Origin: Acidimicrobiia bacterium
Lineage (GTDB): Bacteria > Actinomycetota > Acidimicrobiia > Acidimicrobiales > Poriferisodalaceae
DNA length: 64,000 nt
Reading direction: 5' to 3'
NCBI GenBank assembly: GCA_022820925.1
Contig: JAJEEO010000006.1
Span: 62,001 to 126,000, forward strand
In this document: piece by piece, positions 1 through 64,000 of the stretch
How positions within the stretch are numbered: the stretch's first letter is position 1
Layout of the letters: each line of letters opens with the position of its first letter
Notes under the pieces: generated by a model
The model's input: only the letters and a program-made list of their open reading frames with translations
What the model was told of the DNA's origin: nothing
The model's database searches: none
Made by a program: the position numbers and the translations under genes

Positions 1-138
1 GAGCTGACGCCGGCTTCACTGCAAGTGCCGCCCCTGTCGGCGATGGGTTCGCCAGTCGAACTGGCCAACCGGTTCGGGGGTGCGAAGCAGATGCGATCAG
101 CGATATCAGCCCTTCACAACGAGCTGTACGCGGCTTGA
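1..138 (+). CDS. C-terminal end of an unidentified protein (possibly HsdR)
   Basis: Frame 1 is open from the window edge to a TGA at 136-138 and encodes the last 45 residues of a protein. The tail ends in a short helix-like stretch (RFGGAKQMRSAISALHNELY). Because hsdM and hsdS follow without any hsdR in the window, and because some type I restriction R subunits end in a similar short helical segment, this could be the C-terminus of HsdR. That identity is a guess from context and length of match; nothing diagnostic is visible. Confidence 0.45.
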   Translation, partial: ELTPASLQVPPLSAMGSPVELANRFGGAKQMRSAISALHNELYAA

Positions 139-171
139 CGAGACCCCGGAAAACTAAAGATTACGTTGAGG

Positions 172-210
172 ATTGATCCCGCAGAACTACAGTTTCAGTA
201 TAGGATCAAT
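172..210 (+). promoter_or_regulatory. Inverted repeat upstream of abiEi, likely operator
   Basis: Perfect 8-base arms ATTGATCC (172-179) and GGATCAAT (203-210) lie 23 bases apart and end just before the GTG start at 213. A TATAGG hexamer (199-204) could serve as a -10 box. AbiEi antitoxins are known to repress their own operon by binding inverted repeats in the promoter, so this is the expected place for an autoregulatory site. The arms are seen; the binding is inferred. Confidence 0.5.
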
Positions 211-212
211 GG

Positions 213-806
213 GTGCCCGGAGACCGCCAAGCTCTTCGCCAGACGCTGTATCGCCTAGCCGCCGGCCAGGCCGGGTACTTCACGGCGGCCCAGGCACTGG
301 AGGTTGGCTACTCCTATCAGGCGCAGAAACACCATGTTGACCACGGCAACTGGACCCGGATTGACCGGGGGATCTTCCGGATCCCCGAGTGGCCTGCTGG
401 AGTGAACGACGAGCTTGTCCGATGGGTGCTGTGGTCTAAGCACCGTGCAGTCGTATCGCACGACTCCGCGGCAGCAGCGTATGGATTCGGAGTCGCTAAC
501 CCGGCCAAGGTTCATCTCAGCGTGCCACCAGGATTCCGCATGGATGACCCGGCTGTGATCCTCCACCATCGAGTGCTCCCAGAGACTGACGTCACGGTGA
601 TCGACGGTGCTGCGATCACCACTGCGCTACGGACTGTGCTCGACGTGGTCGAGGCGCACTTCGACGAGGAGTTCGTCGAGGGCATCACTGCAGATGCGAT
701 TGCGAGCGGGGCGATCACTGCGGGGCAACTTGACCGCCGATTTCACGAGCTTGACAAAGAGAACCAACAGCGGGGCGTGCGACTCTTGGCGAGGGTGAAC
801 TCATGA
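213..806 (+). CDS. abiEi: AbiEi-like antitoxin of a type IV toxin-antitoxin system
   Basis: A 197-residue protein with an N-terminal winged-helix segment (about residues 10-65, including YFTAAQALEVGYSYQAQKH and a following RIDRGIFRIPEW wing) and a C-terminal domain of the AbiEi type. In this family the protein neutralises the partner nucleotidyltransferase toxin without a stable complex and represses its own promoter. The start is GTG at 213; an ATG at 209 is out of frame. Its stop overlaps the ATG of the next gene (ATGA), which is the AbiEii-like toxin, so the two are translationally coupled. An inverted repeat directly upstream fits autoregulation. Assignment rests on fold-like motifs plus partner. 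Confidence 0.8.
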   Translation: MPGDRQALRQTLYRLAAGQAGYFTAAQALEVGYSYQAQKHHVDHGNWTRIDRGIFRIPEWPAGVNDELVRWVLWSKHRAVVSHDSAAAAYGFGVANPAKVHLSVPPGFRMDDPAVILHHRVLPETDVTVIDGAAITTALRTVLDVVEAHFDEEFVEGITADAIASGAITAGQLDRRFHELDKENQQRGVRLLARVNS

Positions 807-1681
807 GGTACCGGGACCCTGAGGCATTCCGAGCAGCCCTGGAAGCTCGACTGCGGCAGGCGTCCAAGGATCCTCAGGACCTTTCCCGCCGCCGCCGGAT
901 CGTCGCGTTCGACCGCCTCCTGGCCCGTTTGGCGATGACCGATCACTGTGGCTGGGTCCTCAAAGGTGGCGCAGCGCTCGAATTCCGAATGCCCGAGCAG
1001 GCGCGCTCGACTCGAGACATAGATCTCGCCTTGGCAAGCGATCTCGAAGCAGCTGACCGTTTGCTGCAGGATCTCGTGGGAGACACCTTTGGCGACTACT
1101 TCTCATTCCGTGTCACGCGTCGCAGAGAGCTGTCTGATATTTCCGACCGTGGCCTTGTGGTGCGTTTCTCTGTCGACGTATTGCTTGGCAGCCGAATGTT
1201 CGAGAGCATCGTCGTCGATGTCGTCGCTGGCGAAGGGATGCCGGCCATAGCGGAACGGGTTGAACTGGGCCGCGCGCTTGGCTTCGCCGACGTGCCGACA
1301 GTGGAGCTGGCTGTCATCGATCTCCGCACGCATTGGGCCGAGAAGCTGAGTGCATACCTGAGGCGCTATGACGACCGTCCCAATACGCGGGTCAAGGATC
1401 TCGTCGACTTGGTGTTGCTCGTGGAGCACGGTCTCGAACCCGATGACTTCTTGCGAGAAGCAGTCGAGGCGACCTTTGCCCGGCGCAGCCAACACCTGCC
1501 GCGATCGAACCTGCCTTCGATGGCAGATGCCTGGGCTGAGCCCTATGCCGAGATGGCGTCCGATCTTGGCCTCACGACCGTGACAGCGAGCGGTGCACAC
1601 GACCTGATCGAGAGCTTCTGGCGTCGCGCCCAAGCCGCTGGTCCATCCACTGCAGGCGACGTTCAGCCACCCACGACCTGA
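803..1681 (+). CDS. abiEii: AbiEii/AbiGii-family nucleotidyltransferase toxin
   Basis: A 292-residue protein with the DUF1814 nucleotidyltransferase signature: GG at residues 55-56 followed by an Arg-rich turn and RDID at 71-74 (the GG...R-x-T/R-x-DID core). AbiEii proteins are toxins of the nucleotidyltransferase superfamily; homologues such as MenT add nucleotides to tRNA acceptor ends and give phage-abortive infection. A second conserved block (HWAEKLSAYLRR then DLVDLVLL, about residues 177-215) matches the family, including the Lys and Asp positions. It overlaps abiEi by 4 bases and is separated from hsdM by one base, so toxin-antitoxin and restriction genes appear to share one transcript. 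Confidence 0.88.
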   Translation: MRYRDPEAFRAALEARLRQASKDPQDLSRRRRIVAFDRLLARLAMTDHCGWVLKGGAALEFRMPEQARSTRDIDLALASDLEAADRLLQDLVGDTFGDYFSFRVTRRRELSDISDRGLVVRFSVDVLLGSRMFESIVVDVVAGEGMPAIAERVELGRALGFADVPTVELAVIDLRTHWAEKLSAYLRRYDDRPNTRVKDLVDLVLLVEHGLEPDDFLREAVEATFARRSQHLPRSNLPSMADAWAEPYAEMASDLGLTTVTASGAHDLIESFWRRAQAAGPSTAGDVQPPTT

Positions 1682-1682
1682 G

Positions 1683-3188
1683 ATGAGGAATTCCGTGGCA
1701 CGAAAGCAGCGATCGCAAGCACCCAGCACACCGCAGGCCAGGTTGCGGTCCGTCATCGATTCAGCCCGTAAGACCATGCGGAAGGACGCCGGCCTCAACG
1801 GCGACCTGGACCGGATTCCTCAGTTCGCGTGGTTGCTGTTTCTGAAGGCCTTCGACGGCCTGGAGATGGAGCGCGAGATCGTCGAAGACGACTATCGCCC
1901 TGCCATCGAGGCACCCTTCCGTTGGCGTGATTGGGCTGCTGATCGAATCAACGGCCGGACCGGCGACGATCTACTGGGCTTTGTTGAGAACGAGCTGTTC
2001 CCGTACCTGTGCGAGTTGAAGGGTGACACGGACCGCGACCCGCGCGACGTGCTCGCCACCGTGTTCAAGGAGACCTACAACCGGATGGTCTCGGGCTACT
2101 TGCTCTCGGACGTGATCGAGCAGGTGAACAAGGTCGATTTCAGCTCGTCCGAGGACGTCCACACGATGGCGCTGCTGTACGAGTCGATGCTGCGGGAGAT
2201 GCGAGACGCTGCCGGCGACTCGGGCGAGTTCTACACGCCTCGCCCTGTCATCCGCTTCATGGTTCAAATGGTTGACCCGCACCTTGGTGAGATCGTGCTC
2301 GACCCGGCGTGCGGGACCGGCGGATTCCTTGTGGAGACACTTGAGCACCTATTTCCGCAGGTATCGACAGTGGCGGAGCGTGAGGAGCTTGCCGAAGACC
2401 TCCGTGGTGTTGAGAAGAAGCCGCTTCCGTATCTCCTTGGCACGATGAACCTGCTTCTGCACGGGCTCGCCCGCCCGAACCTAGTGAGGGGCAATGCCCT
2501 CGCCCGCCCCCTCACCGAGATCAAGCAAGCCGACAAAGTCGATGTCATCCTCACCAATCCCCCGTTTGGCGGCGAGGAGGAGAAGTCGATTCTGACGAAC
2601 TTCCCAGCGGGAACTCAGACCGCTGAGACGGCGTGGCTGTTCATGCAACTCGTTCAGCGACTGCTGGCTGACGGCGGTCGCTGCGGCATCGTCGTGCCGA
2701 ACGGTGTCCTGTTCGGCGACGGTGCCGGGGGGCGCATCAAGGATGAGCTCTTGAAGAACTGCAACCTTCATACGATCGTCCGTCTCGGTGCAGGCGTCTT
2801 CGCTCCCTACACCGACATTCCCGCCAACCTCCTCTTCTTCGAGAAAACTGGATCGACGAACGAGGTGTGGTTCTACGAGATTCCGACTCCTCACGACCGC
2901 AAGAAGTACTCCAAGACCCGCCCAATGCGCTTCGACGAGTTCGCCGATTGTGTGGAGTGGTGGGGCGGCTCTGAGCGGCTCGGCCGAGTTGAGAGCGAGT
3001 GGGCTTGGCGCGTTGATGTGTCGATTCTCGCTGAATCTGAGTGGAATCTCGATCTAAAGAACCCGAACCGGCCCGAGGAGCTTGCCCACCGCCCCCCAGA
3101 CGAACTGATCGCCGAGCTCATAGAGACCGAGGCGGAGATCCTGAAACTCTTGGGACAGCTAGAAGCCGAGTTCGGGAGCGCGGTATGA
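1683..3188 (+). CDS. hsdM: Type I restriction-modification system methyltransferase subunit HsdM
   Basis: A 501-residue N6-adenine DNA methyltransferase. The N-terminal HsdM helical domain covers about residues 20-150; GEFYTPR at 181-187 begins the catalytic domain; motif I (SAM binding) DPACGTGGF is at 207-215 and the catalytic motif IV TNPPFGG at 291-297. It methylates adenine in the site chosen by HsdS and, with HsdR, forms the restriction complex. The stop codon overlaps the start of hsdS (ATGA). No hsdR follows; the only place for it is upstream of the window. Start is the ATG at 1683, one base after the toxin gene; a GTG at 1695 is an alternative. Confidence 0.95.
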   Translation: MRNSVARKQRSQAPSTPQARLRSVIDSARKTMRKDAGLNGDLDRIPQFAWLLFLKAFDGLEMEREIVEDDYRPAIEAPFRWRDWAADRINGRTGDDLLGFVENELFPYLCELKGDTDRDPRDVLATVFKETYNRMVSGYLLSDVIEQVNKVDFSSSEDVHTMALLYESMLREMRDAAGDSGEFYTPRPVIRFMVQMVDPHLGEIVLDPACGTGGFLVETLEHLFPQVSTVAEREELAEDLRGVEKKPLPYLLGTMNLLLHGLARPNLVRGNALARPLTEIKQADKVDVILTNPPFGGEEEKSILTNFPAGTQTAETAWLFMQLVQRLLADGGRCGIVVPNGVLFGDGAGGRIKDELLKNCNLHTIVRLGAGVFAPYTDIPANLLFFEKTGSTNEVWFYEIPTPHDRKKYSKTRPMRFDEFADCVEWWGGSERLGRVESEWAWRVDVSILAESEWNLDLKNPNRPEELAHRPPDELIAELIETEAEILKLLGQLEAEFGSAV

Positions 3189-4360
3189 CGTCGGTGTATC
3201 CGTGCCGTGCTCTTGGCGACCTACTCGTTGCTGATGCCGATCCCGTTGATGTGGATGCCGCGGCACAGTATCGGATCGCGGGCGTGCTTGGGTTTGGTCG
3301 CGGAGTCTTCGAGCGCGGGCAGATCACAGGCGCAGACACGAAGTACACCCGGCTGTTCCGTTTGCGCCAAGGGAATCTCGTATATAGCAAGCTGAAGGCG
3401 TTCGAAGGAGCGATCGCAGTCGTCTGCGGCGAGAGGGCAGGTGCCTTCGTCTCGCAGGAGTTCCCCACGTTCAGAGCGACGCCTGATCTCGACACGGGAT
3501 ATCTGGCGCACATCTGTCGCTGGCCCTCATTCTGGGAGATCCTGGCCGAGCATTCGCGGGGAGTGGGCGCACGAAGAGAACGTCTCCACCCGGATGACCT
3601 GTTGGCCACGGAGATTCCGCTGCCCAACATCGAAGCTCAACGTCGCATCGCGGCACATTTGGACGGCGTGCGGAGCACGCTCCACCGTATCGAGCGCCTG
3701 CGGGCGACAGCGGCAACAAAGTCGGATTCGCTGCCGTCAGCGCTCGCAACCAAATCCCAGCTATCCGAGGGCGCTCGACTCGCATCCGGCTGGGTTCGGC
3801 GCCCGCTCGGAGAGGTTATGGAAGAGTCGAAGGAATCGGTGGAAGTCGCATTGGACGGCCGCTATCCGAACCTCGGCATATACAGCTTCGGACGCGGAGT
3901 CTTCGCGAAGCCACCCATCGATGGAATGGAAACCTCGGCAAAACGGCTCAATCGAGTTCGAGCGGCTCAGTTCATCTTCAGCCGGCTGTTTGCTTTCGAA
4001 GGGGCCTACACATTCGTGCCTAGCGAGTTCGACGGCTACTTCGTGTCAAAGCAGTTTCCGTGCTTTGATGTCGATCCATCTTTGGCGACGGCTGAGTTCA
4101 TCGCTGCGGCGCTGCGGAGTCCTCAGCAGTGGCGCGAACTCGCCCGATCGAGCAAGGGTCTGGGCCTGCGCCGCCAAACGATCAAGGTCGAGGCCCTACT
4201 CGCCCACGAACTTTGGTTCCCACCGGTCTCCGAGCAACACCGGGCCGTCGACACTCTGCGACATCTCGACAGAGTGCGCGGCTTGCTCGAGATTTCCGAT
4301 TCCATTGCAGCATCGGTCTTCCCGGCTGCGCTCAACAGGGCGTTCGCGGGACTGGCCTGA
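3185..4360 (+). CDS. hsdS: Type I restriction-modification specificity subunit HsdS
   Basis: A 391-residue HsdS with two target-recognition domains separated by helical spacers. Each half follows the same plan: a promoter-proximal LGD/LGE helix, a core containing FGRGVF (one copy per half), then a conserved ending near LPN-x-E-x-QRRIAAHLD (first half) or FPPVSEQHRAVDTL (second half). HsdS tells the methyltransferase and endonuclease which bipartite sequence to bind. The start overlaps hsdM by 4 bases. Both recognition domains are of the same subtype, so the two half-sites may be alike. Its last 29 bases overlap the 3' end of the radC-like gene on the other strand. Confidence 0.92.
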   Translation: MTSVYPCRALGDLLVADADPVDVDAAAQYRIAGVLGFGRGVFERGQITGADTKYTRLFRLRQGNLVYSKLKAFEGAIAVVCGERAGAFVSQEFPTFRATPDLDTGYLAHICRWPSFWEILAEHSRGVGARRERLHPDDLLATEIPLPNIEAQRRIAAHLDGVRSTLHRIERLRATAATKSDSLPSALATKSQLSEGARLASGWVRRPLGEVMEESKESVEVALDGRYPNLGIYSFGRGVFAKPPIDGMETSAKRLNRVRAAQFIFSRLFAFEGAYTFVPSEFDGYFVSKQFPCFDVDPSLATAEFIAAALRSPQQWRELARSSKGLGLRRQTIKVEALLAHELWFPPVSEQHRAVDTLRHLDRVRGLLEISDSIAASVFPAALNRAFAGLA

Positions 4361-5027
4361 TAGGAACCTCTGCCCACGCGTTGCCGGCAACGACGACGTG
4401 ACCGAGGAAGCGCAGGCCCACGGTTCTAGCGGCGATGACCACATCCTGGGTGATCTTGATGTCGGCCTCGCTCGGGCTTGCGTCCCCCGACGGATGATTG
4501 TGAGCGAGCGCGAACGCGGTGCCGTCGTGACGGAGTACGGCGTTAAGGACTTCGCGCACTTCGATTGGGGAACGGGTCGCTGTCCCTTGCGAAAGCCGCA
4601 CTTCATGACGCAACTGAGCGCGTCGATCGCACACGAAGACAACCGCTCGTTCGCGACGGAGCCCGGCAAGACGACGCTGGGCGCGCTGGGCCACGTCAGA
4701 GGCGCGAGCCAATCTGACTTCTGATTGGTCATCGAACGGCAACCGCCGTCCGAGTTCGAACCCTGCGACGAGACTGGCGGCCTTCGCAACACCGACACCA
4801 GGGAGGCGTGCGAGCTCCTCGACGCTCGCCTCGCTCAATCGACGAAGATTGCCGAATTCCGCGAGCAGATGGGCGGCTAGGTCGCATGCGCTGGTGCCGC
4901 TCGTCCCACTTCGGAGTTGGAGTGCGAGCAGCTCGGTGTAGCTGAGCGCCTCCCGTCCCTCAGCCAGCAGCCGTTCGCGCGGACGAGTACGCGTCGGCAG
5001 CGTCGACAACGGCCTACCCATGTGCAT
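4332..5027 (-). CDS. radC: RadC-like JAMM-domain protein
   Basis: A 231-residue protein with a helix-hairpin-helix segment (LPGVGVAKA, residues 75-83) and a C-terminal JAMM/MPN+ metalloprotease-like domain whose metal ligands are all present: H176, H178, S186 and D189 in the HNHPSG...S-x-x-D motif. I start it at the Met (5027) that precedes the usual RadC opening (RERLLAEG); the open frame reaches further upstream, but that part does not resemble the family. RadC proteins were once called repair proteins; the role is unsettled and they are frequent in genomic islands. The C-terminus is a little odd (VPIRPVPRTPC) where RadC normally ends in a Ser-Phe/Leu-rich strand, and it overlaps hsdS tail to tail. 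Confidence 0.88.
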   Translation of the reverse strand: MHMGRPLSTLPTRTRPRERLLAEGREALSYTELLALQLRSGTSGTSACDLAAHLLAEFGNLRRLSEASVEELARLPGVGVAKAASLVAGFELGRRLPFDDQSEVRLARASDVAQRAQRRLAGLRRERAVVFVCDRRAQLRHEVRLSQGTATRSPIEVREVLNAVLRHDGTAFALAHNHPSGDASPSEADIKITQDVVIAARTVGLRFLGHVVVAGNAWAEVPIRPVPRTPC

Positions 5028-5145
5028 CCGACCGCCCACACCCAGGCTCCCGCGTGGCCAAGCGGACGCTTCGCGAATACTGCACGGCCGAAACCTAACT
5101 CCACCCTGTGACGCCAACGCCCGGCTGATCGCAGTGCTGCTCGCC

Positions 5146-5670
5146 TCAGCTCGAGATGCTGACCCTGCGCACCACGCGCATGAGATGATTCGCGAGCCCG
5201 AGCAACTCCAGGGCCGATTTTGGGTCGTCTCTGACGCCGTGCTCGTGGGCACGCGGGTTGCGGACCCCAGTCATGACCCCTGCGAATATCTGCATGTAGC
5301 CGATCTGTTCATCACGCTTGGAGGCGGAGTTGCGGTCGTTCAACAAGAGGATCGGGTCCTGCGCCGAGAAGACGTGGTTCATCAGCTTGGCGCCGTCCAA
5401 GTTGGTTGCGCCCGACGCCACCTTCACGAAGTTGTTCAGACACTTGTATGCCTCGAAGACGGCTGAGGCATAGTGGCCATCGAGGAACAGGGCCCGGGAA
5501 ACAGCTATGAGGTTGTCGTCGTCGACAACCGCGTCGAAGGTGGACTCTTCGTCCTGGGCACTCTCCGAGTCAGCGAACGTTCCGAAGCCGATCTGGCGGA
5601 CCTCTGCATCGAGGGCTTTGACCGAGTCGAGGGCACGAAGAGCTGCAGAGCGTTTCTCAACCCCCGCCAT
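5146..5670 (-). CDS. TIGR02391-family (Ymh-like) protein
   Basis: A 174-residue protein. The C-terminal half matches the TIGR02391 family, with GHYASAVFEAYKCLNNFVK (about residues 67-85), a block near NDRNSASKRDEQIGYMQIFAGVM and the R-N-P-x-x-H signature (RNPRAHEH). The conserved Arg-Asn-Pro-His arrangement is typical of HEPN-like RNases and of abortive-infection proteins with this fold; catalysis is inferred, not shown. It overlaps the DUF5343 gene upstream by 14 bases and so is probably co-translated with it. Found here among defence genes. Confidence 0.75.
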   Translation of the reverse strand: MAGVEKRSAALRALDSVKALDAEVRQIGFGTFADSESAQDEESTFDAVVDDDNLIAVSRALFLDGHYASAVFEAYKCLNNFVKVASGATNLDGAKLMNHVFSAQDPILLLNDRNSASKRDEQIGYMQIFAGVMTGVRNPRAHEHGVRDDPKSALELLGLANHLMRVVRRVSISS

Positions 5671-6325
5671 AGAGGTGTACCGCCATGCTCTTGAAGATCT
5701 GATCGATCTGTTCCGCAGAAGCGCTGGGATCGATGTGGATCTGGAGACTGATGTTCACCTCGGGATCAGTTCTCCGGGACCGGTCGAGGCCGTTCTTGGT
5801 AGCTGCGTTGCTCTTGGCTCCAGATGTCCTCGTCCTGGATGAAGCGGGCGCATTCGCTCTTTTCTTGGGCGCGTCGCTGGGCTTTGGGGCTGGCTGCGAC
5901 GGGTCTGCCTCAGTCAACAAGGCGTAGAAGCCGGCCATCGCCCTTGAGGCGCTCGTGCCGGCGCCTGTATTGCGCGAGAACCAGTTGAGGACGCCCTCAG
6001 CGTCTTTGGATGGTTCCGGAAACGCTGACCGGAGGGTGTCCGGATAGATATCGGCGACCATTGCGTCGCAAACAGCCGGGTACGAGGAATCGTCCCGCCA
6101 GTCCAAGGCTCTGTCGGTCGGAGACCCCTCGTCATCAATTAGCCCTACGGTCCTTAGCGGGCCGATCAGGTTGGCGGCGGACGCGGGTGTCGAGAGGTTG
6201 AGAACGGATTGTAGGTAGTCGGCATCGACCTTCTGAGGAATCGACTTCTTGAAGCGATCGCGAAGCGTCCACCAGTTCTTGGTAGGGAGTTTTGGGTAAG
6301 ACCTCTTCGTGGATGTATCGGCCAC
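5657..6325 (-). CDS. DUF5343-domain protein
   Basis: A 222-residue protein. Residues 8-130 match DUF5343 (YPKLPTKNWWTLRDRFKKS, then an AANLIGPLRTVGLIDDEG winged-helix-like segment and a YPAVCDAMVADIYP stretch). The rest is a basic, Ala/Pro-rich linker and a short C-terminal strand segment (INISLQIHIDPSA-like) also seen in this family. Start is GTG at 6325 with a strong GGAGGT ribosome site five bases upstream. Function is unknown; proteins of this type are repeatedly found next to TIGR02391-like partners, as here. Confidence 0.75.
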   Translation of the reverse strand: MADTSTKRSYPKLPTKNWWTLRDRFKKSIPQKVDADYLQSVLNLSTPASAANLIGPLRTVGLIDDEGSPTDRALDWRDDSSYPAVCDAMVADIYPDTLRSAFPEPSKDAEGVLNWFSRNTGAGTSASRAMAGFYALLTEADPSQPAPKPSDAPKKRANAPASSRTRTSGAKSNAATKNGLDRSRRTDPEVNISLQIHIDPSASAEQIDQIFKSMAVHLYGGG

Positions 6326-6722
6326 GGCGCACCTCCATTGGGTTAGAGCTGCCGGATGCCAATCAACCTACGTGGATCAGCTGCGAAACACAACTGCGAA
6401 GTTTCAGAAGTGTAATTTCTTGGCCCCATCTTCTGAGACAGCCGTCGGCCCGTCGCGTAGGAAACCGCGCGGCTACAGGGTTCCGGGGAGAGGTTCCATA
6501 CGACTCAGGAGACAAGTCTCAGAGGCTCGCGCGCTGAGCCACGCTCTGACACGCCAGACTCTCGTGCTGCTGACCAGCGCGAGCCTCGCGTTCCTTCGTC
6601 GCTTTGCGCGATCACGCAGCGCTTGTGCTGGCCACGGTGCGATTATTCGCTACTCGTCAGGGCCCTCGTCGATCCGAGCGCACAGATTGGCCGAGGAGTC
6701 TTGGCCTTTGGAGGCGATGCGG
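6326..6722. other. Intergenic stretch without a recognised gene
   Basis: About 400 bases between the divergent promoter side of the DUF5343 gene and the 3' end of tRNA-Gly. Base composition is less GC-biased than the core genes near 6380-6440. The open frames here are short, lack ribosome sites and resemble no protein I know. This is where a left-hand or right-hand junction of the defence island would be expected, but I see no obvious direct repeat of the tRNA end. Confidence 0.5.
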
Positions 6723-6793
6723 AGCGGGTGAGGGGAATCGAACCCCCGTTATCAGCTTGGGAAGCTGAAGTTCTGCCATTGAACTACACCCGC
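6723..6793 (-). tRNA. tRNA-Gly (CCC anticodon)
   Basis: The reverse complement folds into a full cloverleaf: acceptor GCGGGTG/CACCCGC, D arm GTTCAATGGCAGAAC, anticodon stem TCAGC/GCTGA around loop TTCCCAA (anticodon CCC), variable TAAC, and T arm GGGGG TTCGATT CCCCT. The discriminator is U, as usual for glycine tRNA. CCA is not encoded. The 3' end faces the defence genes, the classic orientation for island insertion. Confidence 0.96.
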
Positions 6794-6930
6794 GGGCGAA
6801 GGCCAGAGCCTATTCAGTGCTGCTGTGATGGAGGGCGTATGAACCGGTACACGGCCACTAGGGTCGCCCGGCGAAGCATGCGGCATGCATCGGTGGGCAA
6901 GCCGACTGCCGAGGACGGAGGGGGCGCGAG

Positions 6931-7509
6931 GTGATCCTGTCGGATCGGAGCATCCGCGAAGCGCTCGAGAAGGGCCGCATCGTCATCGAACCGTTGGGTG
7001 ATGCAGCAGTGCAGCCCTCATCGGTGGACCTGCGGCTGGACGCCACCTTTCGCGTGTTCCGCAACCACACCCGGCAGGTCATCGATGTCGTCGAGGATCA
7101 GACCGACCTGACCGAGGAGGTCGAGGTCGCTGCGGGCGATGCGTTCATCCTGCACCCCGGCGAATTCGCGCTGGGCTCCACCCTCGAACGCGTCGCCGTG
7201 CCAGACGATCTCGTCGGGCGCATCGAAGGCAAGTCGTCGCTGGGGCGTCTCGGCCTGCTCATCCACACGACGGCCGGGTTCGTGGATCCGGGTTGGGACG
7301 GCTACCTGACGCTCGAGTTGTCGAACGTGGCCAACCTGCCGATCACCCTGTATCCGAGCATGAAGATCTGCCAGATCAGCTTCATGGAGATGACCACGCC
7401 CGCCGAGCACCCCTACGGCGCCGAACTGCTGGGTTCCAAGTACCGGGGCCAGCGCGGCCCCACCCCCAGCCGCTACCACGAGAACTTCCGCTCCCGCCGC
7501 ATGCTGTAG
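6931..7509 (+). CDS. dcd: dCTP deaminase (dUMP-forming type likely)
   Basis: A 192-residue enzyme starting at GTG 6931. Hallmarks are QPSSVDLRLD near residue 28, GRIEGKSSLGRLGLLIH around 95-111 with the catalytic Glu/Ser region, AGFVDPGWDGYLTLEL, and the C-terminal KYRGQRGPTPSR. dCTP deaminase makes dUTP from dCTP for thymidylate synthesis; the actinobacterial branch (as in Mycobacterium) also hydrolyses dUTP to dUMP. The GQRGPTPSR tail and the length fit that bifunctional group, but the extra activity is inferred. It converges with the Fe-S oxidoreductase gene. Confidence 0.95.
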   Translation: MILSDRSIREALEKGRIVIEPLGDAAVQPSSVDLRLDATFRVFRNHTRQVIDVVEDQTDLTEEVEVAAGDAFILHPGEFALGSTLERVAVPDDLVGRIEGKSSLGRLGLLIHTTAGFVDPGWDGYLTLELSNVANLPITLYPSMKICQISFMEMTTPAEHPYGAELLGSKYRGQRGPTPSRYHENFRSRRML

Positions 7510-7534
7510 CTCGCAGCGATGTCGACGCCGGAGT

Positions 7535-9712
7535 TCAGTTCTCGGCGGCTTCGAGAGCGTCGATGAGGTGAATCGAGATGTCGGCGACCTTGACCTCGTC
7601 GTCCTCGACGCCGTGACCCTTCACGCCGTCGTCGATCATGATGAAACAGAACGGGCACGCCGTGGCGATGCGGTCGGCGCCGGTGTCGAGGAGTTCACGC
7701 GAGCGCTCGTCGTTCACCTTGGTGCCGACGGTCTCCTCCATCCACATGCGTGCGCCGCCCGCCCCGCAGCACATGCCCTTGGTGCCGTTGCGCGGCGCCT
7801 CCACGATCTCCACGCCGCCGAGACTGCCGATCACGTTGCGGGGCGCGAGATACACGTCGTTGTGGCGTCCCAGGTAGCACGAGTCGTGGTAGACGACCCG
7901 CTCGTCGAGGCGGGCATCGCTCAAGTCCAGCCGCCCGTCGGCCACGAGCTGCTCGAGGAACTGGGCGTGATGGATGACCTCCCAGTCGCCGCCGTATTGC
8001 GGGTACTCATTGCGCAGCGTGTTGAAGCAGTGAGGGCATTGGGTGATGATCTTGCGCACGCCCATGCCGTTGAGCGCCGCGATGTTCTCCGCAGCGAGCA
8101 TCTGGAACAGGTACTCGTTGCCCGAACGGCGCGCGCTGTCACCAGTGCAGTTCTCACCCGGGCCGAGAATGGCGAAGTCGACCCCGGCGCGCTGCAGCAG
8201 CTTCGACGTGGCCACCGAGACCCGGCGGTTCTTGTCGTCGAACGACCCGGCGCAGCCCACCCAGTACAGATACTCGTGATCGAACGGGTCATCGGCGTCG
8301 ACCACCTCGACGTCGAGACCGTCGGCCCAATCAGCCCGCTCGCCGTTGTTCAGGTTCCATGGGTTGGCGTTGTTCTCCATGCCCCGGAACGCGCCTCCCA
8401 GCTCGGCGGGAAACTCGCTCTCCATCAGCGTCAGGTAGCGCCGCATGTCGAGGATCTTGTCGAGGATCTCGATGTTGACCGGGCAGTTCTCGTCGCATGC
8501 CTTGCACGTCGTGCACGCCCAGAGTTCATCGTGGGTGATGCGCTCGAACATCGAGTCGGCCGACACGGTGATCTCGGCATCAGTTCCGATCGGCGGTGTC
8601 ACCGTTCCGTGCTCGCCGGTCGCCGCCATGATCTCGCCGGTCTTCAGCACGATCTCGCGGGGATCGAGCGGCTTGCCCGTGGCGTGAGCCGGGCATACCG
8701 CAGTGCATCGGCCGCACATGGTGCAGGCGTCGGTGTCGAGCAGCTGCTTCCAGGTGAACTCATTCACCATCGACACGCCGATGGTTTCGATGTCCTCGGC
8801 CTCCATCAGGTCGGGCACCATCCGCATTGCGCCCTTGGGCCGTTCGCGGTCGCGCAGGTACATGTTGAGCGGCGACGTGAACATGTGCCGCAGCATGGTG
8901 ATGGGCAGCATCACCAGGAAGGCCATGAAGCAGCCCACGTGGGCGATCCACCACACCTGGTGCCAGCCGCGGATGTTGACGAGACCGTCGAACGCCGCCG
9001 ACAGCGGGTAGCCGACGAACGACCACTGCTCGTAAGCCGGTCGACCGTCGATCACGATGCGCATGGCCTCGGCCACGAAGCCCGTGGCGCCCAGTGCCGC
9101 CAGCACCACCAGGATCATCATGTGCTCGGGTCGCGACTTGATCCTGATGCGATACGGGCGGGCCACGTAACGCCGCACGATGGCCCACACTGCGCCGGCG
9201 AGGAAGATCACACCGGCGAGATCGCCGACGAAGCTGAAACCCTGGTAGGTGGGTCCGACGAGGAACTTCGCAGCCGTCGGCAGCTGGTGGTTGATCTCCA
9301 GCGTCGTGGTGACGGCCAGCAGCACCAGGAACCCGTAGTAGAGCAGCGCGTGCATGACGCCGGCAGCGGGATCGCGCAGCAGCGTCTGCATGAGCACACC
9401 GCCGCGGTAGTCGGCCAACCGGCGATGCGCGTTGCGTGTCGTCGTTGAGCGCCGATCCGGCGCGCCGCGCTGCCAATTGAGCGTGCGCTGGGCGAAGTTC
9501 CACGCCCCGTAGAGAATCAGTGCACACGTCAGCGCATAGAACGCGAACTTGACCCCGCCCGGAATGTTGCCGAACACCTCGCGATGGGCCGCGTCGGTGT
9601 CGTCTCCGAACTGCAGTACGGCTGCCGCAATGCCGGAGGCAGCAGTGACCGCTGCGAAGGCAATGCCGATGCCCAGCACCAGCTGGTGCGGACGCAGGGG
9701 TGGCTTGTTCAC
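7535..9712 (-). CDS. Membrane-anchored (Fe-S)-binding heterodisulfide reductase-like oxidoreductase
   Basis: A 725-residue protein. The N-terminal third holds about six membrane helices like the gamma subunit of nitrate reductase (haem b type). Two 4Fe-4S motifs follow (CTMCGRCTAVCP and CTTCKACDENCP), then two CCG domains of the HdrB/GlpC type (CAGSFDDKN...C, and MCCGAGGARMW near residue 650). This architecture is standard in actinobacteria (Rv0338c-like) and is thought to pass electrons between the membrane pool and a soluble partner; the substrate is unknown. It stands alone, converging with dcd. Confidence 0.9.
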   Translation of the reverse strand: MNKPPLRPHQLVLGIGIAFAAVTAASGIAAAVLQFGDDTDAAHREVFGNIPGGVKFAFYALTCALILYGAWNFAQRTLNWQRGAPDRRSTTTRNAHRRLADYRGGVLMQTLLRDPAAGVMHALLYYGFLVLLAVTTTLEINHQLPTAAKFLVGPTYQGFSFVGDLAGVIFLAGAVWAIVRRYVARPYRIRIKSRPEHMMILVVLAALGATGFVAEAMRIVIDGRPAYEQWSFVGYPLSAAFDGLVNIRGWHQVWWIAHVGCFMAFLVMLPITMLRHMFTSPLNMYLRDRERPKGAMRMVPDLMEAEDIETIGVSMVNEFTWKQLLDTDACTMCGRCTAVCPAHATGKPLDPREIVLKTGEIMAATGEHGTVTPPIGTDAEITVSADSMFERITHDELWACTTCKACDENCPVNIEILDKILDMRRYLTLMESEFPAELGGAFRGMENNANPWNLNNGERADWADGLDVEVVDADDPFDHEYLYWVGCAGSFDDKNRRVSVATSKLLQRAGVDFAILGPGENCTGDSARRSGNEYLFQMLAAENIAALNGMGVRKIITQCPHCFNTLRNEYPQYGGDWEVIHHAQFLEQLVADGRLDLSDARLDERVVYHDSCYLGRHNDVYLAPRNVIGSLGGVEIVEAPRNGTKGMCCGAGGARMWMEETVGTKVNDERSRELLDTGADRIATACPFCFIMIDDGVKGHGVEDDEVKVADISIHLIDALEAAEN

Positions 9713-9822
9713 GCTGGTGAAGTTACTTGACGTCCCCGCGGCGACCCGGAGTCCCGATGCGCCCGCGGTCGGTCGCCGTGCAGCGGACGGCGCTGCAACG
9801 AGGTCTCAAACGTTGTGGCGAG

Positions 9823-10254
9823 TCAGCCGTAGAGCTTGCGGTTCGCCTTGCGGAGGCGGCCGGCCAGCTCTGACAGCAGCTTGTGCGCCACTGACGGCGT
9901 GCTGTCGATGATGCCCTTCAACGCGCGGCGAGACAGCATGATCGTCTCCATGTCGGTGGCAGCCACCACCGACGCCGTACGCGGACCGTCATCGAACAGC
10001 GCCATTTCGCCGACGGTGTCGCTCGGACGCAGTTCGGCGACCTTGCGGCCGTTGCGCCGCACCACAGCAGTGCCGCTGACGATCACGTAGGCATAGCTGG
10101 CGCCCGCGCCGCCGCTGCCCTCCTCGACGATGTTGTCGCCGGCAGTGAAGTCGACCTGCTCAGCGGCACGTGCGATGTGCTGGAGTTCCTTCCTGCTGCA
10201 GTCTGAGAACAGATCGATCTCACGCAGACTCTCCACACGATTCGCCACAGACAT
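9823..10254 (-). CDS. Cyclic nucleotide-binding domain protein without a DNA-binding domain
   Basis: A 143-residue protein made of one cNMP-binding beta-roll, with the phosphate-binding cassette GEMALFDDGPRTASV (about residues 85-99) and a closing helix of basic character. The usual Crp helix-turn-helix is missing and the protein ends naturally after the C-helix (LLSELAGRLRKANRKLYG), so it is probably a complete stand-alone sensor or a regulatory partner, not a truncated Crp. The Arg of the cassette is present, so nucleotide binding is plausible. The target is unknown. Confidence 0.85.
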   Translation of the reverse strand: MSVANRVESLREIDLFSDCSRKELQHIARAAEQVDFTAGDNIVEEGSGGAGASYAYVIVSGTAVVRRNGRKVAELRPSDTVGEMALFDDGPRTASVVAATDMETIMLSRRALKGIIDSTPSVAHKLLSELAGRLRKANRKLYG

Positions 10255-10558
10255 ATCCCGCTCCTTGGGTGAGTGGCCGTTTGCGCTGGGACTGCCAAGG
10301 CCCCACGAGCGCCGGACCGTAGCACGCGCCCGGCCCCAAAGACGCGCCAGAGGCTACCGCCCCCGCTGCGGCGATTGCCATCGCAGGCATCGGAACGGAC
10401 GGTCGAGGTGCAACTCTGATGCCCCGAGGGCGCTGAGAGAAGGCTGCACATGCGCGCTGTCATCGAGGTTGCGTGCAATCCAGCGCGGCGCGTGCGACGC
10501 TTGGGGTTGCCAAACGGTTCGAGAATTGCGATCAGTTCGGCGGAGTCGGGAGGACGCA
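10255..10558. other. Divergent intergenic region
   Basis: About 300 bases separate the start of the cyclic nucleotide-binding gene (minus strand) from the start of the P-II gene (plus strand), so it must carry both promoters. I could not pick confident -35/-10 pairs in this GC-rich sequence. The plus-strand frame of the P-II gene is open upstream but that extension does not look like protein. Confidence 0.4.
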
Positions 10559-10912
10559 ATGGTTGAGGAGTCTGTGGCGATGGTGACCGCGGTCATCAAG
10601 CCACACCGTCTGGAGATGGTCCTCGAAGCGCTCCGTGATCTCGACATCACCGGGCTCACGGCGTCAGAGGTTCGGGGATTCGGCCGCCAGGGCGGCCACA
10701 CGGAGACCTACCGGGGCACCGAATACCACGTCGACTTCATCCCGAAAGTCCGCATCGAAGTGCTCGTCGCCACCGAACTGGCGGAGCGGGTCACCGATGC
10801 GATCGTGGAATCCACCCGCACTGAGCGCATCGGTGACGGCAAGGTATGGGTCACCTCCGTCAACAGCGTGGTGCGAATCCGAACCGGCGAACGCGGCATC
10901 GACGCCCTGTAG
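10559..10912 (+). CDS. glnB: P-II family nitrogen regulatory protein
   Basis: A 117-residue P-II protein beginning at ATG 10559. The T-loop is intact (FGRQGGHTETYRGTEYHVDF, residues 41-60), and by alignment with E. coli GlnB the modifiable Tyr51 equivalent is Tyr56. The B-loop region GDGKVWV is present at about residues 92-98. P-II proteins sense 2-oxoglutarate and ATP/ADP and control nitrogen uptake and assimilation targets. No amt or glnD is beside it, so I cannot say whether it is the GlnB or GlnK type. Confidence 0.92.
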   Translation: MVEESVAMVTAVIKPHRLEMVLEALRDLDITGLTASEVRGFGRQGGHTETYRGTEYHVDFIPKVRIEVLVATELAERVTDAIVESTRTERIGDGKVWVTSVNSVVRIRTGERGIDAL

Positions 10913-10944
10913 CCAGGTGCGCCCGCGGTGGAGGCGGCTGCGCC

Positions 10945-10984
10945 CTCTGCTCCTGCGATCCAGCAGGTCGCAACGTCGCAGAGT
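10945..10984. repeat. Structured repeat, copy 1 (3' side of gpmA)
   Basis: A two-level hairpin: outer arms CTCTGC (10945-10950) and GCAGAG (10978-10983), inner arms CCTGC and GCAGG around GATCCA. A second copy with compensating changes lies at 11819-11859. It sits between the convergent ends of the P-II and gpmA genes and could act as a terminator, though no T-run follows. Confidence 0.6.
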
Positions 10985-11031
10985 CCACAGCCGCCGTCAC
11001 CGCTCGTCGGCTGGTGTCTTCTCGGCGGCGC

Positions 11032-11754
11032 TCAGCGGAGGTAGCGGTCCTCCACGGCGCAGTGCGTGGCGACAGACAGGTCATCGCCGAGCTCGTACAC
11101 CAGCGGCACGCCGGTCGGGATGTTGAGCTCGGCGATCTGGGCGTCGCCGATCCCGTCAAGGTGCTTCACCAAGGCCCTCAGGCTGTTGCCGTGGGCGGCG
11201 ACCAGCACAGTCGAGCCGGCTCGCAGATCTCCGACGATGACCTCATGCCAGTAGGGCAGCATGCGCCGCACGACGTCGGCCAGGCACTCGCCGCGCGGCA
11301 CCTCGCTGGGCCCCAAGCCTGCATAGCGAGGATCGCTTGCGACGTCGAAGGCGTGCCCGGCGGGCATCGGCGGGGGAGGCACGTCGTAGCTGCGACGCCA
11401 CAGATGGACCTGCTCGGCACCGTGCAGTTCGGCCATCTCGGCCTTGTTCAGACCCGTGAGCGCTCCGTAGTGCCGCTCGTTCAGGCGCCAGTGACGTCTC
11501 ACTGGCAGCCAGCTCAGCCCCATCTGGTCGAGCGTCGTGTTGGCCGTCTGGACGGCACGCCGCAACATCGACGTGTGCACGATGTCGGGTGTGATGCCCG
11601 CGTCCGCCAGCGCAGCCGCTGCAGCTCGTGCTTCTGCTTGGCCTTCGTCGGTCAGGCCGACGTCCCACCAGCCGGTGAAGCGGTTCTCGAGGTTCCACTC
11701 GCTCTGGCCGTGGCGCAGCAGCACGAGCGTGTGAGTGTCGCCCGGCGATGACAT
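11032..11754 (-). CDS. gpmA: 2,3-bisphosphoglycerate-dependent phosphoglycerate mutase
   Basis: A 240-residue glycolytic enzyme that interconverts 3- and 2-phosphoglycerate. The catalytic phosphohistidine is in [10 protein letters not shown] (His15), followed by the substrate-binding [15 protein letters not shown]. Other conserved segments are [19 protein letters not shown] and [15 protein letters not shown] with the second catalytic His. The length fits the family. It is flanked on both sides by copies of a structured repeat and has no operon partner. Confidence 0.95.
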
Positions 11755-11818
11755 GGGCGTGCACGGTAGCCCGCGGATTCCGCGCTCATATGCGGGACTG
11801 CAGCGGAGGCGTCAGGAC

Positions 11819-11859
11819 ACTCTGCTCCCGCGATCCAGCGGGTCGCCACGTCGCAGAGT
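11819..11859. repeat. Structured repeat, copy 2 (5' side of gpmA)
   Basis: Same architecture as 10945-10984: outer arms ACTCTGC (11819-11825) and GCAGAGT (11853-11859), inner arms CCCGC and GCGGG around the same GATCCA loop. The inner stem differs from copy 1 by a paired T-to-C and A-to-G exchange, so base pairing is kept. Confidence 0.6.
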
Positions 11860-11923
11860 CTCCCGCCATCTCCGCTGCCGCGGCGCTCGTTTGGCGCCGC
11901 GGTCGGTAGCATCACTGAGAGAA

Positions 11924-11953
11924 GTTGCTAATGACACACTCAATTTATATGCT
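11924..11953 (+). promoter_or_regulatory. dnaK promoter with HspR operator (HAIR)
   Basis: A HAIR-like element (consensus CTTGAGT-N7-ACTCAAG) reads GTTGCTA (11924-11930), seven bases, ACTCAAT (11938-11944); the right half matches 6 of 7 positions, the left only TTG. It overlaps a good promoter: -35 TTGCTA (11925-11930), a 17-base spacer and -10 TATGCT (11948-11953). HspR bound here would cover the promoter. hspR is the fourth gene of the operon. Confidence 0.65.
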
Positions 11954-12021
11954 TGTCTGCAACACCAATCCACGTGCCGGACCGATCTGGACCGGGACGC
12001 CTCATGATGAAAGGCACAGCG

Positions 12022-13839
12022 ATGCCCAAGGCTGTCGGAATTGACCTCGGAACCACGAACTCGGTGGTGGCTGCGATGGAGGGCGGCGAGCCCGCCGTCA
12101 TTGCCAACGCCGAAGGCGACCGAACGACCCCGTCGGTGGTTGCCTTCGCCCGCAACGGCGAGGTGTTGACCGGCGAGGTCGCAAAGCGGCAGGCGGTCAC
12201 GAATCCCGACCGCACCATTGCCTCGGTCAAGCGACACATGGGCACCACCTGGGGCAAGTCCATCGACGACAAGAACTACACGCCGCAGGAGATCTCGGCC
12301 CGGGTGCTGCAGAAGCTGAAGCTCGACGCCGAGCAGTACCTCGGCGACACGGTGACCGAGGCGGTCATCACTGTGCCGGCGTACTTCGACGACGCACAGC
12401 GCACCGCCACGACCGAGGCAGGCAAGATCGCCGGCCTCGACGTGCTGCGCATCATCAATGAGCCCACGGCCGCTGCGCTGGCGTACGGCCTCGACAAGGA
12501 AACCGAGGACCAGACGATCCTGGTGTTCGACCTCGGCGGCGGCACGTTCGACGTGTCGGTGCTCGAGATCGGCGACGGCGTCTTCGAGGTGAAGTCCACC
12601 GCCGGCGACACCCACCTCGGCGGCGACGACTGGGACGCCGCCGTGGTCGCGTGGCTGGTGGCGTCGTTCAAGGGCGACCATGGGGTCGACCTGAGCACCG
12701 ATGCAATGGCCTGCCAGCGTCTGCGGGAGGCGGCCGAGCAGGCCAAGAAGGATCTCTCGTCCAAGCAGAACACCCAGATCAACCTGCCGTTCATCACCGC
12801 GACCGACAGCGGCCCCCTCCACCTCGACTACGAGCTGAGCCGGTCCAAGTTCGAGGAGCTGACGTTCGACCTGCTGAAGCGCTGCCGGTCTCCCTTCGAA
12901 CAGGCCATCAACGACGCGGGCCTGGCGAAATCCGACATCGATCACGTGATCCTGGTGGGCGGCTCCACCCGCATGCCCGCCGTGCAGAAGCTGGTGACCG
13001 AGCTCACCGGCCGGGAGCCCCACAAGGGAGTGAATCCCGACGAGGTGGTCTCGGTGGGTGCCGCCATCCAGGCCGGCGTGCTCAAGGGCGACGTCACCGA
13101 TGTGCTGCTGCTCGACGTCACACCGCTCAGCTTGGGCATCGAGACCAAGGGCGGCGTGATGACGCGCCTCATCGACCGCAACACCACGATCCCGACGCGC
13201 CGGTCGGAGATGTTCACCACCGCTGAAGACGGTCAGCCGTCCGTGGAGATCCACGTGCTGCAGGGAGAGCGGGAAATGGCAGCCGGCAACAAGACGCTGG
13301 GCAAGTTCCAGCTGGTCGGACTGCCGCCGGCGCCGCGGGGTGTCCCGCAGATCGAGGTGGCGTTCGACATCGATGCCAACGGCATCGTGCACGTGTCCGC
13401 AAAGGACAGCGCGACCGGCAAGGAGCAGTCGATCACCATCACCGGCCAGTCGGCCATGTCGCCCGACGAGATCGAGCGGATGGTCTCCGATGCCGAGGCG
13501 CATGCCGCGGAAGACGCCCGCCGGCGGGAAGAGGCCGAGATCCGCAACAACGCGGACACGCTCGTGTACCAGACCCGCAAGCTGCTCGACGAGCAAGGCG
13601 ACAGCGTCTCCGCCGACGACAAGGAGCCCGTGGAAGCGGCCTTGGCGGCTGCCAGCGAGGCAATCGAGAGCGATGACCTCGATGCGATCCGGTCGGCCAC
13701 CGAGACGCTCGCTGCCGCCAGCAGCGCGTTCAGCCAGAAGCTGTACGAGTCGGCGGCCGCGGACACTGCGGCTGGTGCCGACGGCGCCGGTTCTGACGAT
13801 GATGTCGTCGACGCGGAGATCGTGGACGAGGAGAAGTGA
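12022..13839 (+). CDS. dnaK: Chaperone DnaK (Hsp70)
   Basis: A 605-residue Hsp70. The ATPase domain opens with [16 protein letters not shown] and has the second phosphate loop [15 protein letters not shown] and the [10 protein letters not shown] adenosine motif; the substrate-binding domain and helical lid follow, ending in an acidic tail ([14 protein letters not shown]). The frame is open from 11953, but the family start is the ATG at 12022, with an AAAGG ribosome site. It folds nascent and stressed proteins with GrpE and DnaJ, which follow. The stop overlaps the grpE start (GTGA). HspR control is expected from the upstream HAIR. Confidence 0.97.
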
Positions 13840-14522
13840 GCCCCTCAGCTTCCGAGCCATCTGCAGCAGCCGCCGAGACTGCCGTCAGCGAACTTGACGA
13901 ATCGGCCGAATCCGGTTCAGCGCCGGATGGAGCTGAGCCCGATCTCGATGCAGCGGCTGCGGAGGAGGTCGGCGAGAGTCGGGCTGAGCTGCTGGCTCAA
14001 CTCGATGCCGTGACCGCCGAGCGGGACGACTATCTGAACCAGCTGCAGCGCCAACGGGCGGAGTTCCAGAACTACCGGAAGCGAGTCGAAGCGGAGCGGC
14101 GCCAGCAGGTGTCTGCCGGCGTCAGCCGCTTGGTCGAGTCGCTGCTGCCGGTACTCGACGGATGCGACGCTGCTACTGCCCAGGGACACAGCGAAGTGGC
14201 CGCGGTCGGCCAGTCGCTCATGGTGGCCTTGGGCAAGGCAGGGCTCGAACGAATCGACGCCGTCGGTGAACCGTTCGACCCCACCCAGCACGAGGCGGTG
14301 ACGATCGAGCAGGCGCCCGACCCCACCGATCCGGTGCTGGACGAAGACGCCGACTCCCCCGATATTGAAGAAGCAGCTACCGAGGCCGCGGCGCCAACCG
14401 ACGCCGGCGCGCCGGATCATGCCGACGAGGCCCGCCAGGTCGTGACAGCGGAGCTGCGCAGCGGCTTTCGCTTCGACGGCCGGGTGCTGCGCGCTGCCAT
14501 GGTCAAGGTGCGCACGGGGTAG
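13836..14522 (+). CDS. grpE: Nucleotide exchange factor GrpE
   Basis: A 228-residue GrpE, starting at GTG inside the dnaK stop. After an acidic, disordered N-terminus comes the long dimerisation coiled coil (about residues 45-95, with [18 protein letters not shown]) and the C-terminal beta-wing with [10 protein letters not shown] and the terminal [15 protein letters not shown]. The wing carries an unusual acidic insertion of about 40 residues between FDPTQHEAV and the final strand, where most GrpE proteins have only a few residues. GrpE releases ADP from DnaK. Confidence 0.95.
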
Positions 14523-14531
14523 GGGGCCACG

Positions 14532-15515
14532 ATGGACCCACGACGCGAGTGGTTCGAGACCGACTACTACGCAGCCTTGGGTGTCTCACCCGACGCGTCG
14601 GGCAAGGACATCACCAAGGCGTACCGGAAGCTCGCGCGCAAGCACCATCCGGATTCGAGCGCCGGCGACGAGGAACGCTTCAAGCAGATCTCGGCGGCGT
14701 ACGACGTCATCGGCGACTCCGAAAAGCGCGCGGCGTATGACGAGGCGCGCCGCTTGGGGCCCGCTGGTTTCGGCCCGCAGATGGGCGGGTTTGCATCGGG
14801 GCCAGGCGGCTTCAGCATCCGCATCGAGGATCTCGGCGACCTGGGCGGCATCTTCGGCAACCTCTTCGGCGACGGCCGCGGGCGGGCCGGCCGCGGCGGG
14901 CCCATGCCGATGCGCGGTCATGATCTCGAGACGCGGCTCGGCATCTCGTTCCGCGATGCCGTGTCGGGAACAGTCACGGAGGTTGCCGTGCCCGACGCAT
15001 CGACGAACGGGATGCGGAAGGTCAAGGTGCGCGTTCCCGCCGGGGTTGACGACGGCGGGCGGATCAGGCTTGCGGGCAAGGGTTCGCCGGGTTCGGGCGG
15101 CGGCCCGAGCGGCGATCTGTTCGTGCGCGTGGATGTGACACCCGATGCCGACTTCGGCCGTGACGGTCGCAACCTCACCGTCAGCGTGCCGATCACCTTT
15201 CCCGAGGCCGTCTTCGGGGCCGATGTCAGGGTGCTGGACTTCGACGGGAACTCGGTGACGCTGCGTATCCCGCCAGGCACCCCGTCGGGCAAGACCTTTC
15301 GCGTGCGCGGACGCGGCGTCAACACCCGACGCGGCACCGGCGATCTGCTGGTGAGCGTCGACATAGTGGTGCCGACGCAGCTGTCGTCTGCGGAGCAGGC
15401 GGCGATCGAGGCACTGCGCGACGTCACCGACTTCGAGGCAGGGGCAGGCCGGCGGCAGCGCGAGGCCGAGCCGGAACCGGCGACGCTCGCCGACACCGCA
15501 GGAGCGAAGCAGTAG
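14532..15515 (+). CDS. dnaJ: DnaJ-type co-chaperone lacking the zinc finger (class B)
   Basis: A 327-residue J-protein. The J domain occupies residues 10-75 with the HPD triad (KLARKHHPDSSAG). A Gly/Phe-rich linker follows, then two C-terminal substrate-binding domains (LGISFRDAVSGTVTEV and VPITFPEAVFGADVRV). The four CxxCxGxG zinc motifs of class A DnaJ are absent; a short stretch (PDASTNGMRKVKV) replaces them. It therefore resembles CbpA/DnaJ2-type proteins though it holds the classical dnaJ position. It stimulates DnaK ATP hydrolysis and delivers substrates. Confidence 0.93.
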   Translation: MDPRREWFETDYYAALGVSPDASGKDITKAYRKLARKHHPDSSAGDEERFKQISAAYDVIGDSEKRAAYDEARRLGPAGFGPQMGGFASGPGGFSIRIEDLGDLGGIFGNLFGDGRGRAGRGGPMPMRGHDLETRLGISFRDAVSGTVTEVAVPDASTNGMRKVKVRVPAGVDDGGRIRLAGKGSPGSGGGPSGDLFVRVDVTPDADFGRDGRNLTVSVPITFPEAVFGADVRVLDFDGNSVTLRIPPGTPSGKTFRVRGRGVNTRRGTGDLLVSVDIVVPTQLSSAEQAAIEALRDVTDFEAGAGRRQREAEPEPATLADTAGAKQ

Positions 15516-15545
15516 CGACGAGGGGACGAACCGAGGAACACCGTC

Positions 15546-15965
15546 ATGAGCGAACAACCCAGGCGAACGCCGTCGGCGTCCGAGCGCAACCGGGCGCTGT
15601 ATGTCATCTCGGTGGCGGCCGAGCTCGCTGGCGTGCATGCCCAAACGCTGCGGATCTACGAGCGCAAGGGACTGCTGGCCCCTGCGCGCACCTCCGGCGG
15701 AAGCCGCCGCTACAGCGACCGCGACATCGCCATGCTCAACCGCATCAGCCAGCTCACCAGCGAGGGCCTCAACCTGGCGGGCGTCAAGCGTGTGATGGAG
15801 CTCGAGGAGCGCGTGGCGGCGCTGGAGCGCAAGCTGGCCGACGTGCAAGCCGAGGCAGCCACGCTGGTGGCAGAGACGCACCGGCAGTACCGGCGTGACC
15901 TGGTGCCGCTGCCGCAGACCGATCTCATCAGGCGTCCGGGATCGGGGCCGAATCCGCAAGGTTGA
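15546..15965 (+). CDS. hspR: MerR-family heat-shock repressor HspR
   Basis: A 139-residue MerR-type regulator. The winged helix-turn-helix is at residues 18-85 ([20 protein letters not shown], then [13 protein letters not shown]), followed by a coiled-coil ([20 protein letters not shown]). It is the last gene of dnaK-grpE-dnaJ-hspR, the standard actinobacterial heat-shock operon. HspR represses this operon and clpB through HAIR sites, with DnaK as co-repressor; two such sites are visible here at 11924 and 15998. Start is ATG 15546. Confidence 0.93.
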
Positions 15966-15997
15966 CTTGGCTGGCCATCAGCCATCGAGTCAATAAA

Positions 15998-16037
15998 ACT
16001 GAGTCAATTATTGTCAAGTTTTCTGCTAGACTTGACA
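15998..16037 (+). promoter_or_regulatory. clpB promoter with HspR operator (HAIR)
   Basis: ACTGAGT (15998-16004), seven bases, TGTCAAG (16012-16018) matches the HAIR consensus at 5 of 7 positions in each half. The right arm also forms a perfect inverted repeat with CTTGACA at 16031-16037, twelve bases on. A TANNNT -10 box, TAGACT, lies at 16027-16032. It ends seven bases before the ATG at 16040, the spacing typical of leaderless actinobacterial transcripts, and there is no ribosome site. This local AT-rich island stands out from the surroundings. Confidence 0.7.
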
Positions 16038-16039
16038 TC

Positions 16040-18664
<2,625 letters not shown>

Positions 18665-18821
18665 GCGGCGGGTGCCGACGAGCCGCGCAGGGCCGGTCAG
18701 CAGCCTCCTGAACGCCCTGCCGGACGGCCGGATGCACCGGAAATCCAGCGGTCCCGGAGGGGTCGCTCCCTAGACTGATTTGGTGACGACGACAGCGGCC
18801 TGCCGGCTGGCGATGGGCTGA

Positions 18822-20105
<1,284 letters not shown>

Positions 20106-20178
20106 GCTGCGAAGCTTGGACCCAGCGCAGCGTGACACACCTTCGCTTCGCCCCGCCTGCGTGTGAGACTGCCCGCCG

Positions 20179-21450
20179 ATGAAGGTCTGTGTGGTCGGTC
20201 AGGGCGGTCGCGAGCATGCGTTCGCGTCGGTACTGCGACGGACCGCTGAGGTAGTGGTGACGCCGGGCAACGCCGGCATCGAGGGCAGCATCGCGACCCC
20301 GCCCGAAGAGACAGACGCTGATCTGTATGTCATTGGACCGGAAGGGCCGCTTGCAGACGGCCTTGCTGATCGCCTGCGGGCAGACGGCCGCCTCGTATTC
20401 GGACCGGGTGCCGACGGCGCCGCGCTGGAGAGCTCGAAGGCGTGGATGAAAGAAGTGGTCAGCGCCGCCGGCGTGCCAACCGCCGCCTACGCCGCGTTCG
20501 ACAGCGACTCAGCAGGGCGCCGTGCAGCACACGCGTACCTCGAGACGCTGCCACCGCCGTATGTCATCAAGACCAGCGGCCTTGCTGCCGGCAAGGGAGT
20601 GCTGGTCACCGAGGAGCTGGCGGAGGCCCACGCCGACATCGACGCCAAGCTGGACGGCACTGCGTTCGGGGATGCCGGCCGCCGCATCGTCATCGAAGAA
20701 GGGATGCGGGGCCCCGAGGTGTCGCTGTTCGCGCTCTGCGACGGCCGCAGCGCCGTGCTGCTGCCCACGGCCGTGCGCGATCACAAGCGCATCGGAGACG
20801 GCGACACTGGGCCGAACACCGGCGGCATGGGCTGCGTGTCGCCGCTGGCCGACGTCGACCGGGCTGCCTGCGCCGAACTGGCCGCAATGGCGTTCGAGCC
20901 GACGCTGGCCGAATTGACCCGGCGAGGCGTCGATTACCGCGGCGTGCTCTACGCCGGCTTCATGCTGACCCCAGGCGGGCCTCGATTGCTGGAGTTCAAC
21001 GTCCGCTTCGGAGATCCTGAGGCCCAGGTCACGCTGCCGCGTATCGAGAACGATCTCGCGCTGCTGCTGGCGGGTGCCGCGGCAGGCGAGCTGACCGACG
21101 AGATCCGAGTCTCCGGCGATGCCATGGTGTGCGTCGTATGCGCTGCCGAGGGATACCCAGCGGCGCCGCGCACCGGCGATGTCATCGACGGTCTCGAACG
21201 CGCGCGCGAAGTTCCAGGCGTCACCGTGTTCTGCGCGGGCGTCGGGGCTGGCGACGGGCGGACGGCTCCCTCCGAGTCGCTGGTGACCGGGGGCGGCCGG
21301 GTGCTCAATGTGTGCGGTCGCGGGCCCGATGTTGCGGCGGCACGCGACCGCGCCTACGAAGCCGTGCGGCAGCTCAGCTGGCCGGGCATGATCTACCGCA
21401 CCGACATCGCTGCGGCCGAAGCCGCGGTCGCCGCCGACATCAGCCGATGA
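20179..21450 (+). CDS. purD: Phosphoribosylamine-glycine ligase
   Basis: A 423-residue ATP-grasp enzyme, step two of purine synthesis (GAR synthetase). The N-terminal VVGQGGREHAFA, the ATP-grasp loop with YVIKTSGLAAGKGVLV, the GPEVSLFALCDG region and the metal-binding EFNVRFGDPEAQ are all present. Only the usual GPTGGMG-like loop (here GPNTGGMGCVSP) shows small changes. It is followed by a 178-base gap that holds a dispersed repeat and a hairpin, then purE. Confidence 0.96.
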   Translation: MKVCVVGQGGREHAFASVLRRTAEVVVTPGNAGIEGSIATPPEETDADLYVIGPEGPLADGLADRLRADGRLVFGPGADGAALESSKAWMKEVVSAAGVPTAAYAAFDSDSAGRRAAHAYLETLPPPYVIKTSGLAAGKGVLVTEELAEAHADIDAKLDGTAFGDAGRRIVIEEGMRGPEVSLFALCDGRSAVLLPTAVRDHKRIGDGDTGPNTGGMGCVSPLADVDRAACAELAAMAFEPTLAELTRRGVDYRGVLYAGFMLTPGGPRLLEFNVRFGDPEAQVTLPRIENDLALLLAGAAAGELTDEIRVSGDAMVCVVCAAEGYPAAPRTGDVIDGLERAREVPGVTVFCAGVGAGDGRTAPSESLVTGGGRVLNVCGRGPDVAAARDRAYEAVRQLSWPGMIYRTDIAAAEAAVAADISR

Positions 21451-21519
21451 GCGCGTCGCTGGGCACCCGCGGCCGCTTCGGACATCGCCCCGTCGCCGAC
21501 TCCGGGCGGCGAGACTCGG

Positions 21520-21567
21520 AGGCTGAGCCCGCACAGGGCGAAGCCGCGGCCCGAGCGGCCCGTGAGC
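21520..21567. repeat. Dispersed intergenic repeat, copy A
   Basis: This segment between purD and purE shares an almost unbroken match with 48635-48679 downstream of ctaB, differing by a three-base gap and a few substitutions. The common core is GGCGAAGCC, one variable base, then GGCCCGAGCGGCCCGTGAGC. It lies outside genes in both places and looks like a genome-wide repeat family. Confidence 0.6.
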
Positions 21568-21580
21568 GAAGCGAACAGGA

Positions 21581-21599
21581 GCGGGCCAATATGGCCCGC
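21581..21599. terminator. Hairpin between purD and purE
   Basis: Perfect 7-bp stem GCGGGCC/GGCCCGC around the loop AATAT. No T-run follows, so it may be a pause or processing site instead of a classical terminator; the downstream purE start lies 30 bases away. Confidence 0.4.
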
Positions 21600-21628
21600 A
21601 AGCTGACGTGTGACAGGGGAATACATCT

Positions 21629-22075
21629 ATGAAGGTCGCGATCTTGATGGGCTCGCCGAACGATGCGTCGAAGATGGCGCCCGCAGCCGAGATGCTCGAC
21701 AGGTTCGGCATCGAGCATGTGACCGAGGTGATGAGCGCCCATCGCACGCCTGCGGCCGTGGCGTCGTTCGCGACCGGAGCACGCGACGCCGGCTTCGCCG
21801 CGGTCATCTGCGGAGCGGGCATGGCAGCGCACCTGGCCGGCGTGGTGGCTGCGCACACCACCCTGCCGGTGATCGGCGTGCCGCTCAGCGGCGGCCTCGC
21901 CGACGGCCTCGATGCGTTGCTGTCGACGGTGCAGATGCCGAAGGGCATTCCGGTCGCCACGGTTGCGGTGAACGGCTCGGCAAATGCGGCTGTGCTGGTC
22001 GCCGAGATGCTGGCAGTGACCGATGCGGGGCTCGCTGCCCGGCTGGACGAGTTCCGCGCCGCCGGTGCCCGGTGA
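21629..22075 (+). CDS. purE: 5-(carboxyamino)imidazole ribonucleotide mutase / AIR carboxylase PurE
   Basis: A 148-residue PurE with the opening MGSPNDASKM, SAHRTP (residues 31-36), GAGMAAHLAGVVA and the VQMPKGIPVATVAV segment. PurE makes CAIR in purine synthesis, class I from N5-CAIR (needs PurK), class II directly from AIR and CO2. No purK lies in this otherwise complete cluster, and the GSPNDA and GVPLSGGLADGLDALL segments differ from class I patterns such as SDWxTM. Class II is therefore possible, but purK could be elsewhere. Confidence 0.94.
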   Translation: MKVAILMGSPNDASKMAPAAEMLDRFGIEHVTEVMSAHRTPAAVASFATGARDAGFAAVICGAGMAAHLAGVVAAHTTLPVIGVPLSGGLADGLDALLSTVQMPKGIPVATVAVNGSANAAVLVAEMLAVTDAGLAARLDEFRAAGAR

Positions 22076-22082
22076 GCTTGGC

Positions 22083-23513
22083 GTGAGCCCCGAGGTCGTT
22101 CCCAACGTTCTGGCGTCGCGTTACGCCTCGGCGGAGATGGCCGAGCTGTGGTCTCCCCGCCACAAGGTCATCCTCGAGCGACGGCTGTGGATCGCCGTGC
22201 TCGAGGCGCAGCGAGAAGCGGGCGTCGACGTGCCAGATGGCGCGCTGGAGGCGTACCGGGACGTCGTCGAGGCGGTCGACCTCGACTCGATCACCGAGCG
22301 GGAACGGATCACGCGCCACGACGTGAAGGCGCGCATCGAGGAGTTCTGCGCGCTCGCCGGCTACGAGCAGATCCATCGCGCCATGACCTCGCGCGATGTC
22401 ACCGAGAATGTCGAGCAGTGCCAAGTCGCCGCCGCGCTGGGCCTGGTTGCCCAGCGCATGGCGGCCCTTATCGTGCGCATCGCCGCGCTGGCCAGTGCCC
22501 ACCGAGATCTCGTGATGACGGCGCGCACGCACAATGTGCCCGCGCAGGCAACCACGCTGGGCAAGCGCTGGGCCACGATCGGCACCGAGGCGCTGGTGTC
22601 GCTCGAGCGCATCGAGGAGCTCGTGGCGCGCTACCCGCTGCGGGGCATCCGCGGACCGGTGGGCACCCAGCAGGACATGCTGGAGCTGCTGGGCGACGAC
22701 CCGGCGGCCGTGGACCGCCTGGAGCGACGCCTCGCCGCGGAGCTGGGATTCGCCCGGGTGCTCGGCTCCGCTGGGCAGATCTATCCCCGCTCACTCGACC
22801 TCGACGTGGTCGCGGCGCTGGTCGGCGCTGCGGCACCGCTGGGCAACATGGCGCTCGGCGTGCGGCTCGCCGCCGGTCACGAACTTGTCACCGAGGGCTT
22901 CGCTGCCGGCCAGGTCGGCTCGTCTGCCATGCCGCACAAGATGAACACCCGCTCGTGCGAGCGGATCACCGGCCTCGTGACCATCCTGCGCGGGCATCTC
23001 ACGATGGCCTCGCAGCTCGCCGGCGACCAGTGGGACGAAGGGGATGTGAGCTGCTCGGTGGTGCGCCGCATCGTGCTCCCCGACGCCTTCTTCGCACTCG
23101 ACGGAGCGCTCGAGACTGCCTTCAGCGTCATCGACGGCTTCGCCGTCTTCCCGGCCCGAGTCCAAGCCGAGTTGGCCGCGTATCTGCCGTTTCTCGCCAC
23201 CACCCGTCTGCTCGCCGCCGCCGTGGCAGCGGGCGCCGGTCGTGAGGAAGCGCACGAGCGCATCGGTGCCCATGCGACCGCGGCGGTGCTGGCGCTGCGC
23301 GAGGGCACCGTCGACCGCAACGATCTGGCGGCTCGCATCGCATCCGATCCCGAGCTGCAGCTCAGCGACGACGACATCGCCGCGGCGCTTGCGGATCCGG
23401 CGTCGTTCAGCGGCCGCGCCGCGGACCAGGTCGACGAGTTCGTGGCCGCCGCGGGCAAGGTGGCGGAGCGGTACGGCGCAGCCGTCGACTACGAACCGGG
23501 CGAGGTGCTGTGA
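22083..23513 (+). CDS. purB: Adenylosuccinate lyase
   Basis: A 476-residue member of the fumarase/aspartase superfamily that cleaves SAICAR and adenylosuccinate. Conserved features: RHDVKARIEEF, TSRDVTENVEQ, the catalytic His region TARTHNVPAQATTLGKRW, and the signature loop GSSAMPHKMNTRSCERI (catalytic Ser). The frame is open from 22023 inside purE, but GTG at 22083, eight bases after the purE stop, gives the family N-terminus (VLASRYASAEM). It probably shares a transcript with purE and purC. Confidence 0.95.
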   Translation: MSPEVVPNVLASRYASAEMAELWSPRHKVILERRLWIAVLEAQREAGVDVPDGALEAYRDVVEAVDLDSITERERITRHDVKARIEEFCALAGYEQIHRAMTSRDVTENVEQCQVAAALGLVAQRMAALIVRIAALASAHRDLVMTARTHNVPAQATTLGKRWATIGTEALVSLERIEELVARYPLRGIRGPVGTQQDMLELLGDDPAAVDRLERRLAAELGFARVLGSAGQIYPRSLDLDVVAALVGAAAPLGNMALGVRLAAGHELVTEGFAAGQVGSSAMPHKMNTRSCERITGLVTILRGHLTMASQLAGDQWDEGDVSCSVVRRIVLPDAFFALDGALETAFSVIDGFAVFPARVQAELAAYLPFLATTRLLAAAVAAGAGREEAHERIGAHATAAVLALREGTVDRNDLAARIASDPELQLSDDDIAAALADPASFSGRAADQVDEFVAAAGKVAERYGAAVDYEPGEVL

Positions 23514-23555
23514 GCCGAGCAGCACGTGACGATCAACGACGACAAGAGAGGCAAC

Positions 23556-24461
23556 GTGAGCGAGCTTGAGCTAGTCCACCGCGGGAAGGTCCGCGAGATG
23601 TACCGAGTCGACGACAGGCACCTGTTGATGGTCGCCAGCGACCGCATCTCGGCCTTCGACGTCGTGTTCAACGAACCGGTGCCCGACAAGGGCCGCGTGC
23701 TGACGGCCATGACGGCCTGGTGGTCGACCTGGCTCGGCGACATCGCACCGACCCATGTGGTCTCCGCCGATCCTGCCGACTTCCCGGCCGCGGCGCGGCG
23801 ACCCGAATGGGCCGGCCGAGCCCTCCTCGTACGCCGAGCGGAGATGCTGCCGATCGAGTGCATCGTGCGCGGGTACATCACCGGTTCGGCATGGAAGGAA
23901 TACCGCGAGCACGGCACCATGCACGACGAGCCGCTGCCGGCCGGCCTGCTCGAGTCGCAGCAGCTCCCCGAGCCGGTCTTCACGCCGTCCACCAAGGCAA
24001 CCGACGGGCACGACGTCAACATCTCGTTTGCCGCTGCCGCAGAGCTGGTCGGCGACGAGGCGGCCGCGACTGCTCGCCGAGTGTGCGTCGATGCCTACAG
24101 CACGGCTGCCGCTCATGCGTCCGAGCGGGGGATCATCATCGCCGACACCAAGTTCGAGCTGGGCTATGTCGACGGTGCCCTGGTCGTCGCCGACGAGTGG
24201 CTCACACCCGACTCGTCCCGCTTCTGGCCCAAGGATCACTGGCAGCCCGGCGCATCGCCGCCGTCGCTCGACAAGCAGCCGGTACGCGACGCCACCGAAG
24301 CCACCGGCTGGAACAAGGAGCCGCCGCCGCCGCCGCTCACCGATGACGTGGTTGCCGCCACCCGCGCTCGCTACATCGAGGCGTACGAGACGCTGACCGG
24401 CGAGTCGTTCGACGACTGGCTGGCGCACCCTGGCGTGTCGGCGGGAGCCACCGCGTCATGA
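23556..24461 (+). CDS. purC: SAICAR synthetase
   Basis: A 301-residue enzyme that joins aspartate to CAIR. Recognised by HRGKVREMYRV at the start, the DRISAFDVVFNEPVPDKG loop, IECIVRGYITGSAW and IADTKFELGYVDG. GTG at 23556 has a strong AGAGAGG ribosome site; an upstream in-frame GTG at 23526 is the alternative and adds 10 residues. The C-terminal PPPPPPLTDD linker is longer than in short bacterial PurC and matches the fungal-like/actinobacterial form of about 300 residues. It overlaps purS by 4 bases. Confidence 0.95.
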   Translation: MSELELVHRGKVREMYRVDDRHLLMVASDRISAFDVVFNEPVPDKGRVLTAMTAWWSTWLGDIAPTHVVSADPADFPAAARRPEWAGRALLVRRAEMLPIECIVRGYITGSAWKEYREHGTMHDEPLPAGLLESQQLPEPVFTPSTKATDGHDVNISFAAAAELVGDEAAATARRVCVDAYSTAAAHASERGIIIADTKFELGYVDGALVVADEWLTPDSSRFWPKDHWQPGASPPSLDKQPVRDATEATGWNKEPPPPPLTDDVVAATRARYIEAYETLTGESFDDWLAHPGVSAGATAS

Positions 24462-24730
24462 ACCGCTGGGATGTGCTGGTGGAAGTCTCGCCACGAGCCG
24501 AGATTGCCGATCCAGCCGGCACCACGATCGAGCGAGCCCTCGCAGCGCTCGGATTCGCGGGCGTCAGCGGCGTGAGGGTCGGCAAGGCCATCCGCATGGA
24601 TGTCACGGCTGCCGATGAGTCCGAAGCTCGTTCGGTGACCGAGCAGATGTGCGACCGCCTGCTGGCAAACCCGGTGATCGAAGACGCCCGCATCGAGCTG
24701 CGTGCCGCGACGCAGGATCACACCACCTGA
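24458..24730 (+). CDS. purS: FGAM synthase subunit PurS
   Basis: A 90-residue protein, the small structural subunit that bridges PurL and PurQ in the three-part formylglycinamidine synthase. The pattern VLVEVSPRAEIADPAGTTIE, ALAALGFAGVSGVRVGKAI and the closing helix MCDRLLANPVIEDARIEL is typical. It overlaps purC by 4 bases, and purQ follows after a short run of tandem repeats. Confidence 0.93.
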   Translation: MNRWDVLVEVSPRAEIADPAGTTIERALAALGFAGVSGVRVGKAIRMDVTAADESEARSVTEQMCDRLLANPVIEDARIELRAATQDHTT

Positions 24731-24737
24731 GCGCCCC

Positions 24738-24785
24738 GTGAGTGTGCCGATGAGTGTGCCGATGAGTGTGCCAATGAGTGTGACA
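24738..24785 (+). repeat. Four tandem 12-base repeats at the purQ start
   Basis: GTGAGTGTGCCG, ATGAGTGTGCCG, ATGAGTGTGCCA and ATGAGTGTGACA follow each other without gaps and in the purQ reading frame. Each copy begins with a possible start codon, so the encoded N-terminus is a run of Met-Ser-Val-Pro units and there are four candidate starts. Confidence 0.85.
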
Positions 24786-25472
24786 GTCGGCGTCGTCCAG
24801 TTCCCCGGCACGAACTGCGATCTCGACACGTTCGATGCGCTGTCAGAGCTGGGGGCTCGGACAGCATTGCTGCGCAGTGACGAGACCTCGCTGGGCGGTG
24901 TTGATGCCGTCGTCATTCCGGGCGGATTCGCACACGGTGACTACCTGCGTACCGGCGCAATCGCCCGCTTCTCGCCGATCATGGACGCAGTGGCGTCATT
25001 CGCGGGTGCCGGAGGTCCGGTGGTTGGCATCTGCAACGGATTCCAAGTACTGACCGAGGCAGGTCTGCTTCCGGGAGCTTTGCGACCCAATGCCGGGCTT
25101 TCGTTCCTGTGCCAGCCGCAGCAGTTGATCATGGTGTCGGTGAATCATGTATTGGGACATGGGCTGTCGCCATCGGATGAACTGAGCATTCCCATCAATC
25201 ATTTTGAGGGGAACTATGTCTGCGATGGCGCGACATTGCGACGTTTGCGCGAGAACGGTCAAGTGGTGATGCGCTATGTCGGCAACCCCAATGGCTCAGT
25301 CGATGACATCGCTGGCATTTGCAACGAAACCGGCAATGTGGTGGGTTTGATGCCTCATCCAGAACGGGCAACGTCGGAACTGCTGGGCACTGCTGACGGA
25401 TGCAAGTTGCTCAATGCGTTGCTCTCTGCGGCAGCGAGCACCCGTCGAGCCGCCGGTCACCGCGCGGCATGA
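24774..25472 (+). CDS. purQ: FGAM synthase glutaminase subunit PurQ
   Basis: A 232-residue class I glutamine amidotransferase that feeds ammonia to PurL. It has the nucleophile Cys in VVGICNGFQVLTEAG, the VGVVQFPGTNCDLDT start and the catalytic His-Glu pair in GLMPHPERAT. I start it at the last of four tandem start codons (24774), which gives the family N-terminus; GTG 24738 and ATGs 24750 and 24762 would add Met-Ser-Val-Pro units. From about 25080 to the end, codon third positions are visibly less GC-rich than in the neighbouring purine genes. Confidence 0.94.
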   Translation: MSVTVGVVQFPGTNCDLDTFDALSELGARTALLRSDETSLGGVDAVVIPGGFAHGDYLRTGAIARFSPIMDAVASFAGAGGPVVGICNGFQVLTEAGLLPGALRPNAGLSFLCQPQQLIMVSVNHVLGHGLSPSDELSIPINHFEGNYVCDGATLRRLRENGQVVMRYVGNPNGSVDDIAGICNETGNVVGLMPHPERATSELLGTADGCKLLNALLSAAASTRRAAGHRAA

Positions 25473-25532
25473 AGATGCGTCTGTCTGCGATGGCTCTCGT
25501 TTCGCTCGCTGAGAGCCGGAGGATCTGAAGTG

Positions 25533-25934
25533 TCAGCCGCCCCGTGTGATGCCCGCACGGGCCAGCATGTCGGCCGGGACGCCGAATTCTCGCCACGTGG
25601 CGTACTGGATTCCCTTGCGCTGTCCGTAGTTGGCGGCGTGAGTGACAAAGCCTTCTTCGACAGAGGCCATATCGGGTTCCACCTGCAGCGCTTCGATAGC
25701 CGCCTCGACATCCCGGCGCTCTTGCATCAGGAGCAAGCGCTTGATGGGCTTTGCCTCGGCAATCTGGGCATCGATTGCGTCTTTCTTGGCGTTCAGCGAC
25801 TCCGCACTCTGCTTGCGGCCGGGACGAGGCCGGTGAGTTTCGAGAGCCTCGAGATAATCCCGCACAGCTGCGGCCTCGATGCGACCCGCGGCAATTGCCG
25901 CTTTGTGTTCGTCGGACATTGTTCGTTCGCTCAT
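25533..25934 (-). CDS. Conserved actinobacterial protein of unknown function, antisense to the purine cluster
   Basis: A 133-residue soluble protein beginning at the Met of MSERTMSDEHKAAIAAGR. It is helix-rich with a central Arg/Lys-rich part (ETHRPRPGRKQSAESLN), a coiled-coil-like middle (AKPIKRLLLMQERRDVEAAI) and a C-terminal YGQRKGIQYATWREFGVPA block. I recognise this pattern from a widespread actinobacterial family with no known role; the C-terminal part reads like a helix-turn-helix. It sits alone on the minus strand between purQ and purL and shares their locally lower GC3. Confidence 0.75.
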   Translation of the reverse strand: MSERTMSDEHKAAIAAGRIEAAAVRDYLEALETHRPRPGRKQSAESLNAKKDAIDAQIAEAKPIKRLLLMQERRDVEAAIEALQVEPDMASVEEGFVTHAANYGQRKGIQYATWREFGVPADMLARAGITRGG

Positions 25935-25984
25935 GACGTCTGTATAGCACGACGCTTTCCGGTATCCAATGAACTCGGGTTGAT

Positions 25985-28315
25985 GTGTCAGCAATAGTTT
26001 CCGGTACTTCCAGCATTCATGCGGTGCTCGGCCTGACTGATGCCGAATACGGACGCATCTGTGAGCTCTTGGAGCGTGAACCGAATCATCTCGAACTCGC
26101 GATGTATGCGGTGATGTGGTCCGAGCATTGTTCGTACAAATCGTCGCGCCGTCATCTCGCTCGCTTGCCCACTGAGGCCCCGTGTGTGCTTGTCGGGCCA
26201 GGCGAGAACGCCGGTGTTGTCGATGTCGGCGACGGCATTGCCGTCGCCGTGCGCATCGAGAGTCACAACCATCCCTCGGCCATCGAGCCGTATCAAGGCG
26301 CGGCGACCGGAGTCGGCGGCATCCTGCGCGACATCTTCACCATGGGCGCGCGGCCCATCGCGCTCGCCGATCCGCTGCGCGTGGGACCGCTCGACGAGCC
26401 GCGTAGCAACTGGATTGCCGAGGGCATCGTCAGCGGCATCTCGGGGTACGGCAACAGCGTCGGCGTCCCGACCGTCGCCGGTGAATTCGTGTCGTGCGAG
26501 ACCTACCGAGACAACCCGCTGGTGAATGTGGCCGCGCTCGGGATCATGCCGACCGAGCGTCTGGTGCTCGGCCGCGCCACTGAGGTGGGCAGCGCAGCCG
26601 TGCTCATGGGCGCGAGCACCGGCCGCGACGGCATCGGGGGCGTCAGCGTGCTCGCGTCAGCAGGATTCGACGAGGCCGACGACGATTCGACGAAGCGCCC
26701 GAGCGTTCAGGTGGGCGATCCCTTCGAGGAAAAGCGTCTGATCGAGGCCTGCCTGGAACTGCTGGAGGCAGGCCTCGTGAGCGGCATCCAGGATCTCGGC
26801 GGCGCTGGCTTGACGTGCGCTGCGAGCGAGACGGCGTCGCGTGGCGGCACCGGCATGGAGGTGGATGTCAGCGCGGTCCCGCTGCGCCAGCACGGCATGG
26901 AACCGTTCGAGATCATGACGTCGGAGTCCCAGGAGCGCATGCTGGCGATCGTCTCGTCGGCCCACGTCGAACAGGTGCTCGAGATCTGCTCACGGTGGGA
27001 GGTGAGCGCGACGGTGGTCGGACGCGTGACCGGCGACGGCATGCTGCGCGTGCGCGAGGGGGTGGACGGCGCCGTGCTGGCCGAGGTTCCTGCGAGCACG
27101 CTGCACGACGACGCGCCGTCCTACGACCGGCCGATGCGGCCCCCGGCCGATCTGGCCCTCCGGCGCAGTGTCGACCCGGCGGCCGATCCCGCCGCGGCCG
27201 GCCCCAGCGACTGTGCCGGCGATCTGCTGGCGATGCTCGCCGACCCGAGCTGGGTCTACCGGCAGTACGACCACCAGCTGTTCCTGAACACGGTGGTCGG
27301 CCCGGGCCGTGACGCCACGCTGCTGCGACTGCGAGACCCCCGCAACGGCGCCCCGACCGGTCGCGGCCTCGCCGTGTCGGTGGACGGCAACCACCGCTGG
27401 TGCGATGCCGATCCTCGCTGGGGCACCGCCATGGTGGTCATCGAGGCGGCGCTGAACCTGGCCTGTGTCGGCGCCGATCCCCTCGCGCTCGTCAACTGCC
27501 TCAACTTCGGCAATCCGACCCATCCCGAGGTCATGTGGCAGCTGTCCGAGGCCATTGACGGCATGGCGGAAGCCTGTGACGCGCTCGGCGTGCCCGTCGT
27601 GGGCGGCAACGTCAGCCTCTACAACGAGACGAACGGCACCAATATCAGCCCGACGCCGGTGGTGTGCCTGCTCGGCGTGCATCCTGACCTCGTCCGCCGG
27701 CCGGTCGCCGACGAGCTGCCGCCGGGCACCGAGCTCATGCTGCTGGGCCCGTCGGGACCAGCCGTCGGCGACGACGCAGGCACCGATGCCTCCTCGCTGG
27801 GTCCCACGTCGTTGGGCGGCAGCCGGTGGGCGTGGGAGCGTCGTGGCTGCCGTGACGGGGCGCTGCCCGGGCTCGATCTGGCAGGCAGCGTCGCAACCGC
27901 TCGATTCGTGGCTGCAGCCGTGCGGGACGGTCTCGTGCAGTGCGCGCACGATGTCTCCGACGGCGGCATCGCCGCGGCCATCGCGGAGATGTGCTGTCAC
28001 GGCGGCGCGGGAGTGCATGCGAGGGTGCCGTCTCTGGGAAGCCCGGCGCCGGTGGAGCGAGCGCTGTTCGCTGAGCCGCCGGGCCGCGTGCTGGTAGCTG
28101 TGGAGGCCGGCGATGTCGAGCGTCTCGCGCAAGCGGCCTCATCGGCAGGGCTCGCGAGCCGCCCGCTGGGGTCGTTCGGCGGGTCGAGGGTGCAGATCGG
28201 CCGTATCGCCGAACCCAGTCTCGACATCGACCTCGCGCTCGACGACACACGTGCCCGGTGGAGCGGTGCGTTGCCCGAAGCGTTCTCCCAGCCCGTCGAA
28301 GGGGCGGCGGCATGA
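25985..28315 (+). CDS. purL: FGAM synthase large subunit PurL (small type)
   Basis: A 776-residue synthetase subunit that converts FGAR to FGAM using ammonia from PurQ. The family marks are [15 protein letters not shown], the metal-binding [27 protein letters not shown], the internally repeated AIRS-like halves and [11 protein letters not shown]. The length is that of the small PurL which works with PurS and PurQ. The start is GTG at 25985; the first 60 codons share the lower GC3 of the preceding region. The stop overlaps purF (ATGA). Confidence 0.96.
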
Positions 28316-29940
28316 GCGCCGCACCGGAGTGGGGAGCGCACCTCGACGCGGCGAGCGCGCCGGAGGCGGGCGTGGAACTGGTCAAGCCGCGCGAGGCCTG
28401 CGGTGTCGTCGGCGTGTACCTGCCAGGCGGGCCCGTGGCCCACCTGAGCTACCTCGGGCTGTATGCGCTGCAGCACCGGGGGCAGGAATCGGCTGGCATC
28501 GCGGTGTCCGACCGCACCCACATCACGGTGGTGAAGGACATGGGCCTGGTCGCCAGCGCATTCGACGATCGCGTGCTTGCAGGACTCGAAGGCGACCTCG
28601 CCATCGGCCACACCCGCTACTCCACCACGGGATCGAGCTCGTGGCGTGCAGCGCAGCCGTTCTACCGGGGGCTCGACGGCACGGAATTCGCGCTCGGCCA
28701 CAACGGGAACCTCACCAACACGGCCGAGCTTGCGGCCTCCTCGGGGATGCTCGACGGCGTGGTCACCAGCGACAGCGACCTGGTGGCCGAGCTGATCGCC
28801 CAGCGCATCAGCGCCACGCCGCAGATCACCCGCACCCGCCCACGCGAGGCCGTCACCGAGGCGCTGGCAGAAGTGCTGCCCAGCCTGCGCGGGGGCTTCA
28901 CGTTCGTGGTGGCCGACCGCGACCGCCTGATCGGGGTCCGTGACCCGCACGGCATCTGGCCGCTGTGCCTGGGCCGCCTCGAAGTCGACGAGCAAGCGGG
29001 TGACGAGAGCGGCAGGAGCCGACCCGGCGGCGGGTGGGTGCTGGCGTCGGAGAATCCTGCGCTGGAGGTGGTCGGCGCGACGTTCGAGCGCGAGATCCAG
29101 CCGGGCGAGATGATCGTCATCGACGCCGCCGGGTGCCGCTCGCTGCGGCCCTTTGCGGGCACGTCGGCAACCGGCGAGGGGGCGTCCCCGCACTTGTGCA
29201 TCTTCGAGTTCGTGTACTTCTCGCGCCCCGACACCACCTTGGCCGGCCAGAACGTGCATGCGGCCCGCCAGCGCATGGGCGCCCACCTGGCCACCAACGC
29301 ACCGGTCGATGCCGACCTGGTGATGCCCGTTCCCGAGTCGGGAATTCCCGCAGCACAGGGCTACGCACGCGCCAGCGGCATCGCCTACGGCGACGGCCTG
29401 GTCAAGAACCGCTACATCGGCCGCACGTTCATCGCTCCCAGCCAGCACGTCCGATCCCTGGGTGTGCGGACCAAGCTGAATCCCATCAGTCCCAACATCG
29501 ACGGCCGCCGGCTCGTGGTGGTCGACGACTCGATCGTGCGTGGCACCACCACCCGGTCGATCGTGGACATGCTGCGCGGCGCGGGTGCTGCTGAGGTGCA
29601 CCTGCGCATCTCCTCGCCGCCGTATCGCTGGCCGTGCTTCTACGGCATGGACACCGGCACCTCCGACGAGCTGCTGGCCGCGAATCGCGACCTGGCTGAG
29701 ATCGAGGGGTACTTGGGAGTCGACTCGCTGGCCTACCTGAGCCTCGATCAGCTCGTCGAGGCCACCGGCGTTCCCGGCGGCGGGTTCTGCCATGCGTGCC
29801 TGACCGGCGAGTATCCGGTGGAGATCGGCGCGGGGGCGCAGGCCGACGTGTTCGGCACCCTCGCCGACGAGCCGAACCGTTCGCTGATCGCGACGGGCAG
29901 CGTGCAGCCGGCTGCCGTCGCGGAGTCCATCGCTGGATGA
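28312..29940 (+). CDS. purF: Amidophosphoribosyltransferase
   Basis: A 542-residue enzyme, first committed step of purine synthesis, joining ammonia from glutamine to PRPP. The glutaminase nucleophile is Cys30 in [10 protein letters not shown] after a propeptide of 29 residues that should be cleaved. The PRPP-binding motif is [17 protein letters not shown]. Conserved Cys residues in the C-terminal half ([22 protein letters not shown]) agree with a 4Fe-4S cluster as in the Bacillus-type enzyme. The start overlaps purL and the stop overlaps purM, both by 4 bases. Confidence 0.96.
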
Positions 29941-31034
29941 CGCCTGCGTCCGTGGACCCGCCCGCCGGCTACCCCCGAGCCGGCGACGCCGGGCCGGTGA
30001 GCTACGAAGCGGCGGGAGTGAGCATCGACGCGGGAGACGAGGCGGTCCGGCGTCTGGCGCCCCTCGCTCGCAGCACGTACCGGCCTGAGGTGCTGAGCGA
30101 TATCGGATCGTTCGGGGCGGTCACGGCCCTGCCGGAGGGTTTCGCCGACCCGGTGCTGGTGAGCGCGAACGACGGCGCAGGCACCAAGCCTCTCATTGCC
30201 GCGGCGCTCGGCCGCTGGGACACGATCGGGATTGACGTCGTGGCGATGTGTGTCGACGACATCGTCACGCTCGGCGCGCAGCCGCTGCTGTTCCACGACC
30301 AGATCACCGCGGGACGCCTCGACCCTGACGTCGTCGAGGCGATCGTGACGGGCTTGGCTGCCGGCTGCCGCAGCGCCGGCTGCGCGCTGGTCGGAGGCGA
30401 GCTGGCCGAGCACCCCGATGCGCTCGCGCCCGGCGACTATGACATCGCCGGCTTTGCCGTGGGCGTGGCCGAGCGCGAACGGCTGCGAGGCCCCATTGCC
30501 ACCAGCGCAGCGACGCTCGTGGGGCTGGCGTCAGGCGGGCTTCGATGCAACGGCTACAGCCTCGCCCGCCGCGTCCTGCTCGGTGAGACGCCCGATCCGG
30601 CCGTCCTGGGTTCGCCGGCCTGGACCCGCGCCGATCACTCGCTGGGTGATGAGCTGCTGAGACCGTCGGTCATCTACACCGGGGCGGTGCTTGCGCTCTT
30701 CGACGAATGCGATGCGCTCGGGGCCGCGCACATCACCGGTGGGGGATTGGTCGCGAATGTGGCTCGCATGCTCGGCCCCAACGTCGATGCGTTGCTGCGG
30801 CGCGGTTCCTGGCCGGTGCCCAAGATCTTCGACCGCATCGCGGACGCTGGCCCGGTCACGCCCGGGGAGATGGAACGCGTCTTCAACCTCGGCATCGGCA
30901 TGGTGGTTGCCGTGCCCACGCCGGAGACCGATGCGGCGGTGGCGGCTGCGCACAGTGCAGGTCACGAGGCTTGGGTGATCGGTGAGATCCGCCCGGGCAC
31001 GGGCACTGCCCACCTGGTCGAAGCAGGCAGCTAG
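29937..31034 (+). CDS. purM: Phosphoribosylformylglycinamidine cyclo-ligase
   Basis: A 365-residue AIR synthetase. It shows SYEAAGVSIDAGDEAV at the start, the ATP-binding NDGAGTKPLIA, IGIDVVAMCVDDIVTLGAQPL and GLRCNGYSLARRVL, and HITGGGLVANVARML. The opening half has the usual DGVGTK loop changed to DGAGTK. Starts at ATG 29937, overlapping purF by 4 bases. Last gene of the purine cluster; purN, purH and purK are not in the window. Confidence 0.95.
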   Translation: MTPASVDPPAGYPRAGDAGPVSYEAAGVSIDAGDEAVRRLAPLARSTYRPEVLSDIGSFGAVTALPEGFADPVLVSANDGAGTKPLIAAALGRWDTIGIDVVAMCVDDIVTLGAQPLLFHDQITAGRLDPDVVEAIVTGLAAGCRSAGCALVGGELAEHPDALAPGDYDIAGFAVGVAERERLRGPIATSAATLVGLASGGLRCNGYSLARRVLLGETPDPAVLGSPAWTRADHSLGDELLRPSVIYTGAVLALFDECDALGAAHITGGGLVANVARMLGPNVDALLRRGSWPVPKIFDRIADAGPVTPGEMERVFNLGIGMVVAVPTPETDAAVAAAHSAGHEAWVIGEIRPGTGTAHLVEAGS

Positions 31035-31111
31035 AGCCAAATCGGCGGGCCCAGCCCAATACCCTGCCTGCCCATTATCCGGACAGCGCCCCAGGCGCGC
31101 CAGGAGCACCG

Positions 31112-32527
31112 ATGACTGCCACCGCGGGGTCGCGACCCACCGCCGCCTATTCCGCCACGCTCGAGGTCGAGCTGGCCCACCAGCCGGGCACGCTCGGCCG
31201 GCTGTGCACGGCGATCGGCGACGTAGGCGGCAACATCCAGAGCCTCGACGGCTTCACGATCACCCAGGGCACCCTGCGCCAGCACATCGTGGTGGACGCG
31301 TCCAGCGAGCAGCACATCGTCCAGATCTGCGACGCAGTCAACGGGCTCGAAGGCATCACCGTCATAGCTGCGCTTGATCGCACCTTCGAGCTGCACGAGG
31401 GCGGCAAGCTCGAGACGGTCACCCGCATCCCGTTGCGCAACGCCGATGACCTCTCCATGGCCTATACGCCGGGTGTCGCACGTGTGTGCCGGGCGATCGC
31501 TGATCAGCCCGAGCGTGTCCATGACCTGACGATCAAGGGCAACACGGTCGCCATCGTCAGCGACGGCACGGCGGTGCTGGGTCTCGGCGACATCGGCCCG
31601 GCGGCTGCGATGCCAGTCATGGAGGGCAAGGCGCTGCTGTTCAAGGAATTCGCCGGCGTGGATGCGTTCCCGATCTGCTTGGACGTCAACGAGCCCGACG
31701 AGATCGTCGAGACGGTCATCCGGCTGGCGCCCACGTTCGGCGGCATCAACCTGGAGGACATCGCGGCGCCCGGGGCGTTCGAGGTCGAGGAGGCGCTGCG
31801 CGCCGCGCTCGACATCCCCGTGTTCCACGACGACCAGCACGGCACCGCAGTGGTCGCTCTGGCAGCGCTCGAGAACTCGGCGCGGATCGTGGGCAAGGAG
31901 CTGGCGAACCTGCGCTGCGTCATCCTGGGGGCGGGTGCGGCCGGGGTTGCGACCGCCAAAATCCTGTTGGGTGCCGGCATCGGCGACGTGATCGCCTGCG
32001 ACCGCAAGGGCACCATTCACCCGGGGCGCTCCGAGCTGAATCACGCCAAGGAATGGCTGGCGGCCAACACCAACACCGAGCGCATCGCCGGCTCGGTGTC
32101 CGACGCGATGGCCGGCGCCGACGTGTTCCTCGGGTTGAGCGGCCCGGGGCTCATCACCCGCGACGACGTGGAGACGATGGCGGAGCGCCCGATCGTGTTC
32201 GCCATGGCGAACCCCGACCCTGAGATCCTGCCCGACGCCATCGGCGACATCGCCGCCGTGGTGGCCACGGGCCGCAGCGACTACCCCAACCAGATCAACA
32301 ACGTGCTGGCGTTCCCCGGCATCTTCCGTGGCGCCTTTGACGCAGGCGCCACCGACATCACCGAGAACATGAAGATCGCCGCCGCCGAAGCCATCGCCGC
32401 AGGCGTCTCCAGCGACGACCTCAGCCCCGACCTGGTCATCCCCACGGCCTTCGACCGCTCAGTAGTCCCCGCAGTAGCCAAAGCAGTAGCCACAGCCGCC
32501 CACAACGACCAAGTAACCCGCCGCTAA
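31112..32527 (+). CDS. NAD(P)-dependent malic enzyme with an N-terminal ACT domain
   Basis: A 471-residue protein. Residues 8-85 form an ACT domain (ATLEVELAHQPGTLGRLCTA, GGNIQSLDGF), a small-molecule sensor. The catalytic part decarboxylates malate to pyruvate: DLSMAYTPGVARVCRAI, TAVLGLGDIGPAAAMPVMEGKA, CLDVNEP, EDIAAPGAFEVEEALR, HDDQHGTAVV and the dinucleotide fold VILGAGAAGVATAKIL. The ACT-fused short form is common in actinobacteria and firmicutes. Ribosome site CAGGAG precedes the ATG at 31112. A strong hairpin follows the gene. Confidence 0.94.
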   Translation: MTATAGSRPTAAYSATLEVELAHQPGTLGRLCTAIGDVGGNIQSLDGFTITQGTLRQHIVVDASSEQHIVQICDAVNGLEGITVIAALDRTFELHEGGKLETVTRIPLRNADDLSMAYTPGVARVCRAIADQPERVHDLTIKGNTVAIVSDGTAVLGLGDIGPAAAMPVMEGKALLFKEFAGVDAFPICLDVNEPDEIVETVIRLAPTFGGINLEDIAAPGAFEVEEALRAALDIPVFHDDQHGTAVVALAALENSARIVGKELANLRCVILGAGAAGVATAKILLGAGIGDVIACDRKGTIHPGRSELNHAKEWLAANTNTERIAGSVSDAMAGADVFLGLSGPGLITRDDVETMAERPIVFAMANPDPEILPDAIGDIAAVVATGRSDYPNQINNVLAFPGIFRGAFDAGATDITENMKIAAAEAIAAGVSSDDLSPDLVIPTAFDRSVVPAVAKAVATAAHNDQVTRR

Positions 32528-32567
32528 ACGCCCCGCGGGGACGTACCACCACGGCACCCCTTGAGTT

Positions 32568-32600
32568 AGCGGCCGAGGGGCGAAGCCCTTCGAGGCCGCT
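32568..32600. terminator. Long hairpin downstream of the malic enzyme gene
   Basis: Outer arms AGCGGCC and GGCCGCT, inner arms GAGGGG and CCCTTC, loop CGAAG, with a GA bulge on the 3' side. It lies between the malic enzyme stop and the tRNA genes on the other strand, so it can terminate both transcripts. TTGTT follows on the plus strand. Confidence 0.6.
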
Positions 32601-32609
32601 TGTTCCCAG

Positions 32610-32682
32610 TGGTCGGGACCGGCGTCGATCCGGTGACCTCACGCTTTTCAGGCGCGCGCTCTGCCAACTGAGCTACCCGACC
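32610..32682 (-). tRNA. tRNA-Phe (GAA anticodon)
   Basis: Cloverleaf on the reverse complement: acceptor GGTCGGG/CCCGACC, D arm GCTCAGTTGGCAGAGC, anticodon stem CGCGC/GCGTG around CTGAAAA (anticodon GAA), T stem ACCGG/CCGGT with discriminator A. The T loop is ATCGACG, so position 54, normally T, is A. CCA is not encoded. It lies one base after tRNA-Asp in the same transcript. Confidence 0.93.
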
Positions 32683-32683
32683 G

Positions 32684-32758
32684 CGGTCCCGACGGGATTT
32701 GAACCCGCGACCTCTGGCTTGACAGGCCAGCGTGAACTCCAGACTTCACCACGGGACC
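32684..32758 (-). tRNA. tRNA-Asp (GTC anticodon)
   Basis: Reverse complement folds as acceptor GGTCCCG/CGGGACC, D arm GTGAAGTCTGGAGTTCAC, anticodon stem CTGGC/GCCAG around CTGTCAA (anticodon GTC), T arm GCGGG TTCAAAT CCCGT, discriminator G as required for aspartate. CCA is not encoded. Transcribed first in the Asp-Phe pair. Confidence 0.95.
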
Positions 32759-32862
32759 AGCTGTTTTGCTGTGTGCTTTCGCCGACGTCGAGACCGGGAT
32801 CCCTGCCGATGCAAGCGCAGCAACGATAGCCACCTCGATCGGCAATCAGCGCAGGCGATCAG

Positions 32863-34131
32863 TCAGCAATCAGCGCTGTCGACCGCGGTGCGCAGCCGGC
32901 CGGCGAGGTCGCCGCGATTCAGCACCGAGACTCGCTCGCCGCCGCACCACGCAGACAGCGCATGCAGTTCGGTTGCCAACGCTTCGAGAGCCGCCGTCTC
33001 TGCGGCCGCACCGCACGGCCACGATCCCGGCTCCGCCCACGAAGCCGGTACTTCGAGCACGTTGCGCTCCCGGTCGAAGCGCACATCGAGGCGCGCCACG
33101 AGCGCATCGTCGTGCAGGAACGGCAGCACAAAGTAGCCGTACTGCCGCTTGGCCTTGGGCGTGTAGATCTCGATGCGGTAGTGGAAACCGAAGAGCCGCT
33201 CTGCGCGTGGGCGGTACCAGACCAGCGGGTCGAACGGGCTGAGCAGCACCGATCGAGACCGCCGTCGGGCCGAGCGCTGGCCGGCGGGGACATACCCCGG
33301 CCGATCCCAATCCTCCACCGCAACCTCGGTGAGCTGGTCGCTCTCGACGAGCTCCGCGATGCGGGCGGGGGCGATGCGCTTCGGCAGGCGGTGGTAGTCG
33401 ATGAGATCATCGGCGGTGGCGACTCCGAGGCACCGGGCGGCGTCGGTCAGCAGCGCTCGGTGCGCGTCGGGCTCGTCCACAGCCGCTTCGACCACCTCGC
33501 TCGGCAGCACCCGTTCGATCACGTCATAGCGGCGCACGAAGCCAGCGCGGTCGGCCACGCCAACCCGACCAGCCCAGAACAACCACGCCAGCGCCAGCTT
33601 CCCGTTGCTGCGAGTTCCCCACGGTCCGCGCACGCCGGGTCCCCAGTCCATTGCCGCATCGACTTCGGCGGTGGATGCAGGCCCGTTGGCGTCGAGCCAG
33701 TCGAGTGCCGCACTGATCTTGGGCTGGTTGGCCTGCCCGAAGCGGGCGTACCCGCTCCACATGTCGCCGGCAGCTCCCCGCCGCATCCGCCAGCCGAACA
33801 GCGGCCAGTCGGCCACACGCACGAATGACGCCTCATGGCCCCAGTACTCGGTCAGCTCCCGCTCGTCCGCTCGGCGGGCGTACGCAGATCGCTCGAGCAA
33901 TCCCAGCAGGGCATCGTGCGTGCCGCCCATCCGGGCTCGCAGCACCAGCAGGTGCGAGCGTGCCAGCGCGTTGACGGCGTCGATCTGCAGCAGGCCCATG
34001 TGGCCCATGGCCCGCCGCAGATGCCGGACGTCCAGCCGGCCGGACGGCAGTGGCGAGGCGAGCCCCTGGGCGCCGATGGCGAGGCGGCGGGCCGCCCCCA
34101 GGCTGAGGCGAGTGAGTCGGGCGCGAGTCAC
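32863..34131 (-). CDS. AlkX/YcaQ-like winged-helix DNA glycosylase family protein
   Basis: A 422-residue member of the HTH_42 (DUF1006) family. It contains the catalytic-type motif QID in GLLQIDAVNALARSH (residues 48-51 region), a Q-x-D motif as in E. coli YcaQ/AlkX; the AlkZ subgroup has Q-x-Q. Other family segments are EYWGHEASFVRVADWPLF, LLSPFDPLVWYRPRAERLF and YGYFVLPFLHDDALVAR. YcaQ opens interstrand crosslinks and removes alkylated bases; the same chemistry is inferred here. It starts at GTG 34131 and is monocistronic. Confidence 0.85.
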   Translation of the reverse strand: MTRARLTRLSLGAARRLAIGAQGLASPLPSGRLDVRHLRRAMGHMGLLQIDAVNALARSHLLVLRARMGGTHDALLGLLERSAYARRADERELTEYWGHEASFVRVADWPLFGWRMRRGAAGDMWSGYARFGQANQPKISAALDWLDANGPASTAEVDAAMDWGPGVRGPWGTRSNGKLALAWLFWAGRVGVADRAGFVRRYDVIERVLPSEVVEAAVDEPDAHRALLTDAARCLGVATADDLIDYHRLPKRIAPARIAELVESDQLTEVAVEDWDRPGYVPAGQRSARRRSRSVLLSPFDPLVWYRPRAERLFGFHYRIEIYTPKAKRQYGYFVLPFLHDDALVARLDVRFDRERNVLEVPASWAEPGSWPCGAAAETAALEALATELHALSAWCGGERVSVLNRGDLAGRLRTAVDSADC

Positions 34132-34220
34132 TTCGGCGGCTCGGCGCCCCGGTTGACGGTGCGCGCAATCAATCGGCGCATCGTCGTGCGATGAGCGCCG
34201 TCAGCAAGTCCTGGCGCCGC

Positions 34221-34385
34221 TCAGCGCTCTTCCCGGAAGATGACGTGCCGCCGCAGCACCGGGTCGTACTTGCGCAGCTCGATCCGGTCGCGGGTGTTCG
34301 TCTTGTTCTTGCGGGTCGTGTACGTGTAGCCGGTGCCCTCGGTGGACTTCAGCTTGATGATCGGCCGCTTGTCGCTCTTGGGCAT
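34221..34385 (-). CDS. rpmG: 50S ribosomal protein L33
   Basis: A 54-residue, Cys-free L33 (the zinc-independent form): [20 protein letters not shown] then [19 protein letters not shown]. Its ATG overlaps the rpmB stop by one base (TGATG). The open frame continues upstream but antisense to rpmB and is not protein. Confidence 0.95.
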
Positions 34386-34621
34386 CAGACCTTCTCTCCA
34401 CGACGGCGCAGCTCGGCCACCACCGACTCGATGCCGCGCTTGTTGATCGTCTTGATGCCCTTCGCGCTCACGGTCAGCGTGACCCAGCGCCCCTCGTTGG
34501 GCACCCAGAACCGCTTGCGCTGGATGTTCGGCTTGAACCAGCGCTTCGTTCGCCGATGCGAGTGCGACACGTTGAAGCCCGAATGCGGCCGGCGGCCGGT
34601 GACTTGGCAGATGTTGCTCAT
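34385..34621 (-). CDS. rpmB: 50S ribosomal protein L28
   Basis: A 78-residue L28 ([30 protein letters not shown] shortened here: residues 5-33). Only one Cys remains, so this is the zinc-free form, like its L33 partner. Paired C-minus L28/L33 genes in actinobacteria are typically paralogues used under zinc limitation under Zur control; I did not find a clear Zur box upstream. It overlaps rpmG by one base. Confidence 0.95.
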
Positions 34622-34691
34622 AGGTGCCAGCTCCGCGGGATGGGCTCAACAGCAGCGGACAAGGCTACCGAGCTGTCTCGTACTGACCCAC

Positions 34692-35777
34692 TCAGTCGGT
34701 CGCCAATCGGGGAATGATCTCGCGGCCGACGCGTTCGAGCACCTCGTAGCGGGGATCGAAGTTGGGCAGGATCATGATCTGGTCGAGTCCTCGCTCGCCC
34801 AGATCCGCCAGCCGTTCGGTGACTTGGTCAGCGGTGCCCACGATGCACGTGGCATCGATGAGCTCGTCGTTGAGGAAACGGGCCTCTTCGGGCAGCACCC
34901 AGCAGTTGTGCCCTGCGTGGATCCGCTGGTGGATGCGCTCTGGATCGGTGTCGTCGAGCATGGCGCAGTACTCGTCCCAGACCGCCTCCAGGCGGGCGCC
35001 GGGCGACCGGCCGAACTGCCGGTACTGGTCGTAGGAGTAGTGCAGCGATGCCATCGCGAAGGCACCCGCTTCGTGGTGGACCCGCTCGCGCTGGCTGGCG
35101 AGGGTCTCGCCGTCGTCGAGGATCACGATGGTGGTGAGCGAGCACATCAGGTAGTCGGCACGGTCGATCGTGCGGCCTGCCTCGGCGGCGCCCTCCTCGA
35201 TGTACTCCCACACACGCGCCGTGGCCGAGCCGTCCGGCGGCACCGAGAGCACCGCGCCGTCGCCGTAGCGGCCCGCCAGCCCCAGCGAGCGCGGCCCGAA
35301 CCCCGACACGTACAGCGGGATCTCGTCGTCGAAGTTGACGAAGCCGACGTCGGGCATGATGTGGCGGATCGGCTGGGCGCTGCCGCCGAAGTGATGGGTG
35401 GCTTCCTCGCCGCGCAGCAGCGGTCGCAACGCCGCCAGGTACTGGTCGAACTCGGCGATGCGCTGGGGTTTGTGTCCCATGATCCGCATCGCGGTATTGC
35501 CGGTGCCGATGCCGAGAAATGTCCGTCCGGGCGCGAGCGCGTTGATCGTCGCGATCGACGCGGCGGTCACCGGAGCGGGCCGTGTGCCCGAGACCGACAC
35601 GCCGGTGCCGAGACCGATGGTGCTGGTGCGCTCAGCGGCGAGCGCCAGGGTGGCGTAGCAGTCCGACCACAGCATGTGGCTGTCCGCGAACCAGGCATGC
35701 GTGTAGCCGAGCTCCTCGGCACGCTCGACGTAGTCGAGATCGCCGATGTGCGATGCGATGCAGATTCCCAAGTCCAT
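34692..35777 (-). CDS. LLM-class (luciferase-like) flavin/F420-dependent oxidoreductase
   Basis: A 361-residue TIM-barrel oxidoreductase. Marks include YVERAEELGYTHAWFADSH, TIGLGTGVSVSGTRPAPVTA, GRTFLGIGTGNTAMR and YVSGFGPRSLGLAGRYGDG. This subgroup in actinobacteria usually uses coenzyme F420 and resembles methylenetetrahydromethanopterin reductase; the substrate is unknown. Monocistronic, with its promoter in the 75 bases shared with the divergent NUDIX gene. Confidence 0.88.
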   Translation of the reverse strand: MDLGICIASHIGDLDYVERAEELGYTHAWFADSHMLWSDCYATLALAAERTSTIGLGTGVSVSGTRPAPVTAASIATINALAPGRTFLGIGTGNTAMRIMGHKPQRIAEFDQYLAALRPLLRGEEATHHFGGSAQPIRHIMPDVGFVNFDDEIPLYVSGFGPRSLGLAGRYGDGAVLSVPPDGSATARVWEYIEEGAAEAGRTIDRADYLMCSLTTIVILDDGETLASQRERVHHEAGAFAMASLHYSYDQYRQFGRSPGARLEAVWDEYCAMLDDTDPERIHQRIHAGHNCWVLPEEARFLNDELIDATCIVGTADQVTERLADLGERGLDQIMILPNFDPRYEVLERVGREIIPRLATD

Positions 35778-35852
35778 GTCTGTTCCCCGTTGTCGACCCC
35801 GCCGACCCCGACATGTTCATCCCGGCCGGCGTGGACACGCTAGACACGAACC

Positions 35853-36392
35853 GTGGCATCCGATGGGGCCAAGTCGTCGAAGAAGGGCCGCAAGAAGGCG
35901 GCCCAAGCTCCTGCCGCGCAGCTCACGGTGAAGGCACGCCGGCGCCACATCGAGCGGGGCCGCTATTCCAATGCGCCCGTGGACCGAGCGGCCGGCGGCG
36001 TGGTGTGTCATGACGGCGCCGTGCTGGTGGTGCACCGGCCGCGATACGACGACTGGTCATTGCCGAAAGGCCACCTCAACCGGGGCGAGTCCTGGGAGGA
36101 GGCGGCACTGCGCGAGGTCCGCGAGGAGACTGGCGTGCGGTGCGCAATCACGTCTGCGCCCTACCCGGTCAGCTACCTGATCGCGAGCGGGATGCCCAAG
36201 CTGGTGCTCTTCTACGCGATGGCCCCGACGAAGATGCCCAAGCGGCTCACCGGCGACCCGAGCGAGGTCGACGAGGTGGCCTGGTGGGACATCGCCGACG
36301 CCGTACGGGCACTGAGCTACGAAACCGAACGCGATGCCTGCGCTGCGCTCACCATCTCCCACCTGCGCCGCAGCACCTCCGCCGCCGGCTAG
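35853..36392 (+). CDS. NUDIX hydrolase
   Basis: A 179-residue protein with a lysine-rich N-terminus (KSSKKGRKKAAQ) and a Nudix domain from about residue 42. The Nudix box GHLNRGESWEEAALREVREE and following TGV (about 73-95) has every catalytic residue. Related mycobacterial proteins are MutT-like and diadenosine-polyphosphate hydrolases; no substrate can be read here. Start is GTG 35853. Confidence 0.9.
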   Translation: MASDGAKSSKKGRKKAAQAPAAQLTVKARRRHIERGRYSNAPVDRAAGGVVCHDGAVLVVHRPRYDDWSLPKGHLNRGESWEEAALREVREETGVRCAITSAPYPVSYLIASGMPKLVLFYAMAPTKMPKRLTGDPSEVDEVAWWDIADAVRALSYETERDACAALTISHLRRSTSAAG

Positions 36393-36462
36393 TCGCCACC
36401 TACACCTTCCGCGTGACGAAGCGTCCGACGCTTTCGCGGCCCGGGGCGCACTCGAGCGCGTG

Positions 36463-36491
36463 TTGTCATTGAAACACATGGAAACTATTTG
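36463..36491 (+). promoter_or_regulatory. Candidate promoter of the hicA-hicB pair
   Basis: TTGTCA (36463-36468), a 17-base spacer and TATTTG (36486-36491) lie in a locally AT-rich stretch 60 bases upstream of the hicA start. The match is moderate; it is the only plausible pair in this gap. Confidence 0.35.
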
Positions 36492-36551
36492 AAATTGATT
36501 TGAAGACTTGAGATCATCGGCGCCTCGCGGGACCTTCGCAATGGAGGCAGA

Positions 36552-36809
36552 TTGACCGAATTCGAGAGAGTCCAAGAGATGCTCGCGAGGTGGAGGGTGA
36601 GCCCGACCGGGGTGCGCTTCTCCGATCTGTCCAAGGCGTGCCGCGTATACTTCGGGGAACCTCGGCAGCGGGGCAGCCACCTGATTTACCGGACTCCTTG
36701 GCGGGGCTTCCCAAGGGTCAACATCCAGAGCCACGGCGGAGAAGCGAAGCCGTATCAGGTGCGTCAGGTCCTGCGTGCCATCGACTTGATGGAGACCGGC
36801 AATGAATGA
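36552..36809 (+). CDS. hicA: HicA-like mRNA interferase toxin
   Basis: An 85-residue protein of the HicA fold. The dsRNA-binding-like core has RFSDLSKACRVYFGE, the catalytic His in RQRGSHLIYRTPW and the closing IQSHGGEAKPYQVRQVLRAID. HicA cleaves mRNA until bound by HicB. The start is TTG at 36552 with GGAGG just upstream (short spacing); ATG 36579 is an alternative that would cut into the fold. It overlaps hicB by 8 bases. The toxin-first gene order is the usual hicAB order. Confidence 0.85.
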   Translation: MTEFERVQEMLARWRVSPTGVRFSDLSKACRVYFGEPRQRGSHLIYRTPWRGFPRVNIQSHGGEAKPYQVRQVLRAIDLMETGNE

Positions 36810-37053
36810 TCCTGGGTTCCAGTATCGAGTGTCGTGGTCAGACGAGGATCATGCCTGGATCGGCGTGTGCAACGGGTTCTTGCTGGTGAGTCACATTGCA
36901 ACGACCGAGGCGGATTGCCTCCGCGGAATTCGTGCACTGGTGGACGACATCGTTGCGGACCTGCAACGCAACGGCGAGGCACTGCCTCGGCCACTCCCTT
37001 GGGATGCATTCGACGCTCCGCTTCTCGACTCGGCAGTCGGTACGACCAACTGA
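36802..37053 (+). CDS. hicB: HicB-like antitoxin
   Basis: An 83-residue HicB with the partial RNase H-like fold: YRVSWSDEDHAWIGVCNGF, a TTEADCLRGIRALVDDIVADL helix and the PRPLPWD tail. It should block HicA. The C-terminal DNA-binding domain found in many HicB proteins is absent, so autoregulation may be missing or performed otherwise. Confidence 0.82.
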   Translation: MNDPGFQYRVSWSDEDHAWIGVCNGFLLVSHIATTEADCLRGIRALVDDIVADLQRNGEALPRPLPWDAFDAPLLDSAVGTTN

Positions 37054-37123
37054 CCACACCGCTCAGCAACTGAGGCACACCGCCGCCGACTAGAAACCGA
37101 GGACCTGGTCGCAGCTGTCGTCG

Positions 37124-37567
37124 CTATGTAGACAATGCGAGCTGGTGCGAAATCTCGCCGTCGTTCTGGCGGAACATCGCCGAGCCCGACATCGACCAGT
37201 GCTTCGGGTACAGGTATGACACAGTCACCTGATTTCCAAGAGAACGCAACCGCCAGATAAACGGTTCAATGTCGCTAATGCCCGCTGCCGCGGCCCGAGT
37301 TCGAGCCGTCTTCAGCGTTGAGCGCACGCACTCGGCTTTGAACTTGTGCGGGGTCGTGCTGAACGGCACTCGGCGATGCTGCCAGCGCACGAACGGGACC
37401 AGCCACGCTGGCCACAACATGATGATTATCAGCAGCACACTGAGGTTGCTGCTGAACAAATTCCAGAACACCAGCGACCACAACGTTGTCGTGTAGCAGA
37501 GGAACCAAGCGATGTGTTCGCGGCGGTCCCGAGGGCCCGCGCTCAGCCAACGCCACCAGTTCTTCAC
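37124..37567 (-). CDS. Two-helix membrane protein of an unrecognised local family (intact copy)
   Basis: A 147-residue protein. Residues 1-15 are WWRWLS...RDRRE-like, residues 18-60 form two membrane helices (FLCYTTTLWSLVFWNLF, LLIIIMLWPAWLVPF), and the C-terminal part (65-147) is a basic soluble domain with TTPHKFKAECVRSTLKTAR, FIWRLRSLGNQVTVSYLYP and KHWSMSGS. A near-identical C-terminal domain is encoded 6.5 kb away on the other strand (43800-44150), and the N-terminal part is related to the proteins at 42981 and 43456. I know no characterised family that matches. Confidence 0.65.
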   Translation of the reverse strand: MKNWWRWLSAGPRDRREHIAWFLCYTTTLWSLVFWNLFSSNLSVLLIIIMLWPAWLVPFVRWQHRRVPFSTTPHKFKAECVRSTLKTARTRAAAAGISDIEPFIWRLRSLGNQVTVSYLYPKHWSMSGSAMFRQNDGEISHQLALST

Positions 37568-37655
37568 ACTTGGAAACTACATCGGCGCTTGCTTTCGGCA
37601 CCCGTCGGCTCGGCCTCTCATCGGTTTCTCATGATCGGCGTTCCAGAATGAGGCC

Positions 37656-38378
37656 ATGGGTGCTGATCGGCCGAGCGGTGCCAGCCCCGCAGTAGCCGTC
37701 GTCGACGACGATCAGCGCATCCGAGCGGCATTGCGCCGCGCCCTGCAGCTCGAGGGCTATGACGTGCTCGAAGGCAGCGATGGCCTCGAGGGCGAGGCGC
37801 TGGCTGGCCGGGCAGACGTGATGGTGCTAGATGCCACCATGCCGAACCTGGGCGGCTTCGAGCTGTGCCGTCGCCTGCGCGCCGCTGGGAGCCGCCTGCC
37901 GATCCTGCTGCTGACGGCCCGGGGCACCACGGCGGATCGGGTCGAAGGCCTTGATGCCGGTGCCGACGACTACCTGGCCAAGCCGTTCGCGCTCGACGAA
38001 CTGCTGGCTCGGCTGCGGGCGCTGCTGCGCCGGAGTGCCGGAGGCTCGTCGCCGGAGGAAAGCGAACGGCTCGCATGCGCCGGCATCGTGCTCGACACGG
38101 CCAGCTACGAGGTGACCTGCGCCGGCGAGCCCGTCACGCTGACCCGCACCGAGCATCGGCTGTTGGAGCTGTTCCTGCGCAACCCCGGCCGCGTATTGCA
38201 CCGCGACGAGATCTACGACACGGTGTGGGGCTACGACGCGTCGCTGGCCTCGAACTCCCTGGAGGTCTACGTCGGTTACCTGCGGCGCAAGCTCGCGGCT
38301 GCCGCAGCTACGGGCTCCGGCGGCCACAGCCCGGTCCAAACGGTGCGCGGCGTGGGATACGTGCTCCGACCCACATGA
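37656..38378 (+). CDS. OmpR-family response regulator (MprA-like)
   Basis: A 240-residue regulator. The receiver has VVDDDQRIR (acidic pocket), the phospho-accepting Asp in MVLDATMPNLGG and the Lys in DDYLAKPFALDEL. The C-terminal winged helix reads RTEHRLLELFLRNPGRVLHR, with SLEVYVGYLRRKL and the last wing VRGVGYVLRPT. It is the partner of the sensor kinase that overlaps it by 4 bases. By layout it resembles mycobacterial MprA/TcrA types; the signal and targets are unknown. Confidence 0.93.
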   Translation: MGADRPSGASPAVAVVDDDQRIRAALRRALQLEGYDVLEGSDGLEGEALAGRADVMVLDATMPNLGGFELCRRLRAAGSRLPILLLTARGTTADRVEGLDAGADDYLAKPFALDELLARLRALLRRSAGGSSPEESERLACAGIVLDTASYEVTCAGEPVTLTRTEHRLLELFLRNPGRVLHRDEIYDTVWGYDASLASNSLEVYVGYLRRKLAAAAATGSGGHSPVQTVRGVGYVLRPT

Positions 38379-39790
38379 GCTTCCGTACCCGGCTCGGGCT
38401 GCTGGTGGCAGCCTCGGTTGCCGTCGCCGTGCTGGCGGTCTCGGGGGTAGCGCTCTGGATTGCCCGAGCCGAGGCCCGGTCGGCGCTCGACCGCAAGCTG
38501 GACGACCGCGTTGCGGTGCTGGTCGCGAGCGGCGGGCGTCTGCCCGAGCGCCGCAGCGTGCAGTTCTTCGGGCGATTCGTTCCCCGGGACGTACTCGCCC
38601 AGATCGTGGCCCCGAACGGCGCAGTGGTGTACGCGTCTGACGAGGTGCTACCGGTAACACCCGCAGACGTTGCCGTGGCCAATGGCCGGGCTCGTCGGCA
38701 TCGAACCGATGTGTCAGCGGACGGTGTACGCCTGCGAGTGTTGACCGTGCCGGTAGCGCCCGTGGGAGCGCTGATGGTCGCCAGCCCGCTCGACGAGGTC
38801 GACGCGAACGTGGCGGGCCTGCGCAATGCGCTGGCTGTTGTGGCCGCCATCGGCGTCGCGGGAGCCGGATTGTTGGGATTCCTGGTGGCGGGCCGCGCCA
38901 TCCAGCCGGTTCGGCGGCTTACCGATGCGGCACGGAACGTCGCGCAGACCCAAGACCTGCACCAGCCCATCGAGCTTGAACGCGACGACGAGCTGGGCGA
39001 GCTGGCACACAGCTTCAACGCGATGCTGGAGGCCTTGGCGCTGTCGCGCGCCCAGCAGCATCGGCTGGTCACCGACGCAGGCCACGAGCTGCGGACACCG
39101 CTTACCAGCATCCGCACCAACATCGAATTGCTGGCTCGCAGCGAGCAGGCGGCAGCGCCAGCAGCGGATTCTGGCGACGCCCGCGGAGACGCAGTCGTCG
39201 CGCTCGATACCGATGAGCGCCGCCAGATGCTTGACGATGTCCAGTTCGAGCTCGACCAGCTCACCGAGCTGGTGAACGAGCTCGTCGAGCTGGCGACCGA
39301 CCAGCGATCCCAGGGCGAGCCGGAGCGCGTCGATCTGGCCGAGCTGGCTGCGTCGGTGGTGGACCGGCACCGCCGCCGGACCGAGACGGATTTTGTGACA
39401 GCGTTCGAGCCGTGCGAGGTGGTCGTGAATGCGGCGCTGGTCGAGCGAGCGATCGGCAACCTCGTCGACAACGCGGTGAAGTGGTCGCCACCCGGCGAAG
39501 CCATCGAGATCAGCGTTGCTGCAATCGACCGGGAGGCTCACGTCCGGGTGCGCGACCACGGACCGGGCATCCCAGCGGCCCTGCGTGAGACCGTCTTCGA
39601 GCGCTTCTACCGGGCTCCCGAAGCGCGCTCTCAGCCCGGTTCCGGCCTCGGATTGTCCATCGTCGACTACGTCGCTCGCAGCCACAACGGCTCAGCGTCG
39701 GTCATCGACACCGACGACCCCGGCACCACCGTCGAACTACGTATCCCGCTGACGGCCGAAGCCGATTCGCCCCCTGCCGACACCAGCTGA
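38375..39790 (+). CDS. Sensor histidine kinase (MprB-like)
   Basis: A 471-residue membrane kinase starting at ATG 38375. Two membrane helices (about residues 8-30 and 148-172) enclose a periplasmic sensor of roughly 115 residues. A HAMP domain follows (GRAIQPVRRLTDAARN), the phosphorylated His is in DAGHELRTPLTSIRTN, and the ATPase has NLVDNAVKWSPPG, RDHGPGIP and SGLGLSIVDYVA. It phosphorylates the response regulator upstream. Confidence 0.93.
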   Translation: MSFRTRLGLLVAASVAVAVLAVSGVALWIARAEARSALDRKLDDRVAVLVASGGRLPERRSVQFFGRFVPRDVLAQIVAPNGAVVYASDEVLPVTPADVAVANGRARRHRTDVSADGVRLRVLTVPVAPVGALMVASPLDEVDANVAGLRNALAVVAAIGVAGAGLLGFLVAGRAIQPVRRLTDAARNVAQTQDLHQPIELERDDELGELAHSFNAMLEALALSRAQQHRLVTDAGHELRTPLTSIRTNIELLARSEQAAAPAADSGDARGDAVVALDTDERRQMLDDVQFELDQLTELVNELVELATDQRSQGEPERVDLAELAASVVDRHRRRTETDFVTAFEPCEVVVNAALVERAIGNLVDNAVKWSPPGEAIEISVAAIDREAHVRVRDHGPGIPAALRETVFERFYRAPEARSQPGSGLGLSIVDYVARSHNGSASVIDTDDPGTTVELRIPLTAEADSPPADTS

Positions 39791-39962
39791 ACCTCAGGGG
39801 TGTGACAGACACTCGGTCATGATGTTGGGGTCAGCAGTTCGGGCCTGGGTCTGGCTCGTTCAGCTGGCCGGGCGGCCAGCAGTTCTTCAGTACGCTCAGC
39901 TTTCAATGAGCCGTTGCCACGATCGAGCCGCTCGTGCCGTCGAGACACACTCGCAACGCACC

Positions 39963-40383
39963 ATGCGGCTCGTCTACATGGCGGCGCTGACTGCCGTTCT
40001 GTTCATCACCCGCCATAGCACTGATGTCCCAGCCGTCTGGCTAGCGGCCCTGTGGATCATCGCGGGACTTGTAGCATCGCATACCGGCCAGTGGAACGCA
40101 GCAGACGCCGCAACGCGCTCGACCTGCGAGACCCAGGCGAGCGACCGCTGCGCCGAGGCGACTAGTCACACCTATGCGATCTGGGCCAACCGCGAGCCGC
40201 GGGCGCCGGTCACGCGCCGCCGCGGCTGGCGCGACTCCTGGGTCAATTGCGTTGCTCACGGCCGTCGTCATTGACGCTCACCCGCTCCTGATCCTGGTTT
40301 GTTTCGTGATCGCCGTCCTCGGCTGCATCGTCGCAGCACAGTCCAAGCGAGCGATGCCAGATCTGCGACGACCCAGCGACTAG
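39963..40383 (+). pseudogene. Possible frameshifted small membrane protein
   Basis: Two overlapping frames together look like one protein: the first (from ATG 39963) encodes two membrane helices (LVYMAALTAVLFIT, VWLAALWIIAGLVASH) and stops at 40274; the second, +1 relative to it, carries two more (SIALLTAVVI, LLILVCFVIAVLGCIVAA) and stops at 40383. No ribosome site is seen for either. It may instead be two tiny genes or none; I judge a frameshift near 40220-40245 most likely. Confidence 0.3.
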
Positions 40384-40755
40384 GCATCCGTCGCCGCTCG
40401 GGCGCCTACTGGCTGCCGGACACACTGAACCCATAGCCGCACCGGTTGTTTCGCGATCAGCGACGGCTTGCCTGTGATGGGACGATTTCTCTAAACCTGC
40501 AGGTCAGAAGCGCGTTTTGCAGTCTAAGAAACGTTCGTATCCTAAACAGCCCTTGCGAGCCTGTCAAGCCATCGTCTCAGCCGTTCGGTCGCTCGCTGTG
40601 ATTGTGCCCGTCACTGCCGCAATCTCGCGTACTCGCTGAGTTTCTGAAGCTCGTCGCTCTCTCGCGACGACCCGCCCGCGATTCCTCGCGTCAGCGCGTC
40701 CCACGCGTCCGTTCTGTCGAAGAAACGAATGATTCCTCGACAGAAAGGGACTGTC
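40384..40755 (+). promoter_or_regulatory. Upstream region of the exported protein, with a hairpin over the ribosome site
   Basis: No gene is seen in these 372 bases; part of it (40440-40570) is relatively AT-rich. At the end lies a long inverted repeat, TTCTGTCGA (40712-40720) and TCGACAGAA (40737-40745), which extends inward by GAA/TTC after one mismatch, leaving an eight-base loop. Its 3' arm runs into the ribosome site AAAGGGA (40744-40750), so folding could limit translation of the gene at 40756. Confidence 0.5.
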
Positions 40756-42324
40756 ATGACCGCTCGTATTGGCATTACCTGGAGAACCGCGGCAGCGCTT
40801 GCGGCAGTGGTCGTGCTGTTGCCGTTGCTGGTGTTCGTCGATCCGTCGCCGAGCTCGGCGCACAACCAGACCGTCAGGCGATGCGCCTTTGACCCGTTCG
40901 CGGGCCAGCAGTGCTGGAAGGAGTCGGTGAGCCACACTCACACCTCCAACAACTACTCGCCCCCGCCTGACACGTCGCCGCCCACCACGACAGCGCCGCC
41001 GCCCACCACTGTGCCGGTGCCGAACCACTACTCGCCTCCGCCTGACACGTCGCCCAGGCCGAAGACGTGCCCGGCGGGAACGACCGGCACCCCGCCGGAC
41101 TGCCTCCCGGTCCCGTCCGACAACACCCGCCACGCCAATAGCCAGAGGTGCCCGGCAGGAACGACGGGCACCCCGCCGGACTGCCTCCCGGTCCCGTCCG
41201 ACAACACCCGTCACGCCGACAACCAAGGCGACGGTTCCGACAGCTCAGACAGCAGCGACGGCGCTAAGGACGGCGGCGAGGGAGAGCCTGACGAAAGCGA
41301 CTCTGCCGAAAGTGAAGGCGGCGACTGCGAGAGCGACGACTGCGGTGATGAAAGCACGTCAGAAGGCGAGCCGGATCCCAGCGATGCCAAGAATCTCCGC
41401 AACGCCCAAGACAGCGGCACCACGAGTACGCAATCGGCGTGCCCCACGTTGCTGGGCACGCATCCGCATTTGGACCGTGAGCAGCACCGGCACGAACTGC
41501 AGTCCGGCACGATGGCGGACTGCCACGACGCGACACCGGGCCACCAGCACTCCGACGGGACCGAGGACACTAGCGACGGACCAAACTACAGCGGCGCCGG
41601 ACCCGCTCTTGAGGCGGCACTCGGCCGGGTCGGCGACCTGATCGCGACCGGCACCGCTGAGTCTCTCGAAGCAGCCCGCAGCGCCCTCGACAATATCGCG
41701 GCAGACGTGAGAGAGGACGTGCTGCGTGGTGTTGACGCGATCCGACGACTCAACGAAGAAATCGACAAGCTCTGGCGAAGGATTCCTGGACCCGCCAGGA
41801 CGTTCGTCGAGACCCTCGCCAAGGGTGTGGCATGCGGCGCTTTGGTCGCGGCGGCAGCCAAGAGCACCGTCGCCACCGCAGGCGCAGCAGCCCCGGCGTG
41901 GGTCGTGTGGGCCGCCAGCCCTCCGGGCCAATTGGTCCTCGGAGCTACATGTGCTGGCCTCATCGAGGCGGCTGAGGAGATCATCGGCGGCGACGATGAC
42001 AGTGGCGCCGACGGCGCCGACACGGCGCCGAGCACGCCCGAGCCGACCGACTCAGGCAAGCCTGCGCCGCCTACGCAGTCGGACAGCAATGTCGCTGACA
42101 ACCCGGAGCCGGCTGACTCAGGCAACCCCGAGTCGATCACGCCGCCGACTACAGCGCCGCCGTCAGACACGGTGACGGAGCAAGACTGGCGCCAGGCACG
42201 CGCAGAGTGGAAGCGGGGTCTGCGGCCACGATCTGACGTGGACCTGCTGTTCAATCGCTGGCTCTGCCAGCAGGGTTGGCAGAGCGCCTGCGACCTCGCC
42301 GATGGCATCGCCAACGGGCGATGA
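40756..42324 (+). CDS. Exported low-complexity protein, family not recognised
   Basis: A 522-residue protein starting at ATG 40756 behind AAAGGGA. A signal peptide (residues 1-38, hydrophobic AALAAVVVLLPLLVFV) is followed by Pro/Thr linkers with two copies of YSPPPDTSP, a 27-residue tandem repeat (CPAGTTGTPPDCLPVPSDN, residues 105-158), a very acidic Ser/Asp/Glu run, a His-rich patch (about 235-270), a helical part, a hydrophobic Ala-rich segment (350-395), a second Pro-rich linker and a Cys-containing tail (WLCQQGWQSACDLADG). It looks like a surface or wall-spanning protein; the function is unknown. The tail is duplicated at 42743-42874. Confidence 0.75.
   Translation: MTARIGITWRTAAALAAVVVLLPLLVFVDPSPSSAHNQTVRRCAFDPFAGQQCWKESVSHTHTSNNYSPPPDTSPPTTTAPPPTTVPVPNHYSPPPDTSPRPKTCPAGTTGTPPDCLPVPSDNTRHANSQRCPAGTTGTPPDCLPVPSDNTRHADNQGDGSDSSDSSDGAKDGGEGEPDESDSAESEGGDCESDDCGDESTSEGEPDPSDAKNLRNAQDSGTTSTQSACPTLLGTHPHLDREQHRHELQSGTMADCHDATPGHQHSDGTEDTSDGPNYSGAGPALEAALGRVGDLIATGTAESLEAARSALDNIAADVREDVLRGVDAIRRLNEEIDKLWRRIPGPARTFVETLAKGVACGALVAAAAKSTVATAGAAAPAWVVWAASPPGQLVLGATCAGLIEAAEEIIGGDDDSGADGADTAPSTPEPTDSGKPAPPTQSDSNVADNPEPADSGNPESITPPTTAPPSDTVTEQDWRQARAEWKRGLRPRSDVDLLFNRWLCQQGWQSACDLADGIANGR
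41068..41229 (+). repeat. Two tandem 81-base units inside the exported protein gene
   Basis: Units 41068-41148 and 41149-41229 differ at only a few positions and keep the reading frame, coding for two 27-residue Cys-containing repeats. Confidence 0.85.
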
Positions 42325-42352
42325 GCAAAGGAGAAACGGACAATGAGCACGT
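42195..42352 (+). repeat. Direct repeat, copy 1 (3' end of the exported protein gene)
   Basis: The last 130 bases of the gene and the following ribosome-site region match 42745-42902 at a constant offset of 550 bases. After copy 1 comes a ribosome site followed by a five-codon frame (ATGAGCACGTACTAA), a remnant of a gene start. Confidence 0.8.
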
Positions 42353-42435
42353 ACTAATGACGGTGGGGGGTTAGGGGTAAAGCCCAAGTGCAAGTGAGGG
42401 AACCGCAGGGGCTGCTAGCAGAAGGGAATCCGCCG

Positions 42436-42687
42436 ATGAGCAACGCATACAATCAGACCATGAGCACGGAGCGGCGCCCCGATCCGCCTGTGCCGAAGTT
42501 CGGGCGCATGTGGATGATCGCTGGTGCCTCCGCTTGCGTGGCCTCCTTCTTGTGGATCGGGGCCTACCAGACTGGCAGCGTTGTACTGCCGGTAGCTATG
42601 TGGGCCGCATTGCTGTCTTTCGGCATCGTGTCGTATAGACGGTTCAAGAAGCGGTATCGCAGCGAGAACGCACCTCGTCAAGGCTGA
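42436..42687 (+). CDS. Small two-helix membrane protein, unrecognised
   Basis: An 83-residue protein starting at ATG 42436 eight bases after GAAGGGA. It has a polar N-terminus, two membrane helices (MWMIAGASACVASFLWIGAY, VVLPVAMWAALLSFGIVSY) and a basic tail (RRFKKRYRSE). It lies between the two copies of the 158-base direct repeat. It resembles the neighbouring small membrane proteins in plan but not clearly in sequence. Confidence 0.55.
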   Translation: MSNAYNQTMSTERRPDPPVPKFGRMWMIAGASACVASFLWIGAYQTGSVVLPVAMWAALLSFGIVSYRRFKKRYRSENAPRQG

Positions 42688-42742
42688 GTGCCCGGCTGAG
42701 CCGGACTCAAGCACCGCTGTCCATCGTGGCTAGTGCTGGCGG

Positions 42743-42874
42743 CGGGCACGCGCTGAGTGGAAGCGGGGTCTGCGGCCACGATCTGATGTGGACCTGCTGT
42801 TCAATCGCTGGCTCTGCCAGCGAGGTTGGCAAAGCGCCTGCGACATCGCCGATGACATCGCCAACGGGTCATGA
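42743..42874 (+). pseudogene. Orphan duplicate of the exported protein C-terminus
   Basis: The frame here encodes a close copy of the last 43 residues of the 40756-42324 protein (RAEWKRGLRPRSDVDLLFNR, then a Cys-containing end) and stops at the equivalent TGA (42872-42874), but the rest of the gene is missing. It is the coding part of direct-repeat copy 2 (42745-42902). Confidence 0.75.
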
Positions 42875-42980
42875 ACAAGGGAGAAACGACCGTGACCACG
42901 ACGAGTTACTTGATCTTCATGAGGCCAAGTTCATGGAGCACCGGCGGCGCTTGCGCCGCCATGAGCGAAGGAGGCTGCAA

Positions 42981-43280
42981 ATGAACCAATTACAATCCGA
43001 CGACATGACCACCCCGCCTAGACCGTCGCTGTGGCAGCGCTGGCCGGGCCGGGATCGCCGCGAGCGCACAGTTTGGTTCGTGTTGACACTCGTTGGTGTG
43101 TGCGCGACCTCCGTAATGGTGCGCTGGACGATGCTGTCAGGCTGGCCGATCTGGGTCACGTTGCTGTTGGTCATTGCCTGGGGCTGTGTCGTGTTGACCT
43201 GCTGGTGCCTGTGGTGCCGGCGTTACACACCTGCTCGCACGCATGAGATCCCAAGGGATGAGCCGGCGCGAGTCGGCTGA
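42981..43280 (+). CDS. Small two-helix membrane protein of the local family
   Basis: A 99-residue protein starting at ATG 42981, six bases after AAGGAGG, so well supported as translated. It begins MNQLQSDDMTTPPRPSLWQR and has the family mark PGRDRRERTVWF before two membrane helices (FVLTLVGVCATSVMV, WVTLLLVIAWGCVVLTCW), ending in a polar tail. The QLQSDDMTT start and RDRRE mark are shared with 43456-43674, and RDRRE with 37124-37567. It lacks the soluble C-terminal domain of the 37124-37567 protein. Confidence 0.65.
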   Translation: MNQLQSDDMTTPPRPSLWQRWPGRDRRERTVWFVLTLVGVCATSVMVRWTMLSGWPIWVTLLLVIAWGCVVLTCWCLWCRRYTPARTHEIPRDEPARVG

Positions 43281-43326
43281 AACCACAGAAGTCCGCACAA
43301 CGGCACTAGCTGCCACTCTGTCTCGT
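43274..43326 (+). repeat. Local repeat module, copy 1
   Basis: A segment beginning CGGCTGAAACCACAGAAGT that recurs, diverged, at 43741-43794 (CGGCTGAGAACCCAGAAGT). Each copy directly follows one of the small membrane protein genes, so it marks the end of a duplicated unit. Confidence 0.65.
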
Positions 43327-43455
43327 CGTCGCTGGCGAGCACGGCGGAACTGGAGCGGCGTCAGGGGCCTGCAACCGGTCCCTGACGACGTTCTGCTGGT
43401 CTGCCACCTAGCGACACGGCCATGCACCCGCACCGCGCAATTGTCATCCGACGAC

Positions 43456-43674
43456 ATGACGACGTCGCCGCCATGGACGCGACGGCTGCGCTGGATGATG
43501 AAGCCCCGTGATCGACGCCAAAAGATCGTCGACTTCCTCATCATGCTGCCGCTCTGCGCGCTGACTTACCTCGTGGTCAACGACCTCGTTTTGGAGGCGT
43601 ATCCGGTGCCGCCGTGGTTCACCCCGCTGGCGATCCCGTTCATCGCCGCCACATTGATTGCGCATACTGCTTAG
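43456..43674 (+). CDS. Small two-helix membrane protein of the local family, N-terminal domain only
   Basis: A 72-residue protein. After MTTSPPWTRRLRWMMKPRDRR come two membrane helices (IVDFLIMLPLCALTYLVV, FTPLAIPFIAATLIA). DNA just upstream (CAATTGTCATCCGACGACATG) matches the start of the 42981 gene, but the strong ribosome site is missing. It stops before the soluble domain found in 37124-37567, whose counterpart lies further on at 43800-44150. It is probably the front half of a disrupted gene, though still intact as a two-helix protein. Confidence 0.45.
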   Translation: MTTSPPWTRRLRWMMKPRDRRQKIVDFLIMLPLCALTYLVVNDLVLEAYPVPPWFTPLAIPFIAATLIAHTA

Positions 43675-43740
43675 TCCTGGCGGCGTTCGCGGACCGCAGC
43701 CGGTTCCAGCGTCGCCGACAGCGCCTGAGCGTTTGCGCGT

Positions 43741-43794
43741 CGGCTGAGAACCCAGAAGTGCGCACAGCGGCAGCGGCCACCTTGCTGTCGTCGA
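43741..43794 (+). repeat. Local repeat module, copy 2
   Basis: Second copy of the module at 43274-43326. It lies between the separated N-terminal and C-terminal halves of the disrupted family gene. Confidence 0.6.
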
Positions 43795-43799
43795 TGTAG

Positions 43800-44150
43800 A
43801 TCGTCCGGTTCGTGCGCTGGCAGCGTCGCAGAGTGCCGTTCAACACCACCCCGCACAAGTTCAAGGCCCAGTGCGCGCGCTCAACGCTGGAGACGGCTCG
43901 AACCCGTGCTGCAGCCGCGGGCATCGACGGTGTTGAGCCGTTCATCTGGCGGTTGCGTTCTCTTGGTAATCAGGTGACCGTGTCGTACCTGTACCCGAAG
44001 CACTGGTCGATGTCGGGCTCTGTGGTGCACCGCGAAAACGCCGGCGAGATATCGCACCAGTTCGCTTCGATCCCATTGAGAAGGCGCTTCTGCAGAGAGG
44101 TGCGCGGCGCAGCCGCCTGCGAGATCGCACGTCAATACGGAGGAAACTAG
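43800..44150 (+). pseudogene. Detached C-terminal domain of the local membrane family
   Basis: Reading from 43800, directly after an in-frame TAG (43797-43799), the frame encodes IVRFVRWQRRRVPFNTTPHK and then almost the whole soluble domain of 37124-37567 (RSTLETARTRAAAAGI, FIWRLRSLGNQVTVSYLYP, KHWSMSGS), followed by a new basic tail. The DNA is very similar to the minus-strand copy. A GTG at 43812 could start it, but there is no good ribosome site. It is most simply the remnant of a gene broken by duplication of the 43741-43794 module. Confidence 0.6.
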
Positions 44151-44159
44151 GAGAACGCC

Positions 44160-44432
44160 GTGAACTACCCTGAGTCCATGAGCGTCGACGCCGAGACGGT
44201 GACTCCGCCCACGTTCTGGGAGGCGCTTCGCGAGGAGTTCACCTCGTGGAAGTGCATTGCTATCAATGTGGCGTCGACAGTGGGGTGGCTGCTTGTGTAT
44301 TACCTGACGGGCAGCATCTTGGCGGTGGTTGCGGTGGCCGTCGCCTTCGTGGTTCTCGGAGTTGCACACGAGTGGGTAAAGAACAGGCGCCGCGCCGCTC
44401 GCCAGGCAACGAAGGCTTCGTGTCCCACATAG
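44160..44432 (+). CDS. Small membrane protein, unrecognised
   Basis: A 90-residue protein starting at GTG 44160, six bases after AGGAG. It has a polar N-terminus (MNYPESMSVDAETVTPPTFW), two closely spaced helices (CIAINVASTVGWLLVYYLTG, ILAVVAVAVAFVVLGVAH) and a basic tail. It follows the detached family domain by 10 bases and has the same general plan as its neighbours. Confidence 0.6.
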   Translation: MNYPESMSVDAETVTPPTFWEALREEFTSWKCIAINVASTVGWLLVYYLTGSILAVVAVAVAFVVLGVAHEWVKNRRRAARQATKASCPT

Positions 44433-44472
44433 TTCGGGCGCCGTGGGTGCGCTACGGGCGTCCTAGCACTCG

Positions 44473-44652
44473 ATGAACTCGGGCGCCGAAGACCTCGCGC
44501 AACAAGGCATCTGGCGATTCCTGGCGTTGCTCGCCGCCCCGATCTACCTGATCTGGCAGCATCCGGCTGTGCTTGCTGTCCTCGTCGGCACATGCGCTGG
44601 CGTCCTATGGCTTGTTGACCGCCGGCGCAGCAGCGACGAACAACAACCTTGA
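44473..44652 (+). CDS. Short membrane protein, unrecognised
   Basis: A 59-residue frame from ATG 44473 to TGA 44650: MNSGAEDLAQQGIWRF, then a hydrophobic stretch (LALLAAPIYLIW) and a second one (AVLAVLVGTCAGVLWLV), ending DRRRSSDEQQP. Plan and position fit the other small membrane proteins of this cluster. No strong ribosome site is seen, so it is a candidate only. Confidence 0.4.
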   Translation: MNSGAEDLAQQGIWRFLALLAAPIYLIWQHPAVLAVLVGTCAGVLWLVDRRRSSDEQQP

Positions 44653-44739
44653 TCGTCGCAAGGAGCAGTCCACCGCGAACAACGAGAGCAGCGTCAGGCG
44701 GAACGCAGCGACGGGCGCGTGACGAAGCGAGAGCGGGGC

Positions 44740-45438
44740 TCAGGCCGAAACGTTGCCGATCGTCGGCAACTCATTGGTTTGGCGGATGTGGTCCTGGCCG
44801 CTCTTGAGGAGGGCGGCGGCGCTGGAGTGGTGCCAGGTGGTCTTGCCGGTTGCAGTGAGGATGCCTGCGACCTCGAGTGCTGCTGCAATCTCACGCAAGC
44901 TGTAGCCCTCGGCATGGAGTTGCCTGGCGAGGGTTCGGGCCTCCTCGGGCTGGCGGCTGGGCCTGCCGAGCTGTTTGCCGTTGCGTTGGGCCGACTGCAA
45001 GGCTGCGATCGTGCGGGCGCGGGCCGACCCGGCTTCGTGGGCAGCAATGACAGCCAGGATTCCGACCAGCAAGCGTCCGTCATGGGTCTTGGTGCCCTCT
45101 GGAGCATCAAGGGTGATCAACTCCCACCCCAGGCGCTCGGCCCGGTCAAACAGCAGCAGAGTTTCCAGCGTGTCGCGAGCGAGGCGGTCGATGCGCGTCG
45201 CGACAAGTGCATCTGCGTCACCGTGCTCGAGTCGTGCGAGTGCGGCGCGAAGCCCGGGCCGTTCGTCAACGGGGACTGCTCCCGAGATTGCCTCGTCGGT
45301 GACGCACTCGATCACTCGCCATCCGCGTGCCGCGGCCGCTTCGGTGATGGCTCGGTGCTGGGCGTCGATGCTGAGACCGGAGGCAGCTTGGGTGCCGGTC
45401 GACACGCGGGCGTAGGAAATGACCTGCTTCGCCTCCAT
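44740..45438 (-). CDS. Serine recombinase (resolvase/invertase family)
   Basis: A 232-residue recombinase. The catalytic domain opens VISYARVSTGTQAASGLSID with the nucleophile Ser13 and has the Arg cluster LVATRIDRLARDTLETL near residues 78-94. The C-terminal part (about 165-215) is a helix-turn-helix (LHAEGYSLREIAAALEVAGI). I start it at the Met (45438) before this; the frame is open further upstream. Length fits small resolvases and invertases of mobile elements, not the large phage integrases. Direct repeats lie just upstream, and tRNA-Glu 170 bases away. Confidence 0.88.
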   Translation of the reverse strand: MEAKQVISYARVSTGTQAASGLSIDAQHRAITEAAAARGWRVIECVTDEAISGAVPVDERPGLRAALARLEHGDADALVATRIDRLARDTLETLLLFDRAERLGWELITLDAPEGTKTHDGRLLVGILAVIAAHEAGSARARTIAALQSAQRNGKQLGRPSRQPEEARTLARQLHAEGYSLREIAAALEVAGILTATGKTTWHHSSAAALLKSGQDHIRQTNELPTIGNVSA

Positions 45439-45483
45439 CGGGTACGTTCGTTCATGCACAAATGGCAACATAGCATCTGCGAA

Positions 45484-45509
45484 TGAATGCTTGCACATGA
45501 ATGTTTGCA
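45484..45509. repeat. Direct repeat upstream of the recombinase gene
   Basis: TGAATGCTTGCA (45484-45495) and TGAATGTTTGCA (45498-45509) differ at one base and start 14 bases apart. The surrounding 60 bases are AT-rich and carry further partial copies (ATGCACAAATG). This is the right place for an operator or a recombination site of the neighbouring resolvase. Confidence 0.45.
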
Positions 45510-45606
45510 GCAACTCCACTGCTGATGCTCGACACCTCGACGCACTTCTGAGGGAATGCACCTGAGAAGGTGCGGCATGAGTCCCACCACTGCGACCGTG
45601 CTGGCG

Positions 45607-45679
45607 CACCCCCAACGGGATTCGAACCCGTGCCGCCGGCGTGAAAGGCCGGTGTCCTAGGCCGCTAGACGATGGGGGC
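45607..45679 (-). tRNA. tRNA-Glu (TTC anticodon)
   Basis: Reverse complement: acceptor GCCCCCA/TGGGGGT (first pair G-U), D arm region TCGTCTAGCGGCCTAGGA, anticodon stem CCGGC/GCCGG around CTTTCAC (anticodon TTC), T arm ACGGG TTCGAAT CCCGT, discriminator G. CCA is not encoded. Its 5' end faces clpS and its 3' end faces the recombinase and accessory cluster. Confidence 0.94.
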
Positions 45680-45775
45680 AGGACACATCAGGCTACGCCT
45701 CGCCGCCACATCGGCCAATGGTGCGCGACGCCACATGTGAGGCCGATCCGATGTCCCGAGTGACGTCGCCCGCGA

Positions 45776-46264
45776 TCAGCGGTGTGCGGCGTCGATGAGC
45801 TCTGCCAGCAGGCCGCCGAGATAGTGGTATCGAAGCCGCGGCCGCTGGGCAGGATCGTGCGGATCGAGATCGGTCGGGTCCTCTTCCTCGGAGATGTCGA
45901 GCTGTGTGCCGAGCACCAGCCGCAGCTCATTGAGCCCCTGCATCCAGGCGATGACCTGTGCATCATCGAGGTGGTCGGCTTCGAGCGTGCCGTCGAGCAG
46001 GTCGAGATGCTCCAGCCGCTCGGCGAGCAGCTCGTCACGCATGAGCCGCTGGTACTCCGCGTCGCGGTCGGGGTCTGCGAGGTAGGCCGGGGGGAAGAGA
46101 CGCCGCAGCGATGGATCCAGGCCGTCGCCGCCGTCACGGGCAGGTGTGTGATCCAGCAGGTTGCTGCGCAGTTCGCCCACCAGTTCGGTGAGCAGCCGCC
46201 GCTCCCAGTCCGCGAGGTGGACGCTCACCAGCGAGCCACGGGCGCCGAAGCGGGTGCCGGTCAT
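45776..46264 (-). CDS. DUF2017 family protein
   Basis: A 162-residue acidic protein of the actinobacterial DUF2017 family: WERRLLTELVGELRSNLLDH at the start, LRRLFPPAYLADPDRDAEYQ, and an RLVLGTQLDISEEED block. Function is unknown. It is regularly encoded next to clpS in actinobacteria, as here (60 bases downstream), hinting at a role with the Clp adaptor. Confidence 0.88.
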   Translation of the reverse strand: MTGTRFGARGSLVSVHLADWERRLLTELVGELRSNLLDHTPARDGGDGLDPSLRRLFPPAYLADPDRDAEYQRLMRDELLAERLEHLDLLDGTLEADHLDDAQVIAWMQGLNELRLVLGTQLDISEEEDPTDLDPHDPAQRPRLRYHYLGGLLAELIDAAHR

Positions 46265-46323
46265 GTGCCCGATGCCGCCGTCGCGAGACCGCTGCGAGCT
46301 GCCAGCGAAGACTCAGCCATGGC

Positions 46324-46704
46324 TCAGTCGTCCTTCTGCATCGTGGCCCACAGGCCGTACTCGTGCAGGCGGAAGACGTCGAGTTCGGCCTTCTCACGCG
46401 AACCCCACGAGACTGCTGCGCGGCCCTTGTGATGGACGTCCAGCATCAGCTCGGTCGCCTTGGCCTCGCTGTAGCCAAAGAGCTTCTGGAACACGTACAC
46501 GACGTAGCTCATCAGGTTGATCGGGTCATTCCACACCAGCACAACCCACGGCGAATCCGTGTCGTGGTCGTCCTCTGTCGTCGGATCCCGGATGACCTCG
46601 GTCTCGGTGACGGCTTGTGCCCGCGGGCCCCACACCACTGGCTCGTGCAATTGCGGCTTCGACCCGGTCGGCGCCGGCGTCGTCGTGGGAGCGGGCGAAC
46701 TCAC
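46324..46704 (-). CDS. clpS: ATP-dependent Clp protease adaptor ClpS
   Basis: A 126-residue adaptor that hands N-degron substrates to ClpCP/ClpAP. The ClpS core contains [20 protein letters not shown] (substrate pocket), [16 protein letters not shown] and the [20 protein letters not shown] ending. The open frame extends to a GTG at 46755, overlapping ctaA; I prefer GTG 46704, four bases after the ctaA stop, which leaves a short Pro/Thr-rich disordered N-terminus. Confidence 0.93.
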
Positions 46705-46708
46705 GGGT

Positions 46709-47689
46709 TCATTCTGCGAACGCGCGGCCCGCGATGCCAACCGATTCGCCGACACCGACTTCTGCGGCGAGCACCAGGCGGGTCATCGTGATCGTGAGCA
46801 GCGTTGCGCCGACCACATGCAGCGCAACGAGCAGCACGGGCAGCTCATTGAAGTACTGCACGTACCCGATCGCCGCCTGCACGGCCATGACCCCGATCAC
46901 GATCCGAATGCGCCGGCCAAGCGCGGTCGTTGCGCCGCCCAGAGCAGCGTCCCCCTGCGTCGCGGCCAGCCGTCGCACCCCGAAGGCGAGCAACAACGTC
47001 ACCGCAGCCAGCACTGCCACCGTGATGCCGTGAATGCGTGCCACCGACGGCAGCGCGTACTGCAGGCGCTCCACATGCTCGTCGCCGCCATGGGGCCCGG
47101 TGCCGGTCACCACCGTCCCGGTCCACAGGGCCGCAGCCGTGAGCGTCGCAGCGAGCCATGCGAGTGTCCGGACATGGGTCGGCAGCCGGGCTGCGCCGCC
47201 GCCGACGGGCGGCGCCTCCCAGGACGCCCGATGCTGCAACACGACTGCGGCCGACACGAGCACCTGCGACGCCAGGAAGTGCGACATCACGATGGGCGGG
47301 GACAGGTGAGTCAGCACGGTCACGGCGCCGAGGCCGATCTGGAACACCACGCCGGCCACGAGGCCCAGCGACCACCACACCAGGTCCGCGCGCCGCGGCC
47401 GCCTCCACCACGATGCCGCGACGGCCAGGATGACTGCTGCAGAGACCAGTCCGGTCACGATGCGATTGCCGAATTCCACCCAGCCGTGGAAGTCGGCCGC
47501 GGGCACGAACTCGCCGGGCTCGCAGGTCGGCCAGTCGCTGCACCCCAGGCCGCTGCCCGTCAGTCTCACAAGCGATCCCGTGACCACGATCGCCACGAGC
47601 GACCAGAGGGCCCAGCGCGCGATCGTGGCGAAGCGCTCGGGCGTGACGTACCGCCTGCGCCCCCGCGGCGACGGGTCCGGCAAATTCAC
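46709..47689 (-). CDS. ctaA: Haem A synthase
   Basis: A 326-residue membrane protein with eight predicted helices that converts haem O to haem A for the oxidase encoded downstream on the other strand. Conserved elements are [21 protein letters not shown] with its paired Cys, [16 protein letters not shown] (His ligand), [18 protein letters not shown], the [10 protein letters not shown] loop and HGITVAVLA. Only 36 bases separate its start from ctaB, so the two share a divergent control region. Confidence 0.94.
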
Positions 47690-47725
47690 GCTGAAACGTT
47701 AGGGGCGACTCGTAGCCTCACAGCA

Positions 47726-48625
47726 ATGCTGGCGGCGCTGCGCCCATCACTGCGTGGATCGACATTGCGGGGATACGTCGCGCTCACCAAGCCGCGCATC
47801 ATCGAGCTGTTGCTGGTGACGACGGTGCCGCCGATGTTCGTGGCCGAGCGTGGCGTGCCGTCGGTGGCTCTGATGCTGTTCACCGTGGTCGGCGGCACGC
47901 TGTCCGCGGCCGGCGCCAACACCTTCAACATGTACATCGACCGCGACATCGATGCCACGATGGCCCGCACGGCCCACCGTCCGCTGGTGGTCGGCACGGT
48001 GTCACCGCGCGCTGCGTTGATCTACGGCGTGGTGCTCGAAGCGGCCGCATTCGGGATCCTGTGGTGGGGCGCCAACCTGCTTGCAGCCCTGCTCGCGCTG
48101 GCTGCGTGCCTGTTCTACGTGTTCGTGTACACGCTGTGGCTGAAGCGGTCGTCTGCCCAGAACATCGTCATCGGCGGGGCCGCCGGCGCCGCGCCGGTGC
48201 TCGTCGGCTGGGCGGCCGTGACCGGCACGCTGTCGCTCGAGGCCTGGATCGCATTCGCGATCGTCTTCTTCTGGACGCCGCCGCATTTCTGGGCGCTGGC
48301 CATCCGCTATGCCGACGACTACGACACCGCCGAGGTGCCGATGCTGCCGTCGGTGGCCAGCGAGCGTTCGGTGCTGGTGCAGATGACGCTGCACACCCTT
48401 GCGGTGATCGCGCTGTCGCTGTGGTTTGCCGTGGCGGCCGACGCCGGAGGCCTGTACTGGGCAGTCGCGTTGGCCGGCGGCGCTGCGTTCGGATGGCAGC
48501 TCGTGACGCTGTGGCGAGCGCTGACGCCCCAGACCGCGATGCGCGTGTTCCACACCTCGATCGCGTACTTGGGGCTGCTGTTCACGGCGATGGCTGTCGA
48601 CGTGGTCGTCCGGCTCAGCTGGTGA
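47726..48625 (+). CDS. ctaB: Protohaem IX farnesyltransferase (haem O synthase)
   Basis: A 299-residue UbiA-family prenyltransferase that adds a farnesyl group to haem b. It shows YVALTKPRIIELLLVTTVP, the first Asp-rich motif NTFNMYIDRDIDATMARTAH, and the second YADDYDTAEVPMLP, with seven or more membrane helices. The frame is open far upstream, but ATG 47726 gives the family N-terminus. It precedes the oxidase genes. Confidence 0.95.
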   Translation: MLAALRPSLRGSTLRGYVALTKPRIIELLLVTTVPPMFVAERGVPSVALMLFTVVGGTLSAAGANTFNMYIDRDIDATMARTAHRPLVVGTVSPRAALIYGVVLEAAAFGILWWGANLLAALLALAACLFYVFVYTLWLKRSSAQNIVIGGAAGAAPVLVGWAAVTGTLSLEAWIAFAIVFFWTPPHFWALAIRYADDYDTAEVPMLPSVASERSVLVQMTLHTLAVIALSLWFAVAADAGGLYWAVALAGGAAFGWQLVTLWRALTPQTAMRVFHTSIAYLGLLFTAMAVDVVVRLSW

Positions 48626-48634
48626 TGGAGCCAG

Positions 48635-48679
48635 AGGCTGAGCCCCGAGGCGAAGCCGTGGCCCGAGCGGCCCGTGAGC
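48635..48679. repeat. Dispersed intergenic repeat, copy B
   Basis: Matches 21520-21567 (purD-purE gap) with the same GGCGAAGCC core and GGCCCGAGCGGCCCGTGAGC end. It lies between ctaB and the oxidase operon. Confidence 0.6.
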
Positions 48680-48828
48680 CCGATCACATGAGGACGGAAA
48701 CAAGAACGGGAAGCGACGAGCATCGCGTTGCGAACAATCTGGTTCATGGGCCCGCGGGTCGCTAGAGTGCGCCGTTGGCGTCGCCTCAAAGCGGCGCTGC
48801 CAGCCGAGTTCGGGAACCACTTCGCCGC

Positions 48829-50550
48829 ATGACCGACGCCACCACCGAAGCTGCGCATTCGACAGGGTCTGCTGTAGCTCCGCAGGCAGAAGACCCGACC
48901 GCGTTCGGTCTGCTCAACACGGCCGACCACAAGCGCATCGGCCGGCTGTTCATCGGATTCTCGCTGCTCTTCGCTCTCGCCGGCGCCGTCACCGATGTGC
49001 TGGTGCGCTTCGATCTCGCCTCCGACAGCGGGCATACGGTGCTCAATCTCGAGACCTTCACCCAGGTCTTCATGTTCACCCGCGATGCGCTGGTCTTCGG
49101 GATGCTCATCCCGTTCTTCCTGGGCGTCGCGATCTACATCGTCCCGCTGCAAGTCGGCGCACCCAACATTGCCTTCGCGCGGGCGGCGGCCCTGTCGTTC
49201 TGGGGCTGGCTGGTGTCGTTCGGCGTGCTGGTCGGCGCATACATCGGCAACGGGGGTCCCGCCGGAGGCTGGGACGAGGGCGTCCGGCTGCACATGCTCG
49301 CCCTGGCGGGACTGGTGATATCGCTGATTGTCGGCGCCATCTGTGTCGCCGTCACCACGCTCACGATGCGCGCGCCGGGCATGTACATGGACCGCACTCC
49401 GCCGTTCGCATGGTCAGCGCTGGTCACGGCATCGATGCTGGTGGTCAGCCTCGGCGTGGTGCTGGGCCAGCTTGTCCTGCTCTACATCGACCACGGCTAC
49501 GGCCGCCACTTCCTCGATGGCAACTACGGCGTCTGGCCCCGCATCGACTGGATGTACCGGACACCGCAGCTGTTCATCTATGTCGTGCCGGTGCTCGGCG
49601 TGGCAGCCGAGATCATGCTGGCCACCGCACGCCGCTGGGTCTTCGAGCCGCTGGCGCTGTACTTCACGATGGGTCTTGTCGGCCTGTTCGGCTTCGGTGC
49701 CTGGGCCAACTTCGGCATCGCCGGCGAGGGCGCCGACGTCGTCGACGGCCTCGAGGGCATCGTGCTGGTCGGCCTCTACGCCGGTGCGCTGGCCGGTGTG
49801 GGCGGCCTGCTGGCGCTGCTGGGATTCACCGTGTGGCAGAGTCGAAAGTGGCCGCGGCCCACCACCGCGGTGCTGGCTGCGTTCGGCGCGGGGAAGCTCA
49901 TCGCGGTAGCGGCCCTGATCGGGTTGATCGGCGCCGGCGTGGATTGGCTGAACATCGCGGGCCGCGGCGTCGACGGGAACGCCCCGCTGCGGTTCACCAC
50001 CTGGGTCACGGGTCAGCAGAGCCTGCTCATCTACGGCGCCGGCTTGCTTGGCGTGCTGGCGGCACTGCATTGGTGGGCCCCGAAGATCTGGGGGCGGCGG
50101 CTGTCGGAGCTCGCCGGATGGGCCAGCTTTGCCGCGATCGGCGGGGGCGCCTTTCTGGCGTGGCTCGGCCCGACGCTGTCAGGTGCATTCACCGAGCAGC
50201 CCCAGTTCGTCTACAACGATCCGCAGCTGACCACCGTGTATCGCAGCTTGATCGACAGCTCTGCCGCTGAAGGCCTCTCGGTGGTCGGTGGCATCGGCGT
50301 CGTCATCGTGCTGGCCGGAATCGGGCTTGTCGTGCTGAATCTCCTGGTCTCGGTGGGCATGGGCAAGGGTGCCGAAGCCGATACCGACCCGTGGGGCGGC
50401 CTCACGCCCGAGTGGCTGCTCGACTCGCCGCCGGCCTTGGGCCAATCCGATTCCCTGCCGCAGCTGAGTTCGGGCACCCCCCTGCTCGATGCCGAGCTCA
50501 ACGGCAGTGTCGCGCCCGCCGAGCGCGAAGCCTCTGAGGTGCCGGCCTGA
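48829..50550 (+). CDS. Haem-copper oxidase subunit I paralogue lacking all metal ligands
   Basis: A 573-residue protein with about twelve membrane helices that aligns along its length with the CtaD encoded 4 kb downstream (shared blocks: IVPLQVGAPNIAFARAAALS against LVPLQIGARDVAFPRMNALG; PVLGVAAE against PAFGVVSE; WWAPKIWG against WWPKAFG). Every histidine that binds haem or CuB is replaced: T84, T245, N294, F295, G395 and Q397, and the cross-linked Tyr is Phe. It cannot be an oxidase. The start is ATG 48829; an in-frame TTG at 48775 sits after a TAGAGT box. It overlaps the next gene by one base. Confidence 0.85.
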   Translation: MTDATTEAAHSTGSAVAPQAEDPTAFGLLNTADHKRIGRLFIGFSLLFALAGAVTDVLVRFDLASDSGHTVLNLETFTQVFMFTRDALVFGMLIPFFLGVAIYIVPLQVGAPNIAFARAAALSFWGWLVSFGVLVGAYIGNGGPAGGWDEGVRLHMLALAGLVISLIVGAICVAVTTLTMRAPGMYMDRTPPFAWSALVTASMLVVSLGVVLGQLVLLYIDHGYGRHFLDGNYGVWPRIDWMYRTPQLFIYVVPVLGVAAEIMLATARRWVFEPLALYFTMGLVGLFGFGAWANFGIAGEGADVVDGLEGIVLVGLYAGALAGVGGLLALLGFTVWQSRKWPRPTTAVLAAFGAGKLIAVAALIGLIGAGVDWLNIAGRGVDGNAPLRFTTWVTGQQSLLIYGAGLLGVLAALHWWAPKIWGRRLSELAGWASFAAIGGGAFLAWLGPTLSGAFTEQPQFVYNDPQLTTVYRSLIDSSAAEGLSVVGGIGVVIVLAGIGLVVLNLLVSVGMGKGAEADTDPWGGLTPEWLLDSPPALGQSDSLPQLSSGTPLLDAELNGSVAPAEREASEVPA

Positions 50551-51170
50551 TGTCCGACACCGCGGTGAGCACCGCCGAAGCGCCCCAGCCCGGGCGCTAC
50601 ACCGTCCCCGGCCCGCCGCCACGCCCGCGCAGCCAGCTCGTCGGCACCGGCTTCGCCATCGCAGCGGGGTCCATGGCGGTTGCAGGCGCGCTGGGCCACT
50701 ACATGGCGCGTCGCCACCTCCTCGACGACCCAGGGCATGACTGGCTGGCGGGCCAATCCGTGCCGAACCCGCAGCTCGTCTACGCCCTCATCACGCTGCT
50801 GGTCTCGGTGGTGACGGCGCACTGGGCGCACTGGGCCAGCCGGCGCGGCGAACGCGGGCACACCTGGGTGGGCATGGCCATCACGCTGGTGATGGGATTC
50901 GCCTTCTTCAACATGGTGATGTACAGCCTCAACCGCATGGGGATCGAGCTCGGCGCGGGCGAGTGGGAGAATCTGGCGTTCGCAGTGACCGGGCTCTCGC
51001 TGGCGATATTGATCGTCGGAATGTTCTATCTCGGCTTGATGACACTGAGATCGCTGGGCGGCAGCGTCGGCCGGGACCGTTCGACGCCGCTGGGTGCAGC
51101 GGTTTTCTTCTGGGACTTCGCCGTGCTTGCGTGGGCCGCCACCTGGTACGTCGTCTTCGTGGTGAAGTAG
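50550..51170 (+). CDS. Cytochrome oxidase subunit III-like membrane protein, non-canonical
   Basis: A 206-residue protein with five membrane helices. The layout follows CtaE: NPQLVYALITLLVSVVTAHW aligns with the SSFVLLMSSLTMVLAV helix, VTGLSLAILIVGMFYLGLM with the TGFHGVHVSLGIIML helix, and the last helix FFWDFAVLAWAATWYVVFVV with YWHFVDIVWIVIFAVVYL. The conserved histidines of these helices are absent. It starts in the stop codon of the subunit I paralogue and probably forms a complex with it. Similarity is weak and partly by position. Confidence 0.65.
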   Translation: MSDTAVSTAEAPQPGRYTVPGPPPRPRSQLVGTGFAIAAGSMAVAGALGHYMARRHLLDDPGHDWLAGQSVPNPQLVYALITLLVSVVTAHWAHWASRRGERGHTWVGMAITLVMGFAFFNMVMYSLNRMGIELGAGEWENLAFAVTGLSLAILIVGMFYLGLMTLRSLGGSVGRDRSTPLGAAVFFWDFAVLAWAATWYVVFVVK

Positions 51171-51177
51171 GGGATCG

Positions 51178-51969
51178 ATGGTCGGCATCGCCAGCAGGTA
51201 CTTCGCCGGACGCATCGCGCTGGCCGCCGCGGCCGCCGTCGTCGTGGGTGTCCTCACCGGCATGGACGGCACGGGCCACGTGGTCATGTACGCCACGATC
51301 GTGCTGGGCGTTGCTGCGGGGGCGTTCGCGCTGCTGTTCAGCTTGGCTTTGACGGTCGGCGACGGCGACTCGCTCGACCGAGAGCATCTGGCCGACCACC
51401 AGCCCACGCCGGCCTACTGGCCGATCATGGCCGCGCTGGGCATGGGCGTGCTCATGGTGGGTCTGGTCACCGACTCGCTGCTCACCATATGCGGCGTCGC
51501 GCTGCTGCTGATCTCTGCCATCGAGTGGACGATGAGCGCCTGGGCCGAGCACCTGTCGACCGATGCCGAATCCAACGCCGTCGAGCGGGCACGGCTGCTG
51601 CGGCCATTCGAGATCTCGCTCTACGGCGCGCTGGGCATCGCCATACCGGTGGTGCTGGCGTCGCGGATCTTCCTGACGGTGAGCAAGACCGCTGCAAGCT
51701 TCGTCGCCATCGTGATCGCATCGGTCATCCTCGCGTTCGCGTTCATCGTGTACGCGAAGCCGCAGCTGAGGCGCTCGATCGCCGCGTCCATGCTCGTGCT
51801 GGGCGGTTTCGCGCTGATCGTGGGGGGCATCGCTTCGGCCGTCATCGGCGAGCGCGAGTTCCATCACGCCGGCGGCCACGCCGAGTCGACTGATGGACAC
51901 GGCCCCGCTGGCGACGACGAGTCACACTCCTCTGACGAGATGAGCGAGTCTGAAGGGAGTCACGAGTGA
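51178..51969 (+). CDS. Seven-helix membrane protein with a subunit IV-like module
   Basis: A 263-residue protein with about seven membrane helices and a His/Asp/Ser-rich tail (FHHAGGHAESTDGHG). The segment PTPAYWPIMAALGMGVLMVG matches PSPSYWPIVLAAGMPLIGFG in the C-terminal extension of CtaD, an actinobacterial subunit IV-like module. It lies in an operon between the two other paralogues and ctaC, which it overlaps by 4 bases. The function is unknown; it is probably a part of the same membrane complex. Confidence 0.6.
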   Translation: MVGIASRYFAGRIALAAAAAVVVGVLTGMDGTGHVVMYATIVLGVAAGAFALLFSLALTVGDGDSLDREHLADHQPTPAYWPIMAALGMGVLMVGLVTDSLLTICGVALLLISAIEWTMSAWAEHLSTDAESNAVERARLLRPFEISLYGALGIAIPVVLASRIFLTVSKTAASFVAIVIASVILAFAFIVYAKPQLRRSIAASMLVLGGFALIVGGIASAVIGEREFHHAGGHAESTDGHGPAGDDESHSSDEMSESEGSHE

Positions 51970-53144
51970 CGGGCACCCGTTTCGCTCCCCGATGGCGCCT
52001 CGCCGCCCTGGCAGGTGTCGCACTGCTGGTCGCCGGCTGTGCCACCGGTCAGCTCGATGCCACCAAGCCCATCGGCAAGGAGGCCCAGGACATCGACGGT
52101 CTCATGCGCCTGTCGGGCTGGATGGCCGTGGGAGTGGGCATCTTCGTGGCGGCTGCCGTCGTCGCGATCATCGTGAAGTTCCGGGCCAAGCCCACCGACG
52201 ATCCCGACGACCTGCCGCCGCAGATTCATGGCAATCGCAAGGCCGAGATCACGTGGACGCTCATCCCGACGGCATTGCTGGTGTTCCTCACGATCATCAC
52301 GCTGCCGACGGTGTTCGCGCTCGCCAGAGAGGGCGACGGCCGCACGATCAAGGTCGAAGGTCAGCAGTGGTGGTGGCAGTTCAGCTACGACGTCAACAAC
52401 GACGGCGACTTTGACGACGCTGTCGACATCGTCACCGCGAATGACCTGGTGATCCCGGTTGGCGAAGAGGTCAACCTTGAGATCCACTCCAACGACGTCA
52501 TCCACTCGTTCTGGATCCCGCAGCTGAACGGCAAGCGGGACGCGGTGCCGGGTCGCGTACACCACTGGCGGATCAGCTCCACCGAGCCTGGCATCTTCTA
52601 TGGCGAGTGCGTGGAGTTCTGCGGTCTCAGCCACGCCAACATGCAGATGCGGGCAATCGTGCTGGAAGAAGCCGACTTCGAGCGCTGGCTCGACGAGCAG
52701 CAAGCAGGACGTGCTGCGGCCGCAGAGCCCCTCGCTGAAGACTCGGCTGAAGCTGCCGGAGCAGCGCTGTTCGAGACTCATTGCATCAGCTGTCATGTGG
52801 TCGACGGGGTGTACGAGAGCGCAGCGGGCGGCAATGCGAACCTCATCGCGGGCATCGCGCCCAACCTCACCAATCTGATGAGCCGCACGGCGTTCGCCGG
52901 GGCGCTGTACGAGACCTATGCGCAGGACGCTGACCGCGAGTACGTGCGCGGATCTGACGGCAAGCTCATCGTCAACATCGCTGGGCTGCGCGAATGGGTG
53001 CGCAACGCGCCCGACTTGAAGCCTGCGCGCGCGGACAACCTGCAGGGCATGCTGGACTTCTCCGAGGTGCTGACCGATCAGGACCTCGACAACTTGATGG
53101 CCTACCTGAGGACACTCGGCAACGAGCCGGTGCTGCCCCGATGA
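51966..53144 (+). CDS. ctaC: Cytochrome c oxidase subunit II with fused cytochrome c (caa3 type)
   Basis: A 392-residue lipoprotein. The lipobox VAGC ends the signal peptide (residues 1-25); two membrane helices follow; the CuA domain has GQQWWWQFSYD, the VIHSFWIP loop and the copper motif CVEFCGLSHANM. After a linker comes a cytochrome c domain with CISCH at 273-277 and a later Met region, so the subunit carries its own electron donor. It starts at GTG inside the upstream stop. It is followed after 30 bases, including an AGGAGG site, by ctaD. Confidence 0.95.
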   Translation: MTGTRFAPRWRLAALAGVALLVAGCATGQLDATKPIGKEAQDIDGLMRLSGWMAVGVGIFVAAAVVAIIVKFRAKPTDDPDDLPPQIHGNRKAEITWTLIPTALLVFLTIITLPTVFALAREGDGRTIKVEGQQWWWQFSYDVNNDGDFDDAVDIVTANDLVIPVGEEVNLEIHSNDVIHSFWIPQLNGKRDAVPGRVHHWRISSTEPGIFYGECVEFCGLSHANMQMRAIVLEEADFERWLDEQQAGRAAAAEPLAEDSAEAAGAALFETHCISCHVVDGVYESAAGGNANLIAGIAPNLTNLMSRTAFAGALYETYAQDADREYVRGSDGKLIVNIAGLREWVRNAPDLKPARADNLQGMLDFSEVLTDQDLDNLMAYLRTLGNEPVLPR

Positions 53145-53174
53145 GCACTGCCCCGGGCTGAGGAGGACGACCCG

Positions 53175-55238
53175 ATGGCAATCGTCACCGATCGACCTGA
53201 CAGCGAGTCGTCAGGCACCGAGCTGGAGCCGGCTGGCGACGGCGCGGCGGTCCTCGAGGACTCGCCCCATACCGGTGTCTTCGCACGCCCGACCCACGCG
53301 ACGGGCTGGCGCGAGTGGCTGTTCACGGTGGACCACAAGAAGATCGGGATCATGTACGGCGCCCTCGCCATGTTCTGGTTCTTGGTGGGCGGCATCGAGA
53401 TCGGACTGGTGCGCCTGCAGCTGTGGGCGCCCGACGGCGAGGTGATCAGCGCCGACTTCTACAACCAGCTGTTCACCATGCACGGCGTCACCATGGTCTT
53501 CCTGGTCATCATGCCGCTGGCAAACGCGTTCGCGAACTACTTGGTGCCGCTGCAGATCGGTGCCCGGGACGTGGCGTTCCCTCGCATGAACGCGCTGGGC
53601 CTGTGGGTCTTCTTCTTCGGCGGAATCTTCCTGAACCTGAGCTGGTTCCTGGGCGGCGGCGCCGATGGCGGCTGGTTCGCCTATGCGCCCAACACCGGCA
53701 TGGCCTACAGCCCCGGTCACGGAATGGACTTCTACGCCCTGGGCCTGCAGATTGCCGGCATCGCCTCGCTGCTCGGTGCCATCAACCTGCTGGTGACCAT
53801 CATCAACATGCGCTGCCCGGGCATGAGCCTGCTGCGCATGCCGGTGTTCACCTGGATGATCCTGGTGGTGCAGTTCCTGCTGGTGTTCGCCCTGCCGGTC
53901 ATCACAGTGGCGCTGATCCTGCTGACGTTCGATCGAACCTTCGACGCCAACTTCTTCAATGTCGACGCGGGCGCCGACCCGCTGCTGTGGCAGCACCTGT
54001 TCTGGATCTTCGGCCATCCGGAGGTCTACATCCTGATCCTGCCGGCATTCGGCGTGGTGTCCGAGACGCTGCCGGTGTTCAGCCGCAAGCCGCTGTTCGG
54101 CTACCCCATCGTCGTGCTGTCGGGTGCGGCCATCGGCTTCATGGGATGGGGCGTGTGGGCGCACCACATGTTCACCTCGGGCATGGGGCCGGTCTCGGTG
54201 GCGGCGTTCTCGGCGACCACCATGTTCATTGCGGTGCCGACGGGCGTGAAGATCCTGAACTGGATCGCGACCATGTGGGCGGGCAAGGTCCGCTTCACCG
54301 TGCCGATGATGTTCTCGGTGTCGCTCGTGGCCATGTTCACGATCGGCGGTCTGTCGGGCGTCATGCATGCGATCGCGCCCGCCGACACCCAGCAGACCGA
54401 CACGTACTTCATCGTGGCGCACTTCCACTACGTGCTCGTGGGCGGCGCCCTCATGGGCATGTTCGCCGGCATGTACTACTGGTGGCCCAAGGCATTCGGC
54501 TACCACCTCAACGACCGGCTCGGCCGCTGGCACTTCTGGCTGATGCTCATCGGCTTCAATGTCACGTTCGGTCCCATGCACATCGTGGGCTTGCAGGGCA
54601 TGGCCCGGCGCCACAGCGTCTATGGGGAATTCGACGGTTTCGAGTTCTGGAACAAGATCGCCACGATCGGCTACTTCTTCATGCTCATTGCCATGGTGAT
54701 CCTGGCCGTCAACATCTTCCGCACATGGGGGCGCTACCGCCGGGGTCTGGAGCCGGCGGCCGGAGCCGACCCGTGGGACGGTCGCACGCTGGAATGGGCC
54801 ATTCCCTCGCCGGTGCCCGAGCACAACTTCGACTACGTGCCCGTGGTGAGCGATGTCGACGACTTCTGGCACAAGAAGTACCAGCCCGACGAGACCGGCA
54901 AGCTGCGACGGATTGCCAACGGCGACGACATCGCCCAGATCGGCGATCAGCACCCGCACCTGCCGTCGCCGTCGTACTGGCCGATCGTGCTGGCGGCGGG
55001 CATGCCGCTCATCGGGTTCGGGCTGATCTACAACTTGTGGATCGCCGGCATCGGGCTGTTGCTGCTGGTCGGTTCCATGTTCGGCTGGACCCTTGAGCCG
55101 GCCACCGATCCTGACGCGGGCCACGGTCACGACGACCATGGCGACCACGACGATGGTCATGGCGGCCCCGACGGCCATGATGACCACAACGGCGTGTTGG
55201 CCGCCAGCACCGCAAACGGGGAGGCCGCCGGTGACTGA
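53175..55238 (+). CDS. ctaD: Cytochrome c oxidase subunit I
   Basis: A 687-residue catalytic subunit. All ligands are present: helix II His103 (MHGVTMVF), the helix VI HPEVYILILP with its cross-linked Tyr, WAHHMFTSG, and the helix X AHFHYVLVGG. It reduces oxygen to water and pumps protons. The C-terminal extension adds a module with PSPSYWPIVLAAGMPLIGFG and two further helices, then a His/Asp-rich tail (GHGHDDHGDHDDGHGG) that may bind copper. It overlaps ctaE by 8 bases. Confidence 0.97.
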   Translation: MAIVTDRPDSESSGTELEPAGDGAAVLEDSPHTGVFARPTHATGWREWLFTVDHKKIGIMYGALAMFWFLVGGIEIGLVRLQLWAPDGEVISADFYNQLFTMHGVTMVFLVIMPLANAFANYLVPLQIGARDVAFPRMNALGLWVFFFGGIFLNLSWFLGGGADGGWFAYAPNTGMAYSPGHGMDFYALGLQIAGIASLLGAINLLVTIINMRCPGMSLLRMPVFTWMILVVQFLLVFALPVITVALILLTFDRTFDANFFNVDAGADPLLWQHLFWIFGHPEVYILILPAFGVVSETLPVFSRKPLFGYPIVVLSGAAIGFMGWGVWAHHMFTSGMGPVSVAAFSATTMFIAVPTGVKILNWIATMWAGKVRFTVPMMFSVSLVAMFTIGGLSGVMHAIAPADTQQTDTYFIVAHFHYVLVGGALMGMFAGMYYWWPKAFGYHLNDRLGRWHFWLMLIGFNVTFGPMHIVGLQGMARRHSVYGEFDGFEFWNKIATIGYFFMLIAMVILAVNIFRTWGRYRRGLEPAAGADPWDGRTLEWAIPSPVPEHNFDYVPVVSDVDDFWHKKYQPDETGKLRRIANGDDIAQIGDQHPHLPSPSYWPIVLAAGMPLIGFGLIYNLWIAGIGLLLLVGSMFGWTLEPATDPDAGHGHDDHGDHDDGHGGPDGHDDHNGVLAASTANGEAAGD

Positions 55239-55914
55239 TACCCCGACGACCGCCGGCACGACAGCCGCCGTCGAACCGGCCGACGGCGACGAACCGCAGA
55301 TCGCTTACCCCCGCACGGAGTGGGACGACTACGAGATCATCCCGCCCACCACGAGTTTGTCCAACGAGAAGCTGACGATGTGGACCTTCCTGGGTTCGGA
55401 TTGCCTGCTCTTCGGGGCGCTGATCTCCACATACCTGCTGCTGCGCAACCGCCAACCGCTGTCGGGCGAGGGGTCGCTGCGGGCCGCCGACCTGTTCGAC
55501 ATCCCGTTCACCTCGGTGAGCTCGTTCGTGCTGTTGATGAGCTCGCTCACCATGGTGCTCGCGGTGTCGGCGATCACCAGGGGCGAGATGGAGCGCTGCA
55601 AGCTGTGGCTGCTGACCACCGCAGCCCAGGGTGCCGTGTTCATCGCCGGCCAGGTGTACGAGTTCACGAGCTTCTACCGGGAAGGCCTCGGGTACACCGT
55701 CAGCATCTCGTCGTCGGCCTTCTACACGTTGACCGGTTTCCACGGCGTCCACGTGTCGCTGGGCATCATCATGCTGGTCACGCTGTGGGTGATGGTGAAT
55801 CGGGGGATCATCGGACCTGAGCGGGCGGAGACCGTCGAGATCATCGGCCTGTACTGGCACTTCGTCGACATCGTCTGGATCGTGATCTTCGCGGTCGTCT
55901 ACCTGATCCCGTGA
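55231..55914 (+). CDS. ctaE: Cytochrome c oxidase subunit III
   Basis: A 227-residue protein starting at GTG 55231, six bases after GGGGAGG and inside the end of ctaD. Five membrane helices carry WTFLGSDCLLFGALISTYLL, SSFVLLMSSLTMVLAV, the conserved FYTLTGFHGVHVSLGIIML and YWHFVDIVWIVIFAVVYLIP. It stabilises subunit I and its proton uptake. It belongs to the ctaC-ctaD-ctaE-subunit IV operon. Confidence 0.95.
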   Translation: MTDTPTTAGTTAAVEPADGDEPQIAYPRTEWDDYEIIPPTTSLSNEKLTMWTFLGSDCLLFGALISTYLLLRNRQPLSGEGSLRAADLFDIPFTSVSSFVLLMSSLTMVLAVSAITRGEMERCKLWLLTTAAQGAVFIAGQVYEFTSFYREGLGYTVSISSSAFYTLTGFHGVHVSLGIIMLVTLWVMVNRGIIGPERAETVEIIGLYWHFVDIVWIVIFAVVYLIP

Positions 55915-55930
55915 GCGCGGGAGGAGAGCG

Positions 55931-56308
55931 ATGAGCACCGCCACCGAAGCCGCATCCGAAGAAGTCCACGAGTCCGACGAGGCTCACGACGACCATGACC
56001 ATGGCCTGAGCGACTTCGGCTACATCAAGGTCGCCCTGCTGCTCGCTGTGCTCACGGCGGCCGAGGTCTTGATCTACTTCGTCGAGACGGGACCGGTCGA
56101 AGTCCCGTTGCTGCTCATCCTGATGGTGCTGAAGTTCGAGATCGTCGTGGCCTACTTCATGCACTTGCGCTTCGACAGCAAGCTGTTCACGTGGATGTTC
56201 GTCGGAGGGCTGGTGCTCGCCATAGCCGTCTACGCGGCGATGGGCACCTCGATGGTGTTCTGGACAGACCCAGCCGGCTGCGACCTCAGTCCCAACCCCA
56301 ACTGCTGA
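55931..56308 (+). CDS. ctaF: Cytochrome c oxidase subunit IV (prokaryotic type)
   Basis: A 125-residue protein with an acidic, His-containing N-terminus (HDDHDHGLSD) and three membrane helices: VALLLAVLTAAEVLIYFV, PLLLILMVLKFEIVVAYFMH and FTWMFVGGLVLAIAVYAAM. It matches the caa3-type subunit IV family. Starts at ATG 55931 behind GGAGGAGAG. Last gene of the oxidase operon. Confidence 0.9.
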   Translation: MSTATEAASEEVHESDEAHDDHDHGLSDFGYIKVALLLAVLTAAEVLIYFVETGPVEVPLLLILMVLKFEIVVAYFMHLRFDSKLFTWMFVGGLVLAIAVYAAMGTSMVFWTDPAGCDLSPNPNC

Positions 56309-56346
56309 GCGTCGCTGCGTGCAGCGGCGCTTGTCGGAGCCGGCCC

Positions 56347-58146
56347 TCAGCTGCGGCTGAGCTGTTCAACCGGGGCGGCGGTGTAGTCGCCGTGGGGGCC
56401 GTCGTGGCTGAGCACGTAGGCGTTGGTGCGGTTCGCGTCGCCTGCGACCGCGATCACGAACTTCGCCGGCTCCGAGACGATTGGCACTAGGCGGTCGGGG
56501 TCGTCTGATTCGGCGAACTGCGACGGCAGATCGCCGGCGGCGACCACGTCGGTGAGCCGGGGCCGGCCTGCCGCCAGGTTGGTCCATTCGCCGATGAGCT
56601 TCTCGAAGCGCCACGCCGGGATGCGAGCGTGCTCGAAGAGTGCCTCGGCCAGGTTCGCCTTGGTCCAGCCGGCTGCTGCGCAGGTGCGCGCCAGGATCGG
56701 CGACAGCACCAGCAGCGGCCGGTAGTGCATGCGCCCGAGCCCGTACAGGTGCCCGAGGTCCCAGCCGGTGATCCGCGCCAGGCCGTCGGCGAGGTACGGC
56801 ACGATCTCGTCGGGGGTGGAGCCGAACGCGCTGCCGACGATGGCGCCGCTGTTGAAGCGGGCCATGGTGAGCACGTCGTCGTCAGGACCGAAGCCGAATT
56901 CGGCGCTGACCGGGTCCCAGCCGATGTCGCCGAGGGTGGCGGCGTCTTCGCACAGCACCACGCGGAACGAGTTCCCGAAGGTGGACTTGTCGTGCTCGGC
57001 CGCGGTGAAGCCGAACACGTTGCGCTGGTAGAGCCGCAGCCAGCGGCCGACGCTGGTGTTGGCGCGCACACCGTCGCGCAGTGCACCCACGCCAGAGTTG
57101 AAGCCCAGCGCTGCCGCATTCGGACCGTCGAGGATCATCAGCGCGTCGGCGCCGGTGGTGTTGCCCGAATGCTCAGCGCCGTAGTGCGGGTTGGCCAGGA
57201 TGCGTGCCGCGGCCAGCAGCACACCGAGATGCCGCGGCTCGCAGCCCGCCATGACGGCGTTGGTTGCCACCGACCAGACGGTCATGTCGCGGCCGGTCGT
57301 TCGGGCGATGCCCAGCGACTGCTGTGGGTCCAAGCCCGTACCGGCCAGGAATCTCTCGACACGATCCACCGTCGGCGGCATGATCGGCAGCCCGTCCGAC
57401 CATCCTCGCTCGGCGAAGGCATCGTTGATCTCGTCGACCGAACCGCTCATCACGGTGCTGTACGGGGTCGGATCCAAGGACGCTGGCTCGACGGCAGCTG
57501 GACCAACGCGTACCGGGTCAGCAGCCGCGACGTCCGCGGTGGCGCGGCCGTCGGGAGACACCGCACCGTTCGTGACGTTGCGGTCGGTGGACGCTCCGGT
57601 CAGCCCTTCGACGACGGCGTCCACGGTGTGATTGACGAAGTTGCTCTCCATATCCGAAGCGGACTGTGCGTCCACGTGGCCCACCGTGATCGCCAGCGGA
57701 AGCTCCTCGAATCCGTGGCCCTTCGCGGTCGCGGCGGCCTGGCCGTCGAAGCTCTCGCACACGATCGAGACCGACGGCACCCCCGCGGTCTCGGCTGCTA
57801 CGGCTGCCCGCGCCACGGCGGGCGTGCAGCTGCCTCAGCAGCCCATTCCCGACACGACGGCGTCGACAGCTCGTGAACGCAACGAGTCGGGCAGTCGGTC
57901 GATGACGGCGGCCTCGTCGCCGCCGTGCGTGTTGCCGAACGTCTCGTAGCCCACGAACGTCACGCCCTCGTAGCGGGCAGCGAGCTCGCGTTCGAGAATC
58001 GGGAACAGCTCATCGCCGCGGAACAGGTAGTCCCACAGGAACCCGATCCGCTTGCCGGCCAGCGTGTCGAGCCTCGGCGCCAGCTCCCGCTGCTCGATGC
58101 CTGACGGCGCTCCCGGCCAGACGACGTCGTAGGACGGTTCGGTCAT
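56347..58146 (-). CDS. UGSC-family selenoprotein (in-frame TGA read as selenocysteine)
   Basis: One 599-residue gene, apparently split by a TGA at 57835-57837. The codons around it are TGC TGA GGC AGC TGC, giving Cys-Sec-Gly-Ser-Cys with Sec at residue 104, the mark of the UGSC (seleno)protein family. Reading continues in frame for 495 further codons of protein-like sequence (CESFDGQAAATAKGHGFEEL, WSDGLPIMPPTVDRVERFL, TNAVMAGCEPRHLGVLLAA). The Sec domain has a Rossmann-like plan and resembles redox proteins; the large C-terminal domain is the usual partner of this family. Enzyme function is unknown. A conventional reading would be two genes or a broken one. Confidence 0.85.
57806..57823 (-). 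promoter_or_regulatory. Candidate bacterial SECIS hairpin
   Basis: On the minus strand, 11 bases after the TGA, GCCCGC (57823-57818) pairs with GCGGGC (57811-57806) around the six-base loop CGTGGC. Distance, stem length and a G at the second loop position agree with known bacterial SECIS elements, which SelB binds to recode UGA. Confidence 0.55.
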
Positions 58147-58184
58147 GGAAGCATCCCCCTACGGTGCCTGCGCGGGCCCGGGGC

Positions 58185-59939
58185 TCAGCCTTTTGATTCG
58201 GGCGCGTCAACGTGGACGGTCACGATATCCACCTCGTGATATTGCTGATGGTTCACCGACGCGGCGTGATGCTGCAGCACTCGAAGCGAGAGATCCCGCT
58301 CGACGGGCCGCTCCACGCTGTGGGCATCCAGCACCGCGAGCCGGTCCTCGATGTTCTCCCCGCTGGCGGTGGCCACGAACTCGAGCACGGCGCCGCCGTC
58401 CTGCTTGCTCGCTGTCAGCCGCAAGTTGCGACCCTCGCCGACACCTGAAGGCCGTTCGGCGTCGATCAGCGTCAGCAGCGCTTCCTCGGCCACTGCGTCG
58501 AGACGGTCTGACATCGCTCGGCCCCAGCCGTTGCGGTCGGCAAAGCGGCCCACGAACACCCGAACCTGAGGCAACTCCGACGCCGCCAGCTCGCAGCGCA
58601 ACCGCTGGGGACGGGCCCGGGTGATCTCATCGAACAGTGTCAGCACGATGGCGGTGAGCCCGCCGGCAGTCATGCCGTTCTCGAGGAAGCCGCCTGCAAA
58701 GCCCGACAGATACTCGGGGAAGATCTGGTTGTTCTGGAAGCCCACGCCGATCCAGAACGAGAAGCCCGCGATCAGCCCTCGGCGGTAGTCGGTGGCGTCG
58801 GCGATCACGATCTTCATGCCCACCACGAACAGCAGCGCCAACAGCACGGTCACATAAGCCGCCACCACCGCATCGGGGATCGCCAGCACGAGGGCCAGCA
58901 GCTTGGGCACGAATGCCATCACGATGAACGAGATGCCGATCGCCACGCCAACCCGGCGCGCCGCCACGCCGGTCAGCTCGGTGATGGAGATGCTGGTGGA
59001 GTAGGTGGTGTTCGGCACCGTGCCTGCCAGTCCCGACAGCAGGTTGCCGGTGCCGTCGGCGGCCACGGCGCCCTGCACGGCCCGGTAGTCGACAGCCCGG
59101 GGCCGGCGCCACGACACGCGCTGGATGGCGACCGAGTCGCCGATGGTCTCGACGGCGCCGATGAGCGTGACGAAGATGAACGCGGGGAGCAGGCCCCAGA
59201 ATTCGGCGCCGAACGAGAAATCGAAGCCGGGCCAGCCGCCGTCGGGCAGGCCGATCCAACTGGCGTCAGCAACTCGGTCGAAGTCGTACAACCCGAAGAA
59301 CGCCGCGACGATCGATCCGGCGACGATGCCGATGACCGGCGCCCACAGCCTCAGGCTGCCCCTGGCCTTCAGCGCGATGACGATGATGACGCCCATGGCG
59401 GCGAGCGCGCTCAGCGGAGCACTCGCCGCTGCACTGCCTTCAGGCGAGGCCGTCACCAGGTCGAAGATGAGCGGCATCACCGTCACGGCGATGAGCATGA
59501 CCACGGTGCCTGCCACAGTCGGCGTCAGCAGCCGCCGAAAGAGCGACAGCTTCGTCGCGAGCAGGAACTGGAACAGCGATGAGGCCACGACGAGGCTGGC
59601 CAGCAGGCCCGGCCCGCCGTCGGTGAGGGCGGTGACACAGACGGCGATGAAGGCACCGGAGGTGCCCATCAGGAGCACGTACCCGGCGCCGATGCGGCCG
59701 AACCGGACTGCCTGCAGGATCGTGCTGATGCCGCTGATCGCCGCGGCGGCGAACACGGCCCACGTCAGGTAGGCGTCGGTGCCGCCGGCGGCCCGGACCA
59801 CGATCGCAGGCGTCAGCACGACACCGGCGATGGCCAGAACTGCAAACTGCAATCCCAGCCCTGCGGTGAGCGGCAGCGGGGGCTTGTCGTCGGCCTCGAA
59901 GCGAATGTGGCGGGAGGCGGTCGGTGCATGTTCGGGCAT
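58185..59939 (-). CDS. NCS2 (xanthine/uracil-type) permease with a C-terminal ATPase-like domain
   Basis: A 584-residue protein. Residues 20-440 form the NCS2 transporter (about 12-14 helices; signature QRVSWRRPRAVDYRAVQGAV and NTTYSTSISITELTGVA). The last 130 residues are soluble and resemble a GHKL/anti-sigma-type ATPase domain (GWGRAMSDRLDAVAEEALLT, HHAASVNHQQYHEVDIVTVH). The same fusion occurs in other solute carrier family 23 proteins; its role is unknown. I start it at the ATG at 59939, 61 bases from the divergent serS; the open frame upstream runs into serS. Confidence 0.85.
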   Translation of the reverse strand: MPEHAPTASRHIRFEADDKPPLPLTAGLGLQFAVLAIAGVVLTPAIVVRAAGGTDAYLTWAVFAAAAISGISTILQAVRFGRIGAGYVLLMGTSGAFIAVCVTALTDGGPGLLASLVVASSLFQFLLATKLSLFRRLLTPTVAGTVVMLIAVTVMPLIFDLVTASPEGSAAASAPLSALAAMGVIIVIALKARGSLRLWAPVIGIVAGSIVAAFFGLYDFDRVADASWIGLPDGGWPGFDFSFGAEFWGLLPAFIFVTLIGAVETIGDSVAIQRVSWRRPRAVDYRAVQGAVAADGTGNLLSGLAGTVPNTTYSTSISITELTGVAARRVGVAIGISFIVMAFVPKLLALVLAIPDAVVAAYVTVLLALLFVVGMKIVIADATDYRRGLIAGFSFWIGVGFQNNQIFPEYLSGFAGGFLENGMTAGGLTAIVLTLFDEITRARPQRLRCELAASELPQVRVFVGRFADRNGWGRAMSDRLDAVAEEALLTLIDAERPSGVGEGRNLRLTASKQDGGAVLEFVATASGENIEDRLAVLDAHSVERPVERDLSLRVLQHHAASVNHQQYHEVDIVTVHVDAPESKG

Positions 59940-60000
59940 CCGGCGATCCTCGCGGCCGCCACTGGCCAACGCAAGCACCGCGCCGGTAGCTTCGGCCGGC

Positions 60001-61254
60001 GTGATCGACCTCCGCCGGCTTCGCGAGGATGCCGCATACCGCGATGGCGCTGCCCGCAAGGGCGCCTCGGAGGAGTTCATCGACGACGTGCTCGCGGCCG
60101 ACGAGACGTGGCGGGCAGTCACCCACCAGGCTGAGCAGGCGCGTGCGGCGCAGAACGCAGCATCGCGCGAGATCGGGCGGGCTGCCCCCGACGAGCGTCC
60201 GGCGAAGATCGCCGAGGCGGCACGCCTCAAGGAGGAGGTGGAACGCCTCGAGGTCTCCGAGCGGGAAGCCGCCGAGCGGCGAACTGAGTTGGCGCTGCAG
60301 GTTCCCAACCCCGCTGCGGCCGACGTTCCGTCAGGCGGAGAGGAGCACTTCGAGACGGTGCGTGAGGTGGGAGAGCGGGGCGATCCGCCTGCTCACGACC
60401 ATGCCGAGATCGGTGCGTTGGCCGGCCTGGTCGACTCCGAGAGCGGTGCTCGCAACAGCGGCTCGCGGTTCGCTTACCTCAAGGGCGCGGCGGTGCGACT
60501 GGAGTTCGCCCTCGTTCAGTGGACGATGGACTTGCTGGAGCGCAACGGCTTCGTGCCCGTCGTGCCGCCGGTGCTCGTGCGCGAGGAGATGATGACCGAG
60601 GCCGGGTTCTTCCCCGCCGACCGTCACCAGGTGTACGAGATCGACGGCGACGACCTGTTCCTGATCGGCACGTCCGAGGTGGCGCTGGCAGGCCTGCACC
60701 GGGGCGAGCGGCTGGACCGGGCCGGGCTGCCGCTGCGCTATGCCGGGTTCTCATCATGCTTCCGGCGCGAGGCCGGCACGTACGGCAAGGACACCCGCGG
60801 CATCTTCCGGGTGCATCAATTCGACAAAGTCGAGATGTTCTCGTTCTGCGACTCGGAGACGAGCTGGGACGAGCTGGAGGCATTGCGCGCCATCCAGGAG
60901 GAGATCGTCGGTTCGCTCGACCTGCCCTACCGGGTCATCAACGTGGCGGCCGGCGACCTGGGTGCTGCGGCGGCCAAGAAGTACGACCTCGAGGTGTGGC
61001 TGCCTTCCGAGCGCGCCTACCGCGAGGTCACCTCGTGCTCGAACTACACCGACTACTCGGCCCGGCGCCTCGGCACCCGTTGGTTCGACGAAGACGGCCA
61101 AGGGCTGGTCCACACCCTGAACGGCACGGCCTGTGCCGTCGGCCGCACGCTCGTGTTCATCATGGAGAACCACCAGCGGCCCGACGGCTCCATCTCCGTG
61201 CCAGAAGTGCTCCACGCCTGGCTCAACTTCACCGAGATACCGGCGCCGGCGTAG
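60001..61254 (+). CDS. serS: Serine-tRNA ligase
   Basis: A 417-residue class II tRNA synthetase. The N-terminal coiled-coil arm (about residues 35-105) reaches the long variable arm of tRNA-Ser; the catalytic core has PPVLVREEMMTEAGFFP, motif 2 FSSCFRREAGTYGKDTRGIF and motif 3 NGTACAVGRTLVFIMENHQ. Start is GTG 60001 (IDLRRLREDAAYRDGAARK is the usual N-terminus). It overlaps the end of a small minus-strand gene by 26 bases. Confidence 0.96.
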   Translation: MIDLRRLREDAAYRDGAARKGASEEFIDDVLAADETWRAVTHQAEQARAAQNAASREIGRAAPDERPAKIAEAARLKEEVERLEVSEREAAERRTELALQVPNPAAADVPSGGEEHFETVREVGERGDPPAHDHAEIGALAGLVDSESGARNSGSRFAYLKGAAVRLEFALVQWTMDLLERNGFVPVVPPVLVREEMMTEAGFFPADRHQVYEIDGDDLFLIGTSEVALAGLHRGERLDRAGLPLRYAGFSSCFRREAGTYGKDTRGIFRVHQFDKVEMFSFCDSETSWDELEALRAIQEEIVGSLDLPYRVINVAAGDLGAAAAKKYDLEVWLPSERAYREVTSCSNYTDYSARRLGTRWFDEDGQGLVHTLNGTACAVGRTLVFIMENHQRPDGSISVPEVLHAWLNFTEIPAPA

Positions 61255-61474
61255 CGGATTCGCAGGTGCCGGTCTGGGTCTCGGCGACGCAGGACGCCGG
61301 CGCTGAGTCAGTCAATTGAAATGCCTCATCGCCGGCAGCGCAGAATGTGGCGCCGACGACGACGCCTGCGATGACGACCGCAGCCGCAATCGTGCGCAGG
61401 TTCCACGACGGTTGCGGAGTCTGCGGCGGTTCGGCATTTCCGGCGGTCTCATCGCCGACCGGTTCATCGGCCAC
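61229..61474 (-). CDS. Small single-helix membrane protein, hypothetical
   Basis: An 81-residue candidate starting at GTG 61474: a polar N-terminus (VADEPVGDETAGNAEPPQTP), one membrane helix (IAAAVVIAGVVVGATFCAAG) and a short Cys-containing outer part (SCVAETQTGTCESATP). Its end overlaps serS tail to tail. The hydrophobic segment and base composition favour a real gene, but no ribosome site or homologue is recognised. Confidence 0.45.
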   Translation of the reverse strand: MADEPVGDETAGNAEPPQTPQPSWNLRTIAAAVVIAGVVVGATFCAAGDEAFQLTDSAPASCVAETQTGTCESATPAPVSR

Positions 61475-61508
61475 GCCGCCGAGATTATGAGTAACTCGCC
61501 GAGCCGGC

Positions 61509-61838
61509 TTACGCGAGGGCAAGGCCGGCGGCGGCTGCGGCAGTCGCGCCGGTGATGGTGAGGGAGATGTATCCGAGCGCGAGCAGGGGACTGGCGCGGG
61601 CCAGGCGCACTGACTCGGGAAGCAATCCTGAGACCGTCGTGAGTGCGCCGAGACCCGCTGTGCCGATGACGGTCGTCGTGGCATCACCTGTGCCTGCCAG
61701 CAGGCCGAGCGCGAAGGCGCCCGAGATGTTGATGAGCAGCGTTCCGCCCGGGCCCTGGGCGGTGCTGACTCTCCAGCGCAGCACGGTGCCCGCAGCAGCC
61801 GCGATGCAGAAGCCGACGGCCACTGCCAGCGAGGTCAT
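61509..61838 (-). CDS. crcB: Fluoride channel subunit CrcB/FluC (second)
   Basis: A 109-residue protein with four membrane helices. FluC marks: GTVLRWRVSTAQGPGGTLLI then NISGAFALGLLAG, and GLGALTTVSGLLPESV. FluC channels export fluoride as dual-topology dimers; two adjacent genes, as here, usually form an antiparallel heterodimer. It overlaps the first crcB by 4 bases. Confidence 0.9.
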   Translation of the reverse strand: MTSLAVAVGFCIAAAAGTVLRWRVSTAQGPGGTLLINISGAFALGLLAGTGDATTTVIGTAGLGALTTVSGLLPESVRLARASPLLALGYISLTITGATAAAAAGLALA

Positions 61839-62233
61839 GGCCGGGCTCCGCGTGCGATCGCGAGCGTGCGGCCCGTGACAAACGCCAATGTGCATGCGGC
61901 GATCGTCAGGCCGAGCCACGCGAATGCCGTGCCGACACGCCCGTCGTCGAGGTAGGTGGCCAGCTGGAGCGCCAGCGCCGACATGGAGGTGAGCGCACCG
62001 CAGAAGCCTGCTGCCAGCCACGGTGACGGCGCGGGGCCGAGACCAGTTCGGGATCGATGCGGCAGGTGTCGCATGCGCTCGTGACGGGCGGTGACCCAGC
62101 CTATGAGAGCGCAGCCGACCACGTTGGCCACGAGGAGGGCCCACGCCCCGTCCAGCTGCGTCGTCGCCGCCCATCTGGCTGCCGCGCCGATGACTCCCGC
62201 GATGGCGACCGACCCGGCGGTGCGCAGCGTCAT
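61835..62233 (-). CDS. crcB: Fluoride channel subunit CrcB/FluC (first)
   Basis: A 132-residue four-helix protein: GVIGAAARWAATTQLDGAWA, LLVANVVGCALIGWVTARHE, and GFCGALTSMSALALQLATYL (the F-box/Na site region). It is partner of the next crcB. The extra loop of about 20 residues (MRHLPHRSRTGLGPAPSPW) between helices 2 and 3 is longer than usual. No fluoride riboswitch was identified upstream. Confidence 0.9.
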   Translation of the reverse strand: MTLRTAGSVAIAGVIGAAARWAATTQLDGAWALLVANVVGCALIGWVTARHERMRHLPHRSRTGLGPAPSPWLAAGFCGALTSMSALALQLATYLDDGRVGTAFAWLGLTIAACTLAFVTGRTLAIARGARP

Positions 62234-62257
62234 CTCTGCTCGCCTGGTGGCGAGGGA

Positions 62258-62956
62258 TCAGCCCGCGACCGAGGTCGCGGGCTCCATCAGGCGGTCGTCG
62301 CTGGAGGCGTGGCCAGCCTGCGGCCATGCTCGGGCGGCAGTCGCCAAGCCTTCGATGAGCGCCTCGTGATGGGGCACCCGTCCGGGGCCGCGGAATCCTG
62401 TCCACATCGGGCTCTTGCCGCGGATGCGCGGCGGCAGTTCGATCTGGACGCCGCCGCCGCGTGGCAGGTTGCAGGGGTTGCGCGGGTGCTGGCCGGCCAG
62501 CGTCTTGGGGATGTCATCGAGACGATGAAGGATCTCGTAGTGCGGCAGTCGCCCGATCAGATGCACCGCGACGTGGGCCGCCAGCGTCCGGTTGCGCCCG
62601 CCCAGCAGCACCGCTCGCAGCAGCCGGGGGCTGCCGAATCCGTGGACTGCCACCACGACATCCACATGGTCGAGGAACTCACGCAGCACCGGCGAATCAG
62701 CGGGATCGAAGCTGTGGCTAGGCAGGTGCCACTGATCGTCGGGACCCTGCAGGCAGGCATACACCGAGGCGTCGCTGCGCTCGGCGGCCGCCGAGGCGAT
62801 GTCGTCGGTCACCTCTTCGAGCCAGCCGCCGTGAAAGGCCATGAAGCCGAACCGCGAACGCAGTTGCAGCACTTCGCTCACCCCGGGACGCCCGAGCAAT
62901 TCGGCGAAGGGCCGCTCAGCGTCGAGCAGCGTGCGGTCCTTCAGGTGCAGTGCCAC
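62258..62956 (-). CDS. Poly-gamma-glutamate hydrolase family protein
   Basis: A 232-residue protein of the PghP-like (DUF867) family of zinc peptidases. The metal-binding blocks are FMAFHGGWLEEVTDDIASAA (H-G-G-x-x-E type) and VVVAVHGFGSPRLLRAVLLG. Known members are phage or bacterial enzymes that break poly-gamma-glutamate; the natural substrate here is not clear. Start is GTG 62956, six bases after the ccdA stop, so it is probably co-transcribed with ccdA. Confidence 0.8.
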   Translation of the reverse strand: MALHLKDRTLLDAERPFAELLGRPGVSEVLQLRSRFGFMAFHGGWLEEVTDDIASAAAERSDASVYACLQGPDDQWHLPSHSFDPADSPVLREFLDHVDVVVAVHGFGSPRLLRAVLLGGRNRTLAAHVAVHLIGRLPHYEILHRLDDIPKTLAGQHPRNPCNLPRGGGVQIELPPRIRGKSPMWTGFRGPGRVPHHEALIEGLATAARAWPQAGHASSDDRLMEPATSVAG

Positions 62957-62962
62957 GGTGGA

Positions 62963-63880
62963 TCAGTTCAGCATCTCCGCGGCACTGCTCGCTTGGTCTG
63001 GAGCTGCTGGGTCGCCGCCGCCGTTCTCGGCTGAGGCCGTCTCGCTGCGGCGGCCCGTCGCCAGCATCGCCATGACACCGACGGCGAGCACGATGCTCAT
63101 GATGATTCCGAGCCGCACGCCGCCGACGGAGGCCACCCAGTTGGACAGGCTGCTGCTCCAGCGTTCGACAGTCACCACCAGCCCGTCGCCGCCGCGGTCG
63201 GTCAGGTCGATGAACCAGTACCAGATGGTGAACGCGCCGGCTGCGATCATCAGGATCGCCGCGATGGTGTCGGTGTAGCGCATGAGCACCCGCAGCTTGC
63301 TCAGCAGCCAGCCGCGTGCCAGCGCCAGGCTGACGGCCAGCGACGTCAGCACCATGCCCATGCCCAGCGCATAGAGCACAAATGACACGACGCCGCCGAC
63401 GAAGCTGTCATCGCCGGCGGAGGCCGTGACCACGACAAGGAACGTGGCCAGTCCGCACGAGACCGAGGCCACCGCATAGCTCACGCCGAACAGGAACAGC
63501 GAGCGCATGTCCCGCCCGCTCGCCCCTCGCTCGAACTTGGGCAGGTAGGCCGTGAGCCGGAAGCCGGCGAGGATCGCGACGCCGAGCGCGATGAGCCCCA
63601 CCCCGATGACGATGGCCGCCCACGGCACGTAGTCGCGCAGGGCGCTCAAACCCGCCGACAGCGCGATGCCGACGATGCCGAACACCACCACGATGCCGGT
63701 GGTGACGACCGCGCCGGTGGCCAATGCCCGCCCGACGCCTGCACGGGAGCTGCCCTCGCCGGCTCGGCGGTCGATGCCCAGGAAGAACGACAGGTAGGCG
63801 GGCAACATCGCGAAGCCGCACGGGTTGATGGTCGCCACGATGCCAGCCGTGAAAGCGAAGGTGAGCCGTGCGCTGTTCAC
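62963..63880 (-). CDS. ccdA: Cytochrome c biogenesis protein CcdA
   Basis: A 305-residue, six- to seven-helix membrane protein that carries reducing equivalents across the membrane for haem attachment or thiol repair. The two redox Cys are in TINPCGFAMLPAYLSFFLG and ASVSCGLATFLVVV. The C-terminal part adds an extra helix and a polar tail. It fits the need of the haem-bearing CtaC encoded upstream. It starts at GTG 63880, close to a hairpin array. Confidence 0.92.
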   Translation of the reverse strand: MNSARLTFAFTAGIVATINPCGFAMLPAYLSFFLGIDRRAGEGSSRAGVGRALATGAVVTTGIVVVFGIVGIALSAGLSALRDYVPWAAIVIGVGLIALGVAILAGFRLTAYLPKFERGASGRDMRSLFLFGVSYAVASVSCGLATFLVVVTASAGDDSFVGGVVSFVLYALGMGMVLTSLAVSLALARGWLLSKLRVLMRYTDTIAAILMIAAGAFTIWYWFIDLTDRGGDGLVVTVERWSSSLSNWVASVGGVRLGIIMSIVLAVGVMAMLATGRRSETASAENGGGDPAAPDQASSAAEMLN

Positions 63881-63900
63881 AATCCGCTGTGTCCTTTCTT

Positions 63901-63998
63901 CGGCCTAGAGGCCGCTGTGTCGATTCTTCGGCCTAAAGGCCGCTGTGTCGATTCTTCGGGCTAAAGCCCGCTGTGTTGTTTCTTCGGCCTAGAGGCCG
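63901..63998. repeat. Array of hairpin repeats with an exact 28-base period
   Basis: Four 14-base palindromes start at 63901, 63929, 63957 and 63985, exactly 28 bases apart: CGGCCTAGAGGCCG, CGGCCTAAAGGCCG, CGGGCTAAAGCCCG and CGGCCTAGAGGCCG. The linker CTGTGTCGATTCTT is nearly constant. In unit 3 both stem arms change together, so pairing is conserved. The array begins just upstream of ccdA and is cut by the window end. Confidence 0.9.
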
Positions 63999-64000
63999 AA

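Follow-up and report, generated by a model that had tools for sequence, protein, structure and literature searches.

In Staphylococcus aureus, the type VII secretion system (T7SS) exports TspA, a polymorphic membrane-acting toxin whose gene has variable membrane immunity genes (TsaI) directly downstream (PMC9484751, PMC7456083), and membrane immunity genes flank a 3' fragment of the toxin gene at that locus (PMC9484751). In CDI and Rhs loci, orphan modules lie downstream of the full-length gene; these are silent, start-less gene fragments, each followed by a small immunity gene, and a conserved block is the anchor for recombination (PMC3150448, PMC3967940). The S. aureus esaG and streptococcal tipC arrays consist of immunity genes that combine conserved blocks with a variable interior and recombine as tandem paralogues (PMC9484751). 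The T7SS glycine-zipper toxins TelE (PMC10434224) and EsxX (PMC12744356) carry a Gly-rich hydrophobic segment that acts on membranes.

The locus analysed here lies in a stretch of 64,000 nucleotides from an Acidimicrobiia bacterium (the window), where a gene for an exported protein is followed by several small membrane genes (Table 1). A repeat search found a 153-nt block covering the 3' end of the exported gene in two gap-free copies of 92% identity, with a start spacing of 550 nt. The copies are the only two in the entire assembly, and the second is recovered with E = 1.2e-57 in the whole-assembly search; therefore, a chance origin of the repeat is excluded. An earlier note on this DNA had described such a duplication at a constant 550-base offset, with a single intact small membrane gene between the copies and the start of a membrane gene behind each, and all of this is borne out. 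In our view, the repeat probably represents an orphan tail module, part of a polymorphic system of exported toxins and their immunity proteins that expands and swaps its parts via the conserved tail.

Table 1. Features of the locus, in window coordinates
Feature	Position	Strand	Evidence or remarks
Solitary membrane gene similar to those of the island; lies in the smaller, second insertion, past the response regulator gene	37124..37567	-	Comparison with congeners
Genomic island between histidine kinase gene and tRNA-Glu	39760..45605		Missing at the orthologous position in G002, G003, G005, G006, G007, G009 and G010; other content in G004 and G001
Exported protein of mosaic build (522 aa), with signal peptide, DPFAGQQCW motif, CPAGTTGTPPDC repeats, a hydrophobic middle between cysteines, and the tail domain	40756..42324	+	Paralogue alignments; without a match in Pfam, NCBIfam, PADLOC or PHROGs
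Tail copy 1: C-terminal three-helix domain and next 14 nt	42186..42338	+	Repeat search, tail profile; AlphaFold tail model pLDDT 91
Five-codon stub, degenerate membrane-gene leader	42343..42357	+	Sequence compared with leaders in relatives
mem1, intact small membrane gene, 83 aa from 42436	42436..42687	+	TACAAT-N6-ATG, promoter-like, puts start at ATG 42460
Tail copy 2: orphan tail domain, predicted untranslatable	42736..42888	+	Repeat search; tail HMM E 3e-9
mem2, small membrane gene	42981..43280	+	TACAAT-N8-ATG upstream of second ATG
mem3, diverged mem2 copy	43438..43674	+	72% over 57 nt; flanking repeat 43259/43726, 72% over 64 nt
Decayed copy of membrane gene 37124-37567	43778..44065	+	84% over 288 nt, inverted
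mem5, small membrane gene	44160..44432	+	TACCCT-N6-ATG; 31% to membrane protein of a relative in L035
Serine recombinase, resolvase family, ~231 aa from internal start	44740..45435	-	PF00239 E 4e-34; tied to such pairs genus-wide
tRNA-Glu(TTC), island boundary	45606..45679	-	Rfam and comparison

The two copies differ at 13 positions, 11 of them upstream of the stop codon. Copy 2 falls within an open frame of 46 codons (42734-42874) that has an in-frame TAG ahead of it, and the earliest possible start codon that can be read in it is the GTG of the RSDV motif, so that neither a signal peptide nor the whole tail could be translated; as judged from its reading frame, copy 2 is a silent, untranslatable remnant. 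The earlier note took copy 2 for the last 43 residues with frame and stop kept. Frame and stop are indeed intact despite the 13 differences, but the retained part comprises about 45 residues and is a domain rather than an arbitrary tail. Copy 2 begins at the tail domain boundary and retains exactly one structural unit of the exported protein, the three-helix C-terminal tail with its two invariant cysteines, and no further part of the protein is duplicated. Behind copy 1 the stub reads ATG AGC ACG TAC TAA, and behind copy 2 a GTG-started leader (GTG ACC ACG ACG AGT TAC ...) ends at a TGA that overlaps the ATG of mem2. Both look like degenerate versions of the start region of a membrane gene.

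Alignment of the paralogues shows a conserved front, consisting of the signal peptide and RRCAYDPFAGxQCWNE (with the DPFAGxQCW motif), then CPxGxTGTPPxC repeats and acidic linkers, a variable middle, and a conserved tail of about 45 residues at the C-terminal end. The middle usually contains a Gly/Ala-rich hydrophobic stretch bounded by two invariant cysteines and is probably membrane-inserting or membrane-attacking; since it was modelled poorly (pLDDT ~60), its putative insertion in the membrane rests on hydropathy and composition. The tail was modelled with confidence as three helices (pLDDT 91), with blocks above 90 also within the longer model. Within the exported gene, an 81-bp in-frame tandem repeat (41063-41224, 91%) encodes CPAGTTGTPPDCLPVPSDNTRHA. 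Immediately upstream of the gene, at 40712-40745, lies the palindrome TTCTGTCGA-N16-TCGACAGAA, a possible operator or RNA hairpin, which is present in the G001 locus too. A separate family of exported proteins of 830-990 aa (L025, L031, L050, L059) has a similar DPFAG..CW motif at an internal position.

Searches of the exported protein, the membrane proteins and the tails against Pfam, NCBIfam, PADLOC and PHROGs gave nothing convincing, and no known toxin or immunity protein was matched by sequence or fold. A PDB sequence search with the middle-plus-tail profile returned only helical-bundle chance matches (E 0.09 or worse), and the fold search with the confident tail model gave none below E 5. 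We did not adopt the names SHOCT or EF-hand for the tail, as the best matches were E 0.02 (SHOCT, 5 of 16 tails) and 0.005 (EF-hand, 3 of 16) and the window tail matches neither. Assignment of the exported protein to CdiA or Rhs was likewise rejected, given that neither filamentous haemagglutinin or Rhs repeats nor a VENN motif or Rhs core was found and Pfam, NCBIfam and PADLOC gave no match; so was a T7SS LXG or TspA toxin, for which there is no Pfam or NCBIfam domain match and a signal peptide is present instead.

The family is confined to one of the 203 sampled genera of the order. The conserved N-terminus occurs in nine of ten congeneric genomes with at most nine matches per genome, and the tail profile recovers 53 tails in nine of the eleven genomes searched, counts that are lower bounds, with many family genes at contig ends. 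A scan of the genome collection with the N-terminal alignment gave 31 loci in MAGs of the Acidimicrobiia type, named as uncultured Acidimicrobiia, Acidimicrobiales and Acidimicrobiaceae; a query with the complete exported protein gave zero matches. One further, weak locus, in an unrelated Defluviitaleaceae MAG (E 4e-4), was set aside as a probable chance match. The family was not found in viral contigs or plasmids.

Many tails lie outside full-length genes. At six loci (L026, L032, L035, L037, L038, L045) and in the window, some tails terminate full genes and others stand alone close to such genes, a few of the orphans carrying pieces of the middle; orphan tails recur in three genomes other than that of the window. 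Whether it belongs to a full-length gene or is an orphan, each of the 38 tails that extend to the end of the domain has a small ORF behind it for which one or more membrane spans are predicted and which mostly starts 11 to 60 nt after the tail; the window is an exception, as mem1 starts 111-135 nt past tail 1. The sequence TANNNT-N6-ATG precedes 29 of these 38 membrane genes, against 0.36 in resampled sequence and 0.8% for random windows of 140 nt. It has the form of an actinobacterial leaderless promoter; in Mycobacterium tuberculosis, 73% of primary start sites have a TANNNT -10 motif ahead of them, and leaderless genes make up 26% of those that have a primary start site (PMC3898074). Among the membrane genes of the window, mem1 and mem5 have the motif in front of them, as does mem2 with a spacing of eight bases. 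At their 3' ends, otherwise unrelated membrane genes (e.g. L027, L032, L033, L037) have identical last codons and following DNA (GGGGTTTCGTCGGGCTGA), a shared end that, on this likeness, is a putative second conserved cassette boundary.

Several members of the window are decayed: copy 2 is silent, the stub is broken, and both mem3 and the copy at 43778-44065 are degraded. This is what would be expected if island turnover had left an ordinary tandem duplication, with no functional meaning in either the second tail or the conservation of tails. As an account of the window copy passive decay may hold, yet it leaves the family unexplained: the layout of tail plus membrane gene recurs with different sequences at many loci in several species, and copy 2 starts at a domain boundary. 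We regard it as very unlikely. In the earlier note, the cluster was proposed to expand through copying of a unit that joins the tail of the exported protein to a membrane gene, in the manner of toxin-immunity loci. The 38 tails, the recurrence of orphans and the co-variation of middle and membrane protein described below support this.

Among 25 full-length units, the similarity of middles predicts that of membrane proteins with the tail held constant (partial r 0.86, 0/5000 permutations), and with near-identical units removed the partial r is 0.74 (0/5000 permutations); these permutation tests lessen the effect of shared ancestry but leave some phylogenetic dependence. In the dereplicated set the membrane protein tracks the middle (r 0.73) and not the tail (r 0.01), and the middle does not follow the tail either. 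In the pairs L040(-)/L049 and L038/L045, for instance, middles (73% and 69%) and membrane proteins (72% and 57%) match and tails differ. The coupling has exceptions: a single type of membrane protein stands behind three middles that differ from one another (two are orphan remnants), and in L027/L037 the middles are 58% identical and the membrane proteins dissimilar. Tails are more alike within genomes than between them (3/2000 permutations), while middles and membrane proteins show no greater within-genome likeness in the same comparison. Such a pattern of co-variation and local homogenisation is expected if pairs move from one species to another and the homogenisation of tails is local.

Co-variation with the middle would also be seen for a partner protein in a family of variable surface proteins or adhesins, in which the tail would be a domain for envelope attachment or sorting, the membrane protein an anchor, chaperone or export partner, and the middles varied for interaction with host or phage. 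The low-complexity acidic linkers of the family fit such a role, as do the EF-hand-like loops in several tails and the weak EF-hand and SHOCT matches. A general anchor, however, should track the tail, whereas the membrane proteins track the middle; orphan membrane genes are kept, with promoter-like motifs of their own; and the short variants of the exported protein consist of a signal peptide and a Gly-rich hairpin bounded by cysteines, with little else. We therefore think a surface role unlikely. Four such short proteins with a cysteine-containing Gly-rich hairpin were found, at L085 4247-4657(-), L088 775-1260(-), L121 6325-6777(-) and L124 6526-6918(-), each with a small membrane gene directly behind its own gene and a small lipoprotein gene next in line, and three of the four loci adjoin the recombinase. 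The hairpin and membrane pairs look like a minimal version of the system.

The exported gene and its membrane genes lie on an island of 5.85 kb that is flush with the tRNA-Glu gene. In seven congeners the histidine kinase gene directly adjoins tRNA-Glu, with nothing of the island in between. The island is absent from G008 too, making eight relatives in all. The position flush with the tRNA gene and the empty site in relatives fit a tRNA-borne island; no flanking direct repeats (att) were recognised in the alignment of its junctions. In G004 and G001 the same place is taken by genes for another short exported protein that has a Gly-rich hairpin, for a membrane protein and for a small lipoprotein. 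The content of the site was predicted to vary, and it does so between species (one genome each): it is empty in seven and holds another exported and membrane pair in two. Linkage to a tRNA was dropped as a general rule, as most other arrays have no tRNA close by, and the Rfam search of the window returned tRNA only. A second insertion relative to most congeners, at 36398-37605, contains the solitary membrane gene together with a gene for a HicA-like toxin (PF07927 E 2e-5, slightly below the cut-off) and a small partner gene, and is shared by G001 up to 37101. At 63884-63995 there are four tandem copies of a 28-bp unit (CCGCTGTGTCGATTCTTCGGCCTAAAGG).

The recombinase of the island belongs to the resolvase/invertase superfamily (PF00239, 118 bits against a cut-off of 23). 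It has 15 relatives in eleven genomes, of which nine are no more than 2 kb from a family gene and another three adjoin short exported-plus-membrane pairs. The tRNA-Glu site of G004 has a close relative (79% DNA identity), and G001 has a recombinase fragment on the contig at the tRNA side. The island could be a mobile element of this enzyme, with the tail repeats or the conserved sequence before the membrane genes as crossover sites for site-specific movement of cassettes. Linkage to the pairs throughout the genus accords with this, as do the lack of both recombinase and exported family in G010, the position of the recombinase at the tRNA-Glu end in G000 and G004, and the inversion in G008 of the segment between the two insertion sites. 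Against it, alignment of the junctions revealed no recognisable target duplication and no short crossover site common to them, a recombinase is missing from the neighbourhood of many arrays, and the repeats are long enough for ordinary homologous recombination. We give this explanation hardly any credence. The inverted segment, seen in the comparison of 37599-39774 with L086 (G008:C1:42200-52000), carries the regulator and histidine kinase genes, which in the window are enclosed by the two arms of an inverted repeat (84%, 37137-37424 / 43778-44065) that could promote such a flip.

Under the toxin-immunity reading that we prefer, a full gene would give rise to a secreted protein with a conserved front, a variable hydrophobic middle and a three-helix tail, with its immunity protein encoded directly after it. 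The middle would be toxic, and the small membrane protein probably protects the producer. Conserved tails and shared membrane-gene ends would be the anchors for homologous recombination, the presumed copying route, by which tail-plus-immunity units are duplicated and middle-plus-immunity pairs swapped between species; duplication and exchange at these anchors would add immunity genes and swap toxins, with a putative contribution of the recombinase. In the window, one such duplication would have left the silent second tail, and the membrane genes, having promoter-like motifs of their own, would still provide immunity. Paralogues combine a conserved trafficking part with a variable effector part, the downstream gene co-varies, and orphan fragments come with the candidate immunity genes, as in polymorphic toxins. 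A more far-reaching version is possible but rather doubtful: weapon-switching restricted to one genus of uncultured Acidimicrobiia, in which internal toxin cassettes with conserved ends are exchanged via silent tail modules, a leaderless promoter for each immunity gene keeps old immunities, and a dedicated serine recombinase drives movement or inversion of the cassettes.

The exported protein, its tail and the small membrane proteins have no model in Pfam, NCBIfam, PADLOC or PHROGs, yet many divergent copies exist in the genus. These genus-wide, mix-and-match gene pairs look like a previously undescribed form of bacterial weaponry. If they are true toxin-immunity pairs, an actinobacterial lineage builds and renews its weapons from signal-peptide proteins with a conserved block behind the variable part. 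As the co-variation already matches candidate toxins with candidate immunity proteins, the idea is directly testable in laboratory strains.

Compared with the described systems, the window shares with TspA/TsaI the variable membrane genes directly downstream of a polymorphic, putatively membrane-acting protein, and the arrangement of tail copy 2 resembles the toxin-gene fragment between immunity genes. In contrast to TspA, which is secreted by the T7SS and is variable in its C-terminal part, the proteins described here have a signal peptide and an internal variable part followed by a conserved tail, and their sequence is unrelated as far as tested. With the CDI/Rhs modules the locus has in common start-less, silent fragments that are followed by small candidate immunity genes, and a conserved block as the likely anchor; the anchor there (VENN or Rhs core) precedes the toxin, whereas here it would follow it, and two-partner secretion and Rhs repeats are absent. 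The tandem membrane genes recall the esaG and tipC arrays, though these encode unrelated immunity proteins of known toxins and repeat the immunity genes alone. The Gly-rich hydrophobic segment recalls TelE and EsxX, which differ in export route and architecture and give no sequence match. On this comparison, TspA/TsaI and the CDI/Rhs orphan modules appear to be the closest precedents, neither of them a relative by any test run.
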